Below, one piece after another: positions 1 through 64,000 of a stretch of 64,000 bases of DNA. How positions within the stretch are numbered: position 1 is the stretch's first letter; each line of letters begins with the position of its first letter. This stretch comes from Desulfobacterales bacterium (GTDB taxonomy: Bacteria > Desulfobacterota > Desulfobacteria > Desulfobacterales > JAAELO01), in contig JAAELO010000575.1 of the NCBI GenBank assembly GCA_024226555.1, positions 1-64,000 on the forward strand, written 5' to 3'. The notes under the pieces are model-generated. The model searched no databases, was not told the DNA's origin, and was given only the letters and a program-made list of their open reading frames with translations. The translations under genes and the position numbers were made by a program.

Positions 1-39
1 CGTTATGAAGTCTAACTTGAATAAAGAGGCACATAAAAA
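1..39 (+). repeat. Short interspersed repeat, copy 1
   Basis: Begins CGTTATGAAGTCTAAC and ends GAGGCACATAAA. Related copies lie at 123-160 (same strand) and 3233-3269 (opposite strand), so the block from TraB to yedF is bracketed by them. Copy ends are judged by eye and no function is visible. Confidence 0.5.
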
Positions 40-122
40 AACTTGAAATAAAATTTAAGCTTTTTTTATTTAATAAGCCCTCATAAAACTAATCCAAAAA
101 ACATGATTAATTTAATTTAAGA

Positions 123-160
123 CGTTATGAAATATAACAGGATTAAAGGGATACACAAAA
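123..160 (+). repeat. Short interspersed repeat, copy 2
   Basis: Diverged copy with CGTTATGAAATATAACAGG followed by ATTAAAGGGATACACAAAAA. It lies just downstream of the TraB-like gene, which is on the minus strand. Confidence 0.45.
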
Positions 161-193
161 ATGCTTAAAAAATCATGCCTTTTTATTTTAGAC

Positions 194-1387
194 CTACCCT
201 ATAGCATTTACTATCATCGGAAGAGCCACCATAGTTCCTATAGCACTACCAATATTTGTTAACACCACCACAAGAAGTATTTTTGTAACCTTATTACGCC
301 AAAATCCTTTAAATGAAAGAATATCTTCATGCAATGATTCAAGGTCTTTAACTTTTGGTTTACTGAAAACAGCTTCAACAAGCCCTGATACCCAACCCGC
401 TGCAATCATAGGATTTAGTGATGTTAATGGAGCTGCAACAATAGCAGAAAGAATAGTCAGGGGATGGCCTAAAGCAATAAGAGCTCCCAAACCTGAAAGG
501 ATTCCATTAGCTAATATCCAGAAAATGATCATATCTTTCCCCACATTGGGGTCAGAAAAAAAACCATATGCAATCGCTGCAATTATCCCAATCGGCAAAA
601 TCCATTTTAATATTTTTGAAATAAAAGTTTTTGGTGGAATTTTGGAAAGTTCATCAAGATCAATATCTTTCTCCCAATAACGTTTTATTCCGGGAGTATG
701 ACCCGCCCCAACAACAGCAACAATTTTTTTACCTGGAGCTGTTTTAATCATTTCACTGAGATACTGATCTCTTTCATCAATAAGTACAGATTCCAAAACC
801 GGATGGGTTTTTTTAACGTCAGCAAGAAGGGTTTTAAGAACATCTTCCTGTTTCATCTTCTCAATCTCTTCGGCACTTATATCGTCTGATCCACCAAAAG
901 AAAAAAGAAGCTGAAAAATTAGTTTCATTTTACTTATAAAACCCATTGAACGCCATGCTCTGGTTAAAGTGGTTTGAATATTTCTATCAGCAAGATGTAT
1001 TTTTGCACCCTTTTCATTGGCTTTATCTATAGCCGTTAACATCTCCTGGCCAGGTTTAATATCAAGTTTTTTAGCTATTTTTCTCTGGAAGGACGCTAAA
1101 AGAAGATTCAAAAAGAGAACTAGGGCTTTTTTCTCTTTGACAACTTTGACAATATCAGTATTTTTCCATTTATCTTTTTGGCTTATTGATTGATATCTTG
1201 ATTCACATAATTCAATACAAACAGTATCGGGAAATTCCTGGTCTATTATCTCAGAAACAAGATCTGTGCTCTCTTGAGAAACATGAGCGGTACCAACAAT
1301 AATAATTTCCCTGTCACCTTGAGAATAGCGGTGTATCATTTCGTTCTCTTCACTATTTCCAACATCTTTATCACTTACTTCAGTCAT
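194..1387 (-). CDS. TraB/GumN-family membrane protein
   Basis: Predicted 397-residue protein of the TraB (pheromone shutdown) family. The N-terminal domain (about residues 25-245) carries the two GxxH motifs typical of TraB/Tiki-like putative metal-dependent hydrolases: GTAH at 32-35 and GAGH at 227-230, with a conserved acidic/basic patch near ERDQYL (205-210). The C-terminal third (about 262-395) contains four hydrophobic segments and should anchor it in the inner membrane. The start is an ATG preceded by AGGAAGG. It stands alone, with the TPR lipoprotein upstream on the same strand after 135 bp. Family membership is clear; the biochemical role of bacterial TraB proteins is poorly known, so no substrate is proposed. 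Confidence 0.8.
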   Translation of the reverse strand: MTEVSDKDVGNSEENEMIHRYSQGDREIIIVGTAHVSQESTDLVSEIIDQEFPDTVCIELCESRYQSISQKDKWKNTDIVKVVKEKKALVLFLNLLLASFQRKIAKKLDIKPGQEMLTAIDKANEKGAKIHLADRNIQTTLTRAWRSMGFISKMKLIFQLLFSFGGSDDISAEEIEKMKQEDVLKTLLADVKKTHPVLESVLIDERDQYLSEMIKTAPGKKIVAVVGAGHTPGIKRYWEKDIDLDELSKIPPKTFISKILKWILPIGIIAAIAYGFFSDPNVGKDMIIFWILANGILSGLGALIALGHPLTILSAIVAAPLTSLNPMIAAGWVSGLVEAVFSKPKVKDLESLHEDILSFKGFWRNKVTKILLVVVLTNIGSAIGTMVALPMIVNAIG

Positions 1388-1522
1388 TTATTACCTTCCT
1401 GTTTATATTACCCGGTATCTCTAAAACCATATTTGATAGAATCAAAATCTTTAGTGATTACCTTTGTAAACACATGAAAGATGTGCATTTTTTTTTAGTC
1501 GTCAAGTTTTAATACCAAATTT

Positions 1523-2425
1523 TTACTGACAAGGTGTTTCGTCTCCTTTTATCCATTTTTTTATAAAAAATGAATCTACTGAAACATCTTTAGGTTCAAT
1601 TACCTTGATTTTCTTTAATAGTTCATCAGATTTTTTTTTCATTCCAAGAACAGCATAAATCATCAAACTTCTTTTTAGAAAAATATATGCTTTTTTCTTT
1701 TTATCAAGGCTATCATATGCACTACCAATCTTGTTAAGATCCTGTGCAATTCCAACAAAAAAACCTGATTGTTTGTCTATTTGCAAAGCTTTCTCATAGT
1801 TTACAATAGCTTTTTTGAACTGCTTGTTTGTTGACTTTAAATCTCCTATGGCAAAATAAAGAGAGGATGATAAAACCTCATTTTCACTGTTTCTCTTTTG
1901 TATCTGATTGAAAATCATCTCAGCTTTTTCGAAATTGCCCATTTTTAAATGCATTATACCGAGATTTCTTTTTAGAGATGGAACAAATATCTTTTCATTC
2001 TCCATTTCACTAATTGAGGTCAAAAGTATTGACCGGGCCTTTTTAAAATCACCCAAAGATATATAGGATGCTGCTTTGTTTGATGACGTTTGAGCAATTC
2101 CTTTGTTATCACCTAAAGATTCATAAATTGAATGGGCTTCATCAAAAAAAAGAAGGGCGCTTTTATTGTCTCCATATACTCTGTAAACGTTTCCTATATT
2201 GTTTAAAACTTTTGCTGAGTTTTTTATCTGATCAGATACAACAAAGTACTTATAAGCTTTAAAATATTTATCTAACGCCATTTTATAGCAACCATTCTGG
2301 TAAAAAGAGTTACCCTTAATCATCTCTTCAATACCTATAATGAGATGTTCAGGAATCTCCTTAACCTCAGGTCCACCACCACAGGAAAAAAGGATTAGTA
2401 ACAACAAAAGAAACGATTTTTTCAT
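1523..2425 (-). CDS. TPR-repeat lipoprotein
   Basis: Protein of 300 residues with a lipoprotein signal peptide: basic start, Leu-rich core and a lipobox ending at Cys15 (LFSCGGG). The rest is predicted helical with several tetratricopeptide-like repeats (for example the stretches around residues 35-110 and 185-265, with alternating small and aromatic positions). It should be a membrane-anchored periplasmic scaffold, perhaps in envelope assembly. The start ATG has AGGAAA upstream. No neighbour suggests a specific pathway, and nothing catalytic is visible. Confidence 0.7.
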   Translation of the reverse strand: MKKSFLLLLLILFSCGGGPEVKEIPEHLIIGIEEMIKGNSFYQNGCYKMALDKYFKAYKYFVVSDQIKNSAKVLNNIGNVYRVYGDNKSALLFFDEAHSIYESLGDNKGIAQTSSNKAASYISLGDFKKARSILLTSISEMENEKIFVPSLKRNLGIMHLKMGNFEKAEMIFNQIQKRNSENEVLSSSLYFAIGDLKSTNKQFKKAIVNYEKALQIDKQSGFFVGIAQDLNKIGSAYDSLDKKKKAYIFLKRSLMIYAVLGMKKKSDELLKKIKVIEPKDVSVDSFFIKKWIKGDETPCQ

Positions 2426-2623
2426 AATTTGCTTTTCCTACATTCAATCATAAAGAGAAAATAATTATAATTATCTATTAGACGGATTTTACAAAAAATG
2501 TAATTATATAACCATAAAAAAAGAAGCTATATAAAAGAGATACAACTATTAATTAAATCAGAGCGTATAAATAATCAAGAGGCAACACAATAATTGCCTT
2601 TTTTAAGAATAAGGAACCTTGAA

Positions 2624-3211
2624 ATGATAGAACTTGATTTTTCCGGTATGACTTGCCCCGGACCAGTTATAGAGACAAAAAAATATCTTGAAAAACACCC
2701 TAAAACACTTAAATTGCAGATTGTTGTTGATAATACAGCAGCCTCTGAAAATGTTTCACGATTTCTATCAAATAGTGGTTATGAATCATCAATAGAAAAA
2801 GATGCTGAAAATTTCAATATTGTTGCCAAAAAAGATGAGTCTTTAAAAGTAAAGAATGATGACAAAAAAACAAGTTCTGGTTCCACTCTCATCATGTTCA
2901 CTCATAATACTTTAGGTACAGGCAGTAAAGAGCTTGGTGAAAAGCTTATGTTCAATTTTTTAAAAACTCTACCAGAGATGAACAATTTATGGAGACTTGT
3001 TTTTGTTAATGAAGCTGTGATGCTAACAGTAGGGAATTCAGATACAATTGAACCATTAAAACAATTGGAAGAAGCGGGTGTGAGTATTCTTGTTTGCGGA
3101 ACATGCCTTGAATATTACAAAGTTCTTGAAGATAAAAAAGTAGGTGAAACTACAAATATGCTTGATATTGTTACAAGCCTTGATGTGGCAGATAAGGTTA
3201 TAAATTATTAA
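2624..3211 (+). CDS. yedF: YedF-like selenium-metabolism sulfurtransferase homologue
   Basis: Protein of 195 residues with two domains. Residues 1-70 form a TusA/SirA-like domain with the CPGP motif (Cys near residue 11) that carries persulfide in this fold. Residues about 90-195 form a DsrE-like domain containing a CGTC motif. This TusA-DsrE fusion is the family called sulfurtransferase-like selenium metabolism protein YedF, typical of organisms that make selenoproteins; the selenium role comes from that family and is not visible here. The frame is open from a TTG at 2594, but the ATG at 2624 has AAGGAA seven bases upstream and begins MIELDFSGMTCPGP as in homologues, so I use it. It is transcribed alone and followed by a hairpin. 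Confidence 0.8.
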   Translation: MIELDFSGMTCPGPVIETKKYLEKHPKTLKLQIVVDNTAASENVSRFLSNSGYESSIEKDAENFNIVAKKDESLKVKNDDKKTSSGSTLIMFTHNTLGTGSKELGEKLMFNFLKTLPEMNNLWRLVFVNEAVMLTVGNSDTIEPLKQLEEAGVSILVCGTCLEYYKVLEDKKVGETTNMLDIVTSLDVADKVINY

Positions 3212-3215
3212 TTGA

Positions 3216-3237
3216 ATAAAGAAGCTTGCTTCTTTAT
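3216..3237 (+). terminator. Hairpin after yedF
   Basis: Perfect 10-bp inverted repeat ATAAAGAAGC / GCTTCTTTAT with a 2-base loop, five bases after the yedF stop. There is no clean T tract, so it may be a processing or attenuation hairpin rather than a strong intrinsic terminator. Confidence 0.45.
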
Positions 3238-3269
3238 GTGCCTCTTTAATCCTGTAAGACTTCATTACG
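3233..3269 (-). repeat. Short interspersed repeat, copy 3
   Basis: Reverse-strand copy reading CGTAATGAAGTCTTACAGG and then ATTAAAGAGGCACATAAA. It partly overlaps the hairpin after yedF. Confidence 0.5.
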
Positions 3270-3275
3270 TCTAAA

Positions 3276-3313
3276 ATAAAGTTAATCCAGGTTTTTTTTT
3301 GGATTAGCTTTAT
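3276..3313. terminator. Inverted repeat between convergent genes
   Basis: ATAAAGTTAATCC pairs with GGATTAGCTTTAT (one G-T pair) around a T-rich loop, between yedF (plus) and the hybrid kinase gene (minus). It probably ends transcription from one or both sides. Confidence 0.4.
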
Positions 3314-3373
3314 GATTACTTACAAAATAATACGAGACCATTTTTTGTTACCAACTGAGAAGTATCTTCTTAA

Positions 3374-5653
3374 TTATTTATTATTTAGAGCATCTCTGAT
3401 TACTGTAGATAAAAGATTTCTGTGAATCGGTTTTTGAATTACTTTTTTTATACCAATTTCTATTGCTTCTTTCTCGACTGATAGATTTGCAAAACCTGTA
3501 CACATAATTATTGGAATATCAGGTGTTATTTGAAATATTTTTTTAGAGAACTGGATTCCAGTCAGATCTTTCATAACCTGATCTGTAAGAATCAATTGGT
3601 ATTTATTCCTGTTATGAGAAAAGTGATCAAACGCTTTTAAGCTATCTGTAAAAACTGTAACTGAATAACCAACTTTGACAAGTTGCTTTCTGGTCATCTC
3701 AGCAATCTGCTCTTCATCATCAACAATCAAAACATTTTCTTTACCAAAAGATACAATATCAGGAATAATTTCATAAAAGCTATCTGGTTCTTTTATGACA
3801 GGAAAAATAATCCTAACCTTTGTACCAACACCAATAGTACTATTAATAGAAATCTCTCCACCCGAACTTTTGACAATACCATGGGCTACTGCCAAGCCAA
3901 GCCCTGTACCTTTTCCAAACTCTTTGGTTGTAAAATAGGGGTCGAAAATTCTTTCTATAATAGAAGATTCAATCCCAACACCAGTATCTTCAACTGTTAA
4001 AACAAGAACCTCTTTGCTAATAATTCCAGAAAATTCAATATTTTTTTCCATCACAAGGGATACCTTTAAAGTCCCTCCACTATCTTCCATTGCATGGAAA
4101 GCATTTGTGCAAAGATTCATTACAATCTGATGTATTTGTGTCGAATCTGCTAATACAAAACCACAATCGTTTTCTATTGTTTGAATTATATCTATAGTTG
4201 CTGGAATTGATGCTCTTAAAAGTTTTAATGCTTCTTTTAAAACATACTGGATCTTTATTGGTTTTTTCTCTTGCTCAGATTTATGGCTGAAGGCAAGTAT
4301 TTGCAATACAAGATCTTTTGCTCTTTTTGATGCCTTCAATATCTCTTCCATATTTGAATGCAAATCAGAATCTTTTTTTAAATCGTCAAGGGCCATCTCT
4401 GTATAACCCATTATGGGATATAGTATATTGTTAAAATCATGAGCGATCCCTCCTGCCAGCGTACCAATAGCCTCCATTTTTTGGGATTGCCGTAATTGAT
4501 CCTCAAGGTTTTTTTGCTTTGTAACATCGATGATATAGCCTTTAACTTCAACAAGTTCATCTTCATTAAAAATACCTATAGTATTTTCAACAATGAATAT
4601 TGATGAACCATCTCTATGGATCATTACAGAATCGTAGGGTCCCTGCTTCTTTTTACTCGAAAGGTTTTCCAGAATATCACTCCAATATGCCTGGTTTCTG
4701 TAAAAAGTCTCTATATTAAAATGGATTGCTTCACTTGGAGATGAATACCCTAAAAGAGTTGCAAAAGAGGGATTACAATCTATAATGTTACCCTCAAGAT
4801 CTGCTATAAAAGCACCTGCAAGATCATCATTAAAAAACTGATTGAATTTTTCTTCACTTTTGGCAAGAGCTGTTTTCCTCTGTTCAAGAGAGGTATACAT
4901 CTCATTAAATGCTTCTGTTAAATTTCCAAACTCATCTTTTGTTTTTACGGGTATTATTTCAACTTTATCACTCCGGCCAATAGCCCGAACCTCCTTAGTT
5001 AATCTGTTTAGAGGTTTGGTTATTTTATTAACAGAATAATATAATATAAAAGATCCGCATGTGATAAAAAGTATTGCTATAACAATACACTGCAGCAAAA
5101 GAGTATTTAATTTTTTTTTTAAAGTATTTTTTGTAATTATGACCTGAACAAATCCAATTACATTTTTTTCCGGGGGTTTATCAGTGTGAAAAAATGGGTC
5201 ATTTAGCGAGTATTCAGTTTTGGATTCGACAACAGACCAAAATTCAAAAAATTCTTTTTTCTCAATATGAAATGCTTTCTTTTGCTCTTTTAGTTGATTA
5301 AAAATTGAAGCTGGGTAATTAGAAACGTTAAATTTTTCATTATTATTTTTTCTTTCAATAAGCTTTCCATTTATTCCAAAAACAGCAACTTCAATCACAT
5401 CCTTTTGGTTTAAAACCCCTTCCACAGGATTTTTAAGCATTCTTTTATTATTTGCAAATATTCCAATTTTTGAAGAGTGTCCAAGAAGTCCGTTGATCAG
5501 GTGTCCGTTATTTATTAGTGTATTGGTTAGTAGCTTACTCTGATCAAGAAAAAGGAGAGTCGTAAATGAAAGAGATATAACAAATATAAATACAAAAAAA
5601 AGTGTAAATACTTTAAACTTAAAACTTTGGAAAAAAATTTTCATTTTATCCAT
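3374..5653 (-). CDS. Hybrid sensor histidine kinase (HAMP-PAS-HisKA-HATPase-REC)
   Basis: Protein of 759 residues. It has TM1 at about 14-35, an extracytoplasmic sensor of about 150 residues, TM2 at 186-206, HAMP at about 207-262, PAS at about 265-385, HisKA with the phospho-His in GGIAHDFNNI (His405), and a HATPase_c domain with a GKGTGLGLA-type G box. A C-terminal receiver follows, with the phospho-acceptor Asp in LILTDQVMKD and a KP pair near the end. The fused receiver suggests a phosphorelay, or a partner regulator encoded elsewhere; none adjoins. Met4 (position 5644) is an equally plausible start because neither ATG has a strong ribosome binding site. Divergent from recN across 352 bp. 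The signal sensed is unknown. Confidence 0.85.
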   Translation of the reverse strand: MDKMKIFFQSFKFKVFTLFFVFIFVISLSFTTLLFLDQSKLLTNTLINNGHLINGLLGHSSKIGIFANNKRMLKNPVEGVLNQKDVIEVAVFGINGKLIERKNNNEKFNVSNYPASIFNQLKEQKKAFHIEKKEFFEFWSVVESKTEYSLNDPFFHTDKPPEKNVIGFVQVIITKNTLKKKLNTLLLQCIVIAILFITCGSFILYYSVNKITKPLNRLTKEVRAIGRSDKVEIIPVKTKDEFGNLTEAFNEMYTSLEQRKTALAKSEEKFNQFFNDDLAGAFIADLEGNIIDCNPSFATLLGYSSPSEAIHFNIETFYRNQAYWSDILENLSSKKKQGPYDSVMIHRDGSSIFIVENTIGIFNEDELVEVKGYIIDVTKQKNLEDQLRQSQKMEAIGTLAGGIAHDFNNILYPIMGYTEMALDDLKKDSDLHSNMEEILKASKRAKDLVLQILAFSHKSEQEKKPIKIQYVLKEALKLLRASIPATIDIIQTIENDCGFVLADSTQIHQIVMNLCTNAFHAMEDSGGTLKVSLVMEKNIEFSGIISKEVLVLTVEDTGVGIESSIIERIFDPYFTTKEFGKGTGLGLAVAHGIVKSSGGEISINSTIGVGTKVRIIFPVIKEPDSFYEIIPDIVSFGKENVLIVDDEEQIAEMTRKQLVKVGYSVTVFTDSLKAFDHFSHNRNKYQLILTDQVMKDLTGIQFSKKIFQITPDIPIIMCTGFANLSVEKEAIEIGIKKVIQKPIHRNLLSTVIRDALNNK

Positions 5654-6005
5654 TCACCAAACCAATTAGTTTTATTGTAAGGGTTTAGATTTAAATTCAT
5701 TGCATTATTATCTCTAAGACCATTAAATAATATTTGCCCCTTTTTAATTAAAGTTAAGTAAATATTATCATTATTAATGAAAAAACAGAATATTAGCTAT
5801 GATGATAAAATTCAAGGAATAATGCATATTAAAACATTATTTGTTAACTTAATTTTTTTGAAAATCATATTAAATGGATTAATGTATATAAAATTATAGA
5901 ATTTCAATGAAAAAATATTGGATAAATCCCGATATTTACAAAAATATACTCTTGTGCAATAAATGAATTGATTTTTTTATAAAAAATGATTGGATTATAT
6001 TAAAT
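5654..6005. other. Intergenic region between divergent genes
   Basis: A 352-bp, very A+T-rich region separating the kinase gene (leftward) from recN (rightward). It must hold both promoters, but I find no convincing -35/-10 pair, -24/-12 element, hairpin or small reading frame. Confidence 0.5.
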
Positions 6006-7709
6006 ATGTTACAGGAACTTTCCATAAGAAACTTTGCGATAATCGATGATCTTAACATATCTTTTTCTGAGGGATTAACAGTTTTAAGTGGTGAGACAGG
6101 AGCTGGTAAATCTATTATTTTAAATGCTGTTAACCTTCTACTTGGAAGCCGGGCAACATCAAAAATGGTAAGGACTGGAACCGAATTTGCGGAACTTGAA
6201 GCTTTCTTTCATATAACAAAGGGCAGTGATGTATATCAACTGATGGAAGAGCATGGCTATGACCCGTCAGAAGGTCTTATTATCAGAAGAATCATTTCAG
6301 GTAATGACAGACATAGAATATATATTAATGGAAGAATTGGAACCATACAGCTCCTTACGTCAATAACACAAAACCTTGCAAGTATTTCAGGTCAGCATGC
6401 TTTTCAGGGTCTTTTAAAAGAGGACCAGCATCTTTCCATCCTTGATCAGTTTGATAACCTGAGAAATTTAAGAGAAGGTGTTTCAATCGCTTACAAAGAG
6501 ATCGTTCCTTTAATAAACAAATTAAAAGAACTGAAAGATCTTCAAAAAAGACAATCTGAACATATCGAACTACTGACCTTCCAAAAAAAAGAGATTGAAG
6601 AAGCAACTCTTGTTGCTTTAGAGGATGAAGACCTTGAAAAAGAAAAAACCAAATTAAGAAATAGTGAAACTCTATATCAGGCTGTTCATTCATCAATTCA
6701 GGAAATTTATTCACACCCGGGATCTGTTTTTGAAAAACTGGTAAATGTAAAAAAAGAGATTGAAAAATCAGCAAGACTCGATTTTGACCTTGATACAAGA
6801 TCCCAGGAGATAGAAGATATTATATTCAGGGTGGAAGACACAGCAAGTGAATTAAGAGAGTACAGGAACAACATAAGGATAGATGAAGGAAGATTAGAAA
6901 CAGTTGAAGAACGCCTTGACCTACTACAAAAACTAAAAAGAAAGTATGGTGGAACAGAAGCTACCTTAGATAATATTTTTAGTTATTATAACGAAATATG
7001 TACTGAGCTCAATGATGTTAAAAATATATCATCCAATATCGATGACATTAGTGAAAAATTAAAGAAAAAGCATAGTAAGCTCTCTGATAAAGCCCTAAAA
7101 CTATCAAAAAAGCGAGCACATGCTGCTAAGATTTTTTCTGATAAAATAGCTGAGGAACTATCCTCTCTTGAGATGCCAGATACCTCCTTTGAAGTGCTTT
7201 TAACTCAGGAAAAGGCAATCGATGAAGAGGGATTAAATGTTAGTGGGTATAAAATTGATGAAACAGGTATGGATAACGCCGTTTTTATGATTTCTCCAAA
7301 TATTGGAGAGGCGTTGAAACCACTTTCAAAAATTGCTTCCGGTGGAGAGCTTTCCCGGGTTGTTTTAGCCATGAAAGCTATTTTAGCAGAGAAAGATTCT
7401 GTAGGAACTGTAATATTTGACGAAGTTGATGCAGGCATTGGTGGAGGCATTGCAGAGGTTGTTGGAAAGAAAATAACATCCCTTTCAAATTATCATCAGG
7501 TAATATGCATAACTCATCTTCCCCAGATTGCTAAATTTGGAAACCATCACTTTAAAATTTCCAAAAAGGTCGAAGATGGGCGAACAAGCACATCTATATC
7601 ACCTTTAGATAAAGAAAAAAGAGTTGAAGAGATAGCACGGATGTTAGGTGGTATTGAAATTACAGATGCTACTTTTAATCATGCCCGTGAAATGATAGAA
7701 AATTGTTAA
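6006..7709 (+). CDS. recN: DNA repair protein RecN
   Basis: Protein of 567 residues, the usual RecN length. This SMC-like ATPase acts in recombinational repair of double-strand breaks. The N-terminal Walker A is GETGAGKS (29-36). A long predicted coiled coil spans about 165-400, including a Lys/Glu-rich arm. The C-terminal head carries an ABC signature-like region (IASGGELSRVVLA) and a Walker B VIFDEVDAGIGGG (about 469-481), followed by an ITHLPQIA motif. The start ATG matches the family N-terminus (MLQELSIRNFAIIDDL), although no ribosome binding site is evident. It is monocistronic; a palindromic repeat begins two bases after its stop. Confidence 0.95.
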   Translation: MLQELSIRNFAIIDDLNISFSEGLTVLSGETGAGKSIILNAVNLLLGSRATSKMVRTGTEFAELEAFFHITKGSDVYQLMEEHGYDPSEGLIIRRIISGNDRHRIYINGRIGTIQLLTSITQNLASISGQHAFQGLLKEDQHLSILDQFDNLRNLREGVSIAYKEIVPLINKLKELKDLQKRQSEHIELLTFQKKEIEEATLVALEDEDLEKEKTKLRNSETLYQAVHSSIQEIYSHPGSVFEKLVNVKKEIEKSARLDFDLDTRSQEIEDIIFRVEDTASELREYRNNIRIDEGRLETVEERLDLLQKLKRKYGGTEATLDNIFSYYNEICTELNDVKNISSNIDDISEKLKKKHSKLSDKALKLSKKRAHAAKIFSDKIAEELSSLEMPDTSFEVLLTQEKAIDEEGLNVSGYKIDETGMDNAVFMISPNIGEALKPLSKIASGGELSRVVLAMKAILAEKDSVGTVIFDEVDAGIGGGIAEVVGKKITSLSNYHQVICITHLPQIAKFGNHHFKISKKVEDGRTSTSISPLDKEKRVEEIARMLGGIEITDATFNHAREMIENC

Positions 7710-7710
7710 A

Positions 7711-7806
7711 GGGAAACTCTAATAATCGTTTTTCTCATCTTGTTTCATATAAAATTGAAAATTTTATAAGAGTTTCAATCAAAATTCTAAATATTAGAGG
7801 TTTCCC
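7711..7806. repeat. Palindromic interspersed element, copy A
   Basis: A 96-bp element with ends GGGAAACTCTAATAA and ATATTAGAGGTTTCCC, and an internal AAATTGAAAATTTT palindrome. It is a shorter member of the family described under findings. Directly after the recN stop, it could also act as its transcript terminator. Confidence 0.7.
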
Positions 7807-7942
7807 TATAAATGTCCAATCTTGACAAAACCCACTTAGTGGTAATAGTGAGTAGGTAAAAGGTAACCTCTCTTAATAGTTCAAAAAAAACAGAATTATT
7901 TGAAGCTACCTGAAATTAACTGATTTATAAGGAGTTTTTAAA

Positions 7943-8191
7943 TTGCCGATTTTTGAGTTTAAATGCAGTAAGTGCGAAGAGTTCTTTGAAGTTCTTGTAA
8001 TGGGTAAAAAAGAAGAGGAAGATGATACTATAAAGTGTCCTAAATGTGATTGCACCGAATTTGAAAGGGTTCTAAGCTCAACAAGCCATAAAATCGCAAA
8101 TGGAACAGGACCTGGGTCAGGTGGAGCGAATGTTCAAAAAAGAGAATGTTCTGCGGGGTCATGTAGTACTTATACAATTCCGGGTAAATAG
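7943..8191 (+). CDS. FmdB-family zinc-ribbon protein
   Basis: Small 82-residue protein starting MPIFEFKCSKC. Two CxxC pairs (C8/C11 and C32/C35) form the zinc ribbon of the FmdB/CxxC_CxxC_SSSS family, followed by a flexible Gly/Ser-rich tail ending in CSAGSCSTYTIPGK. FmdB was named as a putative regulator of formamidase and amidase genes, but most members have no assigned function. The start is TTG, supported by AAGGAG eight bases upstream and by the family's conserved MPxYEF N-terminus. Monocistronic. Confidence 0.8.
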   Translation: MPIFEFKCSKCEEFFEVLVMGKKEEEDDTIKCPKCDCTEFERVLSSTSHKIANGTGPGSGGANVQKRECSAGSCSTYTIPGK

Positions 8192-8358
8192 GTTCCCTTT
8201 ATTTTTAGCATTACATAAAGTCCTGAAAAAGATGATAAAATCATCAGATTTAACAGGATCTTTCTTCAAATTTAATTTGAAAGAACGTGGAGAAAAATAA
8301 GCTATATTTTTTAATTAAATGCAATCGCAACAATCATTTTTTTTGTTTTAGAGACACA

Positions 8359-8381
8359 TAAAAATCGAAGATTTTTATTTT
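8359..8381 (+). terminator. Intrinsic terminator-like hairpin
   Basis: TAAAAATC-GAA-GATTTTTA followed by four T. It lies 170 bp after the FmdB-like gene and 67 bp before the metal repressor gene. Confidence 0.5.
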
Positions 8382-8447
8382 AGAATTGCCCGATTGCTTT
8401 TTTACATGTATTATACGGCTTTAATTAAAAAATTCTAAGGAAATGAT

Positions 8448-8885
8448 ATGCCAAAAGTAGAAGAGTTGAGCGCCAGCCTGGAAGATTATCTTGAAGCCAT
8501 TTATCATATTGTTAAAGAAAAACAAGCCTCAAAAGCTAAAGATATTGCTGATAGACTTAAAGTTAATAACTCTTCAGTTACTGGTGCCTTAAGATCTTTA
8601 TCAAAAAAAGGTTATATCAATTACGCCCCTTACGATATTATTACTTTGACATCAAAAGGGAAAAAGAAAGCCTCTGATGTTATAAAAAGACATAATGCTC
8701 TTTTTAATTTTTTCGAAAAGGTTTTGAATATAAAAAGAAAAGAGGCTGAAGAGGTTGCATGTAAAATGGAACACTCCCTTTCAAAAAATATCCTGCAAAA
8801 ATTATTAAAATATACGGAATTTGCTGAAGAAACAAAAATAAATGGACAGACAGTAACTGAAAAGTTCAATGCATTTTGTAAATAA
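8448..8885 (+). CDS. DtxR/MntR-family metal-dependent transcriptional repressor
   Basis: Protein of 145 residues with an N-terminal winged helix (about 8-70; the recognition helix is near VNNSSVTGALRSLSKKGYI) and the dimerisation/metal-binding domain of the DtxR/MntR family (RHNALFNFFEKVL...EAEEVACKMEHSLS). The His, Glu, Cys and Met ligand positions characteristic of the family are visible in EEVACKMEH. It lacks the SH3-like third domain, as MntR does. The last 17 bases overlap the start of the DUF1007 gene. It therefore heads a three-gene operon with a Ni/Co-type transporter, and I infer autoregulated control of metal transport. The metal cannot be decided from sequence. Confidence 0.85.
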   Translation: MPKVEELSASLEDYLEAIYHIVKEKQASKAKDIADRLKVNNSSVTGALRSLSKKGYINYAPYDIITLTSKGKKKASDVIKRHNALFNFFEKVLNIKRKEAEEVACKMEHSLSKNILQKLLKYTEFAEETKINGQTVTEKFNAFCK

Positions 8886-9462
8886 AGCGAAAATATTAAC
8901 TTTTGTTCTTATAATGTTACTTTTTTTGCCATCAATTCTTGTATCACACCCCCATGTGTTTATTTCAAGTAACATAAATGTGGTGTTTGATGCTAACGGC
9001 TTTCAAGGCTTTAAGATCCACTGGAGTTTTGATGACTTTTTCTCATCCATGATAGCAAATGATTATGACCAAAACGGAAATGGAATTTTTGATGAAAAAG
9101 AAGTACAACTGATTCATAAAGGTGCTTTTTCAAACTTGAAAAACTTTAACTATTTTACTACCATAAGAGTAAAAGAAATTCCGTATAAAATTAATGGAAC
9201 AAAGAATTTTAATGCAACTTTAACTAAAGGAAAAATGAGTTACTTTTTTTTCATTCCTGTGAAAGGGAATAATATAAAAGAGATAGTTTTTTCCCAGTAT
9301 GATGCAACCTACTATACAGACATTGCTATCTCTTCAAAAGTAACTAATAAAAGCAGAAAATTTAAAATTGAATCAACACTTTACGAAAACAAGAATAAAA
9401 GTTTTTACAATGGAATGGTTCATCCAAGAGAAATAAAAATTAAGATCAGGCAGAAAAAATAG
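8869..9462 (+). CDS. DUF1007-family secreted protein
   Basis: Protein of 197 residues with a Sec signal peptide (hydrophobic segment about 8-26). The mature protein starts near the DUF1007 hallmark HPHVFI, which has two potential metal-binding histidines. An EF-hand-like loop DQNGNGIFDEKE follows. DUF1007 proteins are typically encoded beside NicO/RcnA-type nickel or cobalt transporters, as here, so a periplasmic metal-handling role is likely but unproven. The start overlaps the repressor gene by 17 bp, indicating translational coupling. The gap to the transporter is 71 bp and holds a small AATGTTT/AAACATT hairpin. Confidence 0.8.
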   Translation: MHFVNKAKILTFVLIMLLFLPSILVSHPHVFISSNINVVFDANGFQGFKIHWSFDDFFSSMIANDYDQNGNGIFDEKEVQLIHKGAFSNLKNFNYFTTIRVKEIPYKINGTKNFNATLTKGKMSYFFFIPVKGNNIKEIVFSQYDATYYTDIAISSKVTNKSRKFKIESTLYENKNKSFYNGMVHPREIKIKIRQKK

Positions 9463-9533
9463 TTGTTAAATCTTTTATTTAATGTTTTCTTTAAACATTA
9501 TTTGGTTTAATTTAAAAATATCAGGACCAGAGG

Positions 9534-10439
9534 ATGATAATAAAAAAAACTGTACTTCTCATTACTTTTTTTGTTCTGTTACTCTCATTCACAAACAGTT
9601 ATGCTGGTAATCCTTTTTTATCAGGATCTTCAGAAAAAAAAAGTGTATCACAGATCCTTCCTCACCCTTTTGTACAACAACTTAAAGACCTTCAACGTGA
9701 TCTTCATCAAACTCTATCTTCAAAAATAAAAGAAGTTAAAGAAACAAACAGCTTATCAGCGATTTTTTCATTGATAATGATAGCTTTTCTATATGGAGTT
9801 ATACATTCAGCAGGGCCCGGCCATAATAAAGCAGTTGTTGCAACATATCTCCTGGCAAGAGGTAGAAAGCTTTCCGAAGGCATATTTGTTGGATCTGTAG
9901 TTGCTTTTTTACACGGAGCTTCTGGTGTTATATCGATTTTAATACTTCACTATGTATTAAGAGTTGCTCTAATAAGCAGCTCAATAGATGACGTATCACG
10001 TATTACACAAATTGTTAGTTTCAGTATTATCATTTTAGTCGGCTTTATCTCGCTTTTGATAAAATTAAATGCTCTGTACAGAAGAACAGGCTCAAAAAGG
10101 ACAACAGATACATATATCAGCAGAAGAGGAGATAACGGGCCTCTTTTTATGGGCCTCATAATGGGCTTAATACCTTGTCCCGGTGTGGTTCTTCTTATGT
10201 TATTCGCTTTATCAATGAATATGATCGGACTTGGCATTTTTCTATCATTTGCTTTAACTATTGGAATGGTTGTAACAATATCCATTATCGGCTTTCTTGT
10301 TTTACTATGTAAAAACTTTCTTTTGGATGCTATCAACTGGGGAAAAAGCCTCACTGAGTTCCTTGAATATATTGTTGAGATCATATCTTCAATACTCATT
10401 ACAATTATTGGTATCCTAATGCTTATAGCTGTTGTCTAA
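9534..10439 (+). CDS. NicO/RcnA-type nickel-cobalt transporter
   Basis: Integral membrane protein of 301 residues with an N-terminal signal or TM segment (5-24) and about six further hydrophobic segments. It carries the family motif HSAGPGHNKAVVATYLLARG (about 90-110), whose two histidines lie in the metal path, and the conserved FLHGASGV element. A second half-repeat around GLIMGLIPCPGVVLLMLFAL is also typical. Family members export or import Ni2+/Co2+ at the inner membrane. Direction is undetermined here, though repressor plus DUF1007 plus NicO is a recurrent module. The ATG has AGGA at -8. The radical SAM gene starts 9 bp later and may be cotranscribed. Confidence 0.85.
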   Translation: MIIKKTVLLITFFVLLLSFTNSYAGNPFLSGSSEKKSVSQILPHPFVQQLKDLQRDLHQTLSSKIKEVKETNSLSAIFSLIMIAFLYGVIHSAGPGHNKAVVATYLLARGRKLSEGIFVGSVVAFLHGASGVISILILHYVLRVALISSSIDDVSRITQIVSFSIIILVGFISLLIKLNALYRRTGSKRTTDTYISRRGDNGPLFMGLIMGLIPCPGVVLLMLFALSMNMIGLGIFLSFALTIGMVVTISIIGFLVLLCKNFLLDAINWGKSLTEFLEYIVEIISSILITIIGILMLIAVV

Positions 10440-10448
10440 GATTAAAGT

Positions 10449-11522
10449 ATGAAGGATACCCCATTTATAATCCCGCTTTTTATACCACATGTTGGTTGTC
10501 CATTTCAGTGTGCCTTCTGTAACCAAAAAGCTTTAACAAGTGTAATACGCCCCGATATCTCTCTTTCACAATTAAAAAGAGAGATTGATCTGTTTTTAAC
10601 TTACAAAAAAAAACCTGCATACACTGAAATTGCCTTTTTTGGAGGTACTTTCCTTGGGCTTGAAAAAGAAGTGATATTAGAACTTCTGGAACTTGCTCAA
10701 AGTTATATTAACAATGGTATTGTCGACTCTATCAGGTTTTCAACCAGACCAGACACAATAACAGTTGAAAATATAAATCTTATAAAAAATTATAGCGTAA
10801 AAACCATTGAGGTTGGTGTTCAGTCAATGGATGCTTTAGTTTTAAAAGAATCCAGAAGGGGTCATACTGAAGAAGATGTGATAAAAGCAGTAAATATTCT
10901 AAAGAAAAATCAGTACATAACAGGTATGCAGTTAATGGTTGGGCTTCCATATGACAATGAAAAAAAATCTATTACAACTGCTTTAAAAACAGTTGAGTTA
11001 AAACCTGATATTGTAAGAATTTACCCTGCTCTGGTTTTAAAAAACAGCCCAATGGAGGAGTGGTATTTAAATAGGACCTATACACCTCTTTCACTTGAAG
11101 ATTCTGTAAATATCGTAAAAAAAACTTATACTCTGTTTCTCGCAAATAATATTAAAGTTATAAGGGTCGGTATCCAGGCCTCAAAAGATCTTGAAGAGGG
11201 AACTGAAATAGTAGCAGGACCTTATCATCCATCTTTTGGACACATGGTTTCTTCATCAATTTTTTTGGATATGGCCATTAACATTTTATCAAAATGCAAG
11301 TTGCACAATGAGATAGATATTCACGTCAATCCATCTTCAATATCCGAGATGCGGGGTCTCAAAAACTGTAATATTATCACATTGAAAAAGAAATATTCCT
11401 TATCAACTGTAAAAGTTATTGCTGACAATTCAATTGATAAAGATTCACTTTCAATAAATAATAATAAAATATTTAAAAAAAACCTACTAAATAATTATGT
11501 AAAAAATGAAATTCAGGCCTAA
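10449..11522 (+). CDS. Radical SAM protein (Elp3-like, function unknown)
   Basis: Protein of 357 residues. The CxxxCxxC cluster (Cys17, Cys21, Cys24 in VGCPFQCAFCNQK) binds the 4Fe-4S/SAM centre. A (beta/alpha) core follows with FFGGTFLG and a conserved GVQSMD motif, resembling the Elp3/HemN-like radical SAM branch. It lacks the acetyltransferase domain of true Elp3. The C-terminal part includes a conserved GPYHPSFGHMVSS region seen in uncharacterised deltaproteobacterial homologues. The substrate is unknown. The start ATG lies 9 bp after the transporter gene, so it is probably in the same transcript, though a functional link is not evident. Confidence 0.75.
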   Translation: MKDTPFIIPLFIPHVGCPFQCAFCNQKALTSVIRPDISLSQLKREIDLFLTYKKKPAYTEIAFFGGTFLGLEKEVILELLELAQSYINNGIVDSIRFSTRPDTITVENINLIKNYSVKTIEVGVQSMDALVLKESRRGHTEEDVIKAVNILKKNQYITGMQLMVGLPYDNEKKSITTALKTVELKPDIVRIYPALVLKNSPMEEWYLNRTYTPLSLEDSVNIVKKTYTLFLANNIKVIRVGIQASKDLEEGTEIVAGPYHPSFGHMVSSSIFLDMAINILSKCKLHNEIDIHVNPSSISEMRGLKNCNIITLKKKYSLSTVKVIADNSIDKDSLSINNNKIFKKNLLNNYVKNEIQA

Positions 11523-11793
11523 CTAAAAAAATCCAACTTTTGGTTCATTTTGGGTCAATAAATAATATTAATAATAGATCCTGTTCCCCCCCTGCCCTAA
11601 ACGCCTGTATTCATACCCTATACACAAATATATTTTTTATGGCATGCATATTGTATTGATAGTTTTTTAAATTGGGATGAGATTAAAAGTTGTGAATGCT
11701 TTTTGATTATTTTTATTTGATTGAAAACAATTGACTATCTCATACGTATAAACTATTTTAGAATCTTAAATTTTTTAAAAAAGGGTAAAGAAT

Positions 11794-12639
11794 ATTAAAG
11801 TTATAAAGCTTGCAGAAGAGATTCAGAAGAGATCAGATTCTCTCATAAGAGATGGTAAGAAAATAGGATTCGTACCAACAATGGGATTCCTGCACGAAGG
11901 CCATTTAAAGCTTCTAAAAGAGTGCAGAAAAAAATGTGATGACCTTATTCTAAGTATTTTTGTAAACCCAACCCAGTTTTCAGCAGATGAAGACCTTGAG
12001 GCCTATCCAAGTGATCTGAAAAAAGATTTGGAATTAGCTGAAAAATGTGGTGTTGATGCTGTATTTACCCCTACAAAAGATAGTTTATATCCTGAAAACT
12101 ATGAAACCTATGTTACACTTGAAAGCCTGCCCCATCACTTGTGTGGACTTTCAAGACCAATTCACTTTAGAGGGGTTGCAACAATTGTGACCAAACTCTT
12201 TAACATAGTTAAGCCACAGGTAGCAGCTTTTGGTGAGAAGGATTTTCAGCAACTTTCAATTATTCGCAGAATGGTTAAGGATCTCAATTTCGATATTGAG
12301 ATTATTGGAGTTCCAATAGTAAGAGAAGATGATGGACTTGCTATGAGCTCAAGGAACTCTTATCTGAGTGTTTCACAGAGAAAAACAGCATTAATCCTGT
12401 CAAAAGCAATCGAACTTACAAAAAAAGCTGTTTCAGAAGGAAAAATATCAGTTAAAGAACTTTCTGATGACATGGAAGATCTAATAAACTCTAAACCGGA
12501 AACTGATATAGACTATATTACATTCAGTAACCCTGACACTCTCAATCCAGTGACTGAAATTACAGAAGAAACCTTATTAGCATTAGCTGTAAAGGTCGGA
12601 GAAACAAGGCTTATTGACAATTGTGTTTTAAGACCTTAA
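11794..12639 (+). CDS. panC: Pantothenate synthetase PanC, apparent ATT start
   Basis: ATP-dependent condensation of pantoate and beta-alanine (vitamin B5/CoA pathway). Motifs are FVPTMGFLHEGHLKL (HxGH nucleotidyltransferase signature), GEKDFQQL and MSSRN near residue 185. The first ATG in frame (11881) is the Met of PTMG itself and would remove the first strand of the Rossmann fold. Upstream, the frame stays open to a TAA at 11776 with no ATG, GTG or TTG. Starting at ATT 11794, with AAGGG eight bases upstream, gives 281 residues, and PTMG falls at residue 28 as in the E. coli enzyme. I therefore call an ATT start or a base error in an ATG. A terminator follows. Confidence 0.85.
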   Translation: MKVIKLAEEIQKRSDSLIRDGKKIGFVPTMGFLHEGHLKLLKECRKKCDDLILSIFVNPTQFSADEDLEAYPSDLKKDLELAEKCGVDAVFTPTKDSLYPENYETYVTLESLPHHLCGLSRPIHFRGVATIVTKLFNIVKPQVAAFGEKDFQQLSIIRRMVKDLNFDIEIIGVPIVREDDGLAMSSRNSYLSVSQRKTALILSKAIELTKKAVSEGKISVKELSDDMEDLINSKPETDIDYITFSNPDTLNPVTEITEETLLALAVKVGETRLIDNCVLRP

Positions 12640-12654
12640 ATATTGGTTATTATT

Positions 12655-12680
12655 ACCTTAATTGTTAAGGTATTTTTTTT
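12655..12680 (+). terminator. Intrinsic terminator of panC
   Basis: TACCTTAA-TTG-TTAAGGTA stem followed directly by eight T, 16 bp after the panC stop. Confidence 0.8.
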
Positions 12681-12735
12681 ATAGCTCGCCAGAGGATGGC
12701 AAAACTTTATAATTCAAAAAAAGGAGCTTTTGTTA

Positions 12736-13902
12736 ATGAAACAAAACAATTTTTTTACTTCGGAGTCTGTTACAGAGGGTCACCCTGACAAGGTTGCTGA
12801 CGCTATCTCAGATTCAGTGTTGGATGCAATTATGGCACAGGATCCTAAGTGCCGTGTTGCTTGTGAAACCCTTGTTACAACAGGGATGGCAATTATTGCC
12901 GGAGAGATAACAACCTCATGCTATGTGGATATGACTGAGATTGTTCGTAATACTATAAAAGATATCGGTTATGATTCTTCTGATATGGGATTTGACTGGC
13001 AGACGTGTGCTGTCCTTTCAAGTATCGATCAACAATCTGCAGATATAGCACAGGGTGTAAATCTTGGAGAAGGCTTACACAAAGATCAGGGAGCTGGTGA
13101 CCAGGGACTTATGTTCGGCTTTGCCTGTGATGAAACACCTGAACTTATGCCGATGCCTGTAATGTTCGCACATAAACTAACCAAGAGACTTACTGAGGTT
13201 AGAAAAAATAAAACACTTGATTTTTTAAGACCTGATGGAAAATCACAGGTTACTATTGAATATGAAGATGGAAGACCAAAAAGAGTGGATGCTATTGTTG
13301 TATCATCCCAGCACACTCCTGAAGTTTCCCATGAAGAACTTAAAAAAGCAATTATCGATGAAGTTATAAGAAAAGCTCTTCCAGCAGAGATGCTTGACGA
13401 AAACACCAAGTTTTACATCAATCCTACCGGACAATTTATTGTTGGTGGACCGATGGGTGACTGCGGACTTACAGGAAGAAAAATTATTGTTGATACCTAT
13501 GGTGGCCAGGGAAGTCATGGTGGTGGATGTTTTTCAGGAAAAGACCCATCCAAGGTTGATAGAAGTGCATCTTACATGGGAAGATATGTTGCTAAAAATG
13601 TTGTAGCAGCAGGGCTTGCCTCAAAGTGTGAGGTTCAGGTTGCTTATGCAATTGGTGTTGCAGATCCTGTATCTGTACTTATTGATACATTTGGAACAAA
13701 TAAAGTAGATGAAGAAGTAATTGCAAAGGCTGTTAAAGAGGTTTTTGACCTTAGACCTGCTGCAATTATTGAACAACTTGATCTATTAAGACCTATATAC
13801 AGAGAAACTTCTGCTTATGGCCATTTCGGAAGATCCGGAGATGGTTTTACATGGGAAAAAACAGATAAAGCTGAAGAGTTAAAAGCTATAGCTGGTTTAT
13901 AA
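12736..13902 (+). CDS. metK: S-adenosylmethionine synthetase
   Basis: Protein of 388 residues making SAM from methionine and ATP. Signatures are [20 protein letters not shown] (start of the ATP/metal site), [21 protein letters not shown] (the conserved flexible-loop GAGDQGxMFGxA hexad region) and [19 protein letters not shown]-type motif 2 with one substitution (SASY). The frame extends to a TTG at 12730, but the ATG at 12736 with AGGAG 9 bp upstream begins [17 protein letters not shown] and is preferred. Flanked by terminators on both sides, so it is monocistronic. I see no SAM riboswitch in the 56-bp leader. Confidence 0.96.
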
Positions 13903-13913
13903 AAATATTAAAA

Positions 13914-13948
13914 AACCACTCTTAATTTTTTAAGAGTGGTTTTTTTTC
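13914..13948 (+). terminator. Strong intrinsic terminator of metK
   Basis: Perfect 12-bp stem AACCACTCTTAA-TTTT-TTAAGAGTGGTT followed by a T run, 12 bp after the metK stop. Confidence 0.9.
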
Positions 13949-14168
13949 TATTTAAAGAATCAACAGTCACTATACCATTCCAACATTTTCAATTAAATTT
14001 ACAGTTATTAAAATTAGTTATTTGAGGTTCCCTGCATTCGTTTCGGACAGGGCAAACCTACTATTCTCTGCCTATTGATTATATTTATCTGATTAATAAC
14101 AATTATTATCTTATGTCGTAACATAGGCCGGACTGGTTCCGATCATAAAAAAGATCTTAATTTCTAAA
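13949..14168. other. Intergenic region, no gene seen
   Basis: Between two terminators of convergent units. It holds a lone GAGGTTCCCTG repeat end (about 14031), a CCCTG/CAGGG pairing around 14040-14060 and a small CGGA-CTGGT-TCCG hairpin near 14130. No reading frame with a ribosome binding site is present. Confidence 0.5.
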
Positions 14169-14193
14169 CAAAAAAGGCAGGTTTTAACCCGCC
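14169..14193 (-). terminator. Intrinsic terminator of the LPP20-TPR-FecR operon
   Basis: On the minus strand GGCGGG-TTAAAA-CCTGCC (one G-T pair) is followed by a T-rich tract, 31 bp after the FecR-domain gene. Confidence 0.8.
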
Positions 14194-14223
14194 TTCACTT
14201 TATGATAATTTAAAAATATTTAT

Positions 14224-14955
14224 TTATCTTTTTACAGTATTATCCAGTTTTTTATTCCATTCAACCCATCTGCTGGAATCCTCTTTCTCTGTAAATCCAA
14301 CAGGTTTTTTTATTGTACCATCAGCTCCAACAATAACTTGTTGCATGGATTTGACGATATATACCCATTCTTTCATAGATACTGCATGGGGACCTTTAAC
14401 AGGATGGGGAGCTAAACTATTTGTTTTTTTCTTTTTAGCGTGTTTTCCAACAGCTACTTCACCGGTATAAACTTTTATTACTGAAGAGTAATCCTCTTCA
14501 ACATTCATTCTGTAGACAGTTCCACGAACACCCGCAACAACAGTTTTACTTGAAATAGCAAAACCACCTTTCTTTTTGCCAAAAAGCTTAGTGACATTTG
14601 CCCAGGTTTTTCCAAGTATTAGTTTTATGCTTATTTTTCTCTTTTTGTTTACAGTGTTAACCTTTGAGGTCTCCAATACAAATGAGGTCTTTTCATCAAA
14701 CCGTACAATACTGTTATCTGCAAGTTTTATCTCAACCCTTGAGGAAATACCAGTTTTTATCTTATCTCCTTCTGATATAAAGTCACCTTTTTTAACATCA
14801 ATGGAATCCGTTGATCCTTTTATAGTAAGAGCAACCTTCCCCTCAACAATGGTAACCACAGCATTTTTACTGTTAATAACAACAGGGGATGCGTTAACTG
14901 TTACCATTGTAAATATTATGAAAATCTTTAATAAAAATTTATTATAAAGCTTCAT
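14224..14955 (-). CDS. Secreted FecR-domain protein
   Basis: Protein of 243 residues with an N-terminal signal or TM segment (about 6-23). A FecR-like domain spans about 30-165: VTIVEGKVALTI, KGDFISEGDKIKTG, DNSIVRFDEKTSFVLE and GVRGTVYRMNVEEDYSSVIKVYTGEVAVG are its standard strand motifs. The rest is Lys-rich and polar. Unlike classical FecR there is no cytoplasmic anti-sigma region, so it is more likely a periplasmic or surface structural protein than a signal transducer. Third gene of a minus-strand operon, 10 bp after the TPR/SLH lipoprotein gene, with a terminator behind it. Confidence 0.8.
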   Translation of the reverse strand: MKLYNKFLLKIFIIFTMVTVNASPVVINSKNAVVTIVEGKVALTIKGSTDSIDVKKGDFISEGDKIKTGISSRVEIKLADNSIVRFDEKTSFVLETSKVNTVNKKRKISIKLILGKTWANVTKLFGKKKGGFAISSKTVVAGVRGTVYRMNVEEDYSSVIKVYTGEVAVGKHAKKKKTNSLAPHPVKGPHAVSMKEWVYIVKSMQQVIVGADGTIKKPVGFTEKEDSSRWVEWNKKLDNTVKR

Positions 14956-14965
14956 TATTTTCGCC

Positions 14966-16120
14966 TTATTTTTTCAGTTGAACCTTAAGAATATGGAGGC
15001 TATATAAGGCCTCAGCACCTGATATTGTACCCTGCGAATCAAATTCTCCGCTTCCAACATCTTTAACTTCCATAATTCCCCTTGAAGTACAAAGCATTAC
15101 TGCATTAAAGTAATGCAGATCATTACGAACATCAGGATATGGTGATGAGCTTCCAATAAATCTTGTTGCGAGCCCCTTATCATTTGTAATTTTTTCAAGA
15201 ATATCTGCCACAACCATAGCAAATTCAGATCTTATTATTTTTACTTCAGGTTGGAAAGTATGATCAGGATAAGGTTGAAGACCATTAATTCCAAGCTCTA
15301 TCACTCTATCTATATCAACTTTTAAAACATGGTTTTCAATATCTGTGGCGGGGGCCATTTTTTTGTTTTTGCCCTCTTTCATTGAACTGTCACTTTTAAA
15401 AGAGTTATCAAACACTTTTTTTCTTCTCATCAACTTATCAATACCAAGTTCTTCAACAAGAAGTGCTGCCATGTCAGCCCTTGATATTTTATCAAGAAGA
15501 GCAATTTTTCTACCAATACCTGTTTTAGGCATTGCCCTGGCAATTTTTTGAACAGTTTTATAGCCTTTGTCTGCCAAAGGTACATAATCTTTATTTATTT
15601 CTATTACATCTTTAAACTTATCTTCTGCTTTTCTTATTTTAAAAACATTTTTATATGCAACACCCATAAAATAATATGCTGCGGATGATTTTGGAGCTAT
15701 TTCAACAGCTTTTTCAAAGAGGTCTTCTACCTCTTCAAGCCAGTCTTCATCAATTTTATTCATCCCTTTTTCATAGATCTGCATAAAACCAGTTAAAACA
15801 AACACCTCCTGGTTTTTATTTTCAGTTAAATCATCAGCCTTTTTCATAAATGAAAGGGCTTTTTCAAAATCACCTTTCTCAGCATAAACAAGTCCCATAC
15901 CAGCGTAAGCAGGTGAAAATTTAGGGTTTAACTCTTTTGCCCGATTGAATTCACTGAAAGCAGCATCTGTTTTACCAACCCTAAGAAGCTTTTTACCATT
16001 ACTTAGATGGTGTTCAGGAGTATCAAGAATTGATTGGGATTTTTGAGCTTTCTGACCACAACCAAATGTAAAGAAGATACAAATAAGAAACCCTATGAGA
16101 TAATTTCTTTTTAAAACCAT
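14966..16120 (-). CDS. Lipoprotein with TPR repeats and SLH-like modules
   Basis: Protein of 384 residues. A lipoprotein signal peptide ends at the Cys in FFTFGCGQ. TPR units cover about 38-195 (HHLSNGKKLLRVGKTDAAFSEF, AGMGLVYAEKGDFEKALSFM, AYYFMGVAYKNVFKIRKAEDKF). C-terminal S-layer-homology-like modules follow: ISRADMAALLVEELGI and VIELGINGLQPYPDHTFQPEV. SLH modules usually anchor proteins to cell-wall or envelope polymers, so with the lipid anchor it may bridge membrane and peptidoglycan or an outer layer. It sits between the LPP20-like and FecR-domain genes with gaps of 18 and 10 bp, and a clear AAGGGGG-type ribosome binding site precedes the ATG. Confidence 0.75.
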   Translation of the reverse strand: MVLKRNYLIGFLICIFFTFGCGQKAQKSQSILDTPEHHLSNGKKLLRVGKTDAAFSEFNRAKELNPKFSPAYAGMGLVYAEKGDFEKALSFMKKADDLTENKNQEVFVLTGFMQIYEKGMNKIDEDWLEEVEDLFEKAVEIAPKSSAAYYFMGVAYKNVFKIRKAEDKFKDVIEINKDYVPLADKGYKTVQKIARAMPKTGIGRKIALLDKISRADMAALLVEELGIDKLMRRKKVFDNSFKSDSSMKEGKNKKMAPATDIENHVLKVDIDRVIELGINGLQPYPDHTFQPEVKIIRSEFAMVVADILEKITNDKGLATRFIGSSSPYPDVRNDLHYFNAVMLCTSRGIMEVKDVGSGEFDSQGTISGAEALYSLHILKVQLKK

Positions 16121-16138
16121 AATTCCCCCTTACCTTTT

Positions 16139-16966
16139 CTAATCAACTATTATTATCACTCTACACTCTCTCATAAAAGAAAGATGTTTAGATGAGCTTC
16201 TTAATCTTGCGGCATCAGCATTGCTGATAACTATATTCGATTTCCCAGGGCCCATGGATTTTATACCTTTAACAAGCAAAGCATTACCTTTTACCCTTTT
16301 ATTACTTTTAGCAGCTGTTACATTTTTTACATATCCACACATACCCTGTTGAACAGCAAACTCCCGACTAACAAATGCAGATCCATAAACCTCTTTTTGA
16401 TTTTCATCAATAATCTTTGGGGCCATCGCAGGCCTTACACTAAGTCCTCTGGCATCAACAATCAGTCCTGAGAAAACTCCCTCTGATTGTATGCTATTAT
16501 CAACCATGGGTTTGATTGTTTCTACCTGTTTAATATCCTGCGGTAATACAAGCTGTGCAAATCCTTTATTAAGGTCAATTTCAACTGTAACCTCAACTGT
16601 TCCATCAGACATATACTCAAGCTTTATGACCTTTGCACCCTTAACCATCCCATCAACTTTAGTCATTACAATATCATTTGATGTGGTATAGTTTGTAATT
16701 ACTGTTGTTGCATCCACACGAATACCTTTTACAGCTTCAAGGAGATTTCTGTATGCGTCCAGTTTAGCGGCTCTTATTGCAAGTGGTCTTGCACTGGGCA
16801 GTCCCATCTGACTTCTTGAAGGGGCGCCAATACCTTTTGCCCTTGCAATTTTCTTAGTCCAGTTAATTTGCCCTTCACCCACATTTTCGACGAGATCATT
16901 TGAAAAACAAACTGCGGGTATTGACAGAATTAAAAGAAAAGTAATAAAAAACTTGAGTGGTCTCAT
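16139..16966 (-). CDS. LPP20-family secreted protein
   Basis: Protein of 275 residues with a Sec signal peptide (about 1-23, cleavage near CFSND). The middle (about 50-150) matches the LPP20 family pattern: AIRAAKLDAYRNLLEAVKGIRVDATTVITNY followed by KVIKLEYMSDGTVEVTVEIDL. The C-terminal third contains SGLIVDARGLSVRPAMAPKI, a segment common in deltaproteobacterial members. LPP20 was described as a Helicobacter outer-membrane lipoprotein; this one has no lipobox. First gene of the three-gene envelope operon, preceded by AAGGGGG. Function unknown. Confidence 0.75.
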   Translation of the reverse strand: MRPLKFFITFLLILSIPAVCFSNDLVENVGEGQINWTKKIARAKGIGAPSRSQMGLPSARPLAIRAAKLDAYRNLLEAVKGIRVDATTVITNYTTSNDIVMTKVDGMVKGAKVIKLEYMSDGTVEVTVEIDLNKGFAQLVLPQDIKQVETIKPMVDNSIQSEGVFSGLIVDARGLSVRPAMAPKIIDENQKEVYGSAFVSREFAVQQGMCGYVKNVTAAKSNKRVKGNALLVKGIKSMGPGKSNIVISNADAARLRSSSKHLSFMRECRVIIIVD

Positions 16967-17258
16967 AAAACCCCCTTATTTATGAACAAAAAATATTTAT
17001 ATTTTCTTGATTCCCGGATTCTGTTGAAATGTTTTGTTATAGGAACAGAATATCAACTCAGTTATTTTAAACTGTAAAGCATGATTTGTAAAGCTACAAT
17101 GAAATTGCTCACAAGCATGTAATAAAACAAGGATTAAAGGGGGACAATTTACGAAATAACGATTTATATTGATAGATATAAAATACTTAGGTTTATTACC
17201 TATAAAAAATACAGAAAAACTGCATTTTGTTTAACTCAAAAAACAATCAATAGAAGCT

Positions 17259-17936
17259 CTAATAGACTCTTCGCTTCAACTCTTCAATATCAAGTATTCT
17301 TATTTTGTTACCTTCAGTTTGCACAAGACCTTTTTCTCTAAGGCTTTTTAGCTCTTTATTGATACTTTCTCTTGTAGCACCAATTGTATCACCAAGCTCT
17401 TTTTGTGTTAGACCCAGGTCAACATAGACTGTTTTTCCATCAACTTTTCCATATTTTTCAGCAAGTTCAATGAGTTTTTTTGCAAGTCTTGCTGAAATAT
17501 TCAGAAAACATGTATCTTCAAGTAGTTCATCAGTTCTTCTAAGACGTTTTGAAAGGACGGAAAGAACAGACTTTATAGCTTCAACATTGGATTGAAGAAA
17601 TGATAGAAAATCAGAGCGCTTTAATACATAAAGTTCTGTTTCTTCCATAGCTATAGCATCTGCAGATCTGGGTTCCTCATCAACAAGAGACATCTCACCA
17701 AAATAATCTCCCTTTGAAAAGATTGTTACAATTATTTCATTTCCCTCAGCAGAGGGTAGTACTATTTTTACAGTTCCACTTTTCACTATATAAAGAGAAG
17801 TTCCTTCATCACCTTTTCTGAAAAGCGAATCACCCTGTTTTATTTTTGTTTCCCGTAGAGAGTTTTGAATATTTAAAAGGTCTTTATCGTTCATTGATGC
17901 AAATAGTGCTATATTTCTAATTAATTCGTACTCCAT
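17259..17936 (-). CDS. Crp/Fnr-family transcriptional regulator
   Basis: Protein of 225 residues. The cyclic-nucleotide-binding fold spans about 8-120 and includes GDSLFRKGDEGTSLYIVKSGTVKI and a phosphate-binding-cassette-like GEMSLVDEEPRSADAIA, close to the Crp consensus and suggesting cAMP or a related ligand. A linker helix and Crp-type helix-turn-helix follow (about 165-220; LTQKELGDTIGATRESINKELKSL). There is no N-terminal Cys cluster, so it is not an Fnr-type iron-sulfur sensor. A CHASE2 adenylate cyclase is encoded 9 kb away and could supply the ligand. Transcribed alone, with SD AAGGGA. Confidence 0.9.
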   Translation of the reverse strand: MEYELIRNIALFASMNDKDLLNIQNSLRETKIKQGDSLFRKGDEGTSLYIVKSGTVKIVLPSAEGNEIIVTIFSKGDYFGEMSLVDEEPRSADAIAMEETELYVLKRSDFLSFLQSNVEAIKSVLSVLSKRLRRTDELLEDTCFLNISARLAKKLIELAEKYGKVDGKTVYVDLGLTQKELGDTIGATRESINKELKSLREKGLVQTEGNKIRILDIEELKRRVY

Positions 17937-18042
17937 TTTAACTTTCCCTTTTAAATTTTATGCAATTTGTTGAATATTTTATGATTTTAATAAAAATTTT
18001 AAAAAAAAAGCAACAAGTTATTCTCTGAAAATTGTAAAATTT

Positions 18043-19605
18043 TTATCTGAAATTTGCACTTGATACTAACATAAAATCACAGCCTTTGTAATAAAATTTA
18101 AGAATATCTTTAAATGAATAGCCTAATGAAGCCATTTTGGAAGCTCCCCATTGGCTCATACCTACACCATGGCCGTAGCCGGTTCCATTAAAAACAATCC
18201 CATTTTTTTTGTGGCGAATTTTAAACAAAGTGCTTTTAAGCTTTTTAAATCCTATCGTTTTTCTAAGATTGTAACCTGATATATTAAAAGATTTTTTGTT
18301 AGCTTTTATTATAGCTTTTAGCAACCTTCCGGATTTTGTCATTTTTATTGGTTTTATTATAACATTCTTACTTTTATTGATACCAAAAATCCGTGATAAT
18401 TCACCATAGGAAAGATAAAGCTGCCATTTATTCCCTTTTTTTCTTTTACTGAAACCATCTTTAAAACTTTCAAGACATGGCTGTTTGGTACCCCATACAT
18501 TCTCTGCTGATTCAGTATACCCTCCACTGTCAGAGTGAAAAAAAGCAGATATCAAACTTCCTGAAGATGAGAGAACCACGCCAGTTGTATCATCTACAGC
18601 GGCATTGCTTTTCTTACTTTCAGCCTCATATCCTCCATAGACCTGATAGTTTGTATCCGATAAAAGGTCGTAATGATTCTCAGCATTAACCTCTTTCATA
18701 TAAAGGGCATAAGTCCTCGATGCTATTGCCTGTGCCATAAGTGCTTGTTTTGACCATTCCGAAGGCATCTCTTTAGGCAAAACCCCGTACAAATATTCCT
18801 CCACAGGAATTATATTGATCACATGAATTATATCATTAATATTGTATAAATTGATTTTTCCCCGATATTTCCTTTCACCAGCGAAAACAATACCATCCTG
18901 TGATTCAATTGTTAATAACTTTATATCTTTCCTATCTCCATTTATTTCAAAGAAATCTCCCTTCAAAACAATCGCAAATGGACCATCTCCAACGAGCAAA
19001 ATTTTTCCAGTCGATGTATCTGTTATTATGATCTCCTTATCTGCATCAACCAGAACTATTTTTTTACTGCTATCAACCAGTACCTTGAGGTCCTGAGACA
19101 TTACAATTTTCCCGGAGGTTTTGGCATATTCAAATTTTATCTTATCAAGCCATTTTTTTGCTGATTGAAATCTTATCGTACCCCGGTATTTCTTGAGATA
19201 TAATGAGAAAAAGTCTATGGACTCTTTAAGTTTTGATGTTTTATATAAAAGGACTGCCATATTAAATAAAGCATCAGGGGTTATTTTTGAATCAGGGTAA
19301 AGTTTTATAGCTCTGTCATACATTAAAAGAGCTGTATCGGGTTGATTTAAATATGAATCATATACGGATGCTGAGAAAAAAAGAGCCCTTGCTTTTAAGT
19401 CTTCTTTGTAATCACCATCAATAATCTCATTATAAACTGTTAATGCTTTATTGATTTTTCCTGATTTTATTAGTGATGCAGCCAATATTATTTTATTTTC
19501 AGACTCTTCTGTATCAGCTACAAGATCAAATGGAAAAAAAGACAGTAATAAGAATACCATCAGGAATGATTTAATTTTTATATTTAGTTCAAAACAAAAT
19601 ATCAT
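18043..19605 (-). CDS. SpoIID/LytB-domain protein with N-terminal repeats
   Basis: Protein of 520 residues with an N-terminal membrane or signal segment (about 10-30). TPR-like repeats lie at about 35-160 (including ALLMYDRAIKLYPDSKITPDALFNMAVLLYKTSKLKES). A SpoIID domain spans about 255-515: VEEYLYGVLPKEMPSEW, ALMAQAIASRTYAL and the C-terminal GYGHGVGMSQWGASKMA motif. SpoIID of Bacillus is a lytic transglycosylase acting on peptidoglycan from which stem peptides have been removed; Gram-negative homologues are thought to act in division or envelope remodelling. The start is uncertain, since an internal Met16 would also give a signal peptide. Monocistronic. Confidence 0.85.
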   Translation of the reverse strand: MIFCFELNIKIKSFLMVFLLLSFFPFDLVADTEESENKIILAASLIKSGKINKALTVYNEIIDGDYKEDLKARALFFSASVYDSYLNQPDTALLMYDRAIKLYPDSKITPDALFNMAVLLYKTSKLKESIDFFSLYLKKYRGTIRFQSAKKWLDKIKFEYAKTSGKIVMSQDLKVLVDSSKKIVLVDADKEIIITDTSTGKILLVGDGPFAIVLKGDFFEINGDRKDIKLLTIESQDGIVFAGERKYRGKINLYNINDIIHVINIIPVEEYLYGVLPKEMPSEWSKQALMAQAIASRTYALYMKEVNAENHYDLLSDTNYQVYGGYEAESKKSNAAVDDTTGVVLSSSGSLISAFFHSDSGGYTESAENVWGTKQPCLESFKDGFSKRKKGNKWQLYLSYGELSRIFGINKSKNVIIKPIKMTKSGRLLKAIIKANKKSFNISGYNLRKTIGFKKLKSTLFKIRHKKNGIVFNGTGYGHGVGMSQWGASKMASLGYSFKDILKFYYKGCDFMLVSSANFR

Positions 19606-19626
19606 AAGAAATAAAATAACCTTGGA

Positions 19627-19782
19627 GGAATCTCTAAAAATTGCTTTTTGACCGAATTACTTTGTTATTAGAAATAAACAACTTTAGCAAAATCGTCCGT
19701 TATTTTTTCTAATGCCTTGTATCTTATAAAATTCGAAATTTTATAAGAGTTTCAATCAAAACTCTAATTATTAGAGGTTCCC
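19627..19782. repeat. Palindromic interspersed element, copy B
   Basis: A 156-bp element with ends GGAATCTCTAAAAATTGC and TCTAATTATTAGAGGTTCCC. It contains TTTTTTCTAATGCCTTGTAT, the reverse of the ATACAAGGC core shared by the other copies. Confidence 0.75.
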
Positions 19783-19860
19783 TGAATATATTAGAAACTG
19801 ACAATCTATTTCTATAGGTTTTTTTGTTTATTTGGCAAGAGCTATTATTCCATAATTACA

Positions 19861-19899
19861 TGTCCTGTTTGACAGGACACATTCCTGAATTGCGGGATT
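19861..19899. promoter_or_regulatory. Two tandem dyads: predicted activator sites for the DASS promoter
   Basis: Perfect dyad TGTCCTG-N5-CAGGACA (19861-19879), followed 20 bp on (two helical turns) by a weaker copy ATTCCTG-N5-CGGGATT (19881-19899). They lie about 85-120 bp upstream of a -24/-12 promoter, the usual position for sigma-54 activator binding sites. The response regulator encoded at 21961-23370 is the likely ligand (inference). Confidence 0.65.
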
Positions 19900-19982
19900 A
19901 TTATATTGAATATATTCATTTATAAAATCATCCATCCTTCATAATCCCTTATTATATATACTTATTCTTTTTTAAAACCCTG

Positions 19983-19998
19983 TGGCATACACATTGCT
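19983..19998 (+). promoter_or_regulatory. Sigma-54 (-24/-12) promoter upstream of the DASS transporter
   Basis: TGGCAT-N5-TTGCT matches the TGGCAY-N5-TTGCW consensus, with the essential GG and GC at correct spacing. It is 354 bp upstream of the transporter ATG; the leader contains palindromic element copy C. Confidence 0.65.
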
Positions 19999-20109
19999 AT
20001 ATTTAGATATTCATACTTAATAAAAGTCGTTCGATTAAAAGAATTAACGTAAAACTAACCTAAAAAGAGGATTTTATTAGAAGCAAAATTCAAATACAAA
20101 TTAGTTCCA

Positions 20110-20283
20110 GGGAACCTCTAAGAATTAGAAAATTTTGATGAAATGCAGTTTATAAAATCTTTGCATAACAAAAAATAACGAATCGGTTCGTTTATAAAAA
20201 AGTTTTAATTTTATAAACACACAGCAGTTCTTTTTTGAATATAACACAGCATTTCGGAAAAATAGCAGTTATTAGAGGTTCCC
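20110..20283. repeat. Palindromic interspersed element, copy C
   Basis: A 174-bp element with ends GGGAACCTCTAAGAATTAG and GCAGTTATTAGAGGTTCCC. It lies between the predicted sigma-54 promoter and the transporter gene, so it would be transcribed as part of the leader. Confidence 0.7.
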
Positions 20284-20352
20284 CAAATGTTTACCAACTT
20301 AAGTTTCAAATAACCTGATCTCTTAGGTCATAAATAAATTAAGGGGAGTTAC

Positions 20353-21894
20353 ATGGAGTCTATTTTAGAGAATAAAAAGTCAAATTTACAAAAAACCGGG
20401 CTTATTCTGGGCCCTATACTATTTTTTATAGTCCTTTTTCTGAATCTTGATCCGGCAAACCCAAATGTATCAAGAATGGCTGCTGTCGGGATATTAATGG
20501 CAGTTTTATGGGTTACTGAAGCGGTTCCGTTAGCTACAACATCCCTCATTCCTATTATTCTCTATCCACTACTTGGTATCATGAAAGGAAAAAGTGCTGC
20601 AGGTGTATATTTCAGCAGTACAATCTTTCTTTTTATCGGTGGATTTCTTATCGCTCTTGCAATGGAAAAGTGGAATCTTCACAAAAGAATCGCGTTATTT
20701 ACTGTAAAAACAATTGGTGGTGGAACAACCCGAATTGTATTTGGATTTATGGTGGCTTCTGCCTTTTTATCAATGTGGATCTCAAATACTGCTACAACAG
20801 TAATGATGCTTCCTATTGGAATGTCAATCATACTTAAAATGGAGGAGCAGTTTGACGCAAAAGATACCCATAATTTCTCCCTGTGTCTTCTTTTAGGTAT
20901 TGCTTATGGCGCATCAATGGGTGGAGCAGCAACACTTGTTGGCACACCTCCAAACCTTGTTCTTGTTAGAACTTTTGAGCAAACTTTTCCAAATGCTCCG
21001 GCAATATCATTTGGAATATGGATGATTATGGCTCTTCCTCTTTCCATTGGAATGATCGGAATTATATGGTTCCTGTTAACTAAAGTATTTTTTAAAGTTC
21101 CTTCACACATAACAGTTGACCATTCTATAGTGAATCAGGAGTATAGAGCACTTGGAAAACTATCCCCGGAGGAAAAAAAGGTTCTGATTATATTTTTTCT
21201 AACTGCAGCTCTTTGGATTTTCAGAAAAGATTTAAACCTTGGATTTGTTGTTATACCTGGTTGGGGTGGTCTTCTCCCATTTCCAAAACTTATAGATGAT
21301 GGAACAGTTGCTATCCTTATGTCTTTTATTCTGTTTTTTCTTCCAACACAATCTCAGGATGCCGATTCTGCTACGATTCTTGATTCCAAAGTTTTCTCAA
21401 AACTTCCATGGGGTATTATCCTTCTTTTTGGTGGTGGATTTGCTCTTGCAAAAGGATTCCAGGTATCTGGACTTTCTGCTTTTATAGGAACAAAACTAAG
21501 CATTTTAGAAGGTGCGAACTCAATACTTATGATTTCAGGAATTTGTACAACCCTGACGTTTCTTACCGAGCTAACATCTAATACTGCAACAACCCAGATG
21601 ATATTACCAATTCTTTCATCAATCGCTGTTGCAATGAAAATGAATCCACTCATGCTCTTAATACCAGCGACTCTTTCAGCTTCCTGTGCTTTTATGATGC
21701 CGGTTGCAACCCCTCCCAATGCGATAATATTCGGAAGTGGAAGGATTAAGATGTTTGAGATGGTTAAAGCAGGTATATTCATAAATATCATTGGTGTGTT
21801 TGTGATTACTGCTATTTTCCTTCTCCTTGGAACCTTTGTGTTCTCGATTGATCCTGGTGTGCTTCCTGAATGGGCGACTTTAGCCAAAGGATAG
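20353..21894 (+). CDS. DASS/SLC13-family anion (dicarboxylate-type) symporter
   Basis: Inner-membrane protein of 513 residues with about a dozen hydrophobic segments. The two pseudo-repeated SNT signature motifs of the SLC13/DASS family are present: WISNTATTVMMLPIG (about 145-159) and TSNTATTQMILPIL (about 413-426), each beside a hairpin loop (GGAATLVGTPPNLV and MPVATPPNAIIFG) that forms substrate and sodium sites. Relatives import C4-dicarboxylates, citrate or sulfate with Na+. The ATG has AGGGGAG upstream. It faces a kinase/sigma-54 regulator pair and has a -24/-12 promoter with upstream dyads, which resembles DctBD control and favours a C4-dicarboxylate. The substrate remains inferred. Confidence 0.88.
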   Translation: MESILENKKSNLQKTGLILGPILFFIVLFLNLDPANPNVSRMAAVGILMAVLWVTEAVPLATTSLIPIILYPLLGIMKGKSAAGVYFSSTIFLFIGGFLIALAMEKWNLHKRIALFTVKTIGGGTTRIVFGFMVASAFLSMWISNTATTVMMLPIGMSIILKMEEQFDAKDTHNFSLCLLLGIAYGASMGGAATLVGTPPNLVLVRTFEQTFPNAPAISFGIWMIMALPLSIGMIGIIWFLLTKVFFKVPSHITVDHSIVNQEYRALGKLSPEEKKVLIIFFLTAALWIFRKDLNLGFVVIPGWGGLLPFPKLIDDGTVAILMSFILFFLPTQSQDADSATILDSKVFSKLPWGIILLFGGGFALAKGFQVSGLSAFIGTKLSILEGANSILMISGICTTLTFLTELTSNTATTQMILPILSSIAVAMKMNPLMLLIPATLSASCAFMMPVATPPNAIIFGSGRIKMFEMVKAGIFINIIGVFVITAIFLLLGTFVFSIDPGVLPEWATLAKG

Positions 21895-21909
21895 GATCAG
21901 CTGGATTAA

Positions 21910-21941
21910 CCTTCAGTAAGGTTAGATAACCTTGCTGAAGG
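21910..21941. terminator. Hairpin between convergent genes
   Basis: CCTTCAGTAAGGTTA-GA-TAACCTTGCTGAAGG, a 15-bp stem with one mismatch, 15 bp after the transporter stop and 19 bp beyond the end of the response regulator gene. Neither side has a strong T tract, but the position suggests it serves both. Confidence 0.6.
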
Positions 21942-21960
21942 TATTAAATCATAAAGCACT

Positions 21961-23370
21961 TTAACTATTTTTATTTAAACAATGCTTTTTTAGTAAAGCA
22001 TATAACCTTGACCTCGATATCCCCGAAACATAGCATGCTTCTTTAATATTTTCAGTACTCCTCAATAGATCCGATAGATATCTCTTCTCATAGTTCAATA
22101 AAACGTGATCTCTGTAATCTGAAAGGTTTGGCATATTATCTTTTGAATATTCAGGGCTCTTTTTTGTCTCTTTTTTACTCTCTGATAGTTTGGATTGTGC
22201 AATATGAATCCTTATATGCTTTGGAAGGTGCTTTGGAAAAACGGTAGGTTCATTTAAAGATGCAATAATAACATGTTCCATTGTATTCGCCAGTTCACGA
22301 ACATTTCCAGCCCAGTCATAACTTTTTAGTGCATCAAAAAAATCCGAGGAAACGCCCTTACTATCAAGCATCTGTTCCTCACAAAAGTAGTCCAGATAGT
22401 GTTTAGAGAGTTTTTTTATATCTTCATCTCTGTCAGAAAGCTTTGGCAATTCTATGTGAAAGGATCTGATTCGAAAAAGCAGATCACTTCGAAAGGTCTT
22501 ATTCTTAACCATCTCATCAAGATCTCTGTTAGTTGCAGAAACCAACCTGAAATCACTTTTTATCTCCTTACTACCCCCCAAAGGACGAAATTTTCTCTCC
22601 TGAAGAACCCTTAAAAATGCCTTCTGGAGTGGAAGAGACAGCTCTCCAATTTCATCAAGGAACAGAGTTCCCTTATTTGCAATCTCAATAAGTCCCTTAC
22701 TATTATCACTTGCTCCGGTGTAAACACCCTTTTTATGACCAAAAAGAAGGTTTTCAGCAAGATTCTCGGGTAAAGATGCGCAATCGATAGTGACGAGCTC
22801 GTGATTATATCTGTTACTATTAATATGAACAGCATTGGCAAAAAGCTCTTTTCCTGTTCCAGTCTCTCCGGTTATAAGAACATTTGCATCGCAGGCAGCA
22901 GCTTTTGCAACAAAGTCCAGTGATTTTTTCATCTTAGGACTATCACCGATAATGCTGTCACGCTTAAGAGCTGTAACATGTGACATCTCATTAGTTTTTT
23001 TGCGTTCATCACGATATTGAAGTACACGGGTTACAGTAAGTGATATCTTTTTGGTTGAAGCGGTTTTTTCAATATAGTCCCATGCGCCGTTAAGAATTGA
23101 TAGTTCAGCGCCTTCTGCATCTCCTTCTCCTGTGATGATAACAACTTCCGGCATGGATGGAAGTTCTTTCAGGGTAGGCAAAATATCAAGACCGCTTCCA
23201 TCCGGAAGACCAACATCAAGTAGTATCAGGTCAAAATCGCACTGTTCAACAATTCCCAATCCATCTTTTATTGTGGGTTCAGAGAAGAACTCATGACCCA
23301 GGCGCGTAATTATTCTTTTAATGGAGTAGCAAAAATCTTCGTCATCATCTATTGCTAAAATCTTAACCAT
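21961..23370 (-). CDS. Sigma-54-dependent response regulator (NtrC/DctD type)
   Basis: Protein of 469 residues. The receiver (1-118) has phospho-acceptor Asp52 (LILLDVGLPDG), the acidic DDD near residue 8-10 and Lys102. The AAA+ domain (about 137-375) has Walker A GETGTGKE (168-175), Walker B GTLFLDEIGE (234-243) and the sigma-54 contact loop as GVYTGA (215-220) instead of GAFTGA; aromatic-to-Tyr exchange at the third position is tolerated in this family. A Fis-type helix-turn-helix lies at the C-terminus (about 425-465). It starts 3 bp after the sensor kinase gene, so they form one operon, and faces the DASS transporter whose upstream region has sigma-54 promoter elements. Confidence 0.9.
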   Translation of the reverse strand: MVKILAIDDDEDFCYSIKRIITRLGHEFFSEPTIKDGLGIVEQCDFDLILLDVGLPDGSGLDILPTLKELPSMPEVVIITGEGDAEGAELSILNGAWDYIEKTASTKKISLTVTRVLQYRDERKKTNEMSHVTALKRDSIIGDSPKMKKSLDFVAKAAACDANVLITGETGTGKELFANAVHINSNRYNHELVTIDCASLPENLAENLLFGHKKGVYTGASDNSKGLIEIANKGTLFLDEIGELSLPLQKAFLRVLQERKFRPLGGSKEIKSDFRLVSATNRDLDEMVKNKTFRSDLLFRIRSFHIELPKLSDRDEDIKKLSKHYLDYFCEEQMLDSKGVSSDFFDALKSYDWAGNVRELANTMEHVIIASLNEPTVFPKHLPKHIRIHIAQSKLSESKKETKKSPEYSKDNMPNLSDYRDHVLLNYEKRYLSDLLRSTENIKEACYVSGISRSRLYALLKKHCLNKNS

Positions 23371-23373
23371 TAT

Positions 23374-25509
23374 CTATCCTTTGTTTCTTAAATCCAAAAC
23401 TCTTCTTATGATGATACTCATCGGTTTTATCTCATATGGTTTCGAAACATACTCATCTATTAAACCCTCAATATCATGTTCTATATCAAGAAATATGTCA
23501 TCCTTTTTATTAAAAAAACCGCTACACATAATAATTGGAATATTTGGTCTTATTTCACGTATGTCATGGGCAAGCTCAACTCCAGACTTTCCAGGCATAA
23601 TTCTGTCTGTGATAATCAAATCAAATTTACCTGGATTATTTTTAAAAATATTGAGAGCAACAGTGCTTGATTTTTGAGCTTCAACTTCATAACCAAGCCG
23701 CCTGAGCATTTTTAAACCGGAATAATTCATATCCTCATCATCATCCACAAATAAAATTCTCTCATCTCCATTTAATACTTCCGAATCGAGTTCATACTCT
23801 TCCTCAAAAGGATCAACAACCCTGAAGCAAGGAAGGAAAACATGGAAAGTACTTCCCTTTGATAATTCACTTTCTGCCGTTATTATTCCCTTATGCCTTT
23901 TAATTATAACATCACTCATGGCAAGACCAAGACCTGTACCACCATTGTTAATATTGGTTGTATAAAAAGGATCAAACATTCTTTCGATCACATAATCATC
24001 CATGCCACAACCGGTGTCTGAAACAGAGAGATGAAGATACTCACCTTTTGGCAAGTCATTAATTTTGTTTATGGATAGATCAATGCTTTTTAGCGTTATC
24101 GTTAAGACACCAGATTTACTACTCATAGCATTTTCAGCATTTAAAAGAAGGTTCATTATAACCTGATGAAGCTGGGTTGCATCTGCTTGGATATAATCAA
24201 GCTTAGGTGCTATGTTAAGCTTAATCTCAATATTTTTTGGTTTAAAAATTTTAAATAGATCCAGACACTCAAGGATTATCTTATTAAGTTTTACTGGTTT
24301 TCTTTTTGTGTTCCTGCTTCTGCTATACTCAAGTATCTGTTTAACAAGTTTCTTACCCCTAATAGCGGCCTTTAAAATATGTTTCAGATCCTCATGGGCT
24401 GGGTTTTCTTCTGAAACATCTTCAATAGCCATTTCACTGCATGTGGTTATTGCACCAAGAATATTATTAAAATCATGTGCGATTCCTCCGGCAAAAGTTC
24501 CTATTGCTTCCATTTTTCTTACTTTCTGAAGCCTTGTTTCGAGGCTTTTCTCTCTTTTTTCCGCTTCATCCGTCATCTTCAAAAATGGGGTTACAGATAT
24601 TTTTGCAAAGAGCCATGAAATTATTGAAACTATCAAAACTGTATAGAGAAAAACAAGGTACATAAATCTTTCGAAATTACTGAGGGTTTTATAGACCTCC
24701 TCTTTCTCCTGCTCTAGTATCAGACTCCAATCAAGATCATTCTTTTTTAATGAGCCAATTTTTCTGTGACCATTTGCATATTCAAACTCTAAAAAATTTT
24801 TTGTTCTATTTTTATTAAGCTTTATAAAAGGATGATCACTTAAATTTTTCTCTTCTAAAACATATTTTTCCTCGGGATGTGCAATTATTTTATTCTTCTC
24901 ATCAAGTAGAAAAGCAAAACCGGATTTTCCATTTTTCCATGTAACAACATTTCGTGAAATTGTGTCTGTTGTCATCGCAGCGGCAATAACTCCTGTAAAC
25001 CTCCCATCTCTGAATATCGGCAGGGCAAGGACCAGAGCCGGTTTTAAAGAGGTTTTCCCCACCAAGGTCTGCCAGGCAAGATTTTTCCCACTCTTAATCT
25101 CTTTAAAATAATCTCTGTCGGAATAGTTCTTTAAAGCTTCATCATCACTTCTTGCCAGATTGACGCCATCTTTATCTATAGTAAAAACAAGATATATCCA
25201 TGGATATTCATTCTGTATCGTTTTTAATATTTCAGTCTGTTTCTCTTTATCCATAGATATTATGGATGATTGTTTCGATGCGGTTCTAAGTACCCGAACG
25301 TTCGTATCTATCCACCCATCAATATTTTCTAACAGAGCGTCTGTTGTTTCAGTCATCAGAATTTCTGTGTCCTGCTTAATTCTGCTTATGATCTCAGAAT
25401 AGATAGAAAAGAAGAAAGCGCTGAGTGGACCAAGACTAATAATAAGCATCAGTATCAGAATTTTTGGATATAGCCCAAGGTTGGGTTTAAGACTTTTTTT
25501 ATCACTCAT
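23374..25509 (-). CDS. Hybrid sensor kinase with dCache sensor domain
   Basis: Protein of 711 residues. TM1 is at about 15-37. A double-Cache extracytoplasmic domain (about 38-280) includes YPWIYLVFTIDKDGVNLARSDDE and a second-lobe FAFLLDEKNKIIAHPE. TM2 is at about 283-307. HisKA has the phospho-His in GGIAHDFNNIL (about 345), then come HATPase_c with GGTGLGLAMSD and a C-terminal receiver with Asp in LIITDRIMPGKSG. dCache domains typically bind small organic ligands directly, and DctB is a classic example, consistent with sensing the neighbouring transporter's substrate. First gene of the kinase-regulator operon. Its receiver makes a phosphorelay or competing phosphate sink possible. Confidence 0.88.
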   Translation of the reverse strand: MSDKKSLKPNLGLYPKILILMLIISLGPLSAFFFSIYSEIISRIKQDTEILMTETTDALLENIDGWIDTNVRVLRTASKQSSIISMDKEKQTEILKTIQNEYPWIYLVFTIDKDGVNLARSDDEALKNYSDRDYFKEIKSGKNLAWQTLVGKTSLKPALVLALPIFRDGRFTGVIAAAMTTDTISRNVVTWKNGKSGFAFLLDEKNKIIAHPEEKYVLEEKNLSDHPFIKLNKNRTKNFLEFEYANGHRKIGSLKKNDLDWSLILEQEKEEVYKTLSNFERFMYLVFLYTVLIVSIISWLFAKISVTPFLKMTDEAEKREKSLETRLQKVRKMEAIGTFAGGIAHDFNNILGAITTCSEMAIEDVSEENPAHEDLKHILKAAIRGKKLVKQILEYSRSRNTKRKPVKLNKIILECLDLFKIFKPKNIEIKLNIAPKLDYIQADATQLHQVIMNLLLNAENAMSSKSGVLTITLKSIDLSINKINDLPKGEYLHLSVSDTGCGMDDYVIERMFDPFYTTNINNGGTGLGLAMSDVIIKRHKGIITAESELSKGSTFHVFLPCFRVVDPFEEEYELDSEVLNGDERILFVDDDEDMNYSGLKMLRRLGYEVEAQKSSTVALNIFKNNPGKFDLIITDRIMPGKSGVELAHDIREIRPNIPIIMCSGFFNKKDDIFLDIEHDIEGLIDEYVSKPYEIKPMSIIIRRVLDLRNKG

Positions 25510-25699
25510 ATAAATTTTGAACTACCTCTATTGAGTTAACTATACAATTTACAAAGGATTATAGTTTACCTTTGTTCATTCTTCAATAAATGAAATTCAT
25601 AATAAAAATGAACAAAATCTATGATAAAGAAGAAAAATTAATCAGGTAGCTTCAAAAAAAATGGCAAAAACTTAACTATTCAATATTTTATAAAGATGG

Positions 25700-25728
25700 A
25701 AAAGAATAACCCCCAATACATTAGGGGG
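25700..25728 (-). terminator. Probable terminator of the DUF2059 gene
   Basis: A CCCCC/GGGGG stem around a 9-base loop, followed on the minus strand by TTATTCTTTT, 13 bp after the stop. Confidence 0.5.
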
Positions 25729-25741
25729 CATGGAGTAAATT

Positions 25742-26266
25742 CTACTTATTCTTATATTTCATAGTTACTGTTTGTAATTCTATTAGCAATTGTTGTAATT
25801 CAACCATTAGCTTTTTATCCATGTTTCCCATAAGTTGTTTAGTCCATTCTGGTGTTATAGAAATGTTAGCTTTTGTAAATTTCTTTCCAGCTGGCGATTT
25901 ATAAAAAGCTACTATTGTATCAATATCTTTCGCATCCAGTTTTTTTGAAATTAAATCAAGATATGAGTTTATAGCTTTTTCTTCATTAATAAGCTTACCT
26001 ATATTCTGCATATATTTAACAAAAACAGTATCTAAATCTTTTTGTAGTTCTGGTGAAATGTTTTTAAAAGATGCCAAAAGTTGTTGAGAATATTGCTGGG
26101 CTAACTTTTGCCCCTGTTCATTGAGAGCTATTTTCTGCTGATTAATTTGCTCATACATTCCTGTATATTTTGCAAGCTCTATTAACTTGTCTCTATTCGG
26201 TTGTTTTGCAAAAGCACTATTTAAAAATGTGAATACTAATAACACTGCCAATACCCTGTACTTCAT
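25742..26266 (-). CDS. DUF2059-family secreted protein
   Basis: Protein of 174 residues with a Sec signal peptide (cleavage near SAFAKQ, residue 20). The mature part is helical and matches the DUF2059 pattern: an ELAKYTGMYEQI start and the central IVAFYKSPAGKKFTKANISITPEW motif. The family is periplasmic and of unknown function. The ATG is preceded by AGGGAGAAA. Monocistronic, with no informative neighbour. Confidence 0.75.
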   Translation of the reverse strand: MKYRVLAVLLVFTFLNSAFAKQPNRDKLIELAKYTGMYEQINQQKIALNEQGQKLAQQYSQQLLASFKNISPELQKDLDTVFVKYMQNIGKLINEEKAINSYLDLISKKLDAKDIDTIVAFYKSPAGKKFTKANISITPEWTKQLMGNMDKKLMVELQQLLIELQTVTMKYKNK

Positions 26267-26607
26267 ATTTTCTCCCTTTTCTAATTTTATTTATTTTTTT
26301 AACCGATAAAATAAAAAGAGTATTATAGCAAGGTAAATCAGTTGACCCTTTTGAATATATAAAATTACTAAGAAAAATCAGAAAAATTACATTATTTGGA
26401 TGGTTTTGATGACGAGGTCTTATTTCCAATTGTTTAAATAAACCAAATTCGAAGAACTGTAAAACTATATTGTTATTGGCAAAGTAAAAAACTTCATTTG
26501 CAAGGCGTTAGCATCCAATAAGACGTGAGACGTACGTTTTTTAGTACTTCGAACGTATGATTGGATGCTACAACACAGCAAATGGAGGAATTTTACAAAG
26601 CCACTCA
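26267..26607. other. Intergenic region holding a long imperfect palindrome
   Basis: A 341-bp region. About 26495-26584 forms nested inverted repeats: CATTTGC/GCAAATG outside, then TAGCATCCAAT (26509-26519) and ATTGGATGCTA (26560-26570). The centre GACGTACG..AGTACTTCGAAC resembles the centre of the element at 43170-43268. I see no gene in the rest. Confidence 0.6.
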
Positions 26608-28851
26608 CTATTTTGTTTGCATTGAGTATATCCCCTCCCAATCGTCTGGTGGATTTTCTTTATAATCAGCACACCTTTTCATAAATGTTTTAGACGGACC
26701 ATCATCAGGAAGAAATGCCAGAACTTTGTTAAAAAGATCATCGGCGGAAGAAAAATCACCTTCTCTGTATTTTTCAATAGCTTCTTTAAATACTCGCAAT
26801 CCATCCATCACATCCTTACTTAGATTTTTCTTATAGCCTATTATTTCATATATGGTGATGGATTCTGTCTTACCAACAACCAAAACTTTATCAATTTCAC
26901 GAACCACTATATCGTCAGCAAGTCTTTCACGGGTTGTTTCACCAATTAAACTGTAAATACCATATATTTTATTTACTCCCTCAAGTCTTGCAGCCGTATT
27001 TACAGTATCTCCCATCATAGTATAATCCATTCTACTGGCAGATCCCATATTCCCAACAACAGCCAGGCCTGTACACAGACCAATTCTCATCTTAAGCTCA
27101 TCCCGACCCTCTTTTTTCCAAACAGCTCTTTTCTCAACAAGCTTCATCTGCATATCTATACTTGCCCGTACAGCCGTATCGGCCTGATTTTCAAGGTCAT
27201 TTGGTGCACCGAAAAAAGCTATTATCGCATCACCTTCAAATTTATCCACAGTACCTTTATGGTGAAGAATGATATCTGTCATATCTGTCAGAAACTCATT
27301 TAACAGATCAACCAACTCCGTTGCTGTGAGTTTTTCAGATATCTTTGTAAAACCTTCCACATCAGAGAAGAATGCTGTTATCTCCCTTTGCTGCCCTCCA
27401 AGTTCAAGCTTCTCTGGTTGATCCAAAAGCTGTTTTACAACCGATGGAGCAAGATACGTTGCAAAAGCACCTTTAATAAAACGTTTCTGTCCCTCTTCAA
27501 TAAAGTATTTATACCCTACAATGGAAACATATGTAAGAATCATAGTAAAAACAGGATAAACAATATTTAAAATCATTCCTGTGGATGAGAAGATATACTG
27601 ACAAAAAACAATGTGACCTGTTAACATAACAATTGCTGCAAATGCACCCGCTGTTGATCCTGAAAACGCGAGTATAATACCAAGAACAATACAACCAAAG
27701 ACCATTGCAGCTATATCAAACCATGCAGCCCACTCAGGTCGGTACATATAATCCTTTGAAAGCACACTGTCCACAACATTTGCATGGATCTCAAGACCCG
27801 GAAAATTGTTCTCAAATGGTGTTATCCTCAAATCATACACACCAACTGCAGTAACACCAATTAGTAAAATTTTATCTTTGAGAGATCCTGGTTTAATCCT
27901 ATCCCTTAAAATATCAGTCGCTGAAATATGTTCAAAGGTTTTGGAAGGCCCTCTGTAATTGATCATAATTCTTCCGAATTCATCAGTTGGTATTAAATCT
28001 GCCCCTAACCTTACCTCTTCCACACCATAATTTTCAGTAATCATTACCTGAATGTTTTGATCTTTGTATGCTTTTAGAATCATTAGTGATAGTGGTGCAT
28101 AAAGAGATTTCTCATTTTCAATAATAGAAGGAAGTTTTCTAACAGCACCATCCTGATCAACAAACATGTTAAAAAAGCCGGAATATTGAGTTGCTTTGGA
28201 TACGGATGGAATATTTGCTTCAGGAAAAGGACTGGTAATAAATGAAAAAGTTCGGGCTTTTTCAGAATCATATCTTACATTCCATATTTTTGATCCTATC
28301 ACATTTTTTTTTTGTATTAATTTCTGTTCTTTTGATAAATGACCTGAGTTATCTTCACCAAAGTGGAAAAAATAGCCAGACACCACTTTTGTTTTCGATT
28401 TTCTTATGGATTCACTTAAAATAGTATCACTATCAGCCTCTTTAATTATATTATCAACATAATCAATAAGATCAGGATCTTTTCTTTTACTATACTCCAT
28501 TCTTCTTTTTATTATTTCAGCAGTTTTTACTGCAATTTTTGCATCAGGATCAAAGAAACCAATATCAAAACCCAGTACCTTAGCACCACCATCTGATATT
28601 TTTGTGATCAGTTTTGCCATTTTTTTTCGATCCCATGGCCAGCGACCTTCAAAATCAATACTCTTTTCATCAACTGTTACAAGGGCTATATTATTTTTAG
28701 GCTTAACAGTACCCCTTGATATAAATCTCAAATCAACTGTTTTTAACTCCATTAAGTTGAAAAAAGAAATTCCCGGGGGGAAGTAGATAAAAATACCAAA
28801 GACAACAACTATAAAGGATATAAAAATAGGTCTGTTCTTACGATTTAACAT
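26608..28851 (-). CDS. CHASE2-domain class III adenylate cyclase
   Basis: Protein of 747 residues. TM1 is at about 9-27, then an extracytoplasmic CHASE2 sensor (about 30-360, with GFDIGFFDPDA, GAVRKLPSIIE and the GKDKILLIGVTAVGVYDLR-like end), three TM helices (about 368-445), and a class III nucleotide cyclase domain (about 480-665). Metal-binding Asp residues are in FFSDVEGFTKISE and KFEGDAIIAFFG. The Lys of VDKFEGD and the Asp of MDYTMMGDTVNTAARLEG are the positions that select ATP over GTP, so cAMP is the likely product. A TPR-like tail follows. A Crp-type regulator is encoded at 17259-17936. Confidence 0.88.
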   Translation of the reverse strand: MLNRKNRPIFISFIVVVFGIFIYFPPGISFFNLMELKTVDLRFISRGTVKPKNNIALVTVDEKSIDFEGRWPWDRKKMAKLITKISDGGAKVLGFDIGFFDPDAKIAVKTAEIIKRRMEYSKRKDPDLIDYVDNIIKEADSDTILSESIRKSKTKVVSGYFFHFGEDNSGHLSKEQKLIQKKNVIGSKIWNVRYDSEKARTFSFITSPFPEANIPSVSKATQYSGFFNMFVDQDGAVRKLPSIIENEKSLYAPLSLMILKAYKDQNIQVMITENYGVEEVRLGADLIPTDEFGRIMINYRGPSKTFEHISATDILRDRIKPGSLKDKILLIGVTAVGVYDLRITPFENNFPGLEIHANVVDSVLSKDYMYRPEWAAWFDIAAMVFGCIVLGIILAFSGSTAGAFAAIVMLTGHIVFCQYIFSSTGMILNIVYPVFTMILTYVSIVGYKYFIEEGQKRFIKGAFATYLAPSVVKQLLDQPEKLELGGQQREITAFFSDVEGFTKISEKLTATELVDLLNEFLTDMTDIILHHKGTVDKFEGDAIIAFFGAPNDLENQADTAVRASIDMQMKLVEKRAVWKKEGRDELKMRIGLCTGLAVVGNMGSASRMDYTMMGDTVNTAARLEGVNKIYGIYSLIGETTRERLADDIVVREIDKVLVVGKTESITIYEIIGYKKNLSKDVMDGLRVFKEAIEKYREGDFSSADDLFNKVLAFLPDDGPSKTFMKRCADYKENPPDDWEGIYSMQTK

Positions 28852-29124
28852 AATTTAACCTTTGGTTTTTGGTTCAATATATAAACAAAAAATAGTTTAG
28901 GTTGTATATATTGTAGTGGATTTGCAAATTTTTATCGATTAATAATGCTGCTGGTGTTATTAATATTTATAGTGTAAGTATGGGTTTAAGTCAATCCAGT
29001 TGATTTTTTCTAAGAAAAATCGACTCAGATATATTTTCAGAATGAAAATTATAACGATTTGATTTATTTTTTAACTTATAGATTTAATCAGCAAAACCAG
29101 CTCGGGAGAAAATCAAAAACATTC

Positions 29125-29913
29125 ATGCTACGGGTCATAAACTTTATAGCCGGATCAATTGGTCGAAAAACCATCTATCAGGTTGAACATATTCTAAACC
29201 TTATGGCTTTTACCATAAAAATTATAACCCAGACAGTACATGCCCCTAAAGAGGGAAGACGGCTTGTAAACCTGGCTATTATTGAGCAGATATATTTTAC
29301 CTATGTACAGGCGTTATGGATTATAATTCCTGTATCATTAATAATTGGAACATCAATAATAGTTCAAGCATGCCTTATTCAGCAGGACCTTGGGAAAATA
29401 ATTATATTCCTTATCATAAGAGAGGTTGGCCCAATGGTTACTGCACTTGTTGTAATATTAAGGTCTGCAACTGCTGTAGCTGTGGAAATTGGATATATGA
29501 AGGTCAGAGGAGAGATGGAAGCTATAGAGATGGCTGGAATAGATCCACTAAGACTGATATGTTTTCCAAGACTTGTTGGCATAACCTCAGCAGTGGTTTT
29601 TCTCTTTATCGTATTTGATTTTGTTGCAATAATGGGTGGCTATGTTCTGGTGCAGATATTTACAGATCTTCCTGTGGGTACCTTAATGAACTCACTGACT
29701 CAAGCAATCGGTATGACAGACATTATCGTCGGCCTCACTAAAGCACTGCTTTTTGGAATCATAATAACCATGGTATCTCTCTATAACGGTTTTATAATTG
29801 AAAAAAAAATTACATCTGTTGCCGTTGGAACTTCAAAAGCATCTTTAGAGTGCTTTCTCTATATCCTTATGGTTAATATTACTATTTCATCTGTTTTTTA
29901 TTTAATCAGGTAG
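29125..29913 (+). CDS. mlaE: MlaE-family ABC transporter permease
   Basis: Inner-membrane permease of about 262 residues for an MCE/Mla-type lipid transporter that moves phospholipid between membranes. After an amphipathic N-terminal helix come five or so TM segments. The family core LIIREVGPMVTALVVILRSATAVAVEIGYMKVRGEMEAIEMAGIDPLRLICFPRLVG is well conserved (EVGP, E-GxMK-GEE-A, and the P-R-xG block). The frame is open back to a TTG at 29059, but ATG 29125 gives a family-like N-terminus; no ribosome binding site decides. Followed after 5 bp by a degenerate ATPase and then by MlaD, so a transport operon. Confidence 0.88.
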   Translation: MLRVINFIAGSIGRKTIYQVEHILNLMAFTIKIITQTVHAPKEGRRLVNLAIIEQIYFTYVQALWIIIPVSLIIGTSIIVQACLIQQDLGKIIIFLIIREVGPMVTALVVILRSATAVAVEIGYMKVRGEMEAIEMAGIDPLRLICFPRLVGITSAVVFLFIVFDFVAIMGGYVLVQIFTDLPVGTLMNSLTQAIGMTDIIVGLTKALLFGIIITMVSLYNGFIIEKKITSVAVGTSKASLECFLYILMVNITISSVFYLIR

Positions 29914-29918
29914 GATTT

Positions 29919-30590
29919 ATGGAAATTGCAAATCTAAACAACATCTCATTTAGCCCTGAAAAATCAAGCAATGGTCTGATTAATGCTAATCTTAAAATTG
30001 CAGATGATGACATTATCAGTATAAAAACAGATGAAAGAGAGGATGCATATCTTCTCCTAAAAGGACTTGCAACTTTATCTTATCCAACAGAGGGAACATA
30101 TGAATTATTAAATGAAAAACTTGATTTTTCAGATTATAAAAATCTTCTTTGCGCAAAAAAGAGAATTGGATACATTGGCTCAGATGCAACAATGCTGAGC
30201 AACAGGAGCATCAGGCAAAATCTCCTTCTATCCGGCCTTTTCTTTAAAAATGATCAATCTCTTGAAATTGATGATGAAACAATGGCATTATGTGAGAAGT
30301 TTGGTATTGTTGATGTTCTTGATAAAAGACCCTATGAGCTTAATCACTTTCATCTCCATGTTTCGCTTTCTGTCAGAGAGATAATGAAAAGACCAAAACT
30401 ATTACTAATGGAAAGGCCGGAAGATTTTATAGGCTATGAATACATAAGCATGTTTGCTGAAGATATATATGATGTTTTTTTAAAAGATTCAGCAATAGTA
30501 TTTTTTTCGGCAAGTAAATACGTTCGCGATACTTTCAAAGAAAGCGAGATAGAAATTCAACAGGGAAAATTATTTCAGGATTTAGAATAA
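29919..30590 (+). CDS. Degenerate ABC-type ATPase subunit in the Mla operon
   Basis: Protein of 223 residues in the position of MlaF. The order of elements still follows an ABC ATPase: a strand pair, an A-loop region, KKRIGYIGSDATMLSNRSIRQNLLL where the Q loop belongs (about 81-104), PYELNHFHLHVSLSVREIMKRPKLLLMERPEDF where signature and Walker B belong (138-170), and FFSASKYV for the H loop. The catalytic residues are gone: no GxxGxGKS/T at about 35-45, no LSGGQ, ERP instead of DEP, Ser instead of the H-loop His. The frame is intact and tightly packed (5 bp on each side), so I call a pseudo-ATPase rather than a decayed gene. ATP would have to come from another subunit. Confidence 0.7.
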   Translation: MEIANLNNISFSPEKSSNGLINANLKIADDDIISIKTDEREDAYLLLKGLATLSYPTEGTYELLNEKLDFSDYKNLLCAKKRIGYIGSDATMLSNRSIRQNLLLSGLFFKNDQSLEIDDETMALCEKFGIVDVLDKRPYELNHFHLHVSLSVREIMKRPKLLLMERPEDFIGYEYISMFAEDIYDVFLKDSAIVFFSASKYVRDTFKESEIEIQQGKLFQDLE

Positions 30591-30594
30591 AAAA

Positions 30595-31521
30595 ATGCAA
30601 CTTACTTTTGATAAAAGAGAGAAAATTGTCGGTTTCTTCGTTATAAGTATTATTATACTTCTTTTAACCACAATTGTTTTTGTTGGACGCGGAAAAAACT
30701 GGTTTAAAAAGAACATAACTTACTATGCCATATTCGATGAGAGTTATAACCTTCAGGAACAAGCTGCTGTTAAGCTCCATAATACAGATATAGGGCAGGT
30801 TGATGATATCTCTATTGTTAATGACAAAGTTCGTGTAAAACTAAAGATACTTGAAGATTATGCCTCAAGAATCAGAGTGGATACAATCGTAACAGTAGAA
30901 AGTCCGACATTAATAGGATCGGAGTTTATTTCAGTAAAAACAGGTCGAAAAGATACTGAACTTATTCCTCCTGAAGGGACTATTAAATCCCAGGCAAAAC
31001 AATCAATCAGTGATATGCTTGCCCAGTTTGAATTAGAAAAAACAGCAAAACTTGTTTCTAAAACGGTTGAAAATCTTTATGAAATTACAAATGAATTAAA
31101 AAAACCAAAAGGCTCATTATTTGGGGCAATTGATAATTTAGAGAAAGTTATTGCAGGTCTTGAAAAGGGTCAGGGTACACTGGGAAGCCTTCTTAAATCC
31201 AAAGAACTTATAGAATCAGTACAATCAAAAATTGAAGATATCGGTAAAATAGTAAAAAACGTTGAAGGTGCAACTCCTGAGACAGTAAAGCAACTTCAGA
31301 TAAGTCTGAAACAGATCGAAAGAATCCTTGCTAACATCGAAAAGGGAAGCCTTGATGTTCCTGATATCACCCAAAAAACAAAAGTGACAATAGATAGTAT
31401 TGACGGTGGTCTAAAAAATATAGACAAAGTCGTAAAATCGGTTCAGAAAAACCGTTTCATCAGGGGAAATATACCAAAAGGCCCTGAAGGAAAAGAGGTC
31501 GATTCGGAATTACGTAACTGA
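30595..31521 (+). CDS. mlaD: MlaD-family MCE-domain protein
   Basis: Protein of 308 residues. A single N-terminal TM helix (about 12-32) is followed by one MCE domain (about 38-118; YYAIFDESYNLQEQAAVKLHNTDIGQVDDISI and the closing TLIGSEFISVKTG). A long helical tail contains a Gly-rich GKGQGTLGSLLKS-type motif common in deltaproteobacterial MlaD proteins. It should form a periplasmic hexameric ring passing lipid from MlaE. Starts 5 bp after the degenerate ATPase gene. No MlaC or MlaB gene follows; the next gene is convergent, 4 bp beyond the stop. Confidence 0.88.
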   Translation: MQLTFDKREKIVGFFVISIIILLLTTIVFVGRGKNWFKKNITYYAIFDESYNLQEQAAVKLHNTDIGQVDDISIVNDKVRVKLKILEDYASRIRVDTIVTVESPTLIGSEFISVKTGRKDTELIPPEGTIKSQAKQSISDMLAQFELEKTAKLVSKTVENLYEITNELKKPKGSLFGAIDNLEKVIAGLEKGQGTLGSLLKSKELIESVQSKIEDIGKIVKNVEGATPETVKQLQISLKQIERILANIEKGSLDVPDITQKTKVTIDSIDGGLKNIDKVVKSVQKNRFIRGNIPKGPEGKEVDSELRN

Positions 31522-31525
31522 TTTT

Positions 31526-32008
31526 TTATTTAAGAAATCTCTGGATAATAAAATCTGCGATACCTTCAATTTCATCAAGACCAAAGATGGGTACCTCAAA
31601 GTTATGGTCTGAATCAGTTACCATGGCAACCAGGTTTTCATCATCACAAAGGGGGGTCTTGTGAATATCTTTTCTAAAGATCTCAATTTTAGGTTTACTC
31701 TCTCTTTTAAATCCTTCACAAATAATAATGTCCATATCACTAAGATAATGTTCGAGGTCACTTAAGCTTTCATTATCATCATCTTTAATCATGGCAATTT
31801 TACCCGGGGATGAGACAAGTACTGTTTCAGCACCTGCTTTTTTATGCAGATAACTGTCTTTCCCTTCATGATCCATATCAAAACCATGGTGAGCATGTTT
31901 AATGGTTCCAATACGATACCCTCTTTTTTTGATCTCGGGTATTAAACGCATCAAAAGAGTTGTTTTTCCTGAGTTGGATTTTCCAACAATTGTTACTAAT
32001 GGTGTCAT
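31526..32008 (-). CDS. mobB: Molybdopterin-guanine dinucleotide biosynthesis protein MobB
   Basis: GTP-binding P-loop protein of 160 residues. The Walker A is GKSNSGKTTLL (9-19), then RGYRIGTIKHAHHGFDMDHEGKDSYLHKKAGAETVLVSSPGK, the diagnostic MobB stretch with conserved His and Asp, and IIICEGFKRESKPKIEIFR. It helps load the guanine-nucleotide form of the molybdenum or tungsten cofactor into enzymes such as formate dehydrogenases. Convergent with mlaD with only 4 bp between stops. No other Mo-cofactor gene is in the window. A palindromic element lies directly upstream. Confidence 0.9.
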   Translation of the reverse strand: MTPLVTIVGKSNSGKTTLLMRLIPEIKKRGYRIGTIKHAHHGFDMDHEGKDSYLHKKAGAETVLVSSPGKIAMIKDDDNESLSDLEHYLSDMDIIICEGFKRESKPKIEIFRKDIHKTPLCDDENLVAMVTDSDHNFEVPIFGLDEIEGIADFIIQRFLK

Positions 32009-32033
32009 ATTAAACCTGTTTTATTTTTTTATA

Positions 32034-32162
32034 GGGAATCTCTAATAACCGCCTTTAAAAGAACTACTGCGTTATTACGAAAAAAAAACTGTTGTAAAAA
32101 CGATTCGTTATTTTTTCTAACGCCTTGTATTTCAATTAAAATTCTAATTATTAGAGGTTCCC
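32034..32162. repeat. Palindromic interspersed element, copy D
   Basis: A 129-bp element with ends GGGAATCTCTAATAACCGCC and TCTAATTATTAGAGGTTCCC. Its inverse aligns along most of its length with copies E and F (ATACAAGGCGTTAGAAAAAA, then AACGCAGTAGTTC). TATA flanks both ends, leaving a TA target duplication possible. Confidence 0.8.
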
Positions 32163-32343
32163 TATAGTTGTCTTTTGCTTAATTACTGCGTTTTTCTTCA
32201 AACCATATCTCTCGAAATATAAAACCATATTCCTGCGAGATATAATTTTCGAAGGCCTTGTAATTAAAACAAAAAATCCTAACCATAAATACTTGATCTA
32301 TTTACATATTCCGAAATTTGTTTAATAACAAACCTATAACAGT

Positions 32344-32402
32344 GTCATTCCCGAGAAAAAAATCCCAAAATTTATTTTTAGGCTTTTCTGAGTCGGGAAT
32401 CT
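32344..32402. repeat. GTCATTCCCGA-type inverted repeat
   Basis: ATTCCCGA (32347-32354) and TCGGGAAT (32393-32400) close a 59-bp hairpin. A relative with ATTCCTGA/TCAGGAAT lies at 62590-62634. Repeats of this kind (GTCATTCCCG...CGGGAATC) are common between genes in many bacteria. Nothing else is seen in the 517 bp between mobB and the shikimate kinase gene apart from copy D. Confidence 0.6.
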
Positions 32403-32525
32403 CATATTTAAAGGAAAAATCCTTAAGCAATATAGCTACATTAATTAAATGTTTCATTAAAGAAAAAAAGTATGCTAATTAAACTTTTCTTTTACGTGGA
32501 ATATTATGAAAGATTGTAGGGTTTT

Positions 32526-33035
32526 ATGGATAACATCATACTTATTGGAATGCCGGCTGCTGGTAAAAGCACAATAGGCAAAATACTGGCAGAAAAAATG
32601 GATTGCACTTTTCTCGATACAGATCATTTAATTGAAAATGGTGAAGGCAAAAAACTTTTTGATATAATATCAGGAAGTGGTCTAAAAGATTTCTGTAAAC
32701 TTGAAGAGAGATATGTCCTTTCTGTTACAGGAAAAGGGAAAATTATATCAACAGGTGGAAGTGTGGTTTATGGAAAAAAAGCTATGGCACATCTCTCATC
32801 AATTGGCACAATTATCTTTTTATCATTAAACCTTTCAAATTTAAAATCCAGATTAGAAAATCTTGAGACAAGAGGTGTTGTCATTTCCGAGGGAAAAACA
32901 ATCGATGACCTCTTTAATGAGAGAACTCCTCTGTATGATAAATATGCTGATCATATCGTTGACTGTAATAATAAAAGCCCTCTTTCTATTACTTCAGAGA
33001 TAAGTACCTTATTTAAAATAAGAAAAAATTTGTAA
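32526..33035 (+). CDS. aroK: Shikimate kinase
   Basis: Protein of 169 residues phosphorylating shikimate at O3 in the chorismate pathway. Walker A is GMPAAGKSTIGK (7-18), the shikimate-binding DTD motif follows (FLDTDHLIE, 30-38), then STGGSVVYG (the GGG-like substrate loop is STGGS) and a lid region with RGVV...RTPLYDKYAD. The family usually has GGG; here one Gly is Ser, and together with some divergence this leaves a small chance of another small-molecule kinase. The start ATG has AGGG upstream. leuB follows after 84 bp. Confidence 0.8.
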   Translation: MDNIILIGMPAAGKSTIGKILAEKMDCTFLDTDHLIENGEGKKLFDIISGSGLKDFCKLEERYVLSVTGKGKIISTGGSVVYGKKAMAHLSSIGTIIFLSLNLSNLKSRLENLETRGVVISEGKTIDDLFNERTPLYDKYADHIVDCNNKSPLSITSEISTLFKIRKNL

Positions 33036-33113
33036 AATATATTAAAAAAAATAAATTTTTTTTTGCAATATTTCAGGATTTTTATTATTGTGAACTTTAA
33101 GAATATTTAATGA

Positions 33114-34220
<1,107 letters not shown>

Positions 34221-34277
34221 AGTTCTATTAGCATAAAAATACTTTTCTTTTTTATTGCACCAAATAGTACAATTGTT

Positions 34278-34317
34278 AAGCACCCATAAGATTATGATTT
34301 TATGGGTGCTTTTTTTT
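34278..34317 (+). terminator. Intrinsic terminator of leuB
   Basis: Perfect 12-bp stem AAGCACCCATAA / TTATGGGTGCTT with a 10-base loop and a T run. Confidence 0.9.
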
Positions 34318-34410
34318 GTGGAAAAAGAATAATTATAGTTTGTACTCAAACTATATGCCATGCTAATCATAAAAAGGTTAGTTTGAAAAAATATTTCCAT
34401 AGGAATTTCA

Positions 34411-35196
34411 ATGATTGAAAAAGACTACTTTCTTAATATTCTTGAAAAAAAAATCTTTGTAAAAGAACTTATTGTTGATGAATCCAAAAAGGGACCGACC
34501 CTTATATTTTTACATGAAGGTTTAGGTTGTACAGCTATGTGGAAAGATTTCCCACATAAATTAGCCGAAAACACAGGACTTAATGCATTTATTTATGATC
34601 GTATCGGTTATGGGAAATCAGATCTGACAGAAGAAAAAAGAGATGACTTCTACCTCCACAACGAAGCATTAAAATATCTTCCCAGGATAATTGAACAAAC
34701 AGGATTAAAAGATATTATTTTGATTGGGCATAGTGATGGTGGTTCAATAGCATTATTGTATGCATCAAAATATCCTGTTAGAGGATTAGTCACGGAAGCA
34801 GCCCACGTTTTTGTTGAGGATATAACAATTGCGGGTATTAAAGATGCCGTTGAAATATATAAAAACACTGATCTTAAAGAGAAACTAAAAAAATACCATG
34901 GGGATAAAACGGAAATAGTTTTTAAAGACTGGTCAGAGATATGGCTTTCTGATCCTTTCAGGGCCTGGAACATTGAAGATTGCCTCCCAGGAATCGCACA
35001 TCCTCTTCTTGTTATCCAGGGAAATGATGATGAGTATGCAACCATAAAACAGGTGGACTCAATTGTGAACAAAACAAGTTGTTCAACAGAATCTGCCATA
35101 GTACCTGATTGCAAACATGTTCCCCATTTCCAGAGTAAAGATGTGGTGCTGGCCAAAATAACAGACTTTGTTAGTAAATTGGCTTCAATTGAATAA
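34411..35196 (+). CDS. Alpha/beta-hydrolase
   Basis: Protein of 261 residues of the alpha/beta-hydrolase fold. The oxyanion region is FLHEGLGCTAMWKDFP (about 31-46), followed by YDRIGYGKSD. The nucleophile elbow is GHSDGGS (Ser at about 109), the acid probably the Asp in IQGNDDEYA (about 210) and the base His in DCKHVPHF (about 236), so the triad is complete. The closest sense is a proline-iminopeptidase or ester-hydrolase type enzyme, but the substrate cannot be named. It stands alone between leuB and the sigma-54 activator gene. Confidence 0.8.
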   Translation: MIEKDYFLNILEKKIFVKELIVDESKKGPTLIFLHEGLGCTAMWKDFPHKLAENTGLNAFIYDRIGYGKSDLTEEKRDDFYLHNEALKYLPRIIEQTGLKDIILIGHSDGGSIALLYASKYPVRGLVTEAAHVFVEDITIAGIKDAVEIYKNTDLKEKLKKYHGDKTEIVFKDWSEIWLSDPFRAWNIEDCLPGIAHPLLVIQGNDDEYATIKQVDSIVNKTSCSTESAIVPDCKHVPHFQSKDVVLAKITDFVSKLASIE

Positions 35197-35332
35197 CCAT
35201 TTTTTTTAAATTTTGTAACTGATCATTGAATCTTTAGACCTTTCCTAAATAGAAATTTAAATCCTATTTTTTATTTTGCAAAACGATTTTTAAAGAGTAT
35301 CCTTCTATTTATAAAAAATATAAGGTTTAAAA

Positions 35333-36685
35333 ATGACAAAGAAAAACAGTAAATCAGATACAAACGAAATTATTCTGGAAAGTATTAGTGATGGTGTTTT
35401 TACAGTTGACCATAACTGGCATATAATGACTTTTAACAAATCTGCTGAAGAGATCACCGGAATTTCAAGGAAAGATGCGATCGGAAGACATTGCTGGGAA
35501 GTTTTCAGATCAAACATGTGTGAAGGGGATTGTGCTTTAAAAAGGACAATGTCCGAGGGAAAACCCTTTGTCAGCACATCTACGTATATTATTAGCAGCG
35601 ATAAAAAAAAAATTCCAATCACAGCATCCACATCTCTTTTAAAAGGAGAAGATGGAAAAGTCTTAGGTGGAGTTGAGATTTTCAGGGACCACAGTGTTGT
35701 TGAGGAACTTCGAAAAGAGTTAAATTCCCGCTATGAGTTTTCAGATATGGTTAGCCAGAATAAAGAGATGTTGGGTATTTTCAAAACCCTCCCTCAAATT
35801 GCTCAAAGTGACAGTATGATCATGATTGAAGGTGAGACCGGCACAGGAAAGGAGCTGCTTGCAAGGGCAATACATAATAATAGTAACAGGAAAAATGAAA
35901 AATTTATTGCAGTTAATTGTGGAGCCCTGCCTGATACCCTTCTTGAATCAGAGCTTTTTGGTTATAAAAAAGGAGCTTTTACAAATGCAAATAAAGACAA
36001 ACCAGGTATGTTTGAACTTGCAGATGGTGGAACCATTTTCCTTGATGAAATAGGTGATACAAGCCCGGCTTTTCAGGTTCGCATGTTAAGGGTTTTACAG
36101 GAAAGTGAGTTCATACCGCTTGGCGGGATTGAAACCCAATCTATGAATGTAAGAGTTATAACCGCAACAAACAAAAACTTAAGAGATGAGGTTGAACAAG
36201 GCAATTTCAGACAGGACCTTTTCTACAGAATAAATGTATATGGTATAAAAATGCCAAAACTAAAAGATCGTATGGAGGATGTGCCCCTCCTGGTTGATAG
36301 ATTTATAAAAAAGCTCAATACGATTAAAGGAAAATCAATTTCCGGTATTCACAGTAGTGCCATGGAAAGACTCCTTTCCCATAATTACCCTGGAAATATC
36401 AGAGAGCTTGAAAATATTATTGAACATGCATTTGTGCTTTGTGATGAAAGCACAATTTGCGAAAATCACCTGCCTGTTCACTTAAAGAAATATGTTGCCA
36501 CAGATGGAAAGTCCTTAACAGATGCTGTCAAAGTAACTGAAATTATGAAAATAAGACAAACTCTTGAAGAGAATGGATATAACAGAAGTGTTACAGCTAA
36601 TAAGCTTGGTATGCACAAAAGTACACTCTTTAGAAAAATTAAAAGATATGGAATTTCACTTCCTGATGGTAGAAGTAAAAATTAA
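35333..36685 (+). CDS. PAS-domain sigma-54-dependent transcriptional activator
   Basis: Protein of 450 residues. The PAS domain (about 8-125) carries three cysteines (C54, C63, C67: HCWEVFRSNMCEGDCALK) of a kind seen in activators from sulfate reducers, possibly a redox or metal site. The AAA+ domain (about 138-375) has Walker A GETGTGKE (167-174), Walker B GTIFLDEIGD (about 233-242) and the sigma-54 contact loop as GAFTNA (214-219) instead of GAFTGA. A Fis-type helix-turn-helix closes the protein (RSVTANKLGMHKSTLFRKIKRYGI). There is no receiver, so control is by ligand or redox. By analogy with the Desulfovibrio orp locus it is the likely activator of the -24/-12 promoter at 39877. Confidence 0.88.
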   Translation: MTKKNSKSDTNEIILESISDGVFTVDHNWHIMTFNKSAEEITGISRKDAIGRHCWEVFRSNMCEGDCALKRTMSEGKPFVSTSTYIISSDKKKIPITASTSLLKGEDGKVLGGVEIFRDHSVVEELRKELNSRYEFSDMVSQNKEMLGIFKTLPQIAQSDSMIMIEGETGTGKELLARAIHNNSNRKNEKFIAVNCGALPDTLLESELFGYKKGAFTNANKDKPGMFELADGGTIFLDEIGDTSPAFQVRMLRVLQESEFIPLGGIETQSMNVRVITATNKNLRDEVEQGNFRQDLFYRINVYGIKMPKLKDRMEDVPLLVDRFIKKLNTIKGKSISGIHSSAMERLLSHNYPGNIRELENIIEHAFVLCDESTICENHLPVHLKKYVATDGKSLTDAVKVTEIMKIRQTLEENGYNRSVTANKLGMHKSTLFRKIKRYGISLPDGRSKN

Positions 36686-36716
36686 ATCTATAATTTATTA
36701 TAAAAATAAAAGTGTT

Positions 36717-36741
36717 AAATCCTGCTAATTTGTCAGGATTT
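36717..36741 (+). terminator. Hairpin after the activator gene
   Basis: AAATCCTG-N9-CAGGATTT, 31 bp after the stop. The downstream T content is weak (TTTCCCTT). Confidence 0.5.
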
Positions 36742-36770
36742 CCCTTCACTCTTACATACTTTTATTTTAT

Positions 36771-37133
36771 TTATGCCTTTTCTTGAATTTTTTCATCTAT
36801 TAGTTTTTTGAGTGATTTTGCAATTTTAGTTCTCTTTTTTTCAGACTTTAGGTGACCGGGAAGTCTTTCGTACCATCTCTGAACTTCCCAACGATCTGCC
36901 GATCCAATGTCAATCCTTGTACTAAGATGAATTTTCTTTGAGAAGTAATCCAAGCATTCTCTGGCTTGTTCCAAATCCATAAAAGTAAATGTAAAGTTGC
37001 ATTCTTCAACAAAGTAAACCCAAGCTTCACGTAGATTATCTCTGGTAAATTCTAAAAGTCCAATATGCCGGAATGAATCCATTTTGTCCTGATGTTTTAA
37101 AGGATCAAATCTTTCCTTCCAAACTTTTCCCAT
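36771..37133 (-). CDS. Conserved hypothetical protein, 120 aa
   Basis: Soluble, Lys/Glu-rich 120-residue protein starting MGKVWKERFDPLKHQDKMDSF. The middle has an aromatic-rich block (WVYFVEECNFTFTFMDLEQARECLDYFSKKIH), then WEVQRWYERLPGHLKSEKKR and a basic helical tail. No signal peptide, TM segment or catalytic motif is visible. A perfect AAGGAG five bases before the ATG supports it as a real gene. I do not recognise the family. Confidence 0.65.
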   Translation of the reverse strand: MGKVWKERFDPLKHQDKMDSFRHIGLLEFTRDNLREAWVYFVEECNFTFTFMDLEQARECLDYFSKKIHLSTRIDIGSADRWEVQRWYERLPGHLKSEKKRTKIAKSLKKLIDEKIQEKA

Positions 37134-37314
37134 TTCACTCCTTACGTATTTATAAACAATGAAAATGAATTGAATTTTTGTTTATAGACGCTATGTTCAA
37201 TCCCATTAGTTTGTTAAGTAAAAAACCTAATTTACAAGGTATTAATTTTTTTCCAGGCTTTGTGTCATACAAGTAGTATTTCCAATGTCTGGAAAAAAAT
37301 TATAACGCCGTAAA

Positions 37315-38625
37315 TTATGAATTTTTACGACACAAACGGACTTTTATTGAATTGGCGTGCCCGGATAATCCTTCTATATTAGCTAATCTAATAATATCTT
37401 CAGCTTCATTTTCAAGAGCTGCTCTTGAATACTGAATCAAACTTGTCTTCTTAATAAAGTTCTCAACAGAGAGTGCCGATGAAAATCTTGCAGTTCCTGC
37501 TGTTGGCAGAACATGGTTTGGCCCTGCTATATAATCACCCACAGGTTCTGGTGTATATTCACCCATAAATACTGCGCCAGCATTTTTGATCTTACCAAGA
37601 TAATCAAATGGGTTGTCTATCAATAACTCAAGGTGCTCAGGAGCTAATCTGTTTGAAAGCTCTATTGCTGTATCTATATCCGGAACCACAAGAATTGTTC
37701 CGTAATTATAAACAGACTCCCTTGCAATGTCTTCCCGGTCAAGCTCTTTAAGCTGCTTATCAAGCTCTTTAATAACTCTTACAGCGTAATCTTCTGAGGT
37801 TGTAACAAGAACTGCTGATGCCAGAACGTCATGTTCAGCCTGTGACAGAAGATCCGCTGCTGCAAATGCAGGGTCTGATTTTCCATCTGAAATAACCAAA
37901 ATCTCACTTGGTCCTGCTATCATATCAATTCCAGTTGAGCCGGAAATTATTTTCTTAGCTAATGTCACATAGATGTTTCCAGGTCCAACAATTACATCAA
38001 CTTTGTCAACCGTTTCTGTTCCATAAGATAGAGCTGCTATTGCCCAGGCACTTCCTGCTTTATATACTTTATCTATTCCAACCCTTTTTGCTGCAACAAG
38101 CATATAAGGGTTTATGGAACCATCTTCCATTGGTGGAGTCATTAGAGAAACATTTTTTACACCCGCAATTTTAGCAGGAATCCCGCCCATTAAGACAGAT
38201 GAAACAAGTGGTGTCTTTCCTCCGGTTGCTCCTGGTGCATAAACCCCTGCTGCATCAACAGGGTTGACCATCTGACCTGTGAAAACACCTTCTCTATCAC
38301 TTACAAACCATGATTTATCAAGTTGTCTTTCATGGAATTTTTGAATCTGAGTAACAGCACGCTCAAGAGATTTTTTGAACTCATCTTCCACAACCTCTTC
38401 AGCTTTTTTGAACTCACCTTCTGTAACAACAAGATCACTTATTTTAAGACTTTTAGCATCAAACCTGTTTGTATATTTAATTAATGCTTCGTCACCATTT
38501 TCTTTAACATCAGAAAGAATTTTAAGAACATCCTCATGGGTATCTTCAGAAAACCCAAGTCCTCTATCGATTATAGATTTAACTCTCTCTTCAGCTCTTT
38601 TTGACGGATATTCCAGTATTTCCAT
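37315..38625 (-). CDS. hisD: Histidinol dehydrogenase
   Basis: Zinc enzyme catalysing the last two oxidation steps of histidine biosynthesis. 436 residues, the standard length. Family blocks are YAPGATGGKTPLVSSVLMGGIPAKIAGV, DVIVGPGNIYVTLAKKIISGSTGIDMIAGPSEILVI, DLLSQAEHDVLASAVLVT (Zn ligands Gln and His), NRLAPEHLELL (catalytic Glu-His) and GDYIAGPNHVLPTAGTARFSSALSV. It is separated from other his genes and has a repeat end immediately upstream (38650-38666). Confidence 0.95.
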   Translation of the reverse strand: MEILEYPSKRAEERVKSIIDRGLGFSEDTHEDVLKILSDVKENGDEALIKYTNRFDAKSLKISDLVVTEGEFKKAEEVVEDEFKKSLERAVTQIQKFHERQLDKSWFVSDREGVFTGQMVNPVDAAGVYAPGATGGKTPLVSSVLMGGIPAKIAGVKNVSLMTPPMEDGSINPYMLVAAKRVGIDKVYKAGSAWAIAALSYGTETVDKVDVIVGPGNIYVTLAKKIISGSTGIDMIAGPSEILVISDGKSDPAFAAADLLSQAEHDVLASAVLVTTSEDYAVRVIKELDKQLKELDREDIARESVYNYGTILVVPDIDTAIELSNRLAPEHLELLIDNPFDYLGKIKNAGAVFMGEYTPEPVGDYIAGPNHVLPTAGTARFSSALSVENFIKKTSLIQYSRAALENEAEDIIRLANIEGLSGHANSIKVRLCRKNS

Positions 38626-38649
38626 AACGTTACTCTCATTTCTGTTGAT

Positions 38650-38666
38650 AATTATTAGAGATTCCC
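38650..38666. repeat. Solo end of the palindromic element
   Basis: AATTATTAGAGATTCCC just upstream of hisD, without a matching partner end nearby. Copy E starts about 180 bp further on. Confidence 0.5.
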
Positions 38667-38848
38667 TTTAATAAAAAATAAAATGACAACATAATACCAA
38701 AATTGTAATAAGGCAATCCTAAACTGTTGAAATTATGATACTCTCGGAATTTTTCAGGGGTTAGAAGATAAGATACATAAATATTGAATATTTAAAAAAT
38801 GTTTTTTTTTACTTAACGTTTGTAAAAACCTACATTTTATAAACTATA

Positions 38849-38977
38849 GGGAACCTCTAATAATTGCTTTTTGATTGAAATACAAGGCTGAGAAAAAAAT
38901 AATGGGCTGATTTTACAACAATTCTTTTTTTTGAGAAACGCAGTAGTTCGGTCAAAAAGCAATTATTAGAGATTCCC
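38849..38977. repeat. Palindromic interspersed element, copy E
   Basis: A 129-bp element with ends GGGAACCTCTAATAATTGC and GCAATTATTAGAGATTCCC. The internal ATACAAGGC and AACGCAGTAGTTCGGTCAAAA blocks match copy F. Together with the solo end it accounts for most of the 362 bp between hisD and the next gene; the remainder is A+T-rich with no gene seen. Confidence 0.85.
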
Positions 38978-38987
38978 TGTATTTTTT

Positions 38988-39659
38988 TTAATAACTTTTC
39001 TTAATAATAAATTTCACGGTCTCTTTCAAAGTATACCTTTCTGTTTTTTCAGTGTCTTCAATTTCATACTGTTTCTCTTTAATGAGAATATCACTTACTC
39101 CATCACCATTAAGGTCTTTATATATAACATCAGACTTCATGTGGTAACTTCCGCTTCCCATATAATCACTTTCTAAAATCTGCCTGCTGAAAACATTACT
39201 AAGTCTGTTTCCTTTGAGATGGTATACATTGAGGTACTCTTCAGCATTTCCTCTCTGGGCAAAGGAATATAAAGCAACGATGTTTGCAGTGTTTCCAACA
39301 GTTATTACCCTTTGAATTTTCTGGTTGGGAGCTCTGAATTTCAACAAATAGGCTCCATTTTTTAAAATTAAAAGGCCTCCATAATTATAGTGATCCATCT
39401 GTGTTGCAACACTTGGATTATTAATTTCGTTCCAGGAATAAACAGTATAATTTTCACCTGATAGTTCAAATTTTTTCTCAGATTTTGCAGAAAGAAACCA
39501 TCCATCTTTCATTGTTCCCTCTTTTTTTTCAAATGAGGGATAAACATGGTTTGCAATTAAAAGGCTTTTTGCATCTGATGTGTGGATAGCAAACTCTTCA
39601 GCGTATACAGTAGACATAATAATGCTTAAAAAGATCAGAATGAGGGGAGCGGATTTCAT
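38988..39659 (-). CDS. Secreted hypothetical protein, 223 aa
   Basis: Protein with a Sec signal peptide (about 1-20, cleavage near VYAEE). The mature part is rich in beta-strand-forming residues, and the C-terminal half contains DVIYKDLNGDGVSDILI, an FG-GAP/VCBS-like Ca-binding loop. The ATG is preceded by GGAGG. It is divergent from the orp-like cluster. I do not recognise the family; an extracellular or periplasmic beta-structured protein is the most that can be said. Confidence 0.6.
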   Translation of the reverse strand: MKSAPLILIFLSIIMSTVYAEEFAIHTSDAKSLLIANHVYPSFEKKEGTMKDGWFLSAKSEKKFELSGENYTVYSWNEINNPSVATQMDHYNYGGLLILKNGAYLLKFRAPNQKIQRVITVGNTANIVALYSFAQRGNAEEYLNVYHLKGNRLSNVFSRQILESDYMGSGSYHMKSDVIYKDLNGDGVSDILIKEKQYEIEDTEKTERYTLKETVKFIIKKSY

Positions 39660-39763
39660 TTAACCTCCAAAAAAATACTAAACAATCTGATTAAAAATTC
39701 ATTTTAACAAAATTATATCTTTTCTGATAGCGATTTATTTTATTTATTCCTTTATTTTTTATA

Positions 39764-39811
39764 GACGCATTTGTGCGACGTTTCTTTTTTGCATCGAAGC
39801 ATATGTGCGAC
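39764..39811. promoter_or_regulatory. Tandem upstream activator sites of the orp-like cluster
   Basis: Two direct copies of GMMGCATWTGTGCGAC: GACGCATTTGTGCGAC (39764-39779) and GAAGCATATGTGCGAC (39796-39811). They start 32 bp apart, three helical turns, and each contains an imperfect GCAY-ATGTGC dyad. They sit about 66-113 bp upstream of the -24/-12 element. Confidence 0.7.
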
Positions 39812-39876
39812 TTTGATTGAAATCATACCACCCAATAAGAACTGTACATTCTGCTACTTACACAGTTTCTGCATAA

Positions 39877-39892
39877 TGGCACTCCAATTGCA
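39877..39892 (+). promoter_or_regulatory. Consensus sigma-54 (-24/-12) promoter
   Basis: TGGCAC-N5-TTGCA, an exact match to the sigma-54 consensus, 27 bp before the first ATG of the cluster. The predicted transcription start lies within about 15 bp of the ATG's GGAGAG ribosome binding site. Confidence 0.88.
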
Positions 39893-39918
39893 AATCATAA
39901 AATGAAAGGAGAGTTTTT

Positions 39919-40293
39919 ATGGTGACAGCCATCACAATCTGGGGTGACAGAATATCACCTGTTTTTGATTCAGCAAGTGCAATCCTGATTGTTGAAATTA
40001 TTGAAAACAGAATTGTTAATAGATCAACAGAAATGTTTTCACCTGGATTCCTTAACGTTCTTACAAAAAGATTAAATGAACTAAATGTTTCAACTATTAT
40101 ATGTGGTGCTATTTCAGAAGCACCAGCACATACGATTGAGAATAAAGGGTTTCATCTAATACCTTTTATAACTGGTTCTGTTACGGAAGTATTACTTAAT
40201 TATGAAAAAGGAGAATCAATTACACCAAAGTTTCTGATGCCCGGTTGCAAATGCCAAAAAAGAAAAAGAGGCAGATGTTGTAAAAACCGATAA
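39919..40293 (+). CDS. NifX/orange-protein-fold protein, cysteine-rich tail
   Basis: Protein of 124 residues of the dinitrogenase Fe-Mo cofactor-binding (NifX/NifB C-terminal/MTH1175) fold: AITIWGDRISPVFDSASAILIVEI, STIICGAISEAP and a later FITGSVTEVL. The C-terminus is a basic Cys cluster (MPGCKCQKRKRGRCCKNR) that could bind a metal or nucleic acid. First gene of a tightly packed operon behind a sigma-54 promoter. SD AAAGGAG at 39903-39909. Desulfovibrio orp loci encode comparable proteins; the specific role is unknown. Confidence 0.8.
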   Translation: MVTAITIWGDRISPVFDSASAILIVEIIENRIVNRSTEMFSPGFLNVLTKRLNELNVSTIICGAISEAPAHTIENKGFHLIPFITGSVTEVLLNYEKGESITPKFLMPGCKCQKRKRGRCCKNR

Positions 40294-40305
40294 AAGGAGG
40301 AATTT

Positions 40306-40491
40306 ATGCAGGGTTTTCGATTAAAGCAGAATAGAAAAAACAAAAATCTAAGGTTTAAAAACAGAAGAAACAGATTTTCACAGCAATTAAGATGCAGAGG
40401 TAATGACAATCAACCAAAGGGAGACCTTTTAAACTCAAAGTTTGAAAGGTTTGAGAATTCCGAACAGAAAAATGAGGATGAGGACGAGTAA
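40306..40491 (+). CDS. Small basic protein in the orp-like operon, 61 aa
   Basis: A 61-residue protein with an Arg/Lys/Asn-rich first half (QGFRLKQNRKNKNLRFKNRR) and an acidic C-terminal tail. AAAGGAGG five bases before the ATG and packing between neighbours (12 bp upstream, 0 bp to the next start) argue that it is translated. Small Arg-rich proteins of the DUF5320 kind often accompany NifX-fold genes, and this may be a relative, but similarity is too weak to name it. Confidence 0.6.
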   Translation: MQGFRLKQNRKNKNLRFKNRRNRFSQQLRCRGNDNQPKGDLLNSKFERFENSEQKNEDEDE

Positions 40492-40878
40492 ATGGCACTT
40501 ACTTTGATAGTAGGAAGTAATAAAAATTTTGATACTCTTTCAGGGTCTTTAAAGAGATGTTTTGAAGTTATTACAGTCTCCTCATATGGAGTTGCAATGA
40601 ATATAGCTTCAGAACTTGCGATTGATCTTCTGGTTGTTGATGAAAACCTTTCTGGAATAGATGGGCTTAAAATAATAAAAGAAGTAACTAACATAAATCC
40701 TTTTATAAACACAGCGCTGGTTAGTTCACTTTCTCCTGAAGAGTTCCATGATGTGAGTGAGGGCCTGGGTATTATTATGCAACTGTCAACCTCACCCACC
40801 TTGGAAGAAGCAAATATTCTTGTAGAAAAATTTAATGAGATCTTAACTCTTACCGCAACTAACGGAAGTCATATATGA
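40492..40878 (+). CDS. Degenerate stand-alone receiver-like protein
   Basis: Protein of 128 residues with the alternating strand/helix pattern of a response-regulator receiver. A possible phospho-acceptor Asp50 lies in DLLVVDENLSGIDGLKI, and Ser78/Ser79 occupy the switch position. The acidic pair after strand 1 is replaced by GSNKN and the invariant Lys after strand 5 by Ser/Thr (QLSTSP), so phosphorylation is doubtful. More likely a protein-interaction module within the orp-like complex. It starts directly after the preceding stop, and its last 4 bp overlap the next gene (ATGA). Confidence 0.7.
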   Translation: MALTLIVGSNKNFDTLSGSLKRCFEVITVSSYGVAMNIASELAIDLLVVDENLSGIDGLKIIKEVTNINPFINTALVSSLSPEEFHDVSEGLGIIMQLSTSPTLEEANILVEKFNEILTLTATNGSHI

Positions 40879-41717
40879 TTATTAGTGTAGCCAGTGGAAA
40901 AGGTGGAACAGGAAAAACGACGGTTTCAACGAATCTAGCATATTCTGTTCAGGATGCAACTATCCTTGATTGTGATGTGGAAGCACCCAATGCTCATCTT
41001 TTTCTCAAACCTGTAATAAAAGATGTTGTTAAAGCACATGTAACCATTCCAAAAGTCGATGAAAAGATATGTAACCTGTGTAAAAAATGCATGGATATAT
41101 GCCAGTTCAGTGCAATCGCTGTGATCGGAAAATCGTTATTAGTGTTCCCTGAACTTTGTCATAGTTGCATGGGCTGTTTTGAGGTGTGCCCTGAAGATGC
41201 ATTAATCAAAGATAAAAGATTGATTGGATCAGTTGAGAGTGGCAAAAGTGAAGATCTTAACTTTATAAAAGGTATCCTCAAAACAGGGGAATCTATGTCT
41301 CCACCCCTTATAAAAAGAGTTAGGGAGCATCAAAGAAAAAAAGTAAACATTATAGATGCACCTCCCGGGACATCCTGTCCTGTTATCGCTTCGATGACCG
41401 GAGCCGATTTTGTTCTTATGGTCACCGAACCAACCCCATTTGGAATGCATGATCTGAAACTTGCAGTAGAAGCTGTCAAACTCCTCAATATTCCCTACGG
41501 TATAGTCATAAACAGGTCGGGCAAGGGAGATAATGAGGTCAATAAATATGCTGAAAAGGAAAATATTCCGGTTTTAATGGAAATTCCTTTTGATAGAAAA
41601 ATAGCTGAACTCTATTCAAATGGAGAAATTCTGGCAAAAGAACCAGTTTGGAAAAGAAAATTTAAAGATCTTTTTAATAAAATTAGTAAATTAGCAGAGA
41701 AAGAGGCCGCCATATGA
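40875..41717 (+). CDS. MinD/Mrp-family ATPase with inserted 2[4Fe-4S] ferredoxin domain (first)
   Basis: Protein of 280 residues. A deviant Walker A KGGTGKTT (10-17) begins a MinD/Mrp-type P-loop fold. Two CxxCxxCxxxC clusters are inserted at C66/C69/C72/C76 and C95/C98/C101/C105. The ATPase core resumes with IIDAPPGTSCPVIASMTGADFVLMVTEPTPFGMHDL. Such Fe-S ATPases occur in pairs in Desulfovibrio orp loci. Relatives of the Mrp/NBP35 group assemble or transfer Fe-S or mixed-metal clusters, so a role in building the Mo/Cu-type cluster of an orange protein is a reasonable inference. Overlaps both neighbours by 4 bp. Confidence 0.88.
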   Translation: MIISVASGKGGTGKTTVSTNLAYSVQDATILDCDVEAPNAHLFLKPVIKDVVKAHVTIPKVDEKICNLCKKCMDICQFSAIAVIGKSLLVFPELCHSCMGCFEVCPEDALIKDKRLIGSVESGKSEDLNFIKGILKTGESMSPPLIKRVREHQRKKVNIIDAPPGTSCPVIASMTGADFVLMVTEPTPFGMHDLKLAVEAVKLLNIPYGIVINRSGKGDNEVNKYAEKENIPVLMEIPFDRKIAELYSNGEILAKEPVWKRKFKDLFNKISKLAEKEAAI

Positions 41718-42619
41718 AAGAATTAGTTGTTTTAAGTGGTAAAGGCGGCACTGGAAAAACGAGTATTACCGCATCCCTTTCATATTTTGCAGAAGACAAA
41801 GTTCTTTGTGATGCTGATGTGGATGCATCAAACCTTCATCTGCTTCTTAATCCGGATATTATTGAAAGATATGAATTTGAGGGTGGTAAAGAAGCATCAA
41901 TTTTAGAAGAGGATTGCACAAGGTGTGGAATTTGTATTGATCTTTGTAAATTTGGAGCCATCAAAGACTTCAGAATCGACCCTATCCTTTGTGAAGGATG
42001 TTCTGTTTGTTTTAATTTCTGTCCTGATGATGCGATTGATTTTGAAACAAAGGTCTGTGGGGAATGGTTTATGTCAAATACCCGCTTTGGTCGATTAGTA
42101 CATGCAAGACTTGGAATAGCAGAGGAAAACTCTGGTAAATTAGTAACAAAAGTAAGATCTGCAGCCAGAGAGTACGCAAAAAATAACAATATTGAACTTA
42201 TTATTACCGATGGTCCTCCAGGTACAGGATGCCCTGTTATAGCCTCCATGAGCAATGCCTCACTAATCTTGCTTGTAACAGAGCCAACTGTATCTGGACA
42301 CCACGATTTTTTAAGAATTGCAGACCTTGCAGAGCATTTTAAAATTCCACACCTGCTCTGTGTTAATAAATTTGATCTCAATATTGATAAAACACTTGAG
42401 ATCGAGAATGAAGCAAAGAAACGGGGAATACCCGTTTTAAACAGAATTCCTTTTGATCCGATCTTCACAGATGCCATGGTAGAGCAGAAAACAGTTGTGG
42501 AATTTGCACCAAATTCTTCAATTTTAGAGGAGTTAAAAAGGCTTTATGATGAAATTTTTTCATCAGTTAACGAAATAAAAAATAAAAAAATAGAACTTAT
42601 AAAATTAGAGGAGAAGTAG
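41714..42619 (+). CDS. MinD/Mrp-family ATPase with inserted 2[4Fe-4S] ferredoxin domain (second)
   Basis: Protein of 301 residues, paralogous to the preceding one. Deviant Walker A SGKGGTGKTS (8-17); ferredoxin cysteines C68/C71/C74/C78 and C93/C96/C99/C103; then IITDGPPGTGCPVIASMSNASLILLVTEPTVSGHHDFLRI. The two proteins probably form a heterodimer, as proposed for orp ATPases. It starts by ATGA overlap with the first, and the next gene begins immediately after its stop, so expression is tightly coupled. Confidence 0.88.
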   Translation: MKELVVLSGKGGTGKTSITASLSYFAEDKVLCDADVDASNLHLLLNPDIIERYEFEGGKEASILEEDCTRCGICIDLCKFGAIKDFRIDPILCEGCSVCFNFCPDDAIDFETKVCGEWFMSNTRFGRLVHARLGIAEENSGKLVTKVRSAAREYAKNNNIELIITDGPPGTGCPVIASMSNASLILLVTEPTVSGHHDFLRIADLAEHFKIPHLLCVNKFDLNIDKTLEIENEAKKRGIPVLNRIPFDPIFTDAMVEQKTVVEFAPNSSILEELKRLYDEIFSSVNEIKNKKIELIKLEEK

Positions 42620-43000
42620 ATGAAAGATGGAAGAATAGCAATCCCTTCCAATGGTGAAGGTGGCCTTGAGGGAACAAGATCCGGACATTTTGGACATTGT
42701 GATGTTTTTACTTTTGTAGATGTTAAAGATGGTGAAATTATAAATACTGAAGTTTTAAAAAATGAAGGTCATGTACAGGGTGGATGCATGGTTCCCGTTA
42801 ATCTTCTTTCAAGCCATAATGTAAAAGCCCTTATTGTTGGTGGAATTGGCATGAGGCCTCTCATGGGTTTTAAACAGGTCGGAATCGACGTTTACCACGA
42901 TGGTGAAAGAATGGATATAAAACCTGTTGTTGAAGATTTAATTAATGGAACACTGGCAGCAATTAAAGATGATCAGGTATGTGGTGGCGGCCAACATTGA
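42620..43000 (+). CDS. NifX-fold protein with Gly/Cys/His tail
   Basis: Protein of 126 residues: RIAIPSNGEGGLEGTRSGHFGHCDVFTFVDV is the N-terminus of the NifX/NifB-C-terminal fold, with HFGHC as the potential metal ligands, followed by GGCMVPVNLL and GGIGMRPLMGFKQVGIDVY. The C-terminus VCGGGQH supplies further possible ligands. It begins directly at the preceding stop. Likely cluster or cofactor carrier in the same complex. Confidence 0.82.
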   Translation: MKDGRIAIPSNGEGGLEGTRSGHFGHCDVFTFVDVKDGEIINTEVLKNEGHVQGGCMVPVNLLSSHNVKALIVGGIGMRPLMGFKQVGIDVYHDGERMDIKPVVEDLINGTLAAIKDDQVCGGGQH

Positions 43001-43060
43001 TAACGACTTGATTTTGATTAATACAAAATAAAGAGTAAGCTTTGAACTCTTTTTAATAAA

Positions 43061-43268
43061 GGAAACCCTCTAAGAAATAAAAACACGACAACAATGAAAA
43101 GCAAACATAATTTTGCCGTTTTTGTTTTTATATTATTTCGTCCGAGGTTATCATAACTAATTAGGATTTTGAGATGAAATACAAGGCATAAAAGAGTGAA
43201 GACGTATGTCTTTTTATACTTCGAACTCTTTTTAACACAGTATTTCGCCCAAAAGACAATTATTAAAG
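43061..43268. repeat. Palindromic interspersed element, variant copy
   Basis: Left end GGAAACCCTCTAAGAAATAA, right end CAATTATTAAAGG. Inside, ATACAAGGCATAAAAGAGTG and ACTTCGAACTC pair imperfectly. It sits inside the orp-like cluster, between the fifth ORF-dense block and the final gene, and its right end abuts that gene's ribosome binding site. Confidence 0.55.
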
Positions 43269-43276
43269 GAGTGAAC

Positions 43277-43636
43277 ATGAAAATTGCTGTTACCTCTCAA
43301 GGTGCTACCCTTGAATCCAAAATGGACCCAAGGTTTGGAAGAGCAGCTTACATAATGATCGTTGATAGTGAAACAATGGCTTTTGAAGTATTTGATAATA
43401 GTGAAAATGCAAATGCTCTGAAAGGTGCAGGTATTAAGACTTCAGTTCTGATATCTGAAAATGGTGCAAAAGTCCTTCTTACAGGCTATTGTGGCCCTAA
43501 TGCTTTTAAAACTCTTCATACCGGAGGTTTAAAAGTAGTAAATGATGTAAATGGTTCTGTCAAGGAAGCTGTTTTGGCTTTTAATGATGGAATTTTTACC
43601 TATTCAGAGGGCCCAAACAAAGACGGACATTGGTAA
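43277..43636 (+). CDS. Orange-protein-like (MTH1175/NifX fold) protein
   Basis: Protein of 119 residues beginning MKIAVTSQGATLESKMDPRFGRAAYIMIVD, which is the typical N-terminus of the orange-protein/MTH1175 group; SENGAKVLLTGYCGPNAFKTL follows. In Desulfovibrio this protein binds a S-Mo-Cu cluster and is the core of the Orp complex. The frame is open upstream to 43196, but the ATG at 43277 with AAAGGAGTG gives the family start. Separated from the preceding gene by 276 bp of repeat and ended by a strong terminator. Confidence 0.82.
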   Translation: MKIAVTSQGATLESKMDPRFGRAAYIMIVDSETMAFEVFDNSENANALKGAGIKTSVLISENGAKVLLTGYCGPNAFKTLHTGGLKVVNDVNGSVKEAVLAFNDGIFTYSEGPNKDGHW

Positions 43637-43644
43637 AACTCCCT

Positions 43645-43681
43645 AAAAAACCTCTGGTGAATTTATTCACCGGGGGTTTTT
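43645..43681 (+). terminator. Terminator of the orp-like cluster
   Basis: AAAACCTCTGGTGAA / TTCACCGGGGGTTTT stem with a short TTA loop and T run, 11 bp after the last stop. Confidence 0.85.
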
Positions 43682-44005
43682 GCAAATCATTTCAAAAAAA
43701 TCGTGTTTTTTGGTCTTGCCCCATCTAAATTTTTAGTTTTTGTAAAAAACCCTGAATATTTTTCACAAAGCCAGCGCTATTTTAAGCATATATTCTACTC
43801 TGAAAAACAGAGGTCTTTGAAATAAATTGGTTCTAACAAAACATGACCTTAATATAACCAGGCCAACCTTTATATTGGAATAGGACTATCCAGATTTTTT
43901 ATTGATCATTTCCAGTATTTGTAGTTAAATATAAATGATTCTTAAAAATATTCAATACAACCTTAGACAATAAAAAAGTATTTTTATTAAAAATAGTGGG
44001 TCTAC
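43682..44005. other. Intergenic region, no gene seen
   Basis: 324 bp of A+T-rich sequence between the orp-like terminator and a binding-protein gene. No promoter consensus, hairpin of note or ribosome-binding-site-supported frame was found. Confidence 0.5.
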
Positions 44006-44755
44006 ATGCGAATTTTACTTACTTTCTTTATTATATTTCTCTGTTTTTCAAATGTTTATGCTCAAAACTGCAAGGAACTAAGAGTATCTGGAGCTGTGGG
44101 ATGGAACCCTATAGTAGTTAAAAATAAGAACGAAATAGCTGGTATCGCCTATGATTTAGCTAAAGAGATTGGTAGGAAATTAGATATACCTGTTAAATTC
44201 ATAAATCTCCCCTGGAAACGCATGCTGCGATATCTTAAGCAAGGGGAAATTGATGTCATTTTAGGTATATACTGGACGAAAAAAAGGTCTGAAATTTATC
44301 ATTATTCCTCATCATTTTTACAAAATGAAACCAGAATTTTTGTTCTTAAAAAAAAGAGATTCTCCTTCAAAAAGTTTGAAGACTTGATCGGCCTAAGGGG
44401 AGATATTCCACCTGGTGGTAGTTTTGGAGATAAATTCGATAAATATTCAAAAAAATATCTGACTATTAGTGAAGTTAAAGATAAACATGCAAGAATCAAA
44501 AGGCTCCTCCTGGGACGTAGTCACTATTTTGTCTCAGATTACTATGACTCTGCGTTCTTTCTTCACAAAAAGGGCCTGAATGATAAAATAGTCCCCTTAC
44601 CCAAGGTTATATCAAAAATACAAGTCTATTTTGCGATCTCCAGAAAATCAAAATGCCCAAATATTGCTGCAGACATTACTAACTATATTGAGAGATTTAA
44701 AAATGATGGCACATTAAAATCTTTTAAAAACAAGTATCGTCTCAAACATCATTAA
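44006..44755 (+). CDS. Periplasmic amino-acid-type binding protein (SBP family 3), paralog 1
   Basis: Protein of 249 residues with a signal peptide (cleavage near VYAQN, residue 20). The mature protein has the solute-binding family 3 layout: GIAYDLAKEIGRKLDIPVKFINLPWKRMLRYLKQGEIDVILGIYWTKKR and a conserved GDIPPGGSFGDKFDKYSKK block. No permease or ATPase gene is nearby, so it may feed a remote ABC transporter or a sensor kinase. It is highly similar over its whole length to the protein at 59479-60231. Confidence 0.8.
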   Translation: MRILLTFFIIFLCFSNVYAQNCKELRVSGAVGWNPIVVKNKNEIAGIAYDLAKEIGRKLDIPVKFINLPWKRMLRYLKQGEIDVILGIYWTKKRSEIYHYSSSFLQNETRIFVLKKKRFSFKKFEDLIGLRGDIPPGGSFGDKFDKYSKKYLTISEVKDKHARIKRLLLGRSHYFVSDYYDSAFFLHKKGLNDKIVPLPKVISKIQVYFAISRKSKCPNIAADITNYIERFKNDGTLKSFKNKYRLKHH

Positions 44756-44772
44756 ATTGAAAAGTTAAACCT

Positions 44773-45054
44773 ATGCTTTGTGAACATCTGAAAGAAATTG
44801 AAGAAGAAATTATAAACAACGATTACACCGAAACATTCCGGGGAAAGTCATGGACTGACAACTGTAGGGAATGGGTCTATTTTGATGTTGTTTTGGATTT
44901 AAAAAAATTAAATGAAAATTTTAAGTTAAATCCCTGTATTGAATTTCATGAGAATACAGATCCAAGATCTGGCCTTGAGAAAGGTCTTTTTTGTTCAAAA
45001 TGTCAGGATGGAATAATGGGAAATATTTCAGGAGAAGAAACCTTTCCTGCATGA
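44773..45054 (+). CDS. Conserved small protein of unknown function (Cys/His ligands)
   Basis: Protein of 93 residues: CEHLKEIEEEI at the start, TFRGKSWTDNCREWVYFDVVLDLKKL in the middle, and IEFHENTDPRSGLEKGLFCSKCQDGIMG near the end. I know this pattern as a small conserved protein found in several phyla; the spaced Cys and His residues suggest a metal site, but no function is established. It starts 17 bp after the binding-protein gene, so possibly cotranscribed. Confidence 0.65.
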   Translation: MLCEHLKEIEEEIINNDYTETFRGKSWTDNCREWVYFDVVLDLKKLNENFKLNPCIEFHENTDPRSGLEKGLFCSKCQDGIMGNISGEETFPA

Positions 45055-45182
45055 ATCAACAAATGTTTAGTTTGATCCAGAATTTAAACTACATCTATCT
45101 ATTCCTTTCAAGAAATCTATAAAGAGTTCAAAAATATCTTACAATAAGAAAAAAAGTATGCGCTTTTAGCTGATGGACAATT

Positions 45183-48100
45183 ATGGCGATTTTGATTATA
45201 AAAGTATCTGTAAATAGCAAATTCAAAAATGAGATAAACATAAAACAGATGATAAACGATATAAAAATATTAAAATCAAAACTAATGATCCCAAGATCTG
45301 ATCAAACTATCAGACGGGAAAGACTTGACGGGCTTCTGTCCTCTTTTTCTGACAAAAAACTAACTAAAATAACTGCTGGTGCAGGGTTTGGAAAAACAAC
45401 ACTGATTTCTCAATTTGCTGTGGGAATCGAGGCAAACACAGTATGGTACAGAATCGATACCATGGAAAATGATTACATTCTTTTTATACATTACCTGATT
45501 TCAGGAATAAAAAAATATTTAAACGGTTTTGGTGATGAAACCCTGCAGAAAATTAAACTGACTGAAAACCCCGAAACAGATTACTCAGACATCTTTACTT
45601 TCTTTTTGAGTGAGCTTGAAAAAATAGAAGATCAGAAATTCCTCATTATTCTGGATGACTTTCATCATATTCATGAAAACAGAAAGATTCAGTTTTTCAT
45701 TGAATATCTGATTGAAAATCTGCCAGACAGTTTTCACATCATGATACTGAGCAGAACTGAACCTGAAATTTCAGTATCAAAATTTATTTCAACTGGTGAG
45801 GTTACAGAGATTGTCGAAAAAGATCTTGTATTTACAATAGAAGAAGTAAAATCTCTTTACCTGACACAGTTCAATATAGAAGTTGAAGATATTAAATTTA
45901 AAGAACTGCATTCTCAAACTCAGGGCTGGGCAGCAGGTTTATTACTACTTTACCATTCCATCAATAGTAACAAAAATTTAGAAATCAGTTCGCAACTCAA
46001 TAATATAAAGGGTTCTCCCAGAATATTTTTCAACTATATTAATGAGAATATATATAAAGATCTACCTGCTGATAAAAAGGAATTTTTGAACAAAACATCT
46101 ATTTTAAACAACATGAATGTTGATTCATGTAATGATCTGCTTGAAATACATAATGCCGGGCAAATATTAGCTGGGCTTGAAAAAGATCATCTTTTTACTG
46201 TTTCTGTTGATGATGAAAGAGGGTCATTTTTTTATCATCACCTTTTTAGGGATTACCTCCGGTATAAACTTGCTTCCGAAAATGACAGAAAGGCAATTAT
46301 TAATCTAAATGTTCGGGCTGCAAGGTTCCTTGAAAAGAATGATGAACAGGAAGAGGCTCTGAATCATTATCTTTTTGCAAAAAAATATGATGAAATTGTC
46401 AGGATATTAAGCGACCTTGCTAAAAATCATTTGATCGTATCCCGTGTAAATATGTTCCAGTCAATACTAAATAAGATCCCGATTGAACTTAAGAAATGCG
46501 AACCATGGATTCTGTATAGTCAGGGTATTATTAATCTTTTTAACGGAATGCTTGATGATACCAGAAAAAATTTTGATTCTGCTCTTGTTTTATTCCTGCA
46601 AAACAATATTGAAAGCGGGATAAATAACTGTGAATCTTATCTGGCAAATCTTGATTTTCAGTCCGGGCTGTTTATAGAAGCTGAAAAAAAGTATCAAAAA
46701 ATACTTCAGAAAGACTCTCTTGAGCCTGTTGTACGTTTAGATGCTTTAGGTTTCGTATGCTGCATTAACATATACATTGGAAATCTTGAAAAAACAGATA
46801 CGTATTTTGAGGAAGCTGATGAGTTAATCAAGGAATTAAGTGATACTAACGTTCAGGATTTTTTCAGAACTGTATTTCTGATTCACAAAGCAGCTCAAAA
46901 ATTTGTGCTCGGCGATTATAAAGAAGCTTATTATTTATCAAAAAATGCTGAAAAGATATTATCTCCAAAATTCTTACATCCTAAGATTCACTTGCTTTAT
47001 TATCAACAGTTTGCAAGGACATGCTACCACCTTGGCTATTTTAATGAAGGCCTTGAAAGCGCATCAAAAGGAATTCAAATATTAGAGAACAAAGATAATG
47101 AAGATGTTTTTATGAAAGCCTGGTGTTATGTTGGACTCGCATTAAACCATGAGGGTCTTAATGAAACTGTTAAATCTATATCTTTTGCAGAAAAGGCTCT
47201 TAGTACTTTCAAAATCCTGAATTACCTCTGGGGAGTTGCTACTTCATATTTTGTTCTATCAAGGATATACCAAAAAACAGGCGATATAGACCATGCAGAA
47301 AGTTTCGTTAACAAAGGGATAGAAATTTCAGGTACAGTTGAGATGAAATCTGTCAAAATCGACCTTCAGCTTAGATTAGTATGTATAGATATTGAAAACA
47401 AAAGAGTATCAAATGCATATCAGTTGTTAGAAGAACTTTTTAAGGAATCCATACAATCTATTTCGCACCTTGCTTGCTATTATTACTATATAAGCTGCTG
47501 TGAATTTCTTGATGGGAAAAAGAATAACTCGATAGAATCCATGATAAAATCTCTGGATTTATGCGAGCAAAACAGTTTCAATTTCTGGGAAATTGGTCTT
47601 AATGCTATTCAGTTTAAAATACTTGCACAAATATACATTTCCGGAAAAAAGGTTGAGTACCTCCATGACATCTTATTAAAAGCATCAGTCGATAATACAA
47701 CAACACTAATTAAAGCTATTCAAAAAAAGGATGTAAATGCTTCTAACAGAATTGAAAAACACCTGAATCTCAGTAGTGTTGTTTTAAATAAGTCTTTATC
47801 TGCAAATCTATTGGGAAAATTCAGGACTTTTGTGAATGAAAAAGAGGTCGTTGATAAGTCATGGACGAGTAAAAAAGCACTTACACTTTGTAAATACCTT
47901 CTTACATTTAGAAACAAGGGATTTATTAAAAAAGAGATTTTAATGGAACTTCTGTGGCCGGAGAGTGATCCTGTAAAAACTGCCAAAAGGTTCCATGTTG
48001 CACTTGCTGCTTTAAGAAAAATTCTTGAACCTGAAATCAAAAGAGGTGTTCCTTCATCATTCATAAATAGCTCAGGGGATTCTTATTGTTTAAACATTGG

Positions 48101-48545
48101 AAATAAAGGGCAAATTGACACAGAGATTTTCATTAAAGAATCTGAAAAGGGAAAAAAGGAATCCGATCCCGGCAAAATGATTAAACATTTAGAAAAAAGT
48201 ATATCGAAATACAAGGGTGATTTTCTGGAAGAAGATCCTTTTGCTGATTGGTGTATGGATATGCGGGAATCATTAAAACATGAATATCTCACAGTTCTAT
48301 CCAAAATTATTTCTTATTATGAAGATAAAAAAGAATATTTAAAATGCATAGAATTTTCCAACAAATATTTAGCTGAAGATAAATACGCAGAAAATATCTA
48401 CAGAAAACTTATGAGTTTCCATTATAAATCTGAAAACAAAGCTATGGTGACAAAAACATTTGAGAAATGTAAAAAAAGAATAACTGAAGAATTTGATTGC
48501 CTAGATGATGAGACTATTGAGCTGTTTACTCGTTTAAAGGGATAA
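45183..48545 (+). CDS. MalT-like STAND ATPase regulator with C-terminal winged helix/BTAD
   Basis: Protein of 1120 residues. MalT-type NTPase region: SKLMIPRSDQTIRRERL, P-loop AGAGFGKTT (65-73) and FLIILDDFHHIHENRKIQFFIEYLIENLP as Walker B/sensor. It continues with an arm rich in TPR-like repeats (about 380-870). The C-terminus has an OmpR/SARP winged helix (about 875-975: LSANLLGKFRTFVNEKEV, KKALTLCKYLLTFRNKGF, KEILMELLWPESD, FHVALAALRKIL) followed by a bacterial transcriptional activation domain (about 985-1115). Such proteins are ligand-gated activators. The first 22 residues may not be translated, since Met23 (45249) is an alternative start. The target is unknown. Confidence 0.82.
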   Translation: MAILIIKVSVNSKFKNEINIKQMINDIKILKSKLMIPRSDQTIRRERLDGLLSSFSDKKLTKITAGAGFGKTTLISQFAVGIEANTVWYRIDTMENDYILFIHYLISGIKKYLNGFGDETLQKIKLTENPETDYSDIFTFFLSELEKIEDQKFLIILDDFHHIHENRKIQFFIEYLIENLPDSFHIMILSRTEPEISVSKFISTGEVTEIVEKDLVFTIEEVKSLYLTQFNIEVEDIKFKELHSQTQGWAAGLLLLYHSINSNKNLEISSQLNNIKGSPRIFFNYINENIYKDLPADKKEFLNKTSILNNMNVDSCNDLLEIHNAGQILAGLEKDHLFTVSVDDERGSFFYHHLFRDYLRYKLASENDRKAIINLNVRAARFLEKNDEQEEALNHYLFAKKYDEIVRILSDLAKNHLIVSRVNMFQSILNKIPIELKKCEPWILYSQGIINLFNGMLDDTRKNFDSALVLFLQNNIESGINNCESYLANLDFQSGLFIEAEKKYQKILQKDSLEPVVRLDALGFVCCINIYIGNLEKTDTYFEEADELIKELSDTNVQDFFRTVFLIHKAAQKFVLGDYKEAYYLSKNAEKILSPKFLHPKIHLLYYQQFARTCYHLGYFNEGLESASKGIQILENKDNEDVFMKAWCYVGLALNHEGLNETVKSISFAEKALSTFKILNYLWGVATSYFVLSRIYQKTGDIDHAESFVNKGIEISGTVEMKSVKIDLQLRLVCIDIENKRVSNAYQLLEELFKESIQSISHLACYYYYISCCEFLDGKKNNSIESMIKSLDLCEQNSFNFWEIGLNAIQFKILAQIYISGKKVEYLHDILLKASVDNTTTLIKAIQKKDVNASNRIEKHLNLSSVVLNKSLSANLLGKFRTFVNEKEVVDKSWTSKKALTLCKYLLTFRNKGFIKKEILMELLWPESDPVKTAKRFHVALAALRKILEPEIKRGVPSSFINSSGDSYCLNIGNKGQIDTEIFIKESEKGKKESDPGKMIKHLEKSISKYKGDFLEEDPFADWCMDMRESLKHEYLTVLSKIISYYEDKKEYLKCIEFSNKYLAEDKYAENIYRKLMSFHYKSENKAMVTKTFEKCKKRITEEFDCLDDETIELFTRLKG

Positions 48546-48558
48546 TTCTTTATGAAAA

Positions 48559-48596
48559 AGTTGCAAAAGCCCTTTTAGAAGAGAACTTTTGCAACT
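48559..48596. terminator. Bidirectional hairpin between convergent genes
   Basis: Perfect 11-bp stem AGTTGCAAAAG / CTTTTGCAACT, between the MalT-like gene (plus) and a methyltransferase gene (minus). Confidence 0.7.
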
Positions 48597-48614
48597 ATAA
48601 ACCTCTATTTTTTT

Positions 48615-49439
48615 CTAAGAAACTATTTTTTCAGCTACAACAAGAATCCTTTTGCTCTTCTCAAGAACCGGCGGTGTGGTTTTAGCTTCTTTAATTAATG
48701 GCAATGCATATTTTTTACCCATCTCTTCTATTAAAATATCTTTAGATTCCAAAATACCTTTATAAACAGCTAATTGCCTTTCTTTCCAACCCTTTGTTTC
48801 TTCATAAACCAAAATTTTGAAACCGGATTCATTTAAAGAATCTTTATGATCATCAGGCATAAATGGAATGTTTCCATCCCAGGAAGTAAATACAAATTTT
48901 CCACCTGGTTTTAAAATCCTCCAAATTTCATCAAAGGCTTTAGTCCTGTCAGGTACATGCCAAAGAGCGTCAATACTTATAGCGCCATCACAACTCTCAG
49001 TTCCAAGACCTGTTTCATAAAAGTTTCCTGTTTTAAATTTTGCTCTTCCATTCAAACCAAAATCTTCAGTTCTGCTATTAGCCGAATTGATAGCATTATC
49101 TGAAATATCAACTCCAACAAGAACAGCTCCATTTTTACGAGCAATCCACATTGAAGGGCCACCCCTGCCACAGGCAATATCTGCGAAACAATCTCCTTTT
49201 TTCAGGCTTAAATGATTTGTGATATTATTCAAATCACTCAGTGTAACAAAACTATAATTTTCAACATCTTCCGGATATTCATCACCAAAAGCTTTCCTGA
49301 AAATCTCTTTAGAATGATTGTTTTTTGTTTGCCCTTCATAAATTATATTGTAGGCATCTCTAAAATTCCATTTACCATAGGATAGAAAACATATTAGAGA
49401 CATTAATCCTTTTTTAACACCTAATTTTAAATTATTCAT
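48615..49439 (-). CDS. Class I SAM-dependent methyltransferase
   Basis: Protein of 274 residues. Motif I GDCFADIACGRGGPSMWIA, motif II-like GAVLVGVDISDNAINSA, then DGAISIDALWHVPDRTKAFDEIWRILKPGGKFVFTSWD, the ubiE/Coq5-type layout for small-molecule methylation. The frame is open to a TTG at 49457, but the ATG at 49439 has GTGGGG upstream and is preferred. The start of the flavodoxin-like gene lies beyond 50592 on the same strand, and the two are separated by 82 bp, so they may be cotranscribed. The substrate is unknown. Confidence 0.8.
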   Translation of the reverse strand: MNNLKLGVKKGLMSLICFLSYGKWNFRDAYNIIYEGQTKNNHSKEIFRKAFGDEYPEDVENYSFVTLSDLNNITNHLSLKKGDCFADIACGRGGPSMWIARKNGAVLVGVDISDNAINSANSRTEDFGLNGRAKFKTGNFYETGLGTESCDGAISIDALWHVPDRTKAFDEIWRILKPGGKFVFTSWDGNIPFMPDDHKDSLNESGFKILVYEETKGWKERQLAVYKGILESKDILIEEMGKKYALPLIKEAKTTPPVLEKSKRILVVAEKIVS

Positions 49440-49521
49440 GTTGCCCCACTTTATCAAAACTTTATGGTTAAAACTGAGCCGGACTTAAATCTGGCAAATT
49501 GCTCTTTTTTATGGGTTTAAA

Positions 49522-50592
49522 TCAGGCATCCTTTTTGAACAATTCCAGCATAAGTGACAAATCACCAGAAACTGTGTATTTTTCCTCCATGAACATCTTT
49601 TCTCCATCAGCTTTTTGGGTCATAATATCCATCCACAAATCAAAAGGCGCTTTAATTAAAACCTCAGGAGAATTATTACCTCCTTTTTTTGCTTCTATAT
49701 TGTCTTTTGTAATATCAAAATAACAGGATTCATTAGTTTTACCGTTAAAATCAAATTGCAATACAACTTTTCCATCACCAGCGGCTTTTGAGTTAACCCC
49801 ATAAGGAAAAAGTAACATAAATTCTTCAACAGTTTCAGCGCGGGGAACAAGCCCTTTTTCTGAGAATTCTTTAACTGTCACACCTTCAGCAATGCAACTT
49901 TTCCAGAAGATGTTACCTAACTTAGCAAATCGCTGTGGATTATGGAGCGGCTGCTTAATTCTTGACATGGTATCCTTTGTTATTTTCCCGGATGCAACTA
50001 ATTCCATCCCGGCCTTAGATGTGGCATCAAGTACATCTTTTAATTTATCTGTATATAAATGATTCACAAGGGATTCTGCATCCGCCCGGAATATTTCTGC
50101 CACAATAGGAGCCTCTTTTCGGGTCAGGCTTTTCAGATATGTTGAAAATGTTTTAAACTCAGAGTCTTCAGGAAATCCACAAACTGATAGCCATACCGCT
50201 TTCGGTACTTTACTTCTTAATGGGTGAAATGTTTTTCCATCTTCATCCTCCTCAAAAAATGGCTGAATTGCAGGGAGAAAACGTTCCATTAATGTACTCA
50301 TAGTGCTGTTCATGGTGTGATTGTAAAGAGGTGTGGCATGAACGACAAGGTCAGCTTCTGTCCATTTAGGAAAAATCTCTTTTGTCATATCGTCTTTATG
50401 GATGCACTTGCCGGGAGTTTTACTCCAGCAAGTAAAGCACCCGATACAATTATTGATTTTCTTATCACGCAAATTGATGATTTCAACCTCTGCTCCGGCA
50501 TTACGCATTCCATGAACAAGAGAATTCAGCATCATCTCTGTTTTACTATGTCCTCCGATACGTGGGCTTGAATTAATTGCGATTACTTTCAT
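49522..50592 (-). CDS. Flavodoxin-fold NAD(P)H:FMN reductase fused to an SCP2-like domain
   Basis: Protein of 356 residues. The N-terminal half (1-195) is an FMN-reductase/iron-sulfur-flavoprotein-like fold: VIAINSSPRIGGHSKTEMML phosphate loop and NNCIGCFTCWSKTPGKCIHKDDM cysteine motif. The C-terminal part (about 255-356) resembles the SCP2 sterol/lipid-binding fold (GDGKVVLQFDFNGKTNESCYFDI, ending with SGDLSLMLELF). This fusion suggests flavin-dependent reduction of a hydrophobic compound held by the SCP2 part; that is inference. ATG with AAAGGAGAA upstream. Confidence 0.75.
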   Translation of the reverse strand: MKVIAINSSPRIGGHSKTEMMLNSLVHGMRNAGAEVEIINLRDKKINNCIGCFTCWSKTPGKCIHKDDMTKEIFPKWTEADLVVHATPLYNHTMNSTMSTLMERFLPAIQPFFEEDEDGKTFHPLRSKVPKAVWLSVCGFPEDSEFKTFSTYLKSLTRKEAPIVAEIFRADAESLVNHLYTDKLKDVLDATSKAGMELVASGKITKDTMSRIKQPLHNPQRFAKLGNIFWKSCIAEGVTVKEFSEKGLVPRAETVEEFMLLFPYGVNSKAAGDGKVVLQFDFNGKTNESCYFDITKDNIEAKKGGNNSPEVLIKAPFDLWMDIMTQKADGEKMFMEEKYTVSGDLSLMLELFKKDA

Positions 50593-51313
50593 AATGTTCT
50601 CCTTTCAAAAAGATTTATTGGGAACCTTTTGAATATTAAAAATTCCCTGAATTATTATTAATAATTCATATACAAGCCCGAAACTAATCTGGAACTAATT
50701 TTTCAGGATAATCGATAGATCTGGATTCTTGTTTAAGGGAATCGTTCTACTGAACGAATCAATTTTTCGAATTAGTTCAAAACCTAAAAAATCAAACTTT
50801 TCAAATCTTTAATAAAGGAACTAAGTAAAACTATAGCATTTATGTTTCCTTATTTGCCCTTTATAAAAAGCAAATAACCAGTGTGGGGCACAAAACAATT
50901 TGATATTATCATTTAAATCACAGGTTGAAGCCGTTTTTCTCATTAATAGAGCTTCCTTATTATAGCATTAAGAAACCATGTTAATTGTGTCTAAAACATC
51001 CTTGCAAGTGAAATATTTCATAGCAAAGTATAATAGAAAGATATACAGAGGGCAGGAATTTTATTTTTAACAACTATTTTACAGACCTATTACATTTATA
51101 TACTCATATGCATGTAAGTAGTTGAATAATATATTTAATCGTTTATTAATACTTTGATATTTAAGGAGGTTTAATACTTTTCATCCACTGCTTTTTTTAT
51201 ACATCTGATCCAGGTAAGACACCCGTACTATTTTTCAAAGACTTTTTTTAGTTACAAATTGAATTCTTTTTCTTGTTAAGTCTGTAAATTAAAAATTTTA
51301 AAAGGGGTAACAA
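50593..51313. other. Long intergenic region
   Basis: 721 bp without a supported gene. It begins with a short GGGAACC...ATTCCC remnant of the palindromic family (50620-50646). A perfect Shine-Dalgarno-like AAGGAGGT near 51162 has no start codon behind it. The ribosome binding site of the next gene (AAAGGGG) is at about 51300. The length suggests regulation of the secreted repeat protein, but I find no recognisable element. Confidence 0.5.
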
Positions 51314-53161
51314 ATGCGAAAACTGCAAAAACTATTCATGCTTTTTCTCTTACTTTCTATTGCATGCTTTGGCAACGCCTGCGCCGAAGAGGAAGAAAAG
51401 GAATATGTCACTATTAGTGGACATGTTTATCAAGGCGACCACGGAACTTTCGGATCTCCTCCTGACGGCAATCTACCGATTGCAAATGCCACTGTTTCTA
51501 CTTCTTTAGATTCCGCTACTGTGGTCACAGATGCCAACGGATATTTTGAGCTTAAAACAAATTCAAATACCGAAGAGGCATACACAATCACAATTCAAGC
51601 CACAGGGTATCAGACATTTTCTGTGGAACACGACTGGGGCATGACTCCCTCTAACCAGACATTTTATCTGGGTGCTGATGATAATGATTATGTAACAATT
51701 AAAGGAAATGTTTATGAAGGTAATCATGGATCTTTTGGATCTCCTGCCAATGGAAATCAGCCGATTGCAAATGCCACTGTCGGAACTTCCTTAGATTCTG
51801 TTACTGTGGTCACAGATGCTAACGGGTATTTTGAGCTCAAAACAAACTCAAATACCGAAGGCCCATATACTATAACCATTCAAGCTGATAGTTACAGAAC
51901 ATTTTCTGTACAACACGAATGGGGCGATCATCCCATAAATCAGACTTTTTACCTGGGCGCAGATACAAATGACTATGTCACTATCAGTGGAAATATTTAT
52001 GAAGGGAATCATGGATCTTTTGGACTTCCTCCTGATGGAAACCAACCAATTGCAAATGCTACTGTTTCTACTTCTTTAGATTCCGCTACTGTTGTCGCAA
52101 ATGCTGATGGATCTTTTGAACTTATAACAAACACTCCTACATCACAAAGTGACCCGGGGAAATACACAATAACTATTCAGGCTGATGGTTATAAAACTTT
52201 TTCGGTTGAACATGAATGGGCCTGGAGTTACCATCCTCCAGATATAACATTTTACTTAGGTGCTTTAACTGATGAAACAAATTATGTGACGATCAAGGGA
52301 AATGTATACGATGGGAATCACGGTTCTTTCGGTTTACCACCCAACGGAAATCTACCAATAGCAGGTGCCACTGTTTCTACTTCCTTAGATTCTGCTACTG
52401 CTGTTACTGATGCCAATGGATATTTTGAGCTTAAAACAAACACTCCTACATCACAAAGTGATCCGGGGAAATACACAATAACTATTCAGGCTGATAGCTA
52501 TAGAACTTTTTCGGTAGAACATGGATGGGCCTGGAGTTACCATCCGCCAGGTATAACATTTTACTTAGGTGCTGATGACAGTAACTATGTAACAATTAAA
52601 GGAAATGTTTATCAGGGTAATCATGGGACTGGCGGATATCCTCCCAATGGTAATCTGCCGATTGCAAATGCCACTGTTTCTACTTCTTTAGATTCCGTTA
52701 CTGTTGTTACAGATGCTAACGGATATTTTGAACTTAAAACAAACTCAAATAACGAAGGACCTTATACAATCACAATTCAAGCAGCAGGATATCAGACTTT
52801 TTCTGTTGAACATGACTGGGGCAGTCACCCATCAGACCAGACATTTTATCTGGGTGTTGACGAAAATGAATATGTAATTGTCAGCGGACATGTTTATCAG
52901 GGTAATCACGGATCTTTCGGACTTCCTCCTGATGGCAATCTGCCAATTGCAAATGCTACTGTTTCTACTTCTTTAGATTCCGTTACTGTTGTCACAAATG
53001 CTGATGGATATTTTGAGCTAAGAACAAACTCTGTTGAAGACGGACCTTATACCATAACAATACAGGCTGAAGGGTATCAAACATTTTCTGTAGAGTGGGA
53101 ATGGGGCAGCCATCCCTATCCCTCAGATGAGACATATTATCTGGGTACTGAAACTGAATAA
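51314..53161 (+). CDS. Secreted protein of six tandem carboxypeptidase-regulatory-like repeats
   Basis: Protein of 615 residues. Signal peptide of about 24 residues with cysteines that could make a lipoprotein site (SIAC or GNAC), a short acidic linker, then six tandem repeats beginning near residues 31, 126, 221, 324, 425 and 520. Each has YVTIxGxVYxGxHG, a PIANATVSTSLDSxTVVTDANGYFELKTN core (the carboxypeptidase-regulatory-like Ig fold) and a YTITIQAxxYxTFSVEHxWG..TFYLG end. Repeats are 95-103 residues and nearly identical also at DNA level, so copy number may vary by recombination. It is likely an extracellular or surface protein. No catalytic or anchoring domain follows. Confidence 0.8.
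   Translation: MRKLQKLFMLFLLLSIACFGNACAEEEEKEYVTISGHVYQGDHGTFGSPPDGNLPIANATVSTSLDSATVVTDANGYFELKTNSNTEEAYTITIQATGYQTFSVEHDWGMTPSNQTFYLGADDNDYVTIKGNVYEGNHGSFGSPANGNQPIANATVGTSLDSVTVVTDANGYFELKTNSNTEGPYTITIQADSYRTFSVQHEWGDHPINQTFYLGADTNDYVTISGNIYEGNHGSFGLPPDGNQPIANATVSTSLDSATVVANADGSFELITNTPTSQSDPGKYTITIQADGYKTFSVEHEWAWSYHPPDITFYLGALTDETNYVTIKGNVYDGNHGSFGLPPNGNLPIAGATVSTSLDSATAVTDANGYFELKTNTPTSQSDPGKYTITIQADSYRTFSVEHGWAWSYHPPGITFYLGADDSNYVTIKGNVYQGNHGTGGYPPNGNLPIANATVSTSLDSVTVVTDANGYFELKTNSNNEGPYTITIQAAGYQTFSVEHDWGSHPSDQTFYLGVDENEYVIVSGHVYQGNHGSFGLPPDGNLPIANATVSTSLDSVTVVTNADGYFELRTNSVEDGPYTITIQAEGYQTFSVEWEWGSHPYPSDETYYLGTETE
51404..53161 (+). repeat. Six tandem 285-309 bp coding repeats
   Basis: Repeat units start at 51404, 51689, 51974, 52283, 52586 and 52871. 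Units 3 and 4 share an extra TSQSDPGK segment, which accounts for their greater length and suggests that one arose from the other. Confidence 0.85.
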
Positions 53162-53205
53162 GCGGTTTATAGGTTAAAGTATTAGGAATATTAGAAATTT
53201 TAAAC

Positions 53206-53235
53206 TTAAGGGTGGGCATACAAGTCCACCCTTAA
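53206..53235. terminator. Bidirectional hairpin
   Basis: TTAAGGGTGG-N10-CCACCCTTAA, a perfect 10-bp stem between the repeat-protein gene (plus) and a methyltransferase gene (minus). Similar hairpins lie at 54769-54802 and 62207-62232. Confidence 0.75.
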
Positions 53236-53268
53236 ACATGAACCATGAACTGTCATGAATCGATCATT

Positions 53269-54195
53269 TTAAAAAACATCCCATAGTTTTTGATACATTT
53301 TCATCTGTTCAATAACCAGATCATAAAACACCTGTGAATATATACCAAAATCTGAAGAATCACTATTGTCTGTTACTCCAAATTTAATATGCCCCACCCT
53401 TGAAAACTCTCTAATCCATGGAAAACAACTCAAAATCAGTTCTGTATTCTTTGGTAAGCGCTCTTTATACATCTCAATCTGAAACCATTCATCAATAAAG
53501 CTGATCCCTGTACCCCAGTTTTTAAGCTCGCTCCAGCTTCCCATGCCCCATTTAATAATTTTATAGATTTTGTTCAAAAGCGCAGATGAAGTGGAAATGC
53601 TATTTTTCAATAACTCAATATAGTATTTACTATAGACATCAAGAACCATCTCCGATTTTGGGTATTTTTCAGAGATTTTTGATAAAACCTCTTTTACTTC
53701 CTCCTTACTAAAATATACAAACAAACCCTCTGCAAGAAACAGAAGATTATCTTTTGCAGGTATAAAATCCATCCAGGAATAATCAAATATTGAAGATGCG
53801 ATAAATTTGTTTCTTTCATTTTCTTTAAAAAAACGCCTTCTATACTCAACAACTTCCGGAAAGTCTAAATCAAACCACTTAACTTTTCCATTATCCATCC
53901 TATCAAACCTGAAATCCAAACCTGAACCAAGGCTGACAATGGTTGCATCCGGGTTTTCTGAGATAAATCTTTCTGTTATATTATCAAAAATGAGAGTGCG
54001 ACAGATAATACCAAGTTGTGAATCTTCCGGGACCTTTTCGAGATCTGAGAAATCATAATCAACCTGATCTACGATCTCAGAATATCTTTTATCCTTGATC
54101 CTTCCATCACCCCTTCTGGTTTCACGATATCGCATATATAAAGGATAGAGCAGGGTTTCGGAAACCCCCTGAAAAACCTGTTTGTTTTGATTCAT
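53269..54195 (-). CDS. Tcmp/LCM-type SAM-dependent O-methyltransferase
   Basis: Protein of 308 residues of the PPM/Tcmp (polyketide-O-methyltransferase, COG3315) family: ETLLYPLYMRYRET at the start, ATIVSLGSGLDFRFDRMDNGKVKWFDLDFPEVVEYRRRFF (SAM-binding motif and the family's DLDxPEV), DNLLFLAEGLFVYFSKEEV and SEMVLDVYSK. These enzymes methylate carboxyl or hydroxyl groups of varied small molecules. SD GGAG before the ATG. A predicted small peptide gene lies about 470 bp away on the other strand; no proven link. Confidence 0.8.
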   Translation of the reverse strand: MNQNKQVFQGVSETLLYPLYMRYRETRRGDGRIKDKRYSEIVDQVDYDFSDLEKVPEDSQLGIICRTLIFDNITERFISENPDATIVSLGSGLDFRFDRMDNGKVKWFDLDFPEVVEYRRRFFKENERNKFIASSIFDYSWMDFIPAKDNLLFLAEGLFVYFSKEEVKEVLSKISEKYPKSEMVLDVYSKYYIELLKNSISTSSALLNKIYKIIKWGMGSWSELKNWGTGISFIDEWFQIEMYKERLPKNTELILSCFPWIREFSRVGHIKFGVTDNSDSSDFGIYSQVFYDLVIEQMKMYQKLWDVF

Positions 54196-54410
54196 GTTAC
54201 TGCTCCATTAATTTATTGTTATAACGAACCATTAACAAAAAACTTTGACAGACATTAATTATCTTTTGATTATATATTATTTTCTACAGTTTTTCATCTA
54301 TATTATTAAGGGGTTAAATCTTTTTTTTAAATTATTACATGGCATATTTTTTATAAGTTTACGTACTTTAGTGAATCTTTATTAATCCATCGATTAATTT
54401 CATTTAATAA

Positions 54411-54540
54411 GGGAACCTCCAATAACTAGAATTTTTATTTAAATACAAGGCGTAAGAAAAAATAACGAGGCGATTTTACAAAAGTTTTTTTTTCGAAACA
54501 ACGCCGTAGTTCGATCAAAAGGCAGTTATTGGAAGTTCCC
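54411..54540. repeat. Palindromic interspersed element, copy F
   Basis: A 130-bp element with ends GGGAACCTCCAATAACTAG and GGCAGTTATTGGAAGTTCCC. Both ends carry the same TCC/GGA change, as if the pairing had been conserved. Internal blocks as in copies D and E. Confidence 0.85.
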
Positions 54541-54663
54541 ATTAGACATAACTTATGTTATTATGTGCATTAAACAATTCAAAAATCTCAAGGTCCAACT
54601 ACAAAAAGAATAATGTTTTCACTAAGTTTTATCCTAACCTTTCATTTGATGAAGGAGATAAAA

Positions 54664-54765
54664 ATGGATATTTCAGAACCTGTTATTTCAAAAGATGAAA
54701 TTTTAATTCTCGAAGATAAAGATTTTAATCCCGATAATGTTTGCATCATGATAGTGAAGTTTTAA
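54664..54765 (+). CDS. Small peptide gene, 33 aa
   Basis: ATG to TAA of 34 codons encoding an acidic peptide that starts MDISEPVISKDEILI and ends NPDNVCIMIVKF with one Cys. AAGGAGA lies five bases before the ATG, and an intrinsic terminator begins 3 bp after the stop, both on the same strand, so a dedicated transcript and translation are likely. The acidic first two thirds and short hydrophobic Cys-containing end resemble the leader/core layout of some modified-peptide precursors, but I recognise no family. Confidence 0.55.
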   Translation: MDISEPVISKDEILILEDKDFNPDNVCIMIVKF

Positions 54766-54768
54766 ACC

Positions 54769-54802
54769 ATAAGGTGGGTTTATTACCCACCCTAAATATT
54801 TT
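54769..54802 (+). terminator. Intrinsic terminator of the small peptide gene
   Basis: TAAGGTGGGT-TTATT-ACCCACCCTA stem (one bulged or mismatched pair) followed by ATATTTTTTT. The T tract is on the plus-strand side only. Confidence 0.75.
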
Positions 54803-54815
54803 TTTCAAGTTAAAT

Positions 54816-55964
54816 CTAAACGTAAGCGCCCTCTTTAATTAACTGACTGGGTTTAAAAATTTCCTTACTGAATTTATCAGCCAGATTCTCAAGACGATTG
54901 CACAATTCATCCACAGGAATTGATTTTATCATCGTAATCAAACCTACCGGACTGCCAGTAGCATTTACTATTGCAGTATCAACATCTTCAAATGTACAGG
55001 CTCCCATCTCCACGATTTTAGCAGCTTCATTTGCATTTACTGCAACCATATCCATGGGGTCAAATTTATCAGTTTTCTTTGATAGGTCGATGTCGGGCCG
55101 ACCATTAGTCCAGTCAAAAATACCCTTCCCCGTTTTTTTCCCGAGTTCACCACTATCATATTTGCTTTTAAGAGTGCTTCCAAGGGCAAAATCCGGATGA
55201 ATTGTTTCTGCAAAGTAAGAACTTGCATAATAGTTAATATCTATGCCGGTGTAATCAATCACTTCATAAGGTCCCATAGGCATACCAAGACTACGCATAA
55301 TAGCATCAACTTCTTCAGGCTCAGCAATCTTCTGATCCAGAATACAGTTCAACAACACTGCACTTGGGCTTTGAACACGATTTACTATAAAACCAGGAAC
55401 ATCTTTTTTTACATATACAGGGATTTTGTTATTTTTTTGCACAAAATCGTAACCAATTTTCATGGTTTCTTCAGAAGTCTGGTCCCCTTTTATTACTTCA
55501 ACCAGTTTCATAATAACTACCGGATTAAAGTAATGAAGTCCAAAAAACTTATCTGGCCGTTTTGTGATAGAAGCAATTTCTGTAATGCTCATTGTGGAAG
55601 TGTTTGATGCAAATAGAGTATGTTGTGGTGCAGCCCTGTCAACCTCCTTCCATGTCTCTTTCTTCAATTCCATTATTTCAGGAATAGCTTCTATAACAAG
55701 ATCTGATTCTTTAACAGAATCCGCCAGGTCTACACAGGGAATAAGCAGATCTTTTTTTATTTTTTCATAATGATCAGCCGAAACCTTTCCTTTTTTTACA
55801 AGAATATCAAGGCTGTCGTAAATTCTACCAACCCCCTTATCCACGTACTCCTGCTTTACATCTCTTAAAAATACTTTAAAACCGGCAATTAACGCTACTT
55901 CCGCAATTCCATGCCCCATATCTCCGGCACCCAAAACAGTTACAGTTTTTATTGTACTGCTCAT
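54816..55964 (-). CDS. 3-hydroxyacyl-CoA dehydrogenase
   Basis: Protein of 382 residues. NAD-binding Rossmann motif VLGAGDMGHGIAEVALIAG near the N-terminus, then VIEAIPEIMELKKE and the family signature FFGLHYFNPVVIMKLVEVIKG (catalytic His), VPGFIVNRV and a second C-terminal helical half. It oxidises 3-hydroxyacyl-CoA (butyryl- or longer-chain) in beta-oxidation or fermentation. The single-function layout of Hbd with a duplicated C-terminal domain explains its 380 residues. The frame reaches a TTG at 55979; ATG 55964 with GGAGG seven bases upstream is the start. No hydratase or thiolase gene is adjacent. Confidence 0.88.
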   Translation of the reverse strand: MSSTIKTVTVLGAGDMGHGIAEVALIAGFKVFLRDVKQEYVDKGVGRIYDSLDILVKKGKVSADHYEKIKKDLLIPCVDLADSVKESDLVIEAIPEIMELKKETWKEVDRAAPQHTLFASNTSTMSITEIASITKRPDKFFGLHYFNPVVIMKLVEVIKGDQTSEETMKIGYDFVQKNNKIPVYVKKDVPGFIVNRVQSPSAVLLNCILDQKIAEPEEVDAIMRSLGMPMGPYEVIDYTGIDINYYASSYFAETIHPDFALGSTLKSKYDSGELGKKTGKGIFDWTNGRPDIDLSKKTDKFDPMDMVAVNANEAAKIVEMGACTFEDVDTAIVNATGSPVGLITMIKSIPVDELCNRLENLADKFSKEIFKPSQLIKEGAYV

Positions 55965-56069
55965 TTTGTGATCCTCCAAATAAAGTGTTAAAAAGTTTAA
56001 ATTAATATATTAAAAATGCTAATTACTTTTAAAAATATGAAATTTTAGAATCGAGAATTAGAAATAATT

Positions 56070-56813
56070 CTAAGGACAATATGAAATCCCTATAAGGCTC
56101 AAATATCCAATAAAAAACAGGAATGGAGTATCCCATGTATGTGGTGAAAAAGCCTCAGCCAATGTCATTAAAACTGGTATGGAGAATATCGCAACGATAA
56201 ATTGGGTATGTGTAAAATATGGTTGATATAGTAAGATCACAATTATTGAAGTAATCAATACACAGGCACTTCCCTCAAAACTTCTTACATATTTCTTTTT
56301 GCTAAAGAGGGCATAAGTTTCATACTTATGCTTACCAAAGCGGATGCCAACAGGTTCAGCAAGTCCATCTCCAATACCATTTATTAAAATAGGTATTAGT
56401 ATAAGACTCCCCATTCCAACATATTTTAGAAGAACAATCATAGGAATAATTATCAGAAAACCGGCAGTTATCTGCGTTGTAAGCCATAAAAGAGTGTGTG
56501 GTCTATCCTCGGGACGATCAAAGGAACTAAAGCAAATTCTTAAAAAGGTGAATCTTTCTCTGAATTTTTTTGTATAAAAGATAAAAGGTACCATAGCAAC
56601 TGCAAAACCGATTATATGAAGAGCAAATGATTCTTTATCATATGGGAAAATTTGATCAAGATAAACAGGTATAAAGAATAGCATGAAATGATTTATTTTC
56701 CTTGTATAGTTCACTTTTACATCTTTGTATTCAACCAGCAAACCTGAACAATATCCCACTGCAAAGAGAATTCCGGTTTTTACCACTAAATTTAAAGCAA
56801 ATTCTATCGTCAT
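56070..56813 (-). CDS. Polyprenol/dolichol-kinase-like membrane protein, paralog A
   Basis: Protein of 247 residues with about seven TM segments. The CTP-dependent dolichol/phytol-kinase-like core is NGIGDGLAEPVGIRFGKHKYETYALFSKKKYVRSFEGSACVLITS, where the Asp, the FGKHK and the SFEGS residues match the family's nucleotide and phosphate sites. It should phosphorylate a long-chain lipid alcohol or diacylglycerol-like substrate at the membrane. SD AAGGG. It follows the next gene (56980-57723) on the same strand after 166 bp and is its close paralog. Confidence 0.75.
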   Translation of the reverse strand: MTIEFALNLVVKTGILFAVGYCSGLLVEYKDVKVNYTRKINHFMLFFIPVYLDQIFPYDKESFALHIIGFAVAMVPFIFYTKKFRERFTFLRICFSSFDRPEDRPHTLLWLTTQITAGFLIIIPMIVLLKYVGMGSLILIPILINGIGDGLAEPVGIRFGKHKYETYALFSKKKYVRSFEGSACVLITSIIVILLYQPYFTHTQFIVAIFSIPVLMTLAEAFSPHTWDTPFLFFIGYLSLIGISYCP

Positions 56814-56979
56814 AACAAAACCCTTTCATGTTAATCTCTATTAATCGCTCTATCCCATATATATCATATCATCACACTGATTTGAAAAATTCTCAAGTTT
56901 CCTTGAAGTGTTAATTACTTTCAAAAAGTAGAAATTTTCGAAGCAAGAATTAAAAGGGAACTAAATGTTCACAAGAATC

Positions 56980-57723
56980 CTATGGACAGTATGAAATCCC
57001 TATAAGGCTGGAATATCCAACAAGAAATAGAGTTGGAGTATCCCAGGTATGGGGAGAAAAAGCTTCTGTCAGTGTCATTATGATTGGTATAGAACAAAGA
57101 GCAATAATGAATTGAGTCGGTGTAAAAAATTGTTTATAAAGAAGAATAACAATTATTGAAGTAATCAAAACACACGCGCTGCCCTCAAAACTTCTTGTAT
57201 ATTTCTTTTTACTAAAAAGAGCATAGGTTTCATATTTATGCTTACCAAAGCGAATTCCAACAGGTTCTGCAAGACCATCCCCTATACCCGTTATTAAAAT
57301 AGGAATCAGTAAAAGACTAATCATTCCTACACTTTTAAGAAGTACTACCATTGGAATAATTACTAAAAAACCTGCAATCATCTGGGTTGTAAGCCACAAA
57401 AGTGTGTGAGGCCTATCTTCAGGACGATCAAAAGAACTAAAACAAATTTTGAAAAATGTGAATCTGTTTCTGAATTTCTCCATATAAAAAATGAAAGGAA
57501 ACAAGGTAATGATAAAACCAATGACATAAAGAGCAAATGACTCTTTATTATATGGAAAAATTTCATCAATAAAAACAGGGATAAAGAATACAAAGAAATG
57601 GTTTATCTTCCTTGTATAATTAACCTTTACATCTTTATGTACAACCATTAAACCTGTCGTATATATAACCGTAAACATAATTACGGTTTTTACCAGTAAA
57701 TTTAAAAAAAATTCTGTTGTCAT
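56980..57723 (-). CDS. Polyprenol/dolichol-kinase-like membrane protein, paralog B
   Basis: Protein of 247 residues, same length and largely identical to paralog A, with TGIGDGLAEPVGIRFGKHKYETYALFSKKKYTRSFEGSACV as the core. The N-terminal third is more diverged, consistent with a tandem duplication followed by specialisation of the lipid-facing part. The intergenic segments upstream of both stops are also similar. SD AAGGGAA. A small DNA-binding/zinc protein gene lies 35 bp upstream on the same strand and may be in one operon. Confidence 0.75.
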   Translation of the reverse strand: MTTEFFLNLLVKTVIMFTVIYTTGLMVVHKDVKVNYTRKINHFFVFFIPVFIDEIFPYNKESFALYVIGFIITLFPFIFYMEKFRNRFTFFKICFSSFDRPEDRPHTLLWLTTQMIAGFLVIIPMVVLLKSVGMISLLLIPILITGIGDGLAEPVGIRFGKHKYETYALFSKKKYTRSFEGSACVLITSIIVILLYKQFFTPTQFIIALCSIPIIMTLTEAFSPHTWDTPTLFLVGYSSLIGISYCP

Positions 57724-57758
57724 TTTGATTCCCTTTCAGATCTTTTTCTATAATTCAG

Positions 57759-58049
57759 TCAACTTTTCTTGCCAAATGTCAGGTCTTCGGATAGATTCTC
57801 AAAACATTCAACACACACTGCATGCATTTTTTCACCATCATAAAAGCCATTTTTTTTTGATAACAATCCAACTTTACTTCCACATCTTTGACATATATCA
57901 ATGTTCTTAAGCTCATTCTCAATAACCCACTTACCAACAGCCTGCTCAAAAATAATCTGGTTAAGCTTTGTTACTGCATAACCCTCTTGTTCTGCCATTT
58001 TCTTGTATTTCAGATAAAGTTCATCTGATATTTCCATTCTAATTTTCAT
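57759..58049 (-). CDS. Small protein with ribbon-helix-helix-like start and zinc ribbon
   Basis: Protein of 96 residues. Residues 1-45 (MKIRMEISDELYLKYKKMAEQEGYAVTKLNQIIFEQAVGKW) have the strand-helix-helix pattern of ribbon-helix-helix DNA-binding proteins. Residues 52-85 hold CQRCGSKVGLL and CVEC, a CxxC/CxxC zinc ribbon. I infer a metal-stabilised regulator. SD AAGGGAAG. Directly upstream are repeated GTTAC/GTAAC boxes next to TTGACA, fitting autoregulation, and downstream are the two polyprenol-kinase-like genes. Confidence 0.65.
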   Translation of the reverse strand: MKIRMEISDELYLKYKKMAEQEGYAVTKLNQIIFEQAVGKWVIENELKNIDICQRCGSKVGLLSKKNGFYDGEKMHAVCVECFENLSEDLTFGKKS

Positions 58050-58070
58050 AAATCTTCCCTTAAATTTATA

Positions 58071-58108
58071 GTAACCGTTACGTAACTTATATGTAACATC
58101 ACTGTCAA
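58071..58108 (-). promoter_or_regulatory. Promoter/operator of the small regulator gene
   Basis: On the minus strand TTGACA (58103-58108) is followed by GTTAC, GTTAC, GTAAC and GTTAC boxes; on the plus strand these are GTAACCGTTAC (58071-58081, perfect dyad), GTAAC at 58082 and GTAAC at 58093. A clear -10 is not evident. Short tandem and inverted boxes are typical ribbon-helix-helix operators. Confidence 0.5.
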
Positions 58109-58375
58109 CCTTTTATTTTAGGGACAGTAAACATGAGGATAACAATTAAAATTTTGGAAGAAGTTAGCTATATAAAAAATAAAGAGTTGGTTTAAAATTT
58201 TGCAAACATAATGTTTTCAGATAAGAATCCTTTTTTTAAATTGGTAGTTAGTTTTATATCGATAGTTACACTTGTAGATTCACCAGAAAATGGTTTATGG
58301 TATTTTGATGATTAATTAAAAAGTTATTAATTAAACTTTCTTTGTAACAAAACCTTGGTAAAATATGGAGAAGTT

Positions 58376-59146
58376 ATGAAAAAAATCATGTGGATTTTAA
58401 TTTTATCGATATTTTTATCACAACCTCTCTCTGCAGAATCCGTTAATGTAATAACTTACCACTACCCTCCATATGTAGTTGGTGATGGAAGTGGTATCTT
58501 AGAATTAATTCTACACAAAGTTTCAAAATATACTAAACACAAAATAAAATTTGAAAAATACCCTCTAAAAAGAGCCTCCTTAACATTTGGAGGTGATTAT
58601 AAAGATAAACTTTTTCTTGGAGTTTATCATAATTTACCCAAACAACCAGTCTCAGTTAGGACACAAATTTTTATTAGAACCAGAATTGTTAGTGTTTATT
58701 ACAAGAAGGATTTCCCGAAATTCAACTATACAAGCTTTGAAGAGTTAAAAGGAAAAACAATCGGGGTTCTATTTGGAAACCCTTTTAACAGAGTTTTAGT
58801 TAAATATGGCTTAAAGCAGGAAAAGAATAGTCAGTTAAAAAACAACCTTAAAAAGCTTGTTAATCAAAGGATTGATTTTTGGTTAGTTCCGGATATTACT
58901 GCATATCAATTAATTGAAAAAGAGATGCCAGGTATGAGGGATTTGTTTGGTTTTTTTGAAGATAGAAAAGCTATACCACTTCTTCCTATATCTCTTGTTG
59001 CTGGTGAGGAAAGTAATAAAAAGAAAGTATTTACTGATATTTGTACAGGATTAAAAAAGATAGTAAAAAATGGAAAGTGCTTAAAAATACTTGAAGGTTT
59101 TTACGGTAAAGGATTAGTTCCCGATGGTGTTATGGTAAAATTTTGA
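58376..59146 (+). CDS. Periplasmic binding protein (SBP family 3-like), divergent paralog
   Basis: Protein of 256 residues with a signal peptide (cleavage near LSAESV). It has the YHYPPYVVGDGSGILELILHKVSKYTKHKIKFEKYPLKRA start typical of amino-acid-type binding proteins, then FNYTSFEELKGKTIGVLFGNPF and WLVPDITAYQLIEKEMPG. More diverged from the two near-identical ones at 44006 and 59479. The frame is open from TTG 58355, but ATG 58376 with GGAGAA upstream fits the signal peptide. No transporter genes adjoin. Confidence 0.75.
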   Translation: MKKIMWILILSIFLSQPLSAESVNVITYHYPPYVVGDGSGILELILHKVSKYTKHKIKFEKYPLKRASLTFGGDYKDKLFLGVYHNLPKQPVSVRTQIFIRTRIVSVYYKKDFPKFNYTSFEELKGKTIGVLFGNPFNRVLVKYGLKQEKNSQLKNNLKKLVNQRIDFWLVPDITAYQLIEKEMPGMRDLFGFFEDRKAIPLLPISLVAGEESNKKKVFTDICTGLKKIVKNGKCLKILEGFYGKGLVPDGVMVKF

Positions 59147-59151
59147 TAGTC

Positions 59152-59239
59152 GTAGGTTGGATAGAGCCAGGCGAAAATCCAACATTTCCGATCAAATCTA
59201 AATTTCCGGGTTTGTCGGGTTTCGTTCCTCAAACCGAAC
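59152..59239. repeat. GTAGGTTGG-type intergenic repeat, copy 1
   Basis: GTAGGTTGGATAGAGCC, then AATCCAACATTTCCG and GGGTTTGTCGGGTTTCGTTCC. A second copy is at 61647-61718. The 332-bp gap before the next gene holds no other element. Confidence 0.7.
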
Positions 59240-59478
59240 AGGTGTCTTTCTCTAAACATTTACATCTAATCCCTGCACACTTTCACAGAGATACAATACA
59301 AATAATCATCTGAATTTATTAATTAATTAATATTCTCTTTATTAAAAAATTGTTGTAATATTAACAACTGAACATCAAGGACGTACCTGGAACTTTAGCC
59401 AATTAAAATACAGTACTATTTGAAATATCTCTTATCTAAAGAAATTTTAAGGATGACTTTTTTAAAGGTATCACCCCT

Positions 59479-60231
59479 ATGCGCATTTTATTGATTCTAT
59501 TCATAGTTATTTTTTGTACACCGGATATTTACTCTCAAAATTGCAAGCAACTAATAGTCTCCGGGTCTGTGGGATGGAATCCCTTAGTCATGCAAAATAA
59601 AGAGACTAAAAAGATAACTGGTATCTCATATGATTTAATCATGGAAATTGGGAAAAAATTGAACATTCCAGTTAAATTCCAGATATTACCCTGGAAGCGT
59701 ATGCTTGTTTACCTTGATCAGGGTGAAATAGATGTGATCTTAGGGATTTACTGGACAAAAAAAAGATCTGAAATATATCATTATTCTTCACCTTTTTTGC
59801 AAAATGAAGCCAGAGTTTTTGTTCTAAAAGAGAAGAAATTTAATTTTAGAAGTTTTAAGGACTTAATTGGTAAAAGAGGAGATATTCCTCCAGGTGGTAG
59901 TTTCGGTGATAAATTCGATAAGTTTTCTAAGAAACATTTAAAGCTTAGTGGTATTAAAGATAGGAGCTCAAGAATAAAAAGACTTCTCTTAGGACGCTGT
60001 CATTATTTTATCGCAGATTATATGGACGGTATGTGGACTCTAAATGAACAGGGGATGGCGGACAAAATTGTTCCCTTACCTAAAGCTGTAAGTAAGACAC
60101 AGGTATATTTTGCGATGTCCAGAAAATCAAAATGTCCAAACATTGCTGCTGAAATTACCAACTATATTGAGATATTTAAGAATGATGGAACAATGAAATC
60201 TATTATTCGTAGATATATCAGGAATAAATAA
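59479..60231 (+). CDS. Periplasmic amino-acid-type binding protein, paralog 2
   Basis: Protein of 250 residues with signal peptide (cleavage near IYSQN). Very similar to the protein at 44006-44755 throughout, including GDIPPGGSFGDKFDKFSKKH and SRKSKCPNIAAEITNYIE. A second copy 15 kb away without ABC partners points to duplication and possible specialisation, for example as a ligand-binding partner for a sensor. The start ATG is preceded by AAGGTAT only, a weak ribosome binding site. Confidence 0.78.
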   Translation: MRILLILFIVIFCTPDIYSQNCKQLIVSGSVGWNPLVMQNKETKKITGISYDLIMEIGKKLNIPVKFQILPWKRMLVYLDQGEIDVILGIYWTKKRSEIYHYSSPFLQNEARVFVLKEKKFNFRSFKDLIGKRGDIPPGGSFGDKFDKFSKKHLKLSGIKDRSSRIKRLLLGRCHYFIADYMDGMWTLNEQGMADKIVPLPKAVSKTQVYFAMSRKSKCPNIAAEITNYIEIFKNDGTMKSIIRRYIRNK

Positions 60232-60320
60232 TATTAGAAGGTCTTAAAAGAAAAACCCCCTGCCGGTGTTGAAATAAAATGCTTAAATATCATTAACGGC
60301 ACTTTGAATAATTTTATTTA

Positions 60321-60348
60321 TTGACCAATGCGTTTAGATAGTATACGC
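60321..60348 (+). promoter_or_regulatory. Promoter/operator of the MarR gene
   Basis: TTGACC at 60321-60326, then operator GCGTTTAG-N4-TATACGC at 60330-60348. Identical architecture to 60911-60938: TTGAMC starting 9 bp before GCGTWTAG-N4-TATACRC. Confidence 0.65.
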
Positions 60349-60356
60349 TTGATTTC

Positions 60357-60806
60357 ATGAAAGAGATAGATCAAAAATTAAAATCAGTTTTTAAACTTGC
60401 GATGAAGCTTGATAAAACCCCCCGAAGCTACGGAACAGAAGAGCTGTTTACATCTGCTGAGATCCATCTTGTCGAAACAATAGGTGATAATGACGAAAAA
60501 CTCGGTGTTACAGATCTTGCAAAGTTTTTAAGCATTACTAAAGGGGCCGTATCCCAGACACTAAAAAAACTTGAAAAAAAAGGGCTTACAATAAAAACAG
60601 AGGACCTCAATAACAGCTCAAGGCTCATTGTTTCACTTTCATCAAAAGGTAAGGTTGCATATTTTGCACACAAGCACTGGCACGAAACAAAAGACGGTGG
60701 CTATAAAGAATATTATGAAAATCTGCCTCCTGATAAAGTTGAATTTCTTGTAGAATTTTTCACAAGGGTTGAAGGTTTTTATAAAAAGATATTGTCAGAA
60801 GAGTAA
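60357..60806 (+). CDS. MarR-family transcriptional regulator
   Basis: Protein of 149 residues with the MarR winged helix-turn-helix: ELFTSAEIHLVETIGDN, LGVTDLAKFLSITKGAVSQTLKKLEKKGLTIKTED and a wing (NNSSRLIVSLSSKGKVAYF), then a dimerisation helix. It starts 8 bp after its own operator, with no strong ribosome binding site, so a short leader is likely. Both its promoter and that of the downstream methyltransferase gene carry the same dyad, so it probably represses both and responds to a small molecule. Confidence 0.85.
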   Translation: MKEIDQKLKSVFKLAMKLDKTPRSYGTEELFTSAEIHLVETIGDNDEKLGVTDLAKFLSITKGAVSQTLKKLEKKGLTIKTEDLNNSSRLIVSLSSKGKVAYFAHKHWHETKDGGYKEYYENLPPDKVEFLVEFFTRVEGFYKKILSEE

Positions 60807-60910
60807 AGGGAACCATTTGATATCAATGTTTTTTGCAATGACTAAGCAACTTCATTGATATCCTGTTAATGGGTAAAGTTTTAAGTTTATGCAATAATCT
60901 AAATATTTTT

Positions 60911-60938
60911 TTGAACATAGCGTATAGCCCCTATACAC
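60911..60938 (+). promoter_or_regulatory. Promoter/operator of the methyltransferase gene
   Basis: TTGAAC at 60911-60916, then GCGTATAG-N4-TATACAC (60920-60938), containing a perfect GTATAG-CCC-CTATAC dyad that covers the spacer and -10. Confidence 0.65.
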
Positions 60939-60960
60939 CAATTAAAGAAAGGATAAAAAA

Positions 60961-61599
60961 ATGGAATCACAAAACGCTACAAAAACTCAATTTGATGAAC
61001 TTGCGGAATCCTGGGATGAAGACCCCAAAAGAATTATTTTTACAAAAGCTATTGCAGATTCAATTAAGAAAGAACTAAACCTGGATAAAAGCACCAGGGC
61101 TTTTGAATTTGGTTGCGGAACAGGACTCGTAACCATGCAAATGGCAGATGCACTTGGAAGTATAACCGCAGTTGACAGCTCAGAGAAAATGATTGAGCAA
61201 CTTGCTAAAAAAATCGAAGGTAGTAAAATCAAAAACATTAAACCCATTCATATAGATTTTGATGAAGAGGACTTACCTTCAGGAGACTATTCTTTGCTGT
61301 TCAGTAATATGGTTATACACCATTTGGACGATTATGAATCACAACTTAAAAGATTCCATGAGCTCATTGAACCGGGTGGATATATTGCAATCTCAGACCT
61401 TGATAAGGAAGATGGAAGTTTTCACGGAGATATGGAAGGAATTTTTCATTATGGATTTGAAAGAGATAGCTTTATAAAATCTCTTGAGAAAGCAGGTTTT
61501 ATAAATTGCAGAGTGACAACTGCTTTTGTAATACCAAGGGAAAATGAAGACGGATCAAAAACTGAATTTCCAATATTTCTGGCCATCGGACAAAAATAA
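60961..61599 (+). CDS. Class I SAM-dependent methyltransferase, MarR-linked
   Basis: Protein of 212 residues: RAFEFGCGTGLVTMQMADALGSITAVDSSEKMIEQLAKK (motif I and post-I acidic residue), LLFSNMVIHHLDDYESQLKRFHELIEPGGYIAISDLDKEDG (motifs II and III). Small-molecule type rather than nucleic-acid or protein methylation by layout. The preceding MarR gene and shared operator suggest inducible modification of a toxic or signalling compound (inference). SD AAAGGA. Confidence 0.8.
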   Translation: MESQNATKTQFDELAESWDEDPKRIIFTKAIADSIKKELNLDKSTRAFEFGCGTGLVTMQMADALGSITAVDSSEKMIEQLAKKIEGSKIKNIKPIHIDFDEEDLPSGDYSLLFSNMVIHHLDDYESQLKRFHELIEPGGYIAISDLDKEDGSFHGDMEGIFHYGFERDSFIKSLEKAGFINCRVTTAFVIPRENEDGSKTEFPIFLAIGQK

Positions 61600-61646
61600 A
61601 AAAGTATGTTTAAATCATTAATACGAGGCTGTGGATATATATAGTT

Positions 61647-61718
61647 GTAGGTTGAATAGAGCCAAAGGCGAAATCCAACATTTCCGGGTTTGTCGGGTTT
61701 CGTTCCTCAAACCAACCG
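61647..61718. repeat. GTAGGTTGG-type intergenic repeat, copy 2
   Basis: GTAGGTTGAATAGAGCC, AATCCAACATTTCCG and GGGTTTGTCGGGTTTCGTTCC, shorter than copy 1 by an internal 16-base segment. An AAACTTTT-GAAAAGTTT palindrome follows at 61773-61789, also seen at 63279-63295. The rest of the 306-bp gap has no gene. Confidence 0.7.
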
Positions 61719-61905
61719 AAAGTTGCAAATTTTAAAGGCATTAAATTAGATTCTAAAAAACCTTAAAAGACCAAACTTTTGAAAAGTTTGACAAACAGAA
61801 TATTTTCAGAAAAAGACTTTTTTGAAGTGGTTAGTTTTTTTCATATGAATATTTTAACTTTCATACTATTCAATTATAATGCCCTCTGAAAAATAAAGGA
61901 TAAAT

Positions 61906-62157
61906 ATGAATAAAACAGATGCTTTGAAAATAATCAATGATGAAGAGTTATCAGATTATAATTTATTTGAGCAACATAATGAACGCCCAAATGAAGTAAT
62001 TATCAAATTAGAAAATGACAAGTGGCTTGTCTATGCTAATGATGAAAGATGTAATATTCATGGAAAAATAAAATCTTTTTCAAATGAAAGCGATGCATTA
62101 GAAGAATTTATTAAACGATTAAGAGGATCAAAAAACTCAAAATTATTCAACTCCTAA
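61906..62157 (+). CDS. Small acidic protein, possibly immunity-type, 83 aa
   Basis: Protein of 83 residues: ALKIINDEELSDYNLFEQ, NEVIIKLENDKWLVYANDERCNIHGKIKSFSNESDALEEFIKRLR. The compact alpha/beta pattern with WLVYANDERxxxxGKxxxFxxESDALEEFIKRLR reminds me of small polymorphic-toxin immunity proteins (Imm59-like), but no toxin gene is beside it and I am not sure. Strong SD AAAGGA five bases upstream. Confidence 0.55.
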   Translation: MNKTDALKIINDEELSDYNLFEQHNERPNEVIIKLENDKWLVYANDERCNIHGKIKSFSNESDALEEFIKRLRGSKNSKLFNS

Positions 62158-62206
62158 AAACTAATATGGAGACGTTTTTACTCATAAGCAGATAATTAAA
62201 TATCCT

Positions 62207-62232
62207 GAAGGGTGGGCAATCGCCCACCCTTC
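62207..62232. terminator. Bidirectional hairpin
   Basis: Perfect 11-bp stem GAAGGGTGGGC-AATC-GCCCACCCTTC between convergent small genes. Same core as the hairpins at 53206 and 54769. Confidence 0.7.
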
Positions 62233-62237
62233 ATAGA

Positions 62238-62549
62238 CTACTCTTTCATTCTATATAGATAAACATACAAATTGTTTTTCTCTACCTCATACAGATCAAG
62301 CTCCGGTGTGTTTACACATCCCATTGAAAGTAAAAACCTCTTAATAAATATAGCTTTATAAACCGGACATTCATTACTTATGATCCACTGCTTTTCAAGC
62401 ATATCTACTCTATGAATCTCCAAAAAACTTCTCTTCGTATCTGTTGTTAACCCAACATACCATTTGAAAAAACCTCCACCGAACATCTCTATAAATCTTA
62501 AAAAATCGTATGAAGTTTCAACAAAGGATGGTTTTATTTCTATGCGCAT
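62238..62549 (-). CDS. Small GIY-YIG-like protein of unknown function, 103 aa
   Basis: Protein of 103 residues: FFKWYVGLTTDTKRSFLEIHRVD resembles the WYVGxTxDxxxRLFxxH start of a small GIY-YIG-like group, and KRFLLSMGCVNTPELDLYEVEKNNLYVYLYRMKE matches its usual C-terminus (GCDxxP..xYVYAYRK). The canonical nuclease residues are only partly present, so activity is doubtful. Convergent with the small acidic protein gene. Confidence 0.5.
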   Translation of the reverse strand: MRIEIKPSFVETSYDFLRFIEMFGGGFFKWYVGLTTDTKRSFLEIHRVDMLEKQWIISNECPVYKAIFIKRFLLSMGCVNTPELDLYEVEKNNLYVYLYRMKE

Positions 62550-62589
62550 ATGGTGTTATCCTTATTTTTTCGAACCGCGGACGGTCGTC

Positions 62590-62634
62590 ATTCCTGAGAA
62601 GATTTGTGTTTTTTTACAAATTTGAGTCAGGAAT
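62590..62634. repeat. GTCATTCCTGA-type inverted repeat
   Basis: ATTCCTGA (62590-62597) and TCAGGAAT (62627-62634), with inner pairing of ATTTGT and ACAAAT. It is a relative of 32344-32402. Confidence 0.6.
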
Positions 62635-62639
62635 CCATA

Positions 62640-63724
62640 TTATTTTACTATAAAGGTTATAATTTGAGATTGTTTCAAATTAAAAATACCGCTTTTCATT
62701 TTTAATAAAAAAAGAGAGCAACAGCAGGGCAGTTCTGCCACTCCCATCAGTTTTTTTCCTGCCACCTCTTCCACACAAAACTGGTGTCAAAAGTATAAAA
62801 CTATTCAATGCATAATTTTTATACTTTTGTGCCTAACAGTTTAATTTTCTTATAATCATATAAACCCTGAACCACAGAGTTTATTGCATAGATTTTTTAA
62901 ACCTGTGCGATCTTCCAAAATCCAAAATTATAAATAAAAAACTGCCCTGATGTGTAAAAGAGGCGTTGACGTATGTTGGGGGTTTCCTGTACAAGATAAG
63001 TAGCCATGGCTCTTTTTCTCCTTAACCAGTGATAAGAGTTGTGGTGAGAGTCGGTTGAAGGAGGCAACCTTCTTCCGGCTCGACTGCAATTCACATAAAA
63101 ACCCATGTTTTTATGTATGGTTAACATATCTTGTGAACCTGTCAAATTCAAGAAAATAATGAATTATTTATACGGTTGCTTAAATTATTTTGGAGATTAT
63201 TGAGTCAAGACAATTAACTCTTAAAAGAATATGAAAATATTTGAAGTAATCTAAAAGAAAAACCTCCTGCCGGAAGCTAAACTTTTGAAAAGTTTAACAA
63301 ACACATTTTTATAAAAAGCAAGAAACGCATTTATTTAATTTTGTGTTTTCTTACCTATTAAATAAAATAGTTGATATGATATCCTTTTTTACGGTGTTAT
63401 TAGTTATACTTGGCTATGGATAACAAATGTATAATTGGAGTCTTTCCATTAATTTTTTTTGATGATGATGTCATAAGTTTTTTTTAATATTATAAATATA
63501 TCTTTAGCAGTGACCTTATCTGACAAACCCTTGTGATATATCGATAATTAAAAGAATAAATTCATGTTTAATGATAGTACAATAAAACCTTGACAAGTTT
63601 GGCTCAAAATACTTAATAATAGGTAGTTTACAGAAAATATTAATCCGATTTAGAGCCTATTTGATTTTTAATTATTTATACAAGTATTCAAATGGTTTTT
63701 AGGATACTTATAAACGAGGTTATT
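62640..63724. other. Gene-poor region with inverted repeats and a richer-GC block
   Basis: 1.1 kb without a convincing gene. It contains a perfect 13-bp inverted repeat CAAAAGTATAAAA (62788-62800 / 62817-62829); a distinctly G+C-richer block (about 62930-63080) with a GAAGG/CCTTC stem at 63056-63074; AAAAACCTCCTGCCGG at 63259-63274 (a near copy of 60252-60267); and an AAACTTTT-GAAAAGTTT palindrome at 63279-63295. From 63300 to the last gene it is very A+T-rich. Confidence 0.5.
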
Positions 63725-64000
63725 ATGGCGACTGCGGATCAAATAAAAGCACTTATACGTTCACATTATAGTGAAAAACCTGAACAATTTTATACTATCG
63801 CATTACAAGTAGCAGCTCATGAATCAAGACAAGGTCATTCAGCTCTTGCTCATGATATCCGTGAATTGATTGATAAAGAACGAAAAAAGAATAAGCCAAA
63901 AGTAATACAATTTCCTAAGAATTTACAAGGTCTTGTTATTACAGAAGAGTCCAAAATAAGTAAATGTTCCATGGTTATCCCGAAAAGCTTGCTTAATCGT
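63725..64000 (+). CDS. AAA-family ATPase, N-terminal part (IetA-like), cut by window edge
   Basis: The frame from ATG 63725 (GAGG five bases upstream) is open to the window end, 92 codons so far. The sequence MATADQIKALIRSHYSE, QFYTIALQVAAHESRQGHSALAHDIRELIDKER and later LVITEESKISKCSMVIPKSLLNR matches what I know of the N-terminal helical domain of AAA ATPases encoded beside subtilisin-like S8 proteases (IetA with IetS; IetAS is a reported anti-phage system). The Walker motifs would lie beyond the edge. Recognition is from memory of the family pattern, not from a search. Confidence 0.65.
   Translation, partial: MATADQIKALIRSHYSEKPEQFYTIALQVAAHESRQGHSALAHDIRELIDKERKKNKPKVIQFPKNLQGLVITEESKISKCSMVIPKSLLNR

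Follow-up and report, generated by a model that had tools for sequence, protein, structure and literature searches.

The operon and its central subunit

The window, i.e. the whole analysed stretch of 64,000 nucleotides from a Desulfobacterales genome, contains an operon of three closely spaced genes, upstream of which a CHASE2-cyclase gene is transcribed divergently:

26608-28851, minus strand: CHASE2 and adenylate/guanylate cyclase protein (PF05226, 1e-58; PF00211, 7.7e-25)
29125-29913, plus strand: MlaE2, divergent MlaE-type ABC permease (PF02405, E 8.6e-46)
29919-30590, plus strand: pseudo-ATPase, ABC nucleotide-binding-domain fold with lost motifs
30595-31521, plus strand: MlaD2 (PF02470, E 1.3e-13; TIGR00996, 2.4e-19)

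The central open reading frame starts with ATG, is intact and encodes 223 amino acids. The MlaE permease lies upstream and a long MlaD/MCE protein downstream, with intergenic spacers of 5 nt on the MlaE2 side and 4 nt on the MlaD2 side. This frame and its two flanks had been described in a first-pass annotation made from the sequence alone, which was confirmed by the ORF and the PF02405 and PF02470 matches. The operon hence combines an MlaE permease with an MCE-domain MlaD, as canonical Mla systems do, and its middle gene occupies the place between mlaE and mlaD that is characteristic of mlaF. Genes for MlaB, MlaC and MlaA were not found in the window operon; MlaC and MlaA are encoded instead in another operon of the same genome, on contig C214. 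The ORF list places the MlaE2 start at a TTG codon (29059), but the true start is probably the ATG at 29125, judged from the resulting length of 262 amino acids, which equals that of the homologues. MlaD2 comprises 308 amino acids with a TM helix, a single MCE domain and subsequent helices (residues 7-31, strands 40-132 and helices 138-290 in the model, respectively), and no beta-barrel appears in the predicted model. Its helical tail of ~150 residues is predicted at low confidence, so that we make no claim on the tail length. A promoter and terminator scan gave nothing above chance. Further downstream, at 32028-32168, a near-perfect inverted repeat (tatagggaatctctaataa ... ttattagaggttccctata) with arms roughly 100 bp apart was seen by eye, which looks like a small mobile (MITE-like) element.

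The motif columns of the central protein were read from an alignment to 18 intact MlaF proteins. Walker A (GxxGxGKS) has become TDEREDAY, the Q-loop Gln is replaced by S, the signature LSGGM reads LNHFH, Walker B (DEPTTGLD) reads ERPEDFIG, and the H-loop SH is changed to SA. Hence, Walker A, the LSGG signature, the Walker B Asp together with the catalytic Glu, the Q-loop Gln and the H-loop His are all missing. The annotation had noticed the loss of Walker A, signature and H-loop His, in agreement with these columns, but its statement that the Walker B acid is lacking holds only in part: the Asp is changed to Glu165, which keeps an acid, whereas the catalytic Glu at the next residue is gone (Arg166). 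PF00005 gives 21.3 bits, which is below its cut-off of 25, and the DevA, FtsE and LolD profiles match weakly (E about 4e-8 to 7e-6).

The ABC ATPase layout is nevertheless kept, as had also been proposed. The suggested structure prediction returned the full nucleotide-binding-domain fold with all ABC elements present (AF2, alignment of 20 orthologues, pLDDT 90.9, pTM 0.88), and in Foldseek the model matches E. coli MlaF (6xgz) with TM 0.77-0.80, besides other ABC ATPases of the PDB. The protein stops short of the C-terminal extension described for MlaF of E. coli (PMC7790496). A chance resemblance to ABC proteins was ruled out by the fold and the profile matches. The 223-residue protein is thus confirmed as a conserved pseudo-ATPase, which has the shape of the motor without the parts needed for ATP use, and the initial reading was right in this respect.

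Conservation, selection and the canonical Mla operon

Orthologues with 30-43% identity occur in about 20 of 57 other Desulfobacterales genomes, one of them only partial at a contig end. As the search in related operons brought out, the gene recurs with the same motif losses and at the same operon position. The 30 close homologues fall into three sequence groups, all without Walker A, Q-loop Gln and signature; the gene order MlaE-pseudoF-MlaD is found wherever the contig allows reading, and an acid (Glu or Asp) is kept at Walker B. Group I shares the conserved stretches DFSDYRxLLPxKRxIGYIAxDAALISNRTxRENLLL and IRELxKxPxLLLxERPEDF. A scan of genome contigs with the single protein gave no matches. 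When an alignment of nine sequences was used instead, 17 loci were obtained, and all of them carry titles of Desulfobacterales, Desulfobacteraceae, Deltaproteobacteria or Candidatus Desulfaltia MAGs.

Within one genus, dN/dS of the pseudo-ATPase amounts to 0.14-0.32, compared to 0.09-0.27 for its operon partners. The gene is under purifying selection of a strength similar to that on the permease and MCE genes beside it. A sequencing error, which had been named as a possible refutation, or a dying pseudogene was ruled out by these dN/dS values, the intact frames and the recurrence of the losses across independent genomes. Moreover, the loss is selective, as a comparison of the 31 positions invariant in canonical MlaF shows: retention is 0% for P-loop G41, G43 and K44, for Q89, for signature G144 and G145 and for E167, and 4% for H200, whereas it reaches 100% for G60, N102 and R154 and 83-96% for P139, P160 and P168. 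Positions that contact nucleotide have disappeared, and several structural positions persist. For one genome pair (G402 and G023, L203:5070-5741 versus L087:8800-9471), dS of the pseudo-ATPase is 1.03, compared to 0.26 and 0.25 for mlaE2 and mlaD2; this about fourfold excess is perhaps due to local recombination.

The genes around the operon were also compared. The same CHASE2-cyclase arrangement is found in L086, L087, L088, L202 and L203, which makes this cyclase a recurrent operon neighbour in relatives, as an association only. Co-directional cyclases are present in group III, and CHASE2-cyclases also occur near some MlaE2 permeases that stand alone. In several lineages, TPR-repeat proteins with a lipobox-like or lipoprotein-like signal are encoded directly 3' of mlaD2 (L200:1287-2267; also L201, L193, L195, L191, L052, L098 and L199); such a gene is absent after mlaD2 in the window.

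The search for an unlinked MlaF, likewise proposed at the outset, was successful. Contig C214 of the same genome carries a canonical operon, MlaE-MlaF-MlaD-MlaC-MlaA, with an intact MlaF that matches E. coli MlaF with 157 bits, the next best reaching 111. Since a complete canonical operon is present, the window operon represents a second, paralogous system. The original label 'Mla operon' is therefore justified by the MlaE and MlaD flanks, but it describes a divergent second MCE operon, the real Mla operon being that on C214. The genome also contains a 996-residue, LetB-like open frame with six MCE-domain matches (G000:C297:21731-24424). Generally, a canonical MlaF is found elsewhere in the MlaE2 genomes, namely in 20 of 21 of the order and in 45 of 49 of a second set. 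The clear exception is G034, a single MAG of 97% completeness, in which the MlaE2 system is present and canonical MlaE and MlaF were not detected; the genes could be missing from this single MAG. No MlaF match at the same cut-off was obtained in G203, G265 and G433 (81-88% complete), of which G265 has a canonical MlaE.

The MlaE2 clade across the phylum

To survey the phylum, 395 of its genomes were searched with aligned MlaE2 permeases, and the neighbouring genes of the best matches were read. Several rows are near-duplicates, so that the following counts do not equal independent events, and the row L198 joins permease and pseudo-ATPase from two contig ends of one genome. The SGG of the signature is absent in all 62 ATPase-like subunits beside MlaE2-clade permeases and the H-loop His in 60 of them, while Walker A is lost in 51 and kept in 11, ten of which also keep the Q-loop Gln. 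One of these Walker A-keeping subunits, L234, reads GPSGCGKST, FLFQ, LSLGL, DEPT and VTND at the motif positions, and partly worn P-loops are seen in the intermediates L248 (APVASGKS) and L251 (GALGSGKA). Nine further MlaE2 permeases stand alone, without an adjoining ATPase or MlaD gene (L257, L261, L288, L254, L266, L271, L275, L282 and L194, the last beginning near a contig end). L254 is closely related to L251, in which both the ATPase-like and the MlaD gene are still present. All six marks are kept in the 18 canonical MlaFs used as controls and in four canonical operons that were among the weakest matches of the search. The annotation had also considered that related genomes might carry a canonical ATPase in this position; none was found in the subunit slot of the MlaE2 loci examined.

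In a quick, unrooted permease tree, a branch with SH-aLRT 99 separates the canonical MlaEs from all 71 other permeases. By this sequence comparison, MlaE2 is one permease clade separate from canonical MlaE. The rows keeping Walker A appear in two separate places of the tree, and at least five changes are required to account for the orphan label. Such a pattern would be expected from an early loss of hydrolysis, after which the remainder was free to erode. From the unrooted tree we infer that signature and H-loop were lost early, Walker A later and in parallel, and the gene itself repeatedly. There is about an even chance that this MlaE-type clade lost ATP hydrolysis in its common ancestor, the nucleotide-binding domain eroding stepwise and the permease being selected as an ATP-free lipid conduit. 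The conserved, graded loss across the phylum suggests that this transporter family was remodelled to function with no ATP motor of its own. A literature search, conducted mostly outside subscription papers, revealed no report of a degenerate MlaF or an MlaE2 permease clade.

Possible function and comparison with known systems

We consider it rather probable that the subunit acts as a non-catalytic clamp of the permease and that transport occurs without ATP hydrolysis at the pseudo-ATPase. The protein would have descended from an MlaF-like nucleotide-binding subunit, would dock on the cytoplasmic coupling helices of MlaE2 and hold the MlaE2 dimer beneath the MlaD2 ring, and would neither bind nor hydrolyse ATP in the usual way. 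MlaE2, pseudo-ATPase and MlaD2 would then form a lipid conduit in which movement is not ATP-powered at the pseudo-ATPase; lipids would leave the inner membrane down a gradient, passing MlaE2 and then the MCE tunnel, or the system would draw on a different energy source. The coupling-helix segment EIGYMKVRGEMEAIEMAGIDPLR is kept in MlaE2 of the window, and the region aligned across 28 MlaE2 and 31 MlaE sequences retains the segment in MlaE2. Since this segment and the stretch after the Q-loop are both kept, docking on MlaE2 is likely retained. Lipid transport by the window operon is what we infer from its family membership, and the direction of transport, as well as the idea that the complex as a whole uses no ATP, would likewise belong to this model. 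Moreover, because Walker A and signature are both absent, the composite-site model predicts no standard ATP site, either with a second copy or with a canonical partner. ATP binding or slow hydrolysis may persist in the eleven members that have kept Walker A. Three options had been offered at the beginning, an ATPase recruited from elsewhere, lipid movement without ATP, or a regulatory partner; the evidence favours ATP-free transport with a structural subunit over the other two, and the simplest account is that the protein clamps the permease structurally within a lipid conduit that runs without ATP.

The main rival is a catalytic ATPase acting in trans, for example the MlaF of C214, in which case the pseudo-ATPase would serve as a placeholder or regulator, or would make up half of an asymmetric pair. 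Sharing of this kind is known from mycobacteria, in which MceG serves several Mce permeases. The one clear MlaF on C214, its presence in nearly all MlaE2 genomes and the retained coupling-helix segment of MlaE2 would fit such sharing. However, by standard ABC reasoning a mixed dimer would break both composite sites, no canonical MlaF or MlaE was detected in G034, and the canonical systems are of different type from genome to genome. The co-occurrence with canonical MlaF is itself uninformative, because canonical MlaE and MlaF are nearly universal in the sample; canonical MlaE is also frequent in genomes of the order that lack the pseudo-ATPase family. A second MlaF-type ATPase was not found inside the MlaE2 operons, and the LivF/LivG-like ATPases in some loci are several kb away. 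As nearly every MlaE2 genome has a canonical MlaF elsewhere, we keep a shared ATPase as unlikely, though to be taken seriously. A standard half-active heterodimer is unlikely too, since such pairs keep either Walker A/B or the signature in the degenerate half and the pseudo-ATPase has lost both.

It is also conceivable, but quite improbable, that the main role of the pseudo-ATPase is to regulate or assemble the MlaE2 permease, e.g. in response to a cyclase-linked signal, and that it is not needed for transport itself. CHASE2- or Cache/GAF-cyclase genes adjoin the operon in several lineages and several MlaE2 permeases have no such adjoining subunit, which would fit a regulator, whereas in the order MlaE2-pseudoF-MlaD2 the protein takes the place that the catalytic subunit has in the canonical operon of this genome, and the stretch after the Q-loop is among its conserved parts, fitting permease docking. 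That the protein is an unorthodox ATPase, still binding and hydrolysing nucleotide with substituted residues, is hardly credible despite the complete predicted fold and the acid at Walker B. No Gly-Lys pair remains in the P-loop, which in group I has turned acidic with Asp-Ala as the consensus at this place, and the replacements vary among the groups, unlike in a new active site.

The natural series on MlaE-type permeases, from intact over half-dead and dead to no motor, offers a direct test of what MlaE and MlaD can do without ATP, and it would show a route from an ABC transporter to a non-ABC one. In half-degenerate ABC pairs such as TAP, CFTR and TM287/288, one composite site stays complete. 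These pairs resemble the present case in that a nucleotide-binding domain without catalytic residues is retained, but the window subunit lacks both Walker A and signature. The role of ATP in Mla-type transport and the lipid direction are unsettled, and export and import models are discussed together with the main challenge to each (PMC7790496). Furthermore, in a survey of Mla in 1083 genomes MlaF was counted by profile and synteny, and uncertain MlaF annotations were mentioned (PMC10665443); synteny-based 'MlaF' annotation may count dead subunits as ATPases.

Compared to MlaFEDB of E. coli (PDB 6XBD, 6XGY; PMC7790496), the window operon likewise has an MlaE-type permease with coupling helix, an MCE protein and an ABC-fold cytoplasmic subunit. 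It differs in the absence of the ATPase motifs and of MlaB, MlaC and MlaA, in the long helical tail of MlaD and in the pseudo-ATPase ending before the C-terminal MlaF extension. The minimal MlaEFD of Veillonella parvula is similar in its E-F-D trio without MlaA, MlaB and MlaC and in its long MlaD, but its MlaF is close to that of model diderms, and its MlaD of 419 aa carries a beta-barrel that is absent in the window MlaD2 (PMC10665443). Solitary BioY has been reported as an ABC-related transporter component working without its ATPase module (Finkenwirth 2013, cited in PMC4820897), but membrane protein and substrate are unrelated and no pseudo-nucleotide-binding domain is kept. Finally, LetAB and PqiABC are MCE lipid systems without an ATPase domain (PMC12436622); they have a LetA/PqiA membrane part, stacked MCE domains and no subunit resembling a nucleotide-binding domain, whereas the membrane protein of the window operon is MlaE-type (PF02405) and is accompanied by such a subunit.

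Follow-up and report, generated by a model that had tools for sequence, protein, structure and literature searches.

An orp-type operon in a Desulfobacterales bacterium behind a sigma-54 promoter with paired upstream palindromes that recur at homologous loci

Introduction

Orange-protein (ORP) complexes occur widely among anaerobes; in the literature covered, Desulfovibrio vulgaris provides the only control system described. In that organism the orp complex is controlled by sigma-54, IHF and the enhancer-binding protein (EBP) DVU2106 (PMC3897727), and palindromic sites belong to the arrangement (PMC3897727, PMC6345978). These papers bear out what a preliminary description of the present DNA had stated, that the D. 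vulgaris orp genes are sigma-54 controlled with a cognate activator. The Fe-S proteins of the D. vulgaris complex receive their clusters from MrpORP (PMC6345978).

Sigma-54 control of orp clusters is already known. To judge from the open literature searched, what is new is the upstream site described below and its reach, the P1 protein family with its MPGC motif and cationic tail, and a pseudo-receiver as a regular member of these clusters. The locus lies in the window (the whole 64-kb stretch of DNA analysed). It is probably an orp operon under one-component sigma-54 control whose products would handle a metal-sulfide cluster.

Genes of the operon

The seven-gene operon and its immediate surroundings contain the following features.

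39919-40293, plus strand: P1, NifX-fold protein (PF02579) with CGA and MPGC motifs and a cationic Cys-rich tail; fold from AlphaFold2 (AF2)/Foldseek
40306-40491, plus strand: P2, 61-aa basic orphan; in relatives the slot often holds DUF5320
40492-40878, plus strand: P3, pseudo-receiver with an invariant FHExxEGLG core (H86, E90, G91, G93) and receiver matches in the PDB
40875-41717, plus strand: M1, MinD-type ATPase with two [4Fe-4S] ferredoxin motifs (Orp3/4-like)
41714-42619, plus strand: M2, second MinD-type ATPase with two [4Fe-4S] motifs; adjoins M1 in nearly all loci
42620-43000, plus strand: N6, NifX-fold protein (PF02579) that matches the MrpORP C-terminal domain
43158-43265, no strand assigned: interspersed repeat between N6 and O7, probably an insertion and outside the mechanism
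43277-43636, plus strand: O7, PF02579 protein, orange-protein (ORP) homologue, start ATG at 43277
43647-43682, plus strand: probable intrinsic terminator after O7, from sequence inspection; its hairpin core was found on the minus strand

The gene list first drawn up from the sequence agrees with Pfam, which gives three PF02579 proteins, two MinD-type ATPases with a ferredoxin insert, a sub-threshold receiver and a 61-aa basic protein without a family. The receiver and NifX folds are backed by AF2/Foldseek. In a 20-sequence alignment of the P1 family, C62-G-A and M107-P-G-C110 are invariant, and the relatives of P1 carry after MPGC a basic tail that is predicted to be disordered.

P3 has a CheY-like fold (AF2 pLDDT 89; Foldseek matches to HupR, CheY and NtrX) and lacks the receiver signature. 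Across its family the phospho-Asp position is Asp in 28 of 45 proteins, and the acidic pair and the Lys are not conserved; because these residues are not conserved the protein is called a pseudo-receiver. It is conserved in at least 45 proteins. For P2, no family match was obtained in Pfam and no relative by tblastn in the loci. Its assignment to DUF5320 or another known family was rejected for lack of a match, and it does look lineage-specific. The preliminary description had singled out a small basic protein and a receiver as parts of this operon. Both are present, but only the basic protein appears peculiar to the lineage; the receiver is no local oddity, since many orp clusters carry a conserved pseudo-receiver.

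The repeat at 43158-43265 has imperfect 22-bp inverted arms, and about 40 other partial matches to it are spread through the genome. The gap between N6 and O7 is usually much shorter in relatives with the same gene order.

The promoter and the paired upstream elements

Three elements precede P1.

39764-39779, plus strand: putative upstream activator element 1, GACGCATTTGTGCGAC; pair conserved in relatives
39796-39811, plus strand: putative upstream activator element 2, GAAGCATATGTGCGAC, 32 bp from element 1; pair conserved in relatives
39877-39892, plus strand: sigma-54 promoter, TGGCAC-N5-TTGCA (TGGCACTCCAATTGCA), with 0 mismatches to the consensus

The promoter had been described as an exact sigma-54 consensus, and it proves to be unique as well, the sole match in the window with fewer than two mismatches. 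From the end of the -12 element to the ATG of P1 (39919) the distance is 26 bp. RpoN is encoded in the same genome. A small hairpin followed by a T-run, possibly a chance occurrence, lies at 39942-39960, just within the P1 gene. An RNA element in the region was ruled out, Rfam having given no match.

The two upstream copies and their 32-bp spacing, measured start to start, are as initially reported. Their inverted-repeat nature had been missed: both are near-palindromic inverted repeats of GTCGCA-N4-TGCGAC, the window copies reading GaCGCA-N4-TGCGAC and GaaGCA-N4-TGCGAC. The sequence GNNGCANNNNTGCGAC occurs exactly 3 times in the 7.69-Mb genome, 2 of them at this promoter. With one mismatch allowed, the excess is modest (69 genome matches versus 52 for a reversed-pattern control). 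The proximal element is 73 bp from the -24 element, which fits the helical phase seen in relatives. Judged from these spacings, the elements are three helical turns apart and at a helically phased distance upstream of the promoter.

Conservation at homologous loci

A motif search at homologous loci, which the preliminary description had proposed as a check, was carried out on the 320 bp upstream of P1 genes (64 regions, with 1621 control windows). The motif is present, not absent: 38 of the 64 regions and 1 of the 1621 control windows have the palindrome pair at 32/33 bp, by a score shaped on about 16 loci that had already been viewed and are not independent. A sigma-54-like site was found in 54 of the 64 regions and in 3% of the control windows. 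Both occur in the right order, with the sigma-54 site downstream of the pair, in 37 of 64. A dinucleotide-shuffle test gave p<=0.01 in 30 of 39 regions, and the mean pair score over 39 regions peaks at spacings of 32 and 33 bp. Measured from the proximal site to the -24 element, the distances fall into groups near 73, 84, 94 and 104 bp (Rayleigh p ~1e-6 at 10.5 bp); groups of this kind are read as sites on one helix face.

These counts bear on whether the promoter and repeats are simply chance matches. Sigma-54 consensus matches with two mismatches are indeed common in the window (17 versus 13 expected). The match here, however, is exact, the repeats are near-unique, and both are conserved at homologous loci when set against the 1621 control windows. 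On these grounds a chance origin was rejected, and we regard it as very improbable.

The pair was seen again directly 3' of the activator gene in separately fetched, activator-centred loci (e.g., L185, L189, L203 and L211), a set that was collected after the score had been designed and that has some genomes in common with the first. It is missing at P1 in some loci that have both P1 and the activator, such as L053, L110, L115 and L172. Among the loci are some from metagenome-assembled genomes (MAGs) that carry the labels Hydrogenedentes, Methylomirabilota, Holophagales and Kazan, taxon labels being taken as given. To judge by sequence features, related bacteria share this switch, as do assemblies placed in several other phyla, and it lies there beside genes of a family of small proteins that resemble metal proteins.

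Relatives of M1 are found in 50 of 58 same-order genomes. A common gene order in many loci is activator, P1, (DUF5320 etc.), P3, M1, M2, N6 and O7. No activator is encoded locally at the orp operons of Desulfobacula, Desulfospira and Desulfotignum, most of which keep a single palindrome and a sigma-54 site. In all 8 genomes tested from these genera an activator 60-65% identical is encoded elsewhere, adjoining a P1 gene. With the activator distant beside P1 and the palindromes kept at activator-less orp operons, it is therefore the sites that would define the regulon, and activator plus P1 that would form its recurrent core.

The activator

One candidate regulator is encoded upstream in the window.

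35333-36685, plus strand: sigma-54 activator (EBP); Pfam gives PAS (Cys54/63/67), AAA+ (GAFTNA) and Fis-type HTH (HKSTLFRK) domains

An AAA+ domain with a GAFTGA-type loop (here GAFTNA) and a Fis-type HTH place this protein among the sigma-54 enhancer-binding proteins; the variable position of the loop is D, G or N in most activator relatives. Across the phylum, 111 of 297 genomes have relatives at E<=1e-135. The PAS residues Cys54, Cys63 and Cys67 are invariant in 67 of 67 aligned relatives. They could form a metal or redox site.

Orthologues of the 35333 activator lie directly upstream of P1 in most relatives. In the window the activator gene is 3.2 kb from the operon. The earlier account placed hisD in between, which is correct but incomplete, as the 3-kb segment contains hisD together with two further minus-strand ORFs (36771-37133 and 38988-39659). 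At this locus (L182) there is no palindrome pair directly 3' of the 35333 activator gene. The tandem elements are nonetheless supported as probable sites of the 35333 activator because of their fixed 32/33-bp spacing, their helical phasing to the sigma-54 site and their usual position just 3' of a 35333 orthologue.

The recognition helix gives a further indication. GTCGCA-type sites (C at the third base in 2 or more of the 4 half-sites) accompany an HKSTLF helix in 17 of 21 cases, an HKTTLF helix in 0 of 9 and a TLWRK helix in 0 of 6; the window combines HKSTLF with GTCGCA-type sites. Correction for relatedness leaves 4 independent pairs when only supported branches are counted; 3 are concordant and 0 contrary, and the association is not significant. 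That the Ser/Thr residue of the helix goes with the third half-site base is suggestive only, because just four independent tree comparisons are available.

The same genome has a second PAS-activator with a divergent NifX-fold gene at L259 (G000:C336), 8032-9959. This paralogue is 51% identical to the 35333 protein and has the helix HTSTLWRK. Between it and the divergent NifX-fold gene is a tandem ATTGCA-N4-TGCAAT pair, 34 bp apart, and the three together are likely a parallel mini-regulon. The tandem sites of the orp operon might instead be read by such a regulator, given that a close paralogue exists beside a NifX-fold gene and that the 35333 gene no longer adjoins the sites. Against the C336 protein, its own tandem pair is of a different type and spacing and its helix is different, and the tree puts the 35333 protein nearest to activators that stand beside GTCGCA-type sites. 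Recognition by another regulator is accordingly quite improbable, and the 35333 protein is retained as the candidate activator.

Proposed mechanism and function

Under one-component control, dimers of the activator would occupy both palindromes, and the three-cysteine PAS domain would register a redox or metal-sulfide signal, upon which the AAA+ domains would form a hexamer. Through looping, the hexamer would reach RNA polymerase-sigma54 and bring about promoter opening. The biochemical role that we infer for the products is to assemble a metal-sulfide cluster (Mo-Cu-S or Fe-S) or to hold one. The Fe-S ATPases M1 and M2 would be the ATP-driven part, the clusters would be carried by ORP and the NifX-fold proteins, and the pseudo-receiver P3 may act as a phosphorylation-independent adaptor.

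A different role for the complex, doubtful but with observations on its side, would be septum or pole positioning in the manner of MinD/ParA, with the metal clusters only structural or regulatory. Inactivation of DVU2106 reportedly altered cell morphology in D. vulgaris, in work by Fievet from 2011. MrpORP is also polar in the cell (PMC6345978). However, the division role of the D. vulgaris complex is itself called a hypothesis to be confirmed in PMC4672049, and the three NifX-fold proteins, the two 2x[4Fe-4S] ATPases and the DUF5320 proteins of relatives point to metal-sulfide handling.

Within the metal-sulfide reading, P1 and the activator may constitute a regulatory pair. A cluster-carrying P1 would inform the Cys-PAS activator of metal-sulfide status, giving the whole orp regulon feedback; the pair would be a conserved core across assemblies assigned to several phyla, retained at loci whose other orp genes are elsewhere, with one helix residue (Ser/Thr) going with one site base. 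This proposal is speculative, and as a whole we think it rather unlikely to hold.

A defined conserved site makes the regulon readable from sequence in many uncultured anaerobes. P1, the pseudo-receiver and the Cys-PAS activator are named partners for probing the function of the Mo-Cu orange protein.

Comparison with known systems

The cluster has the orange-protein homologue (O7), two neighbouring MinD ATPases (M1 and M2) with two [4Fe-4S] motifs apiece and, judged by sequence comparison, a sigma-54 promoter with a putative cognate activator. Of MrpORP (Orp9) only the C-terminal domain type (N6) is present in the cluster, and the organism's own genome gave no NF041136 match to a full MrpORP at E<=1e-120. 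Because the cluster lacks MrpORP and the genome gave no match at that threshold, the locus is assigned, from its gene content, to the orp kind as a variant rather than a D. vulgaris-type member, MrpORP in the cluster being a D. vulgaris-type feature that is not universal among the relatives examined.

Compared with orp1/orp2 and DVU2106 of D. vulgaris Hildenborough, the two ferredoxin-MinD ATPases, the orange protein and sigma-54 promoters are alike (PMC3897727; PMC4641369; PMC6345978), as are the palindromic sites upstream and the activator, a single-component protein whose loop is of the GAFT[DN]A type. The window has one operon where D. vulgaris has two divergent ones, and its activator gene stands 3.2 kb away. 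It is without MrpORP and adds P1 with the cationic tail, the pseudo-receiver and the orphan basic protein. A divergent D. vulgaris-like orp locus (L250, 8974-9019) has tandem GACGAA-N3-TTCGTC sites 31 bp apart; the architecture is alike and the letters differ, a motif difference that rests on that single locus.

The locus could be merely a rearranged version of the D. vulgaris orp system that offers no novelty, considering that it shares the core proteins, sigma-54, a PAS-type activator and palindromic sites (PMC3897727). The lack of MrpORP in the operon and, at E<=1e-120, in the genome, the additional P1 and pseudo-receiver, and a site sequence unlike that of the one locus L250 argue against this, and simple rearrangement is unlikely. 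The cluster is better described as the orp variant set out above.

Single proteins also have described counterparts. N6 matches the C-terminal Di-Nase domain of MrpORP/Orp9 (NF041136, positions 266-365, E=3.7e-14; PMC6345978) and stands alone, with no fused Mrp ATPase half. The best solved relative of O7 is the D. gigas ORP (2wfb; phmmer E=1.3e-26), to which it aligns over nearly its whole length, cluster binding by O7 being putative. P1 can be compared with IssA, the thioferrate storage protein of Pyrococcus furiosus (PMC5524996): both have a PF02579/IPR003731-type domain of NifX-type fold followed by a cationic C-terminal tail, predicted to be disordered in P1, a likeness of layout. The tail of P1 is about 15 residues long, follows MPGC and is Cys-rich in the window, whereas that of IssA has 70 residues and is Gly/aromatic-rich.
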